Shown one piece after another: positions 1-23,414 of a stretch of 23,414 nt of DNA. The stretch comes from a virus. A model generated the notes under the pieces. The model saw only the letters and a list, made by a program, of their open reading frames with translations, made no database searches and was not told the origin of the DNA. Both the position numbers and the translations under genes were made by a program. The stretch covers positions 1 to 23,414 of IMG/VR virus record IMGVR_UViG_3300037486_000056. One strand, 5' to 3'. Positions within the stretch are counted from its first letter, which is position 1, and each line of letters begins with the position of its first letter.

Positions 1-2
1 GA

Positions 3-302
3 ACATGCGTGTTCCATTGCTACATCCCCGAAGGCTGGACCGAGGCGCGGAAGGCGGCGCACGCCGCAGTCCTGATGGGAACCGTGCTGCTGTTCGACAA
101 CTGCTCGCTGATGATACACGACAAGGCCGCTCGCTGGTACGAACGCCCGCTCTGGTTCCCGGCCTGCGACTGGCCCGAACGGTTGGGCGAGCCGATCGCC
201 CGGTGTTCGGAGTACCCGGATCACTCCTGGCGGCGGGAGTACCAGCATGGTCGCGTGATCGTCGGCAAGGATGGAAGCGCCGGGCGCATCGAGGAGGGAT
301 GA
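3..302 (+). CDS. Hypothetical protein, 5' end probably cut by window
   Basis: The reading frame is open from the first bases of the window to a TGA at 300-302. A GTG at 9-11 is the first possible start, but no ribosome binding site can be seen because the window begins here, so the true start may lie upstream. The roughly 97 visible residues are rich in Trp, Arg and acidic residues, with several Cys (for example PACDWPE) but no paired CxxC motif. I recognise no family. The stop overlaps the next start (ATG at 299), a translational-coupling arrangement typical of phage early operons. Coding is supported by the coupling and by the plausible protein composition; the function is unknown. Confidence 0.6.
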   Translation, partial: TCVFHCYIPEGWTEARKAAHAAVLMGTVLLFDNCSLMIHDKAARWYERPLWFPACDWPERLGEPIARCSEYPDHSWRREYQHGRVIVGKDGSAGRIEEG

Positions 303-520
303 TGCTGGATCGAAAGACGGTTGAGATTACGCGGCAGATGTTGGAAGGAGGTTCCTATCTGAAGGCCAGCGCGACGGCGGGGCTGCACGATCTCCTTGCA
401 CTCTGCGATGACTGGCTCGCCATGGATGCTGAGTTGGAGCGGATCAGGGCGGCCGCCATGGAAGAGATCGCCATGCACGGAGTGGCCCGCAACGCGGAAG
501 GAGGTGGTGAACATGGTTGA
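299..520 (+). CDS. Small hypothetical protein (73 aa)
   Basis: The start ATG at 299 sits in an ATGATG context overlapping the previous stop; 302 is out of frame for this gene, so 299 is chosen. GGAGG just upstream at 293-297 serves as ribosome binding site. The protein is predicted mostly helical, with LHDLLALCDDWLAMDAELER suggesting an amphipathic or short coiled-coil segment in the middle. No family is recognised. The long upstream extension of this frame towards position 5 is Arg-rich and looks like a shadow of the previous gene, so it is not included. The last 8 bases overlap the next small membrane-peptide gene. Confidence 0.6.
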   Translation: MMLDRKTVEITRQMLEGGSYLKASATAGLHDLLALCDDWLAMDAELERIRAAAMEEIAMHGVARNAEGGGEHG

Positions 521-629
521 GATTGTCGTCGGAGTCCTGGCAGTCGTCGCGGCGGTGGGGATCAACTTCGCCGTCGGACTGATGGCGCACGCGGTGAACT
601 TTGACATCTTCTGGTGGCTACGCCACTAG
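513..629 (+). CDS. Single-span membrane peptide (38 aa)
   Basis: A good ribosome binding site (GGAGGTGG at about 500-507) precedes the ATG at 513. The 38 residues are nearly all hydrophobic: VEIVVGVLAVVAAVGINFAV then GLMAHAVNFDIFWWLRH, so the peptide is predicted to be a single transmembrane helix with a short aromatic/basic C-terminal tail. Phages encode many such peptides, including superinfection-exclusion and lysis-related ones, but nothing here identifies a role. The in-frame extension upstream to 396 lacks the hydrophobic character and a binding site, so the shorter form is preferred. Confidence 0.55.
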   Translation: MVEIVVGVLAVVAAVGINFAVGLMAHAVNFDIFWWLRH

Positions 630-640
630 GCGACCGAACA

Positions 641-678
641 GGAGGGGGCGTCTGGCGCACGGATGCGCGGCCCCCTCC
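641..678 (+). promoter_or_regulatory. GC-rich hairpin ahead of the 689 gene
   Basis: GGAGGGGGC at 641-649 is the perfect reverse complement of GCCCCCTCC at 670-678, and GCGCA 655-659 pairs with TGCGC 664-668 around a CGGA tetraloop. The 3' arm ends directly before the GGAGG that serves as ribosome binding site for the ATG at 689. No T-run follows, so it is not a standard intrinsic terminator. It could tune translation of the downstream gene or mark an RNA-processing or protein-binding site. Confidence 0.55.
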
Positions 679-688
679 GGAGGATGCG

Positions 689-946
689 ATGCAGGCCACG
701 CCCAAGGATAGACGCAAGCCTCGGCAGATCGTCATAGAGCTACCGAAGGATGCGTACACGCTGCAAGCCATGTTGGACGGTGCAAAGTGGCGGAGCGTTG
801 TCGAGGAGCTAGATCGCGCGCTGCGGCACGCCATCAAGTACAAGTACATCGGCAAGGCGCATGACGCGGAGGCGGTGGCGCTACAAGAGATCCGCGATCT
901 GCTGCGGGACGAACTCGCGGAAGAGCATCTAACGCTAGAAGAATAG
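689..946 (+). CDS. Hypothetical protein (85 aa), helical, charged
   Basis: ATG at 689 follows CCGGAGG at 677-683 with good spacing; an upstream in-frame start at 614 would run through the 641-678 hairpin and lacks a site, so 689 is chosen. The protein begins with a basic stretch (DRRKPRQIVIELPKDAYTLQ) followed by a helix-rich region ending in a very acidic tail (DELAEEHLTLEE). The pattern PRQIVIELPKD resembles the short beta strand plus helices of small phage DNA-binding proteins, but no family can be named. It lies immediately before the sigma-54 activator gene, so the two are probably co-transcribed. Confidence 0.65.
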   Translation: MQATPKDRRKPRQIVIELPKDAYTLQAMLDGAKWRSVVEELDRALRHAIKYKYIGKAHDAEAVALQEIRDLLRDELAEEHLTLEE

Positions 947-959
947 ACGTGGGGGAGAC

Positions 960-1922
960 ATGGAAGTCTGGCGCAGGGGGATCGTTGGAAACTCTCCGGG
1001 GATCCTCGCAGTTCACTCAATGATCGACAAGGTGGCACCCACAGATGCGCCGGTGCTGATCCTCGGAGAGACTGGAACCGGGAAGGAGTTGGTGGCGAAG
1101 GCCATCCATGCCGAGAGTCCAAGGGCGAATGGGCCATTCCTGTCCGTCTCCTGCGCCGCACTTCCGAGGGATCTGCTGGAGTCCACAATGTTCGGGCACA
1201 AGCACGGAGCGTTTACCGGGGCGGTATCCGATCACCAGGGCATGCTGGCTGCCTGCAAGGGCGGGACATTCTTCCTGGACGAGATCGGGGACATGGAACC
1301 ATGCACGCAGATGAAGGTGCTGCGGGCACTTCAAGAGTATGAAGTCACGCCCGTAGGATCGAATCGTTCCCTGGCGATTGACGTGCGGATCTTGGCTGCG
1401 ACGAACCGCAATCTGGCGACATCCATGCGTGGAGGATCATTCAGGGAGGATCTCTACTACCGCTTGAGCGTCATCGAGATCACGATGCCACCGCTTCGAG
1501 ATCGTAGCGAAGACATCGGCCTGCTGATTGCATACTTTGCCCACGGAAGCACAGTGACCGATGAGGCGATGCGCCCACTCCTGAGATATGACTGGCCTGG
1601 GAACGTCCGTCAGTTGCAGAACGTCATCGAGCGGGCGCTGATCCTTTGCGGGGGTGGCCCCATCGAGAAGCAGCACCTTCACCCGGCCGTGTTGAGCGGG
1701 CCGCAGATCATCCACGACATCGACTTCGGGCGGGCGCGCATGAAGTTGGAAGAGGTAGAGAAGGCGTACATCAGAGAGGCCCTTGAGAAGTGCGACTGGC
1801 ATCCGATCCAGGCCGCAAAGATCCTTGGAATCCACCCGTCCACGCTCTACCGAAAGCGGCTTGAGTACGGTATGGCTGGACCGAGGAACAGGAAGAACAC
1901 GAAACTGGAGGCCATGCGATGA
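960..1922 (+). CDS. Sigma-54-dependent transcriptional activator, PspF-like
   Basis: This is a bacterial enhancer-binding protein of the NtrC/PspF class: an AAA+ ATPase that remodels sigma-54 RNA polymerase to open promoters. Visible motifs are Walker A GETGTGKE (residues 36-43), the sigma-54-contacting loop GAFTGA (83-88), Walker B GGTFFLDEIGD (101-111), sensor I around AATNRN (146-151), arginine-finger segment FREDLYYRL (161-169), sensor II WPGNVRQL (212-219) and a C-terminal Fis-type helix-turn-helix (about 275-302, IQAAKILGIHPSTLYRKRL). No receiver, GAF or other N-terminal regulatory domain is present: the AAA+ domain starts within ten residues of the N-terminus, as in PspF. The segment between arginine fingers and sensor II looks shorter than usual. 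GGGGGAG precedes the ATG. The stop overlaps the next start. The role in the phage (activating its own or host sigma-54 promoters) is inference. Confidence 0.93.
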   Translation: MEVWRRGIVGNSPGILAVHSMIDKVAPTDAPVLILGETGTGKELVAKAIHAESPRANGPFLSVSCAALPRDLLESTMFGHKHGAFTGAVSDHQGMLAACKGGTFFLDEIGDMEPCTQMKVLRALQEYEVTPVGSNRSLAIDVRILAATNRNLATSMRGGSFREDLYYRLSVIEITMPPLRDRSEDIGLLIAYFAHGSTVTDEAMRPLLRYDWPGNVRQLQNVIERALILCGGGPIEKQHLHPAVLSGPQIIHDIDFGRARMKLEEVEKAYIREALEKCDWHPIQAAKILGIHPSTLYRKRLEYGMAGPRNRKNTKLEAMR

Positions 1923-2296
1923 GATGGGCACCGATCATCGGAGGAGGAATCGTTGGAGCGGGGATCGCCGTCGCTCTGCGACTAGTTGGGTTCAACCCGC
2001 ACAAGGCAGCATACGGCATGGAGTCCATGCTATCGTTCCACGATTGGTCGCCGGGACACAAGAGCGAGGCGCGGCGCTTCAAGAACGTCCTGGCGCACGA
2101 AGAGGGGACGGGCGACTGGCATCGACTTCGCGGAATCAAGCTGAACGGTGAGCAGGCATACGTCCTGCTCGCGGAGCCTGGAAGCTATACGATCATGGCT
2201 GCGGGCGAGACTCTAGCGGTCGTGTTCGTAGAGAGGGGCAAGAACTCGGCACCCAGAAACGTCCCTGCGGACAGCGCGTGGTACGGAGGCCGGTAG
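1919..2296 (+). CDS. Hypothetical protein with N-terminal membrane segment (125 aa)
   Basis: ATG at 1919 overlaps the activator's TGA (ATGA), so translation is probably coupled to it. The first 25 residues (RWAPIIGGGIVGAGIAVALR) form a Gly/Ala/Ile-rich hydrophobic segment that could be a membrane anchor or an uncleaved signal; the remainder is soluble and polar. No family is recognised. The Gly-rich start superficially resembles a Rossmann GxGxxG loop, but no nucleotide-binding fold follows. Coupling to the sigma-54 activator makes a regulatory partner possible but not demonstrated. Confidence 0.6.
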   Translation: MRWAPIIGGGIVGAGIAVALRLVGFNPHKAAYGMESMLSFHDWSPGHKSEARRFKNVLAHEEGTGDWHRLRGIKLNGEQAYVLLAEPGSYTIMAAGETLAVVFVERGKNSAPRNVPADSAWYGGR

Positions 2297-2309
2297 GCAT
2301 GGAGGCCGA

Positions 2310-2651
2310 ATGGTCGACGCCTGGGATACTGCCAGGAAGATCATGCAGGACGAGTGGAAGCGCGAAGCTGAGTTTAGGACGATACCGACATGGACGGGTG
2401 CGTTTGAGGGTCGAGGGATCGTGACCGTGTGGGCGCTATTCGACTCCAAGCGACAGCGGGACGAGACCTTGTCACACGTTCAACCGGGCGCGCTAATCAC
2501 GGTGGGTCCGTACACGATCCACGTTCAATCGGTTCAGGAGGTGGACACTGGGCACGCATCCGCGTGGCTGATGTTCGTCATTGGTAGGGGACGTAGAAAG
2601 GGGGCCGGACATGAAGAAGTGGATCCAGAAGCTGAGGTCGAAGAAGGCTGA
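2310..2651 (+). CDS. Hypothetical protein (113 aa)
   Basis: The ATG at 2310 is preceded by GGAGG at 2301-2305. The N-terminal half contains a helical charged segment (ARKIMQDEWKREAEFRTIPT) and the C-terminal half alternates hydrophobic and polar residues as in beta strands (GALITVGPYTIHVQSVQEV), ending with a strongly acidic tail (HEEVDPEAEVEEG). The last 41 bases overlap the next gene, which starts at 2611. I recognise no family. Position in the early cluster suggests an accessory function. Confidence 0.6.
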   Translation: MVDAWDTARKIMQDEWKREAEFRTIPTWTGAFEGRGIVTVWALFDSKRQRDETLSHVQPGALITVGPYTIHVQSVQEVDTGHASAWLMFVIGRGRRKGAGHEEVDPEAEVEEG

Positions 2652-2949
2652 AGCCGTCGTCAAGGTGAACGGGAAGCAGATCCGTGCGCGAGTGTGGGAC
2701 TGTGCGAGAGACCTTGCGGATCACGATGACGAAGCCATCCGCAAGGCGCTGGAGGGTTACCGCGCGCCAGCGCAGGAGATCATCCGCCTCTCTGCGCGCC
2801 TCCACGCTGCGGCCTGTGACCTATTAGACGGGCTGGAAGCAATGCCTGATACGCCAGCCAAGGTGTGCGGACCGATTGCGGCGGAAACCAGTTCGGCCGC
2901 ATACGCCGAATCGTTTCGAAGGCTGGCGGCAATCAGGGAGGGGAGATGA
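2611..2949 (+). CDS. Hypothetical protein (112 aa), helical
   Basis: The ATG at 2611 follows an AAAGGGGG run at 2598-2604; an in-frame TTG at 2581 would extend it by ten residues but has a weaker context. The product has a basic N-terminus (KKWIQKLRSKKAEAVVKVNG) and a long Ala/Leu-rich helical remainder. No catalytic motif or family is recognised. It overlaps the preceding gene by 41 bases and is separated from the next by only three bases, consistent with an operon of small early proteins. Confidence 0.6.
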   Translation: MKKWIQKLRSKKAEAVVKVNGKQIRARVWDCARDLADHDDEAIRKALEGYRAPAQEIIRLSARLHAAACDLLDGLEAMPDTPAKVCGPIAAETSSAAYAESFRRLAAIREGR

Positions 2950-2952
2950 GCA

Positions 2953-3240
2953 ATGTGTGAATGCCTGAGACGCGGCGACGGGACGTGGCACGTTGATGAA
3001 TGCTGCGCATGGATCATGGACGACTATCACGACGGCAAGCTGATTGGCCTGATAGAAGATCCAGCCCGCATCCGGCTCGCCCTCGCCGAAGCCGAACTGC
3101 TGGAGGATGATGAGTGGGAGAAGGGCGGGAACATAGAACAGAAGCCGGGAACGGCATGGAATGGTGTGGCCGCTGTGAACAACTACCGCGCCGAAGTGAG
3201 ACGCCTCGCCCGCGAGAAGGTGGAGAAGGAGGGGAGATGA
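2953..3240 (+). CDS. Cys-rich small protein (95 aa)
   Basis: ATG at 2953 follows GGGGAG at about 2940-2945. The first 20 residues contain four cysteines and a histidine (MCECLRRGDGTWHVDECCAW), a possible metal-binding cluster CxC-x8-H-x3-CC, but it does not match a zinc-finger family I can name. The rest is helical and charged. The stop overlaps the start of the DUF551 gene (ATGA at 3237-3240), indicating coupling. No function can be assigned. Confidence 0.6.
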   Translation: MCECLRRGDGTWHVDECCAWIMDDYHDGKLIGLIEDPARIRLALAEAELLEDDEWEKGGNIEQKPGTAWNGVAAVNNYRAEVRRLAREKVEKEGR

Positions 3241-3575
3241 CGAACGAGGAACTGCGGGCGCTATGCGAGAAGCAGCTGCGCGTGCATGAGGGCCACACGA
3301 TGACTTCCGACAGATGCAGGGACTTCTGCGAAGTCGCCCGCGCCTGCCTTGCGCTGCTGGAGGCTAACCGATGGAGGAAGTGCGAAGAGGAGATGCCGCC
3401 AGACGAGTTAGAGGTTTTCGGGTGGGACAAGACTTGGCCGACAGAGACGTATCAATGCCACCGAAGCCGTGGCGTGTGGTACGACTGGCTCAATGAACCC
3501 ATGACACGCCTAAGCGAGCCGACGCACTGGCGTCCATACATGCCGCTGCCCGAGCCGCCCAAGGAGGGAACATGA
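3237..3575 (+). CDS. DUF551-domain protein (112 aa)
   Basis: The start ATG at 3237 overlaps the previous TGA and follows GGAGGGGAG; in-frame upstream sequence to 3114 is a shadow of the previous gene. Residues 46-108 match the DUF551 pattern: an opening W-x2-C-x2-E-MPPDEL segment, central aromatic strands (FGWDK, GVWYDWL) and a terminal THWRPYMPLPEPP signature. DUF551 proteins are small proteins of phages and prophages without known function. The N-terminal helix (residues 27-52) contains CRDFCEVARACLALLEANRW, which is closely echoed in the next gene product. The stop overlaps the next start. Confidence 0.8.
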   Translation: MTNEELRALCEKQLRVHEGHTMTSDRCRDFCEVARACLALLEANRWRKCEEEMPPDELEVFGWDKTWPTETYQCHRSRGVWYDWLNEPMTRLSEPTHWRPYMPLPEPPKEGT

Positions 3576-3823
3576 GCATTAGTATCAAGGAAACGTGCGA
3601 GTGTGAGTTGGCGAATCACATATCAAGCCAAGAGCCGGGCGGATGTTCGTGCCGACATTGCCGCATCGCCCGTGAGTGTCTTGCGCTGCTGGATGACGCG
3701 GCCAGGTGGCGGGCGCTGTGCGAGATGACCGACATGGGAGATATTGACGACAGGATATTGACCGCCGAGGAGTTGACCGCCGATGTGGATGCCCGAATCG
3801 CCCGGAAGTCCTCCGATGCCTAG
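3572..3823 (+). CDS. Small Cys/His protein sharing a helix with the DUF551 protein
   Basis: ATG at 3572 follows AAGGAGGGAA and overlaps the previous TGA. The 83-residue product carries CSCRHCRIARECLALLDDA, aligning with CRDFCEVARACLALLEAN of the upstream DUF551 protein; both continue into a Trp-containing RW segment. The DNA also shares the string CTTGCGCTGCTGGA. This suggests a shared helical module duplicated between neighbours, with the DUF551 domain absent here. Cysteines (CEC, CSCRHC) may bind metal. No function is known. Confidence 0.65.
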   Translation: MSISIKETCECELANHISSQEPGGCSCRHCRIARECLALLDDAARWRALCEMTDMGDIDDRILTAEELTADVDARIARKSSDA

Positions 3824-3879
3824 AGCCGTATGCAAAAAGCGACACAAAACGAACCGATCCGCATATAAGAGGGGCCGCC

Positions 3880-4458
3880 ATGTCTACTAGAGCCGTCCCG
3901 AAGAAGGGCCGCGCCACCCGGACTGCAAGCCTGAAGCGGCTGCGCAAGGAGTTAGATCGGCTCTGGCAGCGATACGTCGTCGAGCGTGCGGGCGGCTGGT
4001 GCGAGCTGTGCCAAGATATGGAGCCGAAGGCGGCATACTGCGGGCATCACGTCTTCACTAAGGCGTCGAGCTTAGCGACCCGATGGGATCCAGACAACGG
4101 AGTGGCAGTTTGCCATGGATGTCATATCGGATGCCACGGGTCGAGATACGCGGAGTTCTTGTCTCGCATCCAAGAACTGATCGGAATGGAACTGTGGGAT
4201 GATCTGCGGACTAGGCATCGTCGGACGGTGCGGCTGAACGCCGACACGCTGCAAGCCGCGCGCACGACGCTGCTGCAACGACCATTCCCGAATGGAGGCA
4301 GGCGTGAGTCGTTTCAAGGAAGGCGTATATTACGAGCGGGTAGGAATAGACAGACCGCTGCCGGGACGGTCTCGCGGCGTGTATCTCAGACCGCCACAAC
4401 TAGCCGACGTGTTCCGGCGCGAGCAGAAGAAGCGCCATTGGATATTGACCCAACATAG
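3880..4458 (+). CDS. NinG/Rap-like zinc HNH recombination protein
   Basis: After a 56-base gap, the ATG at 3880 follows AGAGGGG. The N-terminal 115 residues resemble lambda NinG (Rap), a recombination-associated DNA junction protein: a basic helix (residues 15-38), zinc pair C41-x2-C44, a CGHH strand (54-57), then the DNGVAVCHGCHIGCHG segment (72-87) giving a second C78-x2-C81 pair with C85 and H86, followed by a helix YAEFLSRIQELIGMELWDDL. Such proteins act with phage recombination and replication genes, matching the replication initiator just downstream. From about residue 141 the frame overlaps the next gene for 155 bases and becomes Arg/Ser/Thr-rich, unlike the family, so the true C-terminus may be shorter or the tail simply unconstrained. 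Confidence 0.75.
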   Translation: MSTRAVPKKGRATRTASLKRLRKELDRLWQRYVVERAGGWCELCQDMEPKAAYCGHHVFTKASSLATRWDPDNGVAVCHGCHIGCHGSRYAEFLSRIQELIGMELWDDLRTRHRRTVRLNADTLQAARTTLLQRPFPNGGRRESFQGRRILRAGRNRQTAAGTVSRRVSQTATTSRRVPARAEEAPLDIDPT

Positions 4459-4636
4459 TCCAGGGAAGTGTCCGATCCACGGATGCAAGCTGGTCCTCCA
4501 GACTGGGAAGGAGGCTCCGGTAAATAGCCGCAATTGGGCGTGTGAGGTGTGTTGGACGGAGATGACCAGATGGTACGAGTCGATGGCCGCAAATGCTGGA
4601 GGAAACAGGGATGTCAATGGGGGGGCTGGAAGGTAG
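4304..4636 (+). CDS. Zinc-ribbon hypothetical protein (110 aa)
   Basis: Two in-frame starts exist: ATG at 4292 and GTG at 4304. GGAGG at 4294-4298 is ideally placed for the GTG and would overlap the ATG, so GTG is chosen. The product has a putative zinc ribbon: CPIHGC in the middle and CEVC about 30 residues later, bracketing short strands (KLVLQTG). It overlaps the NinG-like gene by 155 bases and the replication gene by 26 bases. No family is identified; a DNA- or protein-binding role near replication genes is plausible only from context. Confidence 0.6.
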   Translation: MSRFKEGVYYERVGIDRPLPGRSRGVYLRPPQLADVFRREQKKRHWILTQHSPGKCPIHGCKLVLQTGKEAPVNSRNWACEVCWTEMTRWYESMAANAGGNRDVNGGAGR

Positions 4637-5459
4637 GGGAGAGTACCGATCCGTGTACTGCGTTCTACTAGACGACGCCGGGTATCAGGCTCTAACGCCG
4701 AACGCCCGGCTGATGTTGCTGACTCTGAAGTTCACGCGCATGAACAACGCCGCAGGGATCTTCCTCTCGTACGTCGAGCCGCTTCAGCGTCAGACGGGTC
4801 TGTCATTTCCGGCAGTCCGGACGGCGCTGGAGGAGCTTGAGGCTGGAGGCTGGATTGCCCGAGAGCAGGACGTGATCTGGATCATTAACCACCTGCGGTA
4901 CGACCCGTCAAAGCCGCTGAACGATCCGAAGAAGCGGAAGTGGGTCCAGAGGGTACTGTCGGGACTCCCGTCACTCGGCGTAGTACGAGGATTCGCAGAG
5001 ACTTACGGCCTGGACGTGGACGAGCGGTGGCCCGCGTGGAATCCGAGTCCGAGGAAGCCTCCCGTGGAGCAGCAGGAGATTGAGGGCGTTGGTATTCGGA
5101 AGTCCAAGTCGGTGCCAAGGCCTAAGGCAGACGTCGGGATGCGAGCGGAGTTCGAAGCATTCTGGCTTGACTATCCGCGCCGGACTGCGAAACCTAGGGC
5201 GTGGGAGTCATGGCAGCGTAAGCGTCCACCGCTGGACGCATGCAGGGCAGCGATCAAGTGGCAGAAGGAAACCGAGCAGTGGCAGAAGGGAATCATCCCG
5301 CACCCCGCGACGTGGATCAACCAGGGGCGCTGGACGGATGAGCCTCACGGTGCGGGTGTTTCCAGGAGACTCGTGCGGGCCAAGACGAAGGCTGAGATCC
5401 TTGGCATGACCGAGGAAGAGTTGGCAGAGGTCGAGCAAAGGGGGAGACGTGATGGCTGA
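4611..5459 (+). CDS. Phage replication initiator, winged-helix (O/DnaD-like)
   Basis: ATG at 4611 lies 8 bases after GGAGG (4598-4602), preferable to the in-frame ATG at 4593. Residues about 20-95 form a winged-helix domain (LTPNARLMLLTLKFT, FPAVRTALEELEAGGWIA) as found at the N-terminus of phage replication organisers. Residues 178-245 carry the conserved C-terminal module: FEAFWLDYPRR, a Trp-containing helix (ESWQRKRP), and HPATWINQGRWTDE, a sequence seen in many phage replication-initiation and helicase-loader proteins. The family binds the phage origin and recruits host replicative helicase. No separate helicase loader is visible in the window. The stop overlaps the ParB-like gene. Confidence 0.8.
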   Translation: MSMGGLEGRGEYRSVYCVLLDDAGYQALTPNARLMLLTLKFTRMNNAAGIFLSYVEPLQRQTGLSFPAVRTALEELEAGGWIAREQDVIWIINHLRYDPSKPLNDPKKRKWVQRVLSGLPSLGVVRGFAETYGLDVDERWPAWNPSPRKPPVEQQEIEGVGIRKSKSVPRPKADVGMRAEFEAFWLDYPRRTAKPRAWESWQRKRPPLDACRAAIKWQKETEQWQKGIIPHPATWINQGRWTDEPHGAGVSRRLVRAKTKAEILGMTEEELAEVEQRGRRDG

Positions 5460-6123
5460 GACGAAGGATCTGCTCATGCCTGAACTGGTTGAGACTTCAC
5501 ATCTGAAGACACATCCGCAGAACTACCGAATCCATCCAGATGACCAACTCGATCACATCATGGCGAGTATCAAGAAGAACGGGTTATACCGCAACATCGT
5601 GATTGCCAATGATGGAACGATCCTGGCTGGACATGGTGTGGTCCTGGCGGCCAAGAAGCTCGGAATGGAAGTGATCCCCGCGATCCGCCTATCCATCGGA
5701 CCCGATGATCCCGTCGCCCTGAAGATCCTCGTCGGAGACAACGAGATCGAACACCTAGCCACACAGGATGACAGGGTACTGAGCAACTTGCTGAAGACCA
5801 TCAAGGATACGGACATCGACGGACTCCTGGGAACTGGCTACGACGAGAGGATGCTGGCTGCTCTGGCAATGGTCACGCGGCCGATGTCGGAGATCAAGGA
5901 CTTCGATGCCGCTGCTGAGTGGGTCGGCATGCCAGAGTATGACGCAGGTCCGAAGCGCATCGGACTTTCCGTGTGGTTCGAAGACGAGGAAGTCCGAATG
6001 GAGTTTATTAACAAGTTCGGCTTCAACGTCGGCATGATCCGCAAGAGCGGACATACTTGGAATACTCCGTGGCCGCAGGTAGAACTGCGGGATGATCTGA
6101 CATCACTCAAACTGGATGATTAG
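5452..6123 (+). CDS. ParB-like nuclease-domain protein
   Basis: ATG at 5452 is used (GTG three bases earlier is in frame); GGGGGAGA precedes it. Residues about 14-110 follow the ParB/Srx fold: an early HPQNYRIHPDDQ segment, IMASIKKNGLYRNIVI, then the box II motif ILAGHGVVLAAKKLG (57-71), where the usual R of GHxR is replaced by V-V, and DNEIEHLATQD. The C-terminal half (from about residue 150) is unfamiliar. Phage ParB-like domains commonly accompany DNA methyltransferases and DNA hypermodification genes rather than partition systems; no ParA is present here. The gene directly precedes four glycosyltransferase-like genes, with overlap or a few bases of spacing, so it may belong to their operon. 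Enzymatic activity is uncertain because box II is altered. Confidence 0.8.
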   Translation: MAETKDLLMPELVETSHLKTHPQNYRIHPDDQLDHIMASIKKNGLYRNIVIANDGTILAGHGVVLAAKKLGMEVIPAIRLSIGPDDPVALKILVGDNEIEHLATQDDRVLSNLLKTIKDTDIDGLLGTGYDERMLAALAMVTRPMSEIKDFDAAAEWVGMPEYDAGPKRIGLSVWFEDEEVRMEFINKFGFNVGMIRKSGHTWNTPWPQVELRDDLTSLKLDD

Positions 6124-6127
6124 GTCG

Positions 6128-7018
6128 ATGGCCAACCATCCGCGCTATACCATCTACATTCCTTCGAAGGGGCGTGCCGACAATCTCCTAACGGGGAAGT
6201 GTTTCGACAAGGCAGGAGTAGACTACAAGGTAGTAGTCGAACCGTCACAGCGAGATGCGTATGAGAATGCTGGCTATGGCGAAAAGCTCTTGATCCTTCC
6301 CAAGAATGGCATGGGTCTAGTCTACTCGCGCAACTGGATCACGGACTACTCGCGTGCGTTGGGTGAAGATCGGCATTGGCAGATCGACGATGACATAAGA
6401 GACATCTGGAGGATATATCGGGGCTTCCGCCTACGCTGTTCTGCGCGGGCGGCTTTCTCAGCAGCCGAGGACTTCGCAGACCGCTATGAGAATGTAGCCC
6501 TCCTGTCTCTGAACTCGCTGTTTTTCATCATGGTATCTCGCGGAGGACACGTCGGAAGCTCGTTCCCGCCTTTCTACCTGAACCACCGATGCTACACCTG
6601 CATCCTGTTCCTAAACTCCCTGCCGAACCGCTGGCGTCCGCCCAACAACGAGGACGCCGACATGAGCCTTCAAGTCCTAGCCGATGGCTGGTGTACCATC
6701 TTACTGAATGCCTTCCTGATCGACACCGAAGAAACGATGATGCAGAAGGGTGGGCAGACTGAGGGATTCAAGTCTGGCGCTAGGCTTGCGATGGTGCGTG
6801 CGCTAGAGCGTGCATGGCCCGGGGTGGTGACGGTCAATCGCAGGTTCGGTCATCCGCAGCATGTCATCAAGAACGCGTGGATGAAGTTTGACACTCCCCT
6901 AAAGCCAAAGGTCGGGTTTGATCTTGCTTCGCAGAAGCCTAATGAGTACGGGATGAGCCTGAAGAAGCTCAAGGACGTAAACACCAAGAGACTCAGGCAG
7001 TTATTGGGAGAGGAGTAA
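6128..7018 (+). CDS. TET-associated-glycosyltransferase-like protein (TAGT copy 1)
   Basis: This is a GT-A-type nucleotide-sugar transferase-like protein of the TAGT/GREB1-like group, which is found near TET/JBP dioxygenase genes in phages and is proposed to glycosylate modified bases. Motifs: YTIYIPSKGRADNL (residues 7-20), YKVVVEPSQRDAY (33-45), VYSRNWI (65-71), HWQIDDDI (83-90) with the metal-binding acidic triad at 87-89, and an ED-containing helix NNEDADMSLQVLADGW (173-188). It is longer than its two paralogues downstream (about 296 versus 247 and 257 residues) and has a distinct C-terminal extension rich in Lys. An ATG at 6116 overlapping the previous gene is an alternative start; 6128 aligns better with the paralogues. 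The acceptor (DNA base or other) is not known. Confidence 0.78.
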   Translation: MANHPRYTIYIPSKGRADNLLTGKCFDKAGVDYKVVVEPSQRDAYENAGYGEKLLILPKNGMGLVYSRNWITDYSRALGEDRHWQIDDDIRDIWRIYRGFRLRCSARAAFSAAEDFADRYENVALLSLNSLFFIMVSRGGHVGSSFPPFYLNHRCYTCILFLNSLPNRWRPPNNEDADMSLQVLADGWCTILLNAFLIDTEETMMQKGGQTEGFKSGARLAMVRALERAWPGVVTVNRRFGHPQHVIKNAWMKFDTPLKPKVGFDLASQKPNEYGMSLKKLKDVNTKRLRQLLGEE

Positions 7019-7021
7019 GCC

Positions 7022-7813
7022 GTGTCGGAGTTCGGCGTCGCCGTGGCGTGGGTCAATCAGTCTCAGTTGAAAGACTTCCTGGAAGCCTGGAGCATCGGCC
7101 AGGAGATTCCTCCGTGGCTGTTCCTCATTCAGGATGAGAAGCATGAGGGCGGATCCATCACGAAGAACCGAGCTATCCGTGCGGCAGTAGATTGCGGATC
7201 CGAAGTCGTCGTCGTGCTGGATGATGACTGCTATCCATCTACTCCAGGGCAGACGCTTCCAGAGTTCTGCCAACAGCACATCGAAGCTCTAAGTCCGCAG
7301 CCCGTGCGCATGTTCGAAGTGGTCACAGACCCTCCATCTCGCGGAACGCCCTACGATACGCTGGATGTCAAGATGCCCGTCGCGGCGAGCATGGGCTTCT
7401 GGACCGGCGTGGGAGACTACTGCGGACCTAGGCAGTTGGCCTTCGGAGCCACGCATCCGATGACGTTCTCGCGCAAGACGATCTTCGGAAGGTACTTCCC
7501 CCTATGCGGGATGAACTATGCGTTCCGTCCCCGTGGGTGGCACCCGTGGTTCTACTTGGTTGAGGGAGTCGGCAGGTTCGATGACATCTGGATGGGATTC
7601 CTGTGGCAGCATGAGGCGTACCGCAAGCATTACTGCTTCAACCTGGCCGGTCCAATGGTCCACCATGTCCGGCAAAGCAACGTGTGGAAGAATCTGCAAG
7701 ACGAGACCAGGATGCTCAAGGACAACGAAACCGTGTGGGCCAGCCTAGAAGCCATCACGGACAACAGTTCGTACTATGAACTCCGCGAGATGCTTCCGCG
7801 GCCACGTGCGTAG
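7022..7813 (+). CDS. Reversibly glycosylated polypeptide / UDP-arabinopyranose mutase-like (GT75)
   Basis: Starts at GTG 7022 after GAGAGGAG. The 263-residue protein matches the plant/bacterial RGP family (GT75), whose members interconvert UDP-arabinopyranose and UDP-arabinofuranose or glycosylate themselves. Family hallmarks are VVVVLDDDCYPS (62-73) with the DDD motif, a VAASMGFWTGVGDYCGPRQ region (120-138) equivalent to the conserved STAVSHGLW-YDAPTQ stretch of plant enzymes, FPLCGMNYAFR (159-169) and GRFDDIWMG (184-192). It is shorter than plant RGPs (about 350 residues), mostly by loss of the C-terminus. Inserted between TAGT copies 1 and 2 in the same operon, it may supply an activated furanose sugar to them, but the actual substrate is inferred. 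Confidence 0.75.
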   Translation: MSEFGVAVAWVNQSQLKDFLEAWSIGQEIPPWLFLIQDEKHEGGSITKNRAIRAAVDCGSEVVVVLDDDCYPSTPGQTLPEFCQQHIEALSPQPVRMFEVVTDPPSRGTPYDTLDVKMPVAASMGFWTGVGDYCGPRQLAFGATHPMTFSRKTIFGRYFPLCGMNYAFRPRGWHPWFYLVEGVGRFDDIWMGFLWQHEAYRKHYCFNLAGPMVHHVRQSNVWKNLQDETRMLKDNETVWASLEAITDNSSYYELREMLPRPRA

Positions 7814-7814
7814 C

Positions 7815-8558
7815 ATGTACCCGATATACATACCATCATGTGGAAGGGGGCCGCTACCGAAGACGGCGCAGCTATTGCGGAATGAGGAGATCCCGTTCTA
7901 TGTCGTCGTAGAGCCTAGAGAGAGAGAGTCTTATGGAGGTGTTGGGGAGGAGAGGCTATTGACGCTCCCCGAGAATCGGCAGGGGATCGCATACGTCCGC
8001 AACTGGATCAAGCGCCACTCGATAGACAACCATGATGCCTGTCACTGGCAGTTGGATGACGACGTGACGGCAATCCAGCACCGCACTACGGCAAGCCGAT
8101 CTAAGTGTAGCTTCCGGGAATGTCTGGAATCGTCCGAGCAGATCATGGAGCGGTATTCCAATCTGGCCGGAATCGGAATCCACAACGCTGCATTCATTCC
8201 CAAGAGAGCGTGGTCGTGGAACCAGCAGATCTACTCTATCGTCCTATTCAACAACGCCGTTGACGCATGGTGGCATTCGGACTGTATCGAAGACACGGAT
8301 TACTCGCTCCAATGCCTATCCCAAGACTGGTGCACTCTACTTGTGAACGAGTATGAGTTCTTCGCCCCGACGACGGGCACCAAGTCCGGTGGAACGTCCG
8401 ACACGGACTACTCACAAGATGGCCGTGTTCGAAAGATCCGAGGGCTGGCCCGCAGGTGGCCTGGGCTTGGAATCAAGGTGCATCGTGGTTTCGGTCTCCC
8501 GAAGGCAAAGACTGCACATATCTGGCGTAAGTTCGCCATACAGCCGAAGAAACGCTGA
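7815..8558 (+). CDS. TAGT-like glycosyltransferase (copy 2)
   Basis: Start chosen at ATG 7815 because the product then begins PIYIPSCGRGPLPKTA, aligned with both paralogues; an in-frame ATG at 7776 would overlap the mutase gene. The ribosome binding site is weak, so expression may rely on coupling to the stop at 7813. Motifs: FYVVVEPRERESY (28-40), IAYVRNWIKRHSI (58-70), HWQLDDDV (77-84) with the acidic triad at 81-83, CIEDTDYSLQCL, and a C-terminal TGTKSGGTSDTDYS segment. Compared with copy 1 it has a Cys in the first loop. It resembles copy 3 most closely. Acceptor and sugar donor are unknown. The stop overlaps the start of copy 3 (ATG at 8558). Confidence 0.78.
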   Translation: MYPIYIPSCGRGPLPKTAQLLRNEEIPFYVVVEPRERESYGGVGEERLLTLPENRQGIAYVRNWIKRHSIDNHDACHWQLDDDVTAIQHRTTASRSKCSFRECLESSEQIMERYSNLAGIGIHNAAFIPKRAWSWNQQIYSIVLFNNAVDAWWHSDCIEDTDYSLQCLSQDWCTLLVNEYEFFAPTTGTKSGGTSDTDYSQDGRVRKIRGLARRWPGLGIKVHRGFGLPKAKTAHIWRKFAIQPKKR

Positions 8559-9464
8559 TGTCTCTGATTCACATGGTCTACATCCCATCCTGCGGTCGCG
8601 GACCCATGCCCGATACCGCGATCTACAAGGAGTTCGTCATCGGTGCGCGAAACCTCGCGGCTTCGCGCCGGATGGGACACCCGCTCGACACCACGCACGT
8701 AGCCATCTCGACGCGGCTTGTGTCAGAAGCCGCCGAGAACCTGCTGTTCAACGCGGACCCTGGATGCCGAGGGGATACCCTGCCGAGTAGTGGTGGAGCC
8801 GCGTGACGTCGAAGCATACTCGGAAGTCGGACGGGATCGCCTGCTAGTACTTCCTGACAATCGGCGCGGCATCGCATTCTCACGAAACTGGATCAAACAG
8901 TATTCCATCGAACACGGCGAGACGAGCCACTGGCAACTAGACGACGACGTAAGGGCTTTCTGGAAGTGGGACGGCAGGAAGAAGGAGAAGTGTTCCGCCC
9001 TAGAGGCGATGCGCGTAGCTGAGAAGTGGATGTCTGAGTACGCGAATCTCGCCGCCGTCGGATACTACATGCAGTCGTTCGTGCCTAGCCGAAGGTACAA
9101 GCTGAACCAGCAAGTCTTTACGGTCGTCCTCTACAACAATGACGTAGACCTCTCCTGGAGACCCGGCTGCATCAAAGACACCGACTATTCCCTACAATGC
9201 CTTGCAGATGGATGGTGTACTGTGGTACTGCATGAATACGTGTTCGAGGTTCCCAAGACCGGAACGAAGCCGGGCGGCACGGCGGAATCTATGTATGCTG
9301 GAGACAATCGCTTGCGGAATCTGAGAGGCCTCATGCGGAACTGGCCGAGCCTGAATCTCAAGATCGAGCGAGGCTATGGTATCCCCCGCCTCCGCCTGGG
9401 ACACCTGTGGCGCAGATTCCCGGCAAGACCGATCAAGAGAGGATCTGAAAATGGCCGAGGGTAA
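8558..9464 (+). pseudogene. TAGT-like glycosyltransferase (copy 3), interrupted by capsid-gene fragment
   Basis: The 5' part (8558-8620) encodes 21 residues ending in CGRGPMPDTA, matching the start of copy 2. At 8621 it is broken by 133 bases derived from the major capsid gene, after which 8754-9464 encodes the remainder in a different frame: RTLDAEGIP, CRVVVEPRDVEAY, AFSRNWIKQYSI, HWQLDDDV and GTKPGGTAES. Because 133 is not a multiple of three, the frame is shifted; the chimeric ORF ends at 8806. Removing 8621-8753 leaves 774 bases, a continuous 257-residue protein that aligns with copy 2 without a gap. As it stands, only a restart lacking the first third, or a strain without the insert, could supply a product. 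The final 14 bases overlap the small terminase start. Confidence 0.85.
8621..8753 (+). repeat. 133-bp copy of the major capsid gene inside TAGT copy 3
   Basis: Aligns with 22015-22147 with 130 of 133 identical bases, same orientation. Differences are at 8663 (T versus G), 8700 (T versus C) and 8737 (G versus T). It covers capsid codons 124-167 plus one base and is read in the capsid frame from the upstream TAGT start. No target-site duplication or terminal inverted repeat is visible; the junctions share only one or two bases. Confidence 0.92.
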
Positions 9465-10050
9465 ACACGCGGGCGGAAGACCTACGAAACTGTCACCCGA
9501 CATCACAGACAGGATCGTAAATGCAATCCGCGCTGGAGCATACGTCGAAACTGCCGCAGAGTTCGCGGGCCTAAACAAGACTACCTTCTATGACTGGCTC
9601 AAGCGCGGAGCGAAAGACCGGGAAGCCGAACGGGACTCGCCATTCGCCCAGTTTGCCCACGCAATCGAAAAGGCTATGGCAGACAGCGAGTTAATGGACC
9701 TTGGGACAATCGGGCTGTTTGCGAAGGGGTTCCCAGTTGAGAAGGTCACCGTAGTCGTAGCGCCAGATCCGCACACGGGCGAGATGGTGGAGCGGGAGCG
9801 TAAGACGGAGACTACGATACGGCGTGAGTGGACGGCTGCTGCATGGCGGCTAGAGCGGAAGCATCCCCGGCGTTGGGGTAGGCGGATGGAGTTGAGCGGG
9901 CCGGATGGGGAATCTCTCGGATTGCCCGTGGTCATATACCTGCCGCAGAAGGATGCGGTATCCGGTACGGTCACGGTGAAGGGGAATGGCGGAGATGGCG
10001 ACGGCGACGGAAAAAAAGAATCCGCGACGGCTAACCGCTTCGCCCGATAA
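9451..10050 (+). CDS. Terminase small subunit
   Basis: ATG at 9451 overlaps the end of the broken TAGT gene; GAGAGG at 9436-9441 lies upstream. Residues 8-55 (GGRPTKLSPDITDRIVNAIR and AAEFAGLNKTTFYDWLKRG) form a helix-turn-helix typical of terminase small subunits that bind the packaging site. The rest carries charged helices and a Gly-Asp-rich tail (GNGGDGDGDGKK). In family terms the small subunit recognises phage DNA and regulates the large subunit encoded directly downstream, whose start overlaps this gene by 65 bases. A seven-A run near the 3' end lies inside this overlap. Confidence 0.85.
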   Translation: MAEGKHAGGRPTKLSPDITDRIVNAIRAGAYVETAAEFAGLNKTTFYDWLKRGAKDREAERDSPFAQFAHAIEKAMADSELMDLGTIGLFAKGFPVEKVTVVVAPDPHTGEMVERERKTETTIRREWTAAAWRLERKHPRRWGRRMELSGPDGESLGLPVVIYLPQKDAVSGTVTVKGNGGDGDGDGKKESATANRFAR

Positions 10051-11440
10051 TCTGCGGATCGCTCCTCAGACGGGTCCGCAGGAAGCGTTCTGCCGCTGCA
10101 ACGCTGACATCGCAGGATGTGGCGGATCGCGCGGCGGAGGTAAGACCGTCGGACTACTCCTCGATCCGCTGTATGACATGGCAAACTCTGGCTTTACGGC
10201 GGTACTGTTTCGGCGCACGTATCCTGAGATCCGTCGTGAGGGTGGACCGTGGGATACGTCCATACAGATCACCACGTCCGAAGGCATCCGCGTACCGTTC
10301 TACCCGTCACTCGGAGCATCACCCACAGAATCGCGCCTGGAGTGGAAGTTCCCCTCGGGAGCTACGCTCCGCATGGCACACATGGAGAACGAGAACGACC
10401 GGCTGGCCTACCTAGGGTCTCAGATTCCGTGGATCGGCTTCGACCAGTTGGAACTGTTCACGGAGCGGCAGTGGTGGGACATGCTTGGCTGCAACCGCTC
10501 GCTCTGCGGTGCCAAGACGCGGATGCGGTTCTCCTGCAACCCGGACCCCGACCACTTCTTGCGACACCTACTCTCCTGGTGGATTGACGACGACTCGGGC
10601 CTTCCCATCCATGAGAGGGCAGGCAAGACGCGATGGTTTGCTCGGCTAGGCAACGAGATCATGTGGGGCGATACGCGGGATGAGGTCATCGCCCTATGCG
10701 GACCAGATGCAGAGCCGCTGTCATTCGCGTTCTTCCCATCCACCGTTTTCGATAACCCGATCCTGCTCAAGGGCGATCCCAAGTACCTCGCCAACCTGAA
10801 GGCGCTACGAGAGGTCGAGCGGGAACGGATGCTCGGGGGCAACTGGAATGTCCGCGAGCGTGCCGGGACATACTTCAGGCGCGACTGGTTCGGTGAGCCG
10901 CTAGAGTCTCGCCCTACCTATGACCGCGCAATCCGCTACTGGGACCGCGCCGCTACTCCCGAGGCTGAAGCAGGAACGATGTCGTCATGGACCGCTGGCG
11001 TGCTGCTCGGACGCTACCAGGAGAATCTATGGACGATCATGCACAGCGAGCGATTCCACGGCGGGCCAGCGGAGGTCGAGCAGCGGATTGATGCCGTGGC
11101 AGAGCGGGACGGGCGCGAGGTGTTCGTCGGCATCGAGCAAGATCCGTCGCAGGCGGGTAAGGCGGAGGCGATGTACCACGCTAGACGCCTGGCGGCCAAG
11201 GGGTTCACGGTACTGCTGAATCCCGTGCGGGAGAACAAGGGTGCCCGTGCGCGACCGTTCTCGGCTGCCGTTCAGAACGGGCTGGTCAAGCTGGTGCGCG
11301 GCCCGTGGAACGACGCGTACCTGAATGAGCTTGAAAACTTCGACGGAACCGATAAGTGTATCTCAGACCAAGTAGATGCAACGAGCGGCGGATTCTACAA
11401 GATGACGACGTTGCAGGTCGCGGGTACTTGGGGCCGGTGA
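9986..11440 (+). CDS. Terminase large subunit
   Basis: The DNA-packaging motor and nuclease. The ATPase domain shows Walker A GCGGSRGGGKT (44-54), the Q-like DRLAYLGSQIP segment, Walker B IGFDQLELF (150-158, D153 and E156) and the coupling motif FSCNPDPDHF (182-191). The C-terminal RNase H-like nuclease shows RYWDRA (D320), VGIEQDP (E384) and SDQVDATSGG (D464), the three metal-binding acids. Its 484 residues are normal for the family. ATG at 9986 follows GAAGGGG; ATG at 9995 is an alternative. It is followed ten bases later by the portal gene, the classic terminase-portal order. Confidence 0.95.
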   Translation: MAEMATATEKKNPRRLTASPDNLRIAPQTGPQEAFCRCNADIAGCGGSRGGGKTVGLLLDPLYDMANSGFTAVLFRRTYPEIRREGGPWDTSIQITTSEGIRVPFYPSLGASPTESRLEWKFPSGATLRMAHMENENDRLAYLGSQIPWIGFDQLELFTERQWWDMLGCNRSLCGAKTRMRFSCNPDPDHFLRHLLSWWIDDDSGLPIHERAGKTRWFARLGNEIMWGDTRDEVIALCGPDAEPLSFAFFPSTVFDNPILLKGDPKYLANLKALREVERERMLGGNWNVRERAGTYFRRDWFGEPLESRPTYDRAIRYWDRAATPEAEAGTMSSWTAGVLLGRYQENLWTIMHSERFHGGPAEVEQRIDAVAERDGREVFVGIEQDPSQAGKAEAMYHARRLAAKGFTVLLNPVRENKGARARPFSAAVQNGLVKLVRGPWNDAYLNELENFDGTDKCISDQVDATSGGFYKMTTLQVAGTWGR

Positions 11441-11450
11441 CGGAGGATCA

Positions 11451-13001
11451 ATGCCCACCAAGTCTGCCGCGCGCCCACGCGCGAAGTCTCCCCGCGTGAC
11501 CGCGAACGAGCAGCGGTTCCTGAGCGAGATCGCCACCCGCGCTGCGATGGCATCCTACATGGGCATGTCGTTCCAGGGCAACCGCGACCTATACCGCGAG
11601 ATGGGATACCCGAAGATCCTGAAGTTCGGAAACCTAGTCCAGCGGTACTACCGGCAAGACATCGCCCGCGCGATCATTGACGCACCAGTGCGCGCGTGCT
11701 GGCGCAGGAAACCAGACGTGTCCGACCCCGGTCTAGATGAAAGCCCCTTCGACGAGGCATGGGAGAATCTGGTCAAGCGCGCCAAGGTGTACCACTACAT
11801 GAGCCGCGTGGATCGGCTGTCATCCATCGGCAAGTACGCCGTCATGTACCTGGGCCTGAACGATTCCGCAGCCAAGCAACCGGACCAGCCGGTAGAGACC
11901 GCGACGGAACTGATGTTCCTGTCATGCTACTCGGAGCAGAACGCGCAGATTGAGACGTACGAGACGGACCGGAACAACGAGCGGTACGGACAGCCGAAGT
12001 TCTACACCCTGCTCCCGCGCGCCGGACAGTCGGATGACAACGTGCGGGTTCACCACTCGCGCATCATCCATGTTGCCGAGGATCTTCTGGAGTCGGAGAT
12101 CGACGGTATCCCGCGCCTGGAGTCCGTCTACAACTTGCTTCAGAACCTGGAGTTGGTCGTCGCGTCATCGGCGGAGATGTTCTGGCGCGGCGGATTCCCC
12201 GGCCTAGCGTTCAAGAAAGACCCAGAAGCTAACATCATCGGTGGCATCAGCGACGACAAGCTGCAAGTGGCCATCGACGACTACGTGAACAAGTTCAAGC
12301 GGTACTTGCAGATCACTGGCTTGTCGGTGCAGGAACTCGCGCAGCAGGTGGCCGATCCGTCGGGCCACATCGACAAGTACGTGGACCTGATCGCTGGAGC
12401 GACGCGCATCCCGAAGCGCATCCTGCTCGGCACGGAGCGTGGCGAACTGGCGTCCAGCCAAGATGAGGAGAACTGGGCGAACCGCATCTCGGAGCGACAG
12501 GAGGAGCATTGTGAGGCGATGATCCTGCGGCCATTCGTCGACCGCATGATCGAACTGACGATCCTGCCCGCACCAAATGAGGACTACGCCGTAAAATGGC
12601 CGACGTCCCAGGCGCAGACGGAGAAGGAGAAGGCGGATACGCAGAAGGTTCGCGCCGAGACACTGGCCCTCTACATGGGCACTCCGGGTCTGGAAGACAT
12701 CATCCCGCCGTCGATCTTCCTGCGCATGTTCACGCACTTGACCGAGGATCAGATCAAGGAAATCGAATCCGTCATCGGGCGGCAGATCGACGAGGCGCGC
12801 GAGGATGTGAAGGCCGAACAGGAAGCGAAGGAGGCGGCGGAACGTGATGCAAAGGCTGCGGAACTGGATGCGATCCGTCCTGTGGCGGGAGGTAACGGCG
12901 GAGAACCCAGCGAGGGTATGGTTCCAGGGAAGGGAAGTGACGCAGGTGTGCCGATGGGCAAGGGTGTTCCGCGTGCCGTACCTGCGGGTCCAAGGTGGTG
13001 A
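11451..13001 (+). CDS. Portal protein, DUF1073 family
   Basis: Located directly after the large terminase, this 516-residue protein matches the DUF1073 portal group: an N-terminal helical region (YMGMSFQGNRDLYREMGYPK), the QDIARAIIDAPVRACWRRKP clip/stem segment, RVHHSRIIHVAEDLLES (199-215), long stem helices and LLGTERGELASSQDEENW (325-342), where the ASSQDEENW segment is characteristic. The C-terminus is a charged, Glu/Ala-rich coiled region followed by a Gly/Pro tail. Portal dodecamers form the DNA entry vertex of the capsid. From about residue 464 the coding region overlaps the next gene for 155 bases in another frame. GGAGG precedes the ATG. Confidence 0.88.
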   Translation: MPTKSAARPRAKSPRVTANEQRFLSEIATRAAMASYMGMSFQGNRDLYREMGYPKILKFGNLVQRYYRQDIARAIIDAPVRACWRRKPDVSDPGLDESPFDEAWENLVKRAKVYHYMSRVDRLSSIGKYAVMYLGLNDSAAKQPDQPVETATELMFLSCYSEQNAQIETYETDRNNERYGQPKFYTLLPRAGQSDDNVRVHHSRIIHVAEDLLESEIDGIPRLESVYNLLQNLELVVASSAEMFWRGGFPGLAFKKDPEANIIGGISDDKLQVAIDDYVNKFKRYLQITGLSVQELAQQVADPSGHIDKYVDLIAGATRIPKRILLGTERGELASSQDEENWANRISERQEEHCEAMILRPFVDRMIELTILPAPNEDYAVKWPTSQAQTEKEKADTQKVRAETLALYMGTPGLEDIIPPSIFLRMFTHLTEDQIKEIESVIGRQIDEAREDVKAEQEAKEAAERDAKAAELDAIRPVAGGNGGEPSEGMVPGKGSDAGVPMGKGVPRAVPAGPRW

Positions 13002-13209
13002 GGTCTCGATCGTCAAGTCGCCATTCGTGTCGAATCGCGGGGGAAGGCTGGAGATCAAGCCCGACAAGACGGGCAAGGTCCAATGGATCAATCACATAGG
13101 GCGTGTGGAGTGGAGGCCGACGAAGAAGCTCGACACGCCGCTATCCAGGCCACAGGTGCGCCGGGCTGTCCGTAGTGGAATCATGGCGTGGGTAAGGAGG
13201 GGAAGATGA
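12847..13209 (+). CDS. Basic hypothetical protein overlapping portal (120 aa)
   Basis: GGAGGCGG at about 12830-12837 precedes a GTG (12844) and ATG (12847), both in frame; ATG is used. The first 51 codons overlap the portal C-terminus in another frame. The protein is basic and rich in Trp, Val and Arg (RLRNWMRSVLWREV, VQWINHIGRVEWRPTKKL), with alternating strands in the middle. No family is recognised. It is coupled to the next gene by an ATGA overlap at 13206-13209. The non-overlapping part (13002-13209) supports it being real; the exact start is less certain and ATG at 12868 is another option. Confidence 0.6.
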   Translation: MQRLRNWMRSVLWREVTAENPARVWFQGREVTQVCRWARVFRVPYLRVQGGEVSIVKSPFVSNRGGRLEIKPDKTGKVQWINHIGRVEWRPTKKLDTPLSRPQVRRAVRSGIMAWVRRGR

Positions 13210-13574
13210 ACTCCCTGAAGGTCATCGCTGCCATTGCTGTTCTGCTCGGGATGGCCTACTGGTTTCAGGCGTGGCAGTCGAGCGTGGCGATGGTAAACAG
13301 GTACGAGAAGGCCGTGGCGTTCCGCGATTCCCTTCTAACCAACAGGCGGGAATCCATTTACGTCTACTGCGAACAGGGCACGGCGACCGTCATTCCGATC
13401 ACGCCCGACATGGATCAGTTAGTCCTAAACCGAAAGGCGGCTGTGCAGCTACGGGCCATGGTTGACAGCACGGCCAGGGCGGATAGCATCGCCAGGAAGG
13501 GCATCATCGTTCGGACTCCCGTCGGAATCGTGCTGGCGGACGTCGATGGCACGCTCAGAATCGAATGGCGTTGA
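13206..13574 (+). CDS. Single-span membrane-anchored protein (122 aa)
   Basis: ATG at 13206 follows AAGGAGGGGA and overlaps the previous TGA. Residues 3-22 (SLKVIAAIAVLLGMAYWFQA) form one transmembrane helix or signal anchor; the remaining 100 residues contain a helical region with a single cysteine and a C-terminal beta-like segment (IIVRTPVGIVLADVDGTLRI). The topology resembles i-spanins and other phage membrane proteins, but no lysis gene neighbours it, so that is not claimed. Position between portal and head morphogenesis genes is unusual for a membrane protein. Confidence 0.65.
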   Translation: MNSLKVIAAIAVLLGMAYWFQAWQSSVAMVNRYEKAVAFRDSLLTNRRESIYVYCEQGTATVIPITPDMDQLVLNRKAAVQLRAMVDSTARADSIARKGIIVRTPVGIVLADVDGTLRIEWR

Positions 13575-13623
13575 ACGCATTGACGACTTCGTGTAGTTCA
13601 TTTGGGCCGGAGGTGGAGTTGCG

Positions 13624-15420
13624 TTGGCTTGCAGGACCGAGCGAGCAGGGGCCGCTCTGACGGCTCCGACTGCGGCTCATTCCCGGCCCGAGTTGCGACT
13701 GGGGTCCCGAGGAGTGGCCCCTGCTGTCCTGCTCCTGAATCAACGACGCCGCCGAGACCCGGCTAAGATCCTCGGCATCCAGACCCGCCTCGTACGCGAG
13801 ATCGACCGCCGATACCGAGACCTGAAGGAAGCGATCCGCCGAAAGGTGATCGACGAGGACTTCTTAGGCATCGGTGCGAACCAGAACCCCAACTCCATGC
13901 GCATCCACGCCGGGTACGACTTCGCCCACAGCGAGGCGAAGGTCAACGAGTTCATGGACTGGCTGCGCGAGCAGGAGAAGGCGAAGGTACTGGACATCGT
14001 ACCAGGGCACGGGACTCTGCCCGGCCCGCTCGGTGACGCGTGGGTAGACTCATACCACGCCAAGGCGTTGCGGGAAGCCTACGCAGGCGGGATCAAGCAG
14101 GCCGATGCCGAGATACGCAAGGTCGGCTACAAGCCCCTCGGAACAGCCCCTAAGACCGCCATAGATGTCACCTGGGCGATGAACGGACCGATACACGCTG
14201 GGACCCTCTCGTCGGTCTATTCTCGCACGCTAGAGGACCTGAGGACCGTTACGGTGGTCTCAGACGCCAGGGTCAGGCAGGTCATGGCCGACGGCCTGCG
14301 GGTAGACCTAGTCAGGGGAATGGCAGAGGGCAGGCACCCGTACGCCATCGCGCGCGAGATGCTGAAGGACGTCAATGCTCAGCTAGACAAGATCGGCCGA
14401 ACGCGCGCCCGCCTCATCGCCCGCACGGAAACCGCCCGCGCACATCACCTTGCAACCATCGCGGAGTTCCGTGACGCGGACGCTGCGATGCGCGTAGCCG
14501 TTCAGGCGGAGATTCTGACGGCAGGGGACGAGAACGTCTGTGAGGAGTGTGCCGACTACGAGGGTAAGACGCTGACGCTAGACGAGGCGGAGGACCTAAT
14601 CCCCGTCCACCCGAACTGCCGCTGCACGGTAGTACCCGTGATGGAAGAAGCTCCGAAGGAGGAACCCGCAGCGCCAGAGGTGGCCGAACCGGAACCCATG
14701 CCCGAGATCGAGGTCGTGTCGCCGCCTGAGATTGAGGTCGTCGAGCCTGCGGCGATTCCAGAGTTTATCGAGCCGATACCTGCGGTAGAAGTTCCCCCTC
14801 CGATCATTCCAGAAGCACCGTTCGCGATAGTTTCTCCAGAAACGGAGCCACTACCAGAAGGAGTCGAGGCCGCGATCAGGCAGCACACGGCACTTGGAGG
14901 TCCAGCTAGTAGCAAGTTCATCGCCACTGACGCGGAGCGGATCGCCATGTACGACTGGGTTGGCAGTGGTATGGAGAAGGATCCTGCGTATCGCATCCTC
15001 AGCTTCGACAATAAGGAGTGGGCGGTGCTGCGCCAGGAGATGCAAGTTGGCAAGGTGTTAGAGAATCCCCAATATGGCCTTGTCGATAGCTGGTCGAAGA
15101 TGGCAGACCGCGCGCCGTACAAGGGCGGCGATGTGTTCGTGCGCCTTGAGACTCGCGGATCATTCGTCGGTCGGGACATCTCCAAGTACTCCGTCTACAC
15201 GGCCGAGCAAGAGATCGCTACTCCAATCAATGCCCGGTGGAAGATCTTGGAAGTCATACCAGAGGGTGGCCGATCGTACCGGATCGTCGTCGAACAGGTA
15301 GGGATGGGGCCGGATCGCGGGAAAGCGTTGAGGGCCGTGCTGGAAAAGATTGCGGCAGGTGAACCGGTCACTCCTGAAGGTATAGCACGAGCCGCGAAGG
15401 TGGGGGACAGACGTCCATGA
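13624..15420 (+). CDS. SPP1 gp7/Mu F-like head morphogenesis protein fused to ADP-ribosyltransferase-like domain
   Basis: The only supported start is TTG at 13624, ten bases after GGAGG (13609-13613). Residues 50-335 are the SPP1 gp7/phage Mu F family, whose members enter the procapsid through contact with the portal: LIARTETARAHH (264-275) followed by the metal-binding pattern C306-x2-C309 ... H329-PNCRC (C332, C334). A Pro/Glu-rich linker spans about 340-415. Residues 425-565 resemble R-S-ExE ADP-ribosyltransferases: AYRIL (R457), GLVDSWSK (S489/S491), GGDVFVRLE and SVYTAEQEIATP (E528-x-E530). If active, the enzyme would modify host proteins with ADP-ribose from NAD, and fusion to a capsid protein suggests delivery with DNA. 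The fold call for the C-terminal domain is from motif order only. Confidence 0.82.
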   Translation: MACRTERAGAALTAPTAAHSRPELRLGSRGVAPAVLLLNQRRRRDPAKILGIQTRLVREIDRRYRDLKEAIRRKVIDEDFLGIGANQNPNSMRIHAGYDFAHSEAKVNEFMDWLREQEKAKVLDIVPGHGTLPGPLGDAWVDSYHAKALREAYAGGIKQADAEIRKVGYKPLGTAPKTAIDVTWAMNGPIHAGTLSSVYSRTLEDLRTVTVVSDARVRQVMADGLRVDLVRGMAEGRHPYAIAREMLKDVNAQLDKIGRTRARLIARTETARAHHLATIAEFRDADAAMRVAVQAEILTAGDENVCEECADYEGKTLTLDEAEDLIPVHPNCRCTVVPVMEEAPKEEPAAPEVAEPEPMPEIEVVSPPEIEVVEPAAIPEFIEPIPAVEVPPPIIPEAPFAIVSPETEPLPEGVEAAIRQHTALGGPASSKFIATDAERIAMYDWVGSGMEKDPAYRILSFDNKEWAVLRQEMQVGKVLENPQYGLVDSWSKMADRAPYKGGDVFVRLETRGSFVGRDISKYSVYTAEQEIATPINARWKILEVIPEGGRSYRIVVEQVGMGPDRGKALRAVLEKIAAGEPVTPEGIARAAKVGDRRP

Positions 15421-15464
15421 ATCCGAACGGTCTGACGTACATCACCTACTCGAAGGCATCCTGA
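15417..15464 (+). CDS. Possible 15-codon minigene
   Basis: The frame ATG 15417 to TGA 15464 encodes MNPNGLTYITYSKAS. Its ATG overlaps the preceding gene's TGA (ATGA) and its TGA overlaps the next ATG (TGATG), and a GGTGGGGGA run lies upstream. Both overlaps are arrangements used for translational coupling, so it may act as a coupling bridge or leader peptide. It is very short and could be chance. Confidence 0.35.
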   Translation: MNPNGLTYITYSKAS

Positions 15465-15955
15465 TGGCAGCGCGATCCCTGTGGGTAGCGGCTATCCCGC
15501 ACGCACACAACTGGCAAGGGTTGCCCGCAGATTCCATCTGGCTCGACAAGGTGTGCGATCTAGACTTGCACCAGAACTACTTCTTCCGCGTTTGGCAATG
15601 GGGCGCGGGGGTCGATGACGGAGCGTTCGTCTTCGCCGCGTTCCCGACGGACCTGGGCGCTACGTTCTGCCCATACCACCCGTGGAATCCGCAGGGCTGG
15701 CATGAGACAACTGGCATGGTATCGTATGGACGCGGAGTTTACAGTTCGGAATCTGGAACGCCGGAACAGCTATGGGCAATCTCGGACGTGCAGTACGAAT
15801 CTACACCCTGCCGGTGGACTTTCAAGTATCGTGGGTGGGGAAGGCAGGAAGATCCGCCCCCCGTACACGTCGTGTGGGCATTGTCGGACGACCCGCTCGG
15901 TCCGTTGGACTCGGAGGGGAATCGCACGTTCGTTCAGATCCCCTATCCCTGGTGA
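15464..15955 (+). CDS. Hypothetical virion-region protein, Trp-rich (163 aa)
   Basis: ATG at 15464 is preceded by GAAGG about eight bases upstream and overlaps the TGA of the small frame at 15417-15464. The product contains about 13 tryptophans (for example NYFFRVWQWGAGVDD, TFKYRGWGRQEDPPP) and many Gly, Pro and Asp, with alternating strands, typical of beta-rich structural proteins of phage virions. No family or catalytic motif is recognised. It sits between the head morphogenesis gene and further structural genes, so a minor virion role is the most likely guess. Confidence 0.7.
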   Translation: MAARSLWVAAIPHAHNWQGLPADSIWLDKVCDLDLHQNYFFRVWQWGAGVDDGAFVFAAFPTDLGATFCPYHPWNPQGWHETTGMVSYGRGVYSSESGTPEQLWAISDVQYESTPCRWTFKYRGWGRQEDPPPVHVVWALSDDPLGPLDSEGNRTFVQIPYPW

Positions 15956-15963
15956 GGTGAACC

Positions 15964-16278
15964 GTGGCAGATCCCGAGAAGATGCACTTGCAGGAACTAC
16001 TGATGCGGCGCAGCGTCGTCGAGGCCGTCATGCTGGAAGCGAGGGCCAAGGGCGACTCGCGGTGGAAGAACCTCGTATCGCAGTACGAGTGGTTGAGCCG
16101 GGAGATTGACATTCGCCAGAAGGTCGGCAACGCGCCGACCATCGGCAAGCGTGTCGTGCTAGGGGACCGGGAAGGCATGAAGGAGGCGGCTGGCCTGAAG
16201 CCTCCGCCCGTGGTCGTCAAGTGTAAGACGGCCCGACTGTTTCCGCGCGCGCGGGCGCGTATTGGAGGAGGACTCTAA
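15964..16278 (+). CDS. Hypothetical helical protein (104 aa)
   Basis: GTG at 15964 follows GAGGTGA. The first 65 residues are predicted helical (LQELLMRRSVVEAVMLEARA, QYEWLSREIDIRQKV), possibly a helical hairpin, and the C-terminus is basic with an Arg/Ala repeat (FPRARARIGGGL). It resembles small helical proteins encoded between head and tail genes of phages, but no family can be named. The stop TAA overlaps the next ATG (TAATG). Confidence 0.65.
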   Translation: MADPEKMHLQELLMRRSVVEAVMLEARAKGDSRWKNLVSQYEWLSREIDIRQKVGNAPTIGKRVVLGDREGMKEAAGLKPPPVVVKCKTARLFPRARARIGGGL

Positions 16279-16724
16279 TGGCCCAAGGTGACGCCTACGT
16301 TTACGACAACTTCAAGGAGCAGCTTCTGCTTGCCCAGCACAACATGGCTACTGATTCGCTGAAGGTGTGTCTGGTGGATTCGACATTCGACATTGTAGCC
16401 GCGACGTACGGAATCCACGGTGCAGCGCCAGCGTATCCCGACATGTGCCAGGGCCACCAAGTATCGGCGAGTGGAACCAACTACACTACGACCGGTCTAG
16501 CCGTGACCGGACAGGCCGTGAGTCAGGACTTGGTGAACTACTGGGGCGTGTTCGCGTGCGATGACGTCACGTACGGAAGCCTCCAAGCATGCACTCCGAC
16601 GTACGGGATCATGTACAAGGTAGTCACGGGTGCTGGGATTATCGCATGGGAGTTGGGTCCGGATGCCAACGGAGGCGATTACTCCCTGCAGTTCACTGGC
16701 GGTAAGCCGTTCGTCATCGCGTAG
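16278..16724 (+). CDS. Phage structural protein, YD-f family (148 aa)
   Basis: ATG at 16278 follows GGAGGAGG and overlaps the previous stop. The opening DAYVYDNFKEQLLLAQHNMA with TDSLKVCLVDSTFDI, then the GTNYTTTGLAVTGQAVS segment and the closing GIMYKVV and IIAWELG strands match a widespread phage structural family (pattern: YD-x-F...W-D-TDT-KV-L-V-S ... A-x-D-V-T ... YKD). These are small beta-sheet virion proteins found near tail or fibre genes; their exact place in the virion is not established. It is followed seven bases later by the large repeat protein. Confidence 0.75.
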   Translation: MAQGDAYVYDNFKEQLLLAQHNMATDSLKVCLVDSTFDIVAATYGIHGAAPAYPDMCQGHQVSASGTNYTTTGLAVTGQAVSQDLVNYWGVFACDDVTYGSLQACTPTYGIMYKVVTGAGIIAWELGPDANGGDYSLQFTGGKPFVIA

Positions 16725-16730
16725 CGCGGC

Positions 16731-19313
16731 ATGGCAATCACGTTCCGCGCCACGGGTGCCGCAGCCAGCGCGAGTAGCGGCGACGTCAGCCCCGGCTTGC
16801 CCGCAGGGTGGGAAGTCGGGGATCTGCACGTCTGCGTCGTTGCCGCCAAGGACAACGTGGCATGCACGATGTCCAGCTGGACGGCCATAGACAGCGGAAC
16901 GAACAACGGAACGGGCCTGCGGTCCCACTCATTCTATCGCGTGGCGGAAGCCGGAGACGGAACCCCCACGGTTTCGCACGCCAGCGGATCGTACATCACG
17001 GCGATCATCTGCGGATTCGACGGCGTAGACCCCACGGACCCGATCAGCGTCGAGTCGGCCGTCAAGGTCAACGTGATGGACTCGCAGATCACCGCCAACG
17101 GATTGACTACGGACGATGATAACGAGTGGCTTCTGTTCGTCGGCGGGATTGCGACCAAGTGCACCATCAGCGCGTACAGCGGATCGCCTAGTCCGACCGA
17201 ACGCGCCGACTCGCCCAACACGACAAACTACCCCGAGATCTGCCTTGCATCATCCGCGATTGCCACCGGGGGAACTGTCATAGGCACGAGAACGGCCAAC
17301 GCTACGGGCATGGCGGTCAACAACGGGCACCAGTTCACGCTCAGACCGCATGTGCCTGACCCCGTTGACGTCGCAGTAGATACCGGGACGCTGACGATCA
17401 CGGCTGATGACATCACGGTCAACGTCCCGGCTGATGAGCCGGTAGAGATTCCAGTCGATACCGGCCTGCTGACGATAACTGCCGAAGACATCACGGTTAC
17501 CCTCGATGAGGCGGTCACGGTTTACTGCGACACCGCGATTATCGCGCTAACGGGCCTGGGTATCAGCGTGGACGAGGGAGTTCCACCCGAAGACGTCGAG
17601 ATTGCCGCTGACACGGCCTCGTTGAACCTGACTGCGATACCTTGCACGGTGACGCTTGGCGAGGCGATCACGTCGAACCCTATGTTCTTCGGCTTTGAGT
17701 ATGGCAACCTGGATGAGGTGTATGACCACGCGGGTGACGTGACCATCGTGGACGACGATCCCGAAGGATGCAGCGGCTGCGGGCAGTACGGCAAGCGGTA
17801 CGCGATCATCGCCGGAACTGGATCGACGAACAACTACGTCACGCTGAGAAACCTGCGCGCGGACGGCAACTGGACGACGTTCTCGCAGAATGTCATCGCC
17901 CTGAAGCTGGATATTTGGTTCGACTCTGCGGCATTCCCCGCCAACGGATACGCCGAGGAAATCGCATCCTGGTGGACCATCAATGGCGTCAAGAAGGCCG
18001 GGCTACGTGTGCGAAACACGCTTGGAAATGCAGTCTTGGACCTGTACGACTCGACCGGCACTCGGAAGGTGACTGGGGTCTACGCGCTGTCGAAGGATTC
18101 GTGGCACACGGTCGAGGTGACGATCACGAACGAGTCCACGGGGCGAGGCGACGGCGTCTACTCCATCATCGTTGACTTTGATCACAACGTCGGCTCTGGC
18201 GTGAACGGCACGTTCACCACGCAGCACGCCGCAGAGGTATCGGTCGGAAACAGGGACCGGGTGCAGAACGATCCGTGGGCGATCCGCGTGGACGACATCG
18301 TGATTGATTCCGCATCTCCCGGCGAGTCGTACGTCACGCAACTTCAGCCCGCATCCAACGGTCACTACGGGTTCTGGACCGGAGATTGGGAAAACGCCTG
18401 TGCAGTCCCCCCGGACGAGGAGGCGAGCTACATCTATTGCTCCAGTTCGTCAGACAAGTCGAATGACGAAACGTTCCTGCTTTCCGAACCTGGTCTCACG
18501 ACTTGGCGGCATACGCACACGATCATGGCGGCCAAGGCCGTCTACCGCGTCGGATGGCCCATAGACTTCGATTACGTCTCCGACTCGATGGTTTACTTCG
18601 CCGTCCAGGGATCGGAGTACGGTCCAACGCCAGAGGAAGATCGGGACTATGAGTTTGAGCAAGGCGTGTTCGCCACGAAGCAGGTGCCGTGGAAGAACAA
18701 CCCGATAGACGGTCAGCCGTGGACGGCGTTTGACCTGACGGACATCGAAATCGGCATCTCGATGGTAACGCTAGGGCACAAGGCTGCGTGCGCGGGCATG
18801 TACCTTCAGATCCTGAGCCGCATGGATCGCCTCGGTGCCGGATATACCTGCAATACCGCCGTCCTCACGGTCCAGGCCCAAGACATCGACGTTGAATCCG
18901 CCGAAGAAGGCGTGGTCATCTGTGATACGGCGCACATCACCGTCCAGGCTAATCCCGTCGAGGTAGTCTGCGAAGCCATCGTGATCCCGCTAGACACGGC
19001 CATCTCCACCGTCACGGGACTTCCGATAGTGGTTTCGACTGCCCCGCCAGTAGCCGTACACCTTGCCACGGGGCACGTCACGGTAGAGCGGATCCAGGCC
19101 ACGTTCGTGCCTGGAGTGACGCACATACGCCTTGACACGGCGCGCGTTAGGTTCCAGCGTATGCACGCGTCCATCGTCGGGGGCACCGAGACGCCGGAGT
19201 GGACGGACGAACGCATGGTCACGGTGGGTCGGGAGAGCAGGACGGCCTCTGTGTCTGCGGAGTCGCGTACGTCAACGGTTCCGAAGCCGGAAGCGGACGA
19301 GGAAGGATCGTAG
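16731..19313 (+). CDS. Large virion protein: beta domain, 24-residue repeats and LamG-like domain (860 aa)
   Basis: N-terminal residues 1-205 form a beta-sandwich module common in phage fibre/structural proteins (FRATGAAASASSGDVSPGLP, LPAGWEVGDLHVCVVAAKD). Residues 211-312 hold four copies of a roughly 24-residue repeat with the core DTxxLTITAxDITV. Residues about 318-545 look like a LamG/concanavalin-type domain (FFGFEYGNLDEVYDHAGDV, a DNDP-like acidic loop with CSGCG, long strands), then a second domain to about 705. Residues 707-817 hold five more repeats, and the last 40 residues are Thr/Ser/Glu-rich and probably disordered. LamG-type domains bind carbohydrates, so a surface-exposed or receptor-binding role is likely. 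The protein lies among capsid genes, before scaffold and major capsid, so head-fibre is an alternative to tail-fibre. GTAGCGCGGC before the ATG is a weak binding site, so coupling to the upstream gene is likely. Confidence 0.78.
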   Translation: MAITFRATGAAASASSGDVSPGLPAGWEVGDLHVCVVAAKDNVACTMSSWTAIDSGTNNGTGLRSHSFYRVAEAGDGTPTVSHASGSYITAIICGFDGVDPTDPISVESAVKVNVMDSQITANGLTTDDDNEWLLFVGGIATKCTISAYSGSPSPTERADSPNTTNYPEICLASSAIATGGTVIGTRTANATGMAVNNGHQFTLRPHVPDPVDVAVDTGTLTITADDITVNVPADEPVEIPVDTGLLTITAEDITVTLDEAVTVYCDTAIIALTGLGISVDEGVPPEDVEIAADTASLNLTAIPCTVTLGEAITSNPMFFGFEYGNLDEVYDHAGDVTIVDDDPEGCSGCGQYGKRYAIIAGTGSTNNYVTLRNLRADGNWTTFSQNVIALKLDIWFDSAAFPANGYAEEIASWWTINGVKKAGLRVRNTLGNAVLDLYDSTGTRKVTGVYALSKDSWHTVEVTITNESTGRGDGVYSIIVDFDHNVGSGVNGTFTTQHAAEVSVGNRDRVQNDPWAIRVDDIVIDSASPGESYVTQLQPASNGHYGFWTGDWENACAVPPDEEASYIYCSSSSDKSNDETFLLSEPGLTTWRHTHTIMAAKAVYRVGWPIDFDYVSDSMVYFAVQGSEYGPTPEEDRDYEFEQGVFATKQVPWKNNPIDGQPWTAFDLTDIEIGISMVTLGHKAACAGMYLQILSRMDRLGAGYTCNTAVLTVQAQDIDVESAEEGVVICDTAHITVQANPVEVVCEAIVIPLDTAISTVTGLPIVVSTAPPVAVHLATGHVTVERIQATFVPGVTHIRLDTARVRFQRMHASIVGGTETPEWTDERMVTVGRESRTASVSAESRTSTVPKPEADEEGS
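17361..17666 (+). repeat. Four-copy protein repeat block (residues 211-312)
   Basis: Codes for four copies of a 23-26 residue unit with core pattern V-x3-DT-x2-L-T-ITA-xDI-TV. Consecutive copies start at about residues 211, 238, 262 and 289. The copies have diverged in sequence while keeping the pattern, so this is an old protein repeat rather than a recent DNA duplication. Confidence 0.75.
18849..19181 (+). repeat. Five-copy protein repeat block (residues 707-817)
   Basis: Codes for five further units of the same pattern (for example CNTAVLTVQAQDIDV, CDTAHITVQANPVEV, LDTAISTVTGLPIVV, LATGHVTVERIQATF, LDTARVRFQRMHASI). They are on the other side of the LamG-like core from the first block. 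Confidence 0.75.
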
Positions 19314-19607
19314 GTGCCCATGTCAGACGACACGATTGCCGAGTTCCGCAAGGATCCAGACGCCTACCTCGACTTCCCCATGGACTGGAACGCATGGCTG
19401 ACGGACGGGCGGGAAACCGTCTCGACTGCCGTATGGACCGTGCCCACCGGACTGACGCTCGGGACGGAGACGCTAGCCGACAACGTAGCCGTTGCCTGGA
19501 TCTCCGGTGGAACGGCCGGGGAAGTCTACACGGTGTCGTGCAAGGTGACATCGAGTTCGGGTCGGATCGACGAGCGATCCATCGTGATCGTGGTCGAGGA
19601 GCGGTAG
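19314..19607 (+). CDS. Small phage structural protein, DPDAYLDFPxDW type (97 aa)
   Basis: GTG at 19314 directly follows the previous TAG, with GGAAGG about seven bases upstream; ATG at 19320 is an alternative. The start of the protein (AEFRKDPDAYLDFPMDWNAW) and the following strands (AVWTVPTGLTL, AVAWISGGTAGEVYTVSCKV, GRIDERSIVIVVEER) match a common small phage family with an Ig-like beta fold encoded near capsid genes. It is usually annotated only as a structural or hypothetical phage protein. Two bases later begins the leader of the DUF2213 gene. Confidence 0.72.
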   Translation: MPMSDDTIAEFRKDPDAYLDFPMDWNAWLTDGRETVSTAVWTVPTGLTLGTETLADNVAVAWISGGTAGEVYTVSCKVTSSSGRIDERSIVIVVEER

Positions 19608-19609
19608 GG

Positions 19610-19623
19610 ATGCCGTACGGCAT
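19610..19623. repeat. 14-bp perfect palindrome over a start codon
   Basis: ATGCCGTACGGCAT is identical to its own reverse complement and contains the ATG of the short leader frame. It could be an operator or chance; no second copy was noticed. Confidence 0.5.
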
Positions 19624-19768
19624 ACGGAAGCAGGACTGAACAGACTCCAAGGGTAGGGCGGGGTCCTACGTGGTCTACCGGAGCGACACGGGCGCGCGGC
19701 GTTCATGCCACGGTAGCCGTGCGGATGCTGAGGCAGCCGTGCGCGCGAGGCTGGCGGCGGAGGGGAAG
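19610..19768 (+). pseudogene. N-terminal leader module of DUF2213 protein with in-frame TGA
   Basis: From ATG 19610 the frame encodes MPYGIRKQD, a TGA at 19637-19639, then TDSKGRAGSYVVYRSDTG and ARRSCHGSRADAEAAVRARL, joined in frame to the DUF2213 gene. Together these match a widespread small phage module (MPYG-I-K ... V-Y-TG ... CH-x-SRA-A ... RA), often found at the start of, or just before, capsid-maturation proteins. The TGA is one base from GGA (Gly), which would fit the module. Either it is a nonsense mutation, a sequencing error, a readthrough site, or the gene starts at GTG 19670. Confidence 0.5.
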
Positions 19769-21088
19769 ATGACTGAGAACATCCGCGTCCTGATGGCTGG
19801 TGGGTACAAGCCCGTGCTGGCAAAGTACGAAGGGCGCGACCACCTGATCGTGCCACTGGCGATCCTGGTCGAGGGTGTTCATCCTGGATCTGGCGGTCCC
19901 GTCTACTACCCGGAGAAGGCGCTGTCGGATCATCCGGATATCTGGAACGGGATGCCGCTTACGTTGCAGCACCCGATGGACGACCGGGGCCAGCCGACTT
20001 CAGCGAACGAGCCGAAGGTGCTGGAGCGGATCAAGATCGGGCGCGGATTCAACGCGCGGTGGGATGCGGGAACGCGGAAGGTTCGGATCGACGGGTGGTT
20101 GGATGAGGCCAAGCTGGCGTCCGTCAGCCCGAAGCTCCTGGCGCGCATCTCGGCAGGCGAGGCGATAGAGGTTTCGACCGGGGTGTTCACGACGGAGGAC
20201 GGGAAGCCGGGCGAGTGGAACGGCGAGAAGTTCATCGCCACCGCCCACCGACTTCGGGGAGACCACATTGCCCTGCTGCCGGACGGCGTCGGTGCCTGCT
20301 CCTTGGCCGACGGGTGTGGCATCAGGGCGAACGAGGAGGTTGGTGGCATGGACGTCAAGGGGCTGGTAGCGGGGTTCGCGCGCGCGGTCGGCCTGACCGC
20401 AAACGACTTGTCTGGAAATGCAGAATGTGTTACGCCGCCGATGGACGTGGAAACGTGTGACGCGACGCAGATTCCCACGACTGGAAGCGTCACGTTCACG
20501 ATCACCGAGGTCAAGGGCCGGACGGAGGAACGAGTGATGGCTGACGAGGCCAAGACGAAGCTGATTGAGGAACTGATCGCCTGCCCCTGCACCCGGTTCA
20601 GCGCGAACGACGCTGAGTGGATGGGGAAGCTGGAGGCTGACCAACTGGAGAAGCTACGCGTACCTGATGGCGTGGGCGTTCTCCCGAAGGAGGAGCCGAA
20701 GGCCGATGAGGTGGTCGCGGAGAAGAAGGACGAGACTGAAGCCGTGGCGGAACCGGCCCCGGCGACCTTGGAGGCGAAGCCCGTGACGTTCGACGAACTG
20801 CTGGCGAACGCCGATCCTGCGACGCGCGAGATGTGGCGGCGCGGGATGGATCAGTACAAGGCTGACCGGGACAGGGTCGTGGCGAAGATCAAGGCGAACG
20901 AACGCAACGCCTTCTCCGAGGACGAGCTTCGGGCCATGCCCATCGAACATCTGGAGCGGCTGGTGAAGCTCGCAGGCGACACGACGGACTACGGCCTGCG
21001 GCCGGGCGGCGCACCCGTCACGGCAAACACCACGGTTCCGAAGCCGCCCGACATCTTCGAAATCGGCTCGGCGTACAAGGGCAAGTAG
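19769..21088 (+). CDS. DUF2213 prohead protease/scaffold protein
   Basis: ATG at 19769 has a strong GGAGGGGA site and gives MTENIRVLMAGGYKPVLAKY; the frame is open further upstream to GTG 19670. The N-terminal 180 residues follow the DUF2213 pattern: HLIVPLAILVEGVHPGSGG, MPLTLQHP with a conserved His, FNARWDAGTRKVRIDGWLDE, IEVSTGVFTTEDG and RLRGDHIALLPDGVGACSLA. DUF2213 proteins are encoded just before the capsid gene and are regarded as prohead protease and scaffold; the His, Ser and GDH motifs are candidates for the active site. The C-terminal half is charged and Glu/Lys/Ala-rich (EEPKADEVVAEKKDETEAVA), as expected of a scaffold region, followed by a helix and an unstructured tail. Order here: DUF2213, decoration, capsid. 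Confidence 0.85.
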   Translation: MTENIRVLMAGGYKPVLAKYEGRDHLIVPLAILVEGVHPGSGGPVYYPEKALSDHPDIWNGMPLTLQHPMDDRGQPTSANEPKVLERIKIGRGFNARWDAGTRKVRIDGWLDEAKLASVSPKLLARISAGEAIEVSTGVFTTEDGKPGEWNGEKFIATAHRLRGDHIALLPDGVGACSLADGCGIRANEEVGGMDVKGLVAGFARAVGLTANDLSGNAECVTPPMDVETCDATQIPTTGSVTFTITEVKGRTEERVMADEAKTKLIEELIACPCTRFSANDAEWMGKLEADQLEKLRVPDGVGVLPKEEPKADEVVAEKKDETEAVAEPAPATLEAKPVTFDELLANADPATREMWRRGMDQYKADRDRVVAKIKANERNAFSEDELRAMPIEHLERLVKLAGDTTDYGLRPGGAPVTANTTVPKPPDIFEIGSAYKGK

Positions 21089-21152
21089 GGATCACCGGCG
21101 CGCGCTTGCGTGCCTCGACGGGTGGATGGGGCCGGGTTGAGGAGAATGGACG

Positions 21153-21602
21153 ATGGCCTATCGGACGATCATGCAGAGATGCGTGGGCGAGCCGGTGATC
21201 GACAGCATCACCGGAGTCACGGACACGATCTACCCTGGGATGCTGTTGCAGTACGTCACGGCGACGACCGTGCGGCTGCATCAGACTGCCGGGGCGTGTG
21301 CGACATTGATGGTGGCCCTGGAGGACGAGGATGCTGGCGTCGAAGTCGGCACGGCCTACACGGCGAACGACAAGGTGCGCGTCTGGCACCCGAGACGTGG
21401 CGACAGGATCGCGGTGAGCATGCTGGACACCGCGAACATCGCCATCGGTGACTACCTGGAAGCCGGAGCGACTGGCGATTGGCGAGAGGTCGTCGCTGAT
21501 ACCAGCGCCGGGACGATCAAGGTCGGCTCCGTGCTGGGCGTGGCTTTGGAAGCCGATGCGACCTGCACGGCGCATCAGCTTCTGTTGGTGGAGGCATTGT
21601 AG
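21153..21602 (+). CDS. Capsid decoration-like protein (149 aa)
   Basis: GAGGAG precedes the ATG at 21153. The 149-residue product is almost wholly beta-strand-like (YPGMLLQYVTATTVRLHQTA, ACATLMVALEDEDAGVEV, DKVRVWHPRRGDRIAVSM, AIGDYLEAGATGDWREV) with a closing LGVALEADATCTAHQLLLVE. This matches small phage cement/decoration proteins placed between protease/scaffold and major capsid genes. Such proteins bind the outside of the mature capsid lattice. The assignment rests on position and beta-barrel-like pattern. The 64-base gap upstream holds only the Shine-Dalgarno region and a GC-rich stretch. Confidence 0.7.
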   Translation: MAYRTIMQRCVGEPVIDSITGVTDTIYPGMLLQYVTATTVRLHQTAGACATLMVALEDEDAGVEVGTAYTANDKVRVWHPRRGDRIAVSMLDTANIAIGDYLEAGATGDWREVVADTSAGTIKVGSVLGVALEADATCTAHQLLLVEAL

Positions 21603-21645
21603 TCAAGGGTTTCGAGCGGCCGGGGAATGAAGGGAGAAAGGACAG

Positions 21646-22650
21646 ATGGCCGACGCTCTTGCGAATGTCTCCGTTGAGACGATGATCGGAGGGGAAACCT
21701 CCGGTCCGGTCCTCCAGAGACTTCTGGCGAACAACATGAACCCCGATTGCCTGCGCGACAATACCGTGCTGCGCGACCGGGACTGGATGGAGATGGATTC
21801 CGTCGTGGTCCCGATTGCCAAGCGGCGCATGCGTGGCATCGGAGACCTGATCACGCGTGGACTCACGTACAACCTGACTGACGCCATGGGAACGCCAGTC
21901 CTCGCGTACGAGCAGGAATCCGATATGGACGCCGCGACGATTTCGATGGAAGCGCGCGAGGAAGGGTACAACGACCGGGCGACCTACACGCCCGCGTACC
22001 TGCCGATCCCCTTGATCTACAAGGAGTTCGTCATCGGTGCGCGAAACCTCGCGGCTGCGCGCCGGATGGGACACCCGCTCGACACCACGCACGCAGCCAT
22101 CTCGACGCGGCTTGTGTCAGAAGCCGCCGATAACCTGCTGTTCAACGGGTCCGGCACGTTCGTCTTCAACACGAAGGCGCTTCAGGGCTACACGAACCTG
22201 ACCGGCCGAAACACCTACACGTCGATGACGGCGTGGACGGCTACTGCCAAGACTGCTGCCCTACGCTTCGCGGACATCATGGAGATGAAGTCCACGCTCC
22301 AGGGCGACCGCATGTGGGGTCCGTACGCTGTGTACGTCCCGCAGGCGTACGAGCGTTATCTGGACGAGGACTACTCGACCTACACCGGCCAGACCCTGCG
22401 GCAGCGCATTCTATCGGTGGAAGGAATCGAGGTCGTGGCGGGATCGGACTGGCTGGCCACTGGGAGCATCCTGATGGTCAACCTTCAGCCCGAGACGACT
22501 CGGATGGTCGTGGGCTTCCAGCCCCGGCTCGTTTCCTGGGACAGCCCGAGCGGGATGGCCGCGCACTTCCGGTGCATGGCGATCATGGTCCCGCAGTTGA
22601 GGCTGGACAAGGACGGCCGGAGCGGAATCGCTCACTGGTCGACTTCGTAG
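21646..22650 (+). CDS. Major capsid protein, HK97-fold (encapsulin-like group)
   Basis: GAAGGGAGAAAGGACAG precedes the ATG at 21646. The 334-residue protein shows features of the phage capsid group related to encapsulins: an N-terminal arm (ANVSVETMIGGETSGPVLQR), the P-domain segment with IPLIYKEFVIGARNLAAARR (122-141) and ISTRLVSEAADNLLFNGSG, and a C-terminal region with YAVYVPQAYERYLDEDY, LSVEGIEVVAGSDWLATGS and LRLDKDGRSGIAHW. There is no obvious N-terminal delta domain, so scaffolding is probably provided by the DUF2213 protein. Codons 124-167 are duplicated in the third TAGT gene. A strong hairpin follows the stop. Confidence 0.87.
   Translation: MADALANVSVETMIGGETSGPVLQRLLANNMNPDCLRDNTVLRDRDWMEMDSVVVPIAKRRMRGIGDLITRGLTYNLTDAMGTPVLAYEQESDMDAATISMEAREEGYNDRATYTPAYLPIPLIYKEFVIGARNLAAARRMGHPLDTTHAAISTRLVSEAADNLLFNGSGTFVFNTKALQGYTNLTGRNTYTSMTAWTATAKTAALRFADIMEMKSTLQGDRMWGPYAVYVPQAYERYLDEDYSTYTGQTLRQRILSVEGIEVVAGSDWLATGSILMVNLQPETTRMVVGFQPRLVSWDSPSGMAAHFRCMAIMVPQLRLDKDGRSGIAHWSTS
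22015..22147 (+). repeat. Capsid-gene source of the 133-bp duplicated fragment
   Basis: This part of the capsid gene (codons 124-167) is 130/133 identical to 8621-8753. It is the intact, in-context copy, so it is taken as the source and the upstream copy as the insert. Confidence 0.9.
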
Positions 22651-22683
22651 TATCTGCGCGGCGGTGAACCCGCAGAACGGAGG

Positions 22684-22721
22684 GGCGCGGACGATCCTGG
22701 CTGGTTCCAATCGTCCGCGCC
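22684..22721 (+). terminator. Hairpin after the major capsid gene
   Basis: GGCGCGGACGAT (22684-22695) is the perfect reverse complement of ATCGTCCGCGCC (22710-22721), with a 14-base loop in which TGG and CCA can pair again. It lies 34 bases after the capsid stop. No clear T-run follows (CTTCCGCTATCC), so it may be a weak or factor-aided terminator, or a stem that stabilises the abundant capsid transcript. Confidence 0.65.
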
Positions 22722-22749
22722 TTCCGCTATCCGACGATGGGGGCATCTG

Positions 22750-23073
22750 ATGGATGGCAAGAACACGTACCGCTTCAAGCGCGAAGCGGGCAAGCACTTC
22801 CTCCCTGGCGGTTCCCACCTTGGTCCTGGCGACATCATCGTCGCGTACGAGTACGAGGTCGAGTCCATCATTGACAAGCTGGATCTCGTTGAGAGCGGAG
22901 AACCCGAGGACGACATCGCTCCGCTGACGATCCGTGCTAGGGGACGCGGATGGTTCGACGTCATTCACCGAGACACGAACGAGCCAATCAATCACGCCGC
23001 CTTGCGACTGGCGGAAGCCATCGCGTTAGCTGGCGGTGACGAACACCTACGCATACCGGGGGTCGAGGAATGA
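22750..23073 (+). CDS. Hypothetical late protein after capsid (107 aa)
   Basis: ATG at 22750 follows GATGGGGG. The N-terminal part has strands and a basic stretch (YRFKREAGKHFLPGGSHLGP), then GDIIVAYEYEVESIIDKLD, a pattern seen in small proteins between capsid and head-completion genes, followed by LTIRARGRGWFDVIHRDT (a strand-rich core) and a C-terminal helix. Its position suggests a head-tail connector or capsid-associated function, but no family is recognised. The stop overlaps the next start (ATGA). Confidence 0.65.
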   Translation: MDGKNTYRFKREAGKHFLPGGSHLGPGDIIVAYEYEVESIIDKLDLVESGEPEDDIAPLTIRARGRGWFDVIHRDTNEPINHAALRLAEAIALAGGDEHLRIPGVEE

Positions 23074-23414
23074 GTGCTTGGACCGTTCCGCAGATATGGC
23101 CCGGAGAGGACGCCTTCATCATCGGAGGCGGTCCCAGCCTGAAGGGCGTGGACGTCACGCCGCTTATTGGGAAGAACGTCATTGCCGTGAACGATGCGTT
23201 CAGGCTTGGCCCTTGGCCGTTCGTATTCGCATGCGATGGAAGGTGGGGGAATAACCGCAGGGAACTGCTACGCGAGTTCGGTGGCGCGCGAGTCATCTGT
23301 CCAAGCGTGGCATCGTATCCCAAGTTCGAACGCAATCCGATGTTCCTCGCTCTGAAGCGCACGCACCGTGGACCATACATCAGTCGGACACCGGATACGC
23401 TGCGCTGGCACAAC
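23070..23414 (+). CDS. MptE-like/DUF115 protein, 3' end cut by window
   Basis: ATG at 23070 overlaps the previous TGA. The visible 115 residues show the Rossmann-like start of the MptE-like (DUF115) group found in many phages: GEDAFIIGGGPSLKGVDV, then LIGKNVIAVNDAFRLGPWPF with a VNDA motif and VFACDGRWG. Cellular MptE is a 6-hydroxymethylpterin pyrophosphokinase, while phage members have no proven role and are often placed among late genes. The gene continues past the end of the window. Confidence 0.72.
   Translation, partial: MSAWTVPQIWPGEDAFIIGGGPSLKGVDVTPLIGKNVIAVNDAFRLGPWPFVFACDGRWGNNRRELLREFGGARVICPSVASYPKFERNPMFLALKRTHRGPYISRTPDTLRWHN

Follow-up and report, generated by a model that had tools for sequence, protein, structure and literature searches.

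Interruption of a phage TAGT glycosyltransferase gene by a fragment of the major capsid gene

The window analyzed here, an uncultivated phage record of 23,414 bases (IMG/VR record IMGVR_UViG_3300037486_000056) taken whole and probably representing a genome fragment, carries a 133-nt piece of a major capsid gene inside its third TAGT glycosyltransferase gene. It appears probable that this is a real insertion, derived from a capsid allele other than the resident one, which broke the third TAGT gene without homology, a reading that draws on one uncultivated contig. Such an insertion is unusual in detail but ordinary in kind. If real, it exemplifies how a patch copied from another gene can break a phage gene without homology, with both the donor sequence and the empty site still readable, and how a redundant DNA-glycosylation cassette can lose the function of one member. 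If it is an artefact, it serves as a warning on the interpretation of such joints in single metagenomic contigs.

The Duplicated Capsid Segment

The two copies of the segment lie 13.4 kb apart in the window, within the following features:

21646-22650, + strand: resident major capsid gene, HK97 fold, encapsulin-like (PF19774/PF04454, PHROGs, AF2 model, Foldseek), containing the duplicated segment 22015-22147
8621-8753, + strand: inserted capsid-gene fragment, 133 nt (130/133 identity to 22015-22147)

The match, which had been noticed in a preliminary description of this DNA, was reproduced: 130 of 133 bases are identical, in the same orientation, with mismatches at insert positions 43, 80, and 117. 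Counting one shared G, the repeat comprises 8620-8753 and 22014-22147 (134 nt, E = 8.9e-61); the insert ends are ambiguous by 1 nt, 8620-8752 being an equivalent placement. The capsid assignment is based on the PF19774 and PF04454 profiles and on a Foldseek match to the encapsulin EncA (E 1.6e-20). In the capsid frame, the insert corresponds to residues 124-167 plus one base, which in the modelled protein form a strand (124-131) and two helices (132-141 and 148-167), including the long spine helix.

No other long repeat is present in the window, the runner-up being a direct repeat of 46 bp (83% identity, copies 78 bp apart, 17374-17497) inside an 860-aa protein encoded at 16731-19313. In 1.07 Mb of fetched loci, a weak baseline given that most of these loci are shorter than 13.4 kb, a single further non-tandem repeat reached 60 bp with at least 90% identity, and it lies at a contig end. 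This repeat, a 132-bp direct repeat in locus L012 (97% identity, 1-131 and 1074-1205, one copy at the contig end), is AT-rich and apparently non-coding and was judged unrelated. A second capsid piece was found in none of 50 related records, and the insertion is therefore not a property of the family.

The Interrupted Glycosyltransferase Gene

The recipient belongs to a cassette with the following members:

6116-7018, + strand: TAGT copy 1, intact (PF20691, E 8e-34)
7022-7813, + strand: RGP-like glycosyltransferase (PF03214, E 7.8e-8)
7776-8558, + strand: TAGT copy 2, intact (shares 48% identity with copy 3 over the latter's 3' part)
8558-8620, + strand: third TAGT gene (copy 3), 5' part, 21 codons with the YIPSCGRG motif (translation; gap-free alignment with copy 2 from residue 14 onward)
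8754-9464, + strand: third TAGT gene, 3' part, out of frame with its own start (frame still open; HWQLDDD motif; Pfam PF20691 profile positions 31-204)

The assignment of the recipient is based on PF20691 and on phrog_842 (beta-glucosyl-HMC-alpha-glucosyltransferase). It adjoins the RGP-like transferase, whose gene also adjoins TAGT in locus L004 and several other loci. The PF20691 scores are 117.8 bits for copy 1, 87.2 for copy 2, and 89.2 for the 3' part of copy 3 (Pfam cut-off 27.5). The listed ORF of copy 2 starts within the RGP-like gene, but translation of copy 2 probably begins with the Met at residue 14. A cassette of a ParB-like protein, TAGT copies, and an RGP-like transferase occupies 5449-9464 of the window and also 7289-11233 of L004. 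No TET/JBP oxygenase was found among the window ORFs scanned.

The two parts of copy 3 share one frame and together comprise 257 codons plus a stop, with no gap relative to copy 2 across the site. This confirms the preliminary description, in which excision was said to restore a 257-residue TAGT protein aligning with copy 2 without a gap, and the 133-base insert to shift the frame and break the protein. Since the insert length is not a multiple of three, the third TAGT gene is broken: the YIPS..GR strand and the HWQ.DDD core, which an intact enzyme would have in one frame, are separated at 8620/8754. The best reading is that the insertion broke one redundant DNA-hypermodification glycosyltransferase, leaving two intact TAGT copies and the RGP-like transferase. 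The 3' part of copy 3 retains an open frame and the family motifs, which suggests that the damage, and with it the insertion, may be recent.

The interruption also creates an ORF that the preliminary description had missed:

8558-8806, + strand: 82-aa chimeric ORF, with 21 aa of TAGT, 44 aa of capsid, and 17 frame-shifted aa (ORF list; capsid matches)

Translation from the TAGT ATG enters the insert in the capsid frame, and the ORF stops at 8806. It is probably not functional. It is conceivable, though very improbable, that the insert is of use to the phage, either as a fusion that hampers the capsid assembly of competitors or by allowing the 3' part to restart as a shorter enzyme. The capsid segment does lie in frame with the TAGT start and covers the strand and both helices named above; however, in-frame entry has a chance of 1 in 3, the fusion has a frame-shifted tail, and the arrangement is absent from relatives (50 related records). 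A restarted 3' part would be devoid of the N-terminal strand and the YIPS motif, and its nearest starts are TTG at 8718 (in the insert) and GTG at 8790 and 8793.

Junctions and Insertion Site

When TAGT copy 2 was compared with copies in other viral contigs, 99 of 116 alignments were gap-free between the YIPS and VVE motifs. The spacing over the insertion point is thus conserved, which implies that no recipient bases were lost and that no target duplication was formed. At the junctions, donor and recipient share 1 nt on the left and 2 nt on the right, while 55% of random position pairs in the window share none, 28% share one, and 11% share two (45% share at least one). Neither junction therefore has homology beyond chance, as is the case in double illegitimate recombination, and microhomology-mediated joining was rejected on the same grounds. 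These measurements agree with the earlier statements that only one or two bases are shared at the junctions and that target-site duplication and terminal repeats are missing; a duplication would alter the conserved spacing.

Transfer of the capsid piece by a mobile or diversity-generating element (DGR) is the least probable of the explanations considered. A separate gene at 3880-4458 matches NinG/HNH nucleases and could make breaks, but terminal repeats, target duplication, and element genes are all missing, and independent capsid pieces were found in none of the 50 records of relatives. With regard to a DGR, the differences between the two copies are G/T and C/T rather than adenine-directed, and no reverse transcriptase was found among the ORFs scanned. 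Transposon, DGR, and target-duplication readings were accordingly rejected.

One further feature, also missed in the preliminary description, was recognized at the site:

8616-8756, no strand: empty-site palindrome CCGC/GCGG, split by the insert (4-bp arm centred at the alternative, 1-nt shifted, insertion point)

Within the 1-nt ambiguity, the insertion point is the centre of CCGCGCGG, an 8-bp palindrome, and such centres make up 0.14% of window positions. Both the palindrome and a GATC at the left end of the donor were spotted post hoc; they are a lead only and are not counted as evidence.

The main rival to a real insertion is a library, amplification, or assembly chimera, in which one chimeric molecule, or chimeric reads at low coverage, would have placed capsid DNA of a co-occurring strain in the TAGT gene, so that the sequence would correspond to no existing phage genome. 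The preliminary description had left the choice between non-homologous recombination and a chimera; the present results support non-homologous insertion, and a chimera appears unlikely, if still a serious candidate. The record is a metagenomic fragment of 23,414 bases, the joints are free of homology and hence of any biological signature, the insert length is near that of a short read, and the inserted allele differs from the resident one, as would a piece from another strain in the sample. On the other hand, the recipient sequence resumes without skipping or repeating a base, in frame and at the spacing of the family, which is unexpected from two independent joins, and k-mer assemblers would be expected to mis-join via shared k-mers, whereas these junctions share one or two bases. 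The uninterrupted gene had been proposed as something to seek in related phages. Exact and degenerate scans of IMG/VR returned no uninterrupted third TAGT gene, no donor allele, and no close capsid relative, and no relative with the same joint was found, which counts against a real insertion. Pattern matches in loci L170 and L171 from these scans were attributed to chance. In addition, no relative of the record was found in the species-genome collection, nor in the phage collection at the DNA level.

Origin of the Inserted Allele

From the resident gene to the insert, the differences are A138S, A150V, and D162E. As already pointed out in the preliminary description, each alters an amino acid; zero of three are synonymous. 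Ser occupies residue 138 in 73 of 74 distinct relatives (Gly in the other), and Glu occupies residue 162, likewise in 73 (Asp in the other), while residue 150 is Ala in 53 and Val in five. The insert thus has the family-typical Ser138 and Glu162, and it is the resident gene, with Ala138 and Asp162, that deviates, a point that had escaped earlier notice. Such use of family-conserved residues as a test of which copy is derived is reusable.

Only 4 of the 396 possible single changes in the resident segment give the family residue at a deviating 95%-conserved site, and the probability that at least two of three random changes restore it is 3.0e-4. The insert therefore did not arise by drift from the resident gene in its present form, and the earlier suggestion of drift after copying was rejected. 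The other suggestion, that the donor carried a capsid allele slightly different from the resident one, agrees better with these residues, but they are also compatible with a resident gene that changed once the copy had been made, or with two copies mis-phased in assembly. Judged from these residues, the source would be either another allele (from a co-infecting relative), an ancestor predating the two resident changes, or a mis-phased assembly.

With mis-phasing, the insertion would be real and followed by neutral drift, the insert being truly Ala138/Val150/Asp162 and the resident gene Ser138/Ala150/Glu162, swapped by small-k assembly. The resident gene would then match the family at all three sites, and all of the changes, whose uniformly non-synonymous character has a neutral expectation of P = 0.40, would fall in the unconstrained copy. 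It would also account for the confinement of the resident departures from 95%-conserved positions (codons 125, 138, and 162) to the duplicated segment (3/7, compared with 0/21 elsewhere; hypergeometric P = 0.011). However, the two copies share an atypical Tyr125, and part of what is unusual in the resident segment is therefore genuine; the exchange would have to affect two of the three sites and spare the third; and, as the longest common exact block is about 43 bases, assembly with a larger k would phase the copies correctly. Mis-phasing is considered improbable.

The preferred reading, a real insertion from another allele, has its own difficulty here: the absence of synonymous changes among the three differences is unusual for two functional alleles. 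A doubtful extension of it is that the insert is a sequence fossil of a capsid allele and that the resident gene has since changed at the near-universal positions 138 and 162, which would indicate recent adaptive change in the spine region. A fusion peptide that interferes with the capsids of competitors is a more distant possibility than this.

Possible Mechanism and Precedents

Under a real insertion, the 133-bp capsid piece would most likely have been taken up where the third TAGT gene had a break or a stalled fork or, alternatively, introduced when the template was switched twice at a fork, in a pool of replicating phage. Both ends would have been joined without meaningful homology, with nothing lost from the recipient and no target-site duplication. 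The donor allele, with Ser138, Val150, and Glu162, may have belonged to a close relative in a co-infection, or else to an ancestor of this phage in which Ala138 and Asp162 had not yet arisen. Loss of the enzyme could have been tolerated through the remaining related transferases, or even favoured by a host defence that recognizes the sugar. The window encodes, at 3880-4458, a NinG/Rap-like HNH junction endonuclease (phrog_5034) as a possible source of breaks.

Several known systems are comparable. Double illegitimate recombination without homology is described, according to a passage of PMC4437187 that cites Hulter and Wackernagel 2008; as presented there, it likewise involves a segment joined at two ends without homology, but it is known from natural transformation of Acinetobacter baylyi, whereas the present case concerns a phage and a fragment that stems from its own genome or from that of a close relative. 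It was also reported that, when T4 rejoins breaks made by Cas, the products carry deletions, substitutions, or small insertions (PMC8262927). Both cases involve a phage break rejoined with a change in a nonessential gene, and short insertions do occur in T4; however, its products are mostly deletions at minihomologies formed via UvsX, while the window has a 133-bp ectopic insert with neither deletion nor minihomology, a difference that counts against the preferred reading.

With regard to the loss of a glycosyltransferase, selection by Brig1 leads to inactivation of the T4 alpha-GT, which the phage survives owing to a second GT (PMC13216743). Losing one glucosyltransferase can thus be borne as long as another is present, and is of advantage against a glycosylase defence. 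One glucosyltransferase is lost and another retained, as would be the case here, but Brig1 escapers have point changes rather than insertions, and the TAGT enzymes form a family of GT-A fold that has no relation to T4 alpha-GT. Novel joints without homology in phage genomes are also a feature of illegitimate recombination in phage mosaicism (PMC2327257); that literature deals with module exchange between phages, in contrast to the short, intragenic, and destructive insertion in the window.

Two other features of the window were observed. Positions 960-1922 encode a phage-borne sigma-54 activator-like AAA+ protein with a Fis-type HTH (PF00158, E 8.5e-65), and an ORF at 23070-23414, open at the contig end, is weakly similar to a phage sialyltransferase family (phrog_4603).
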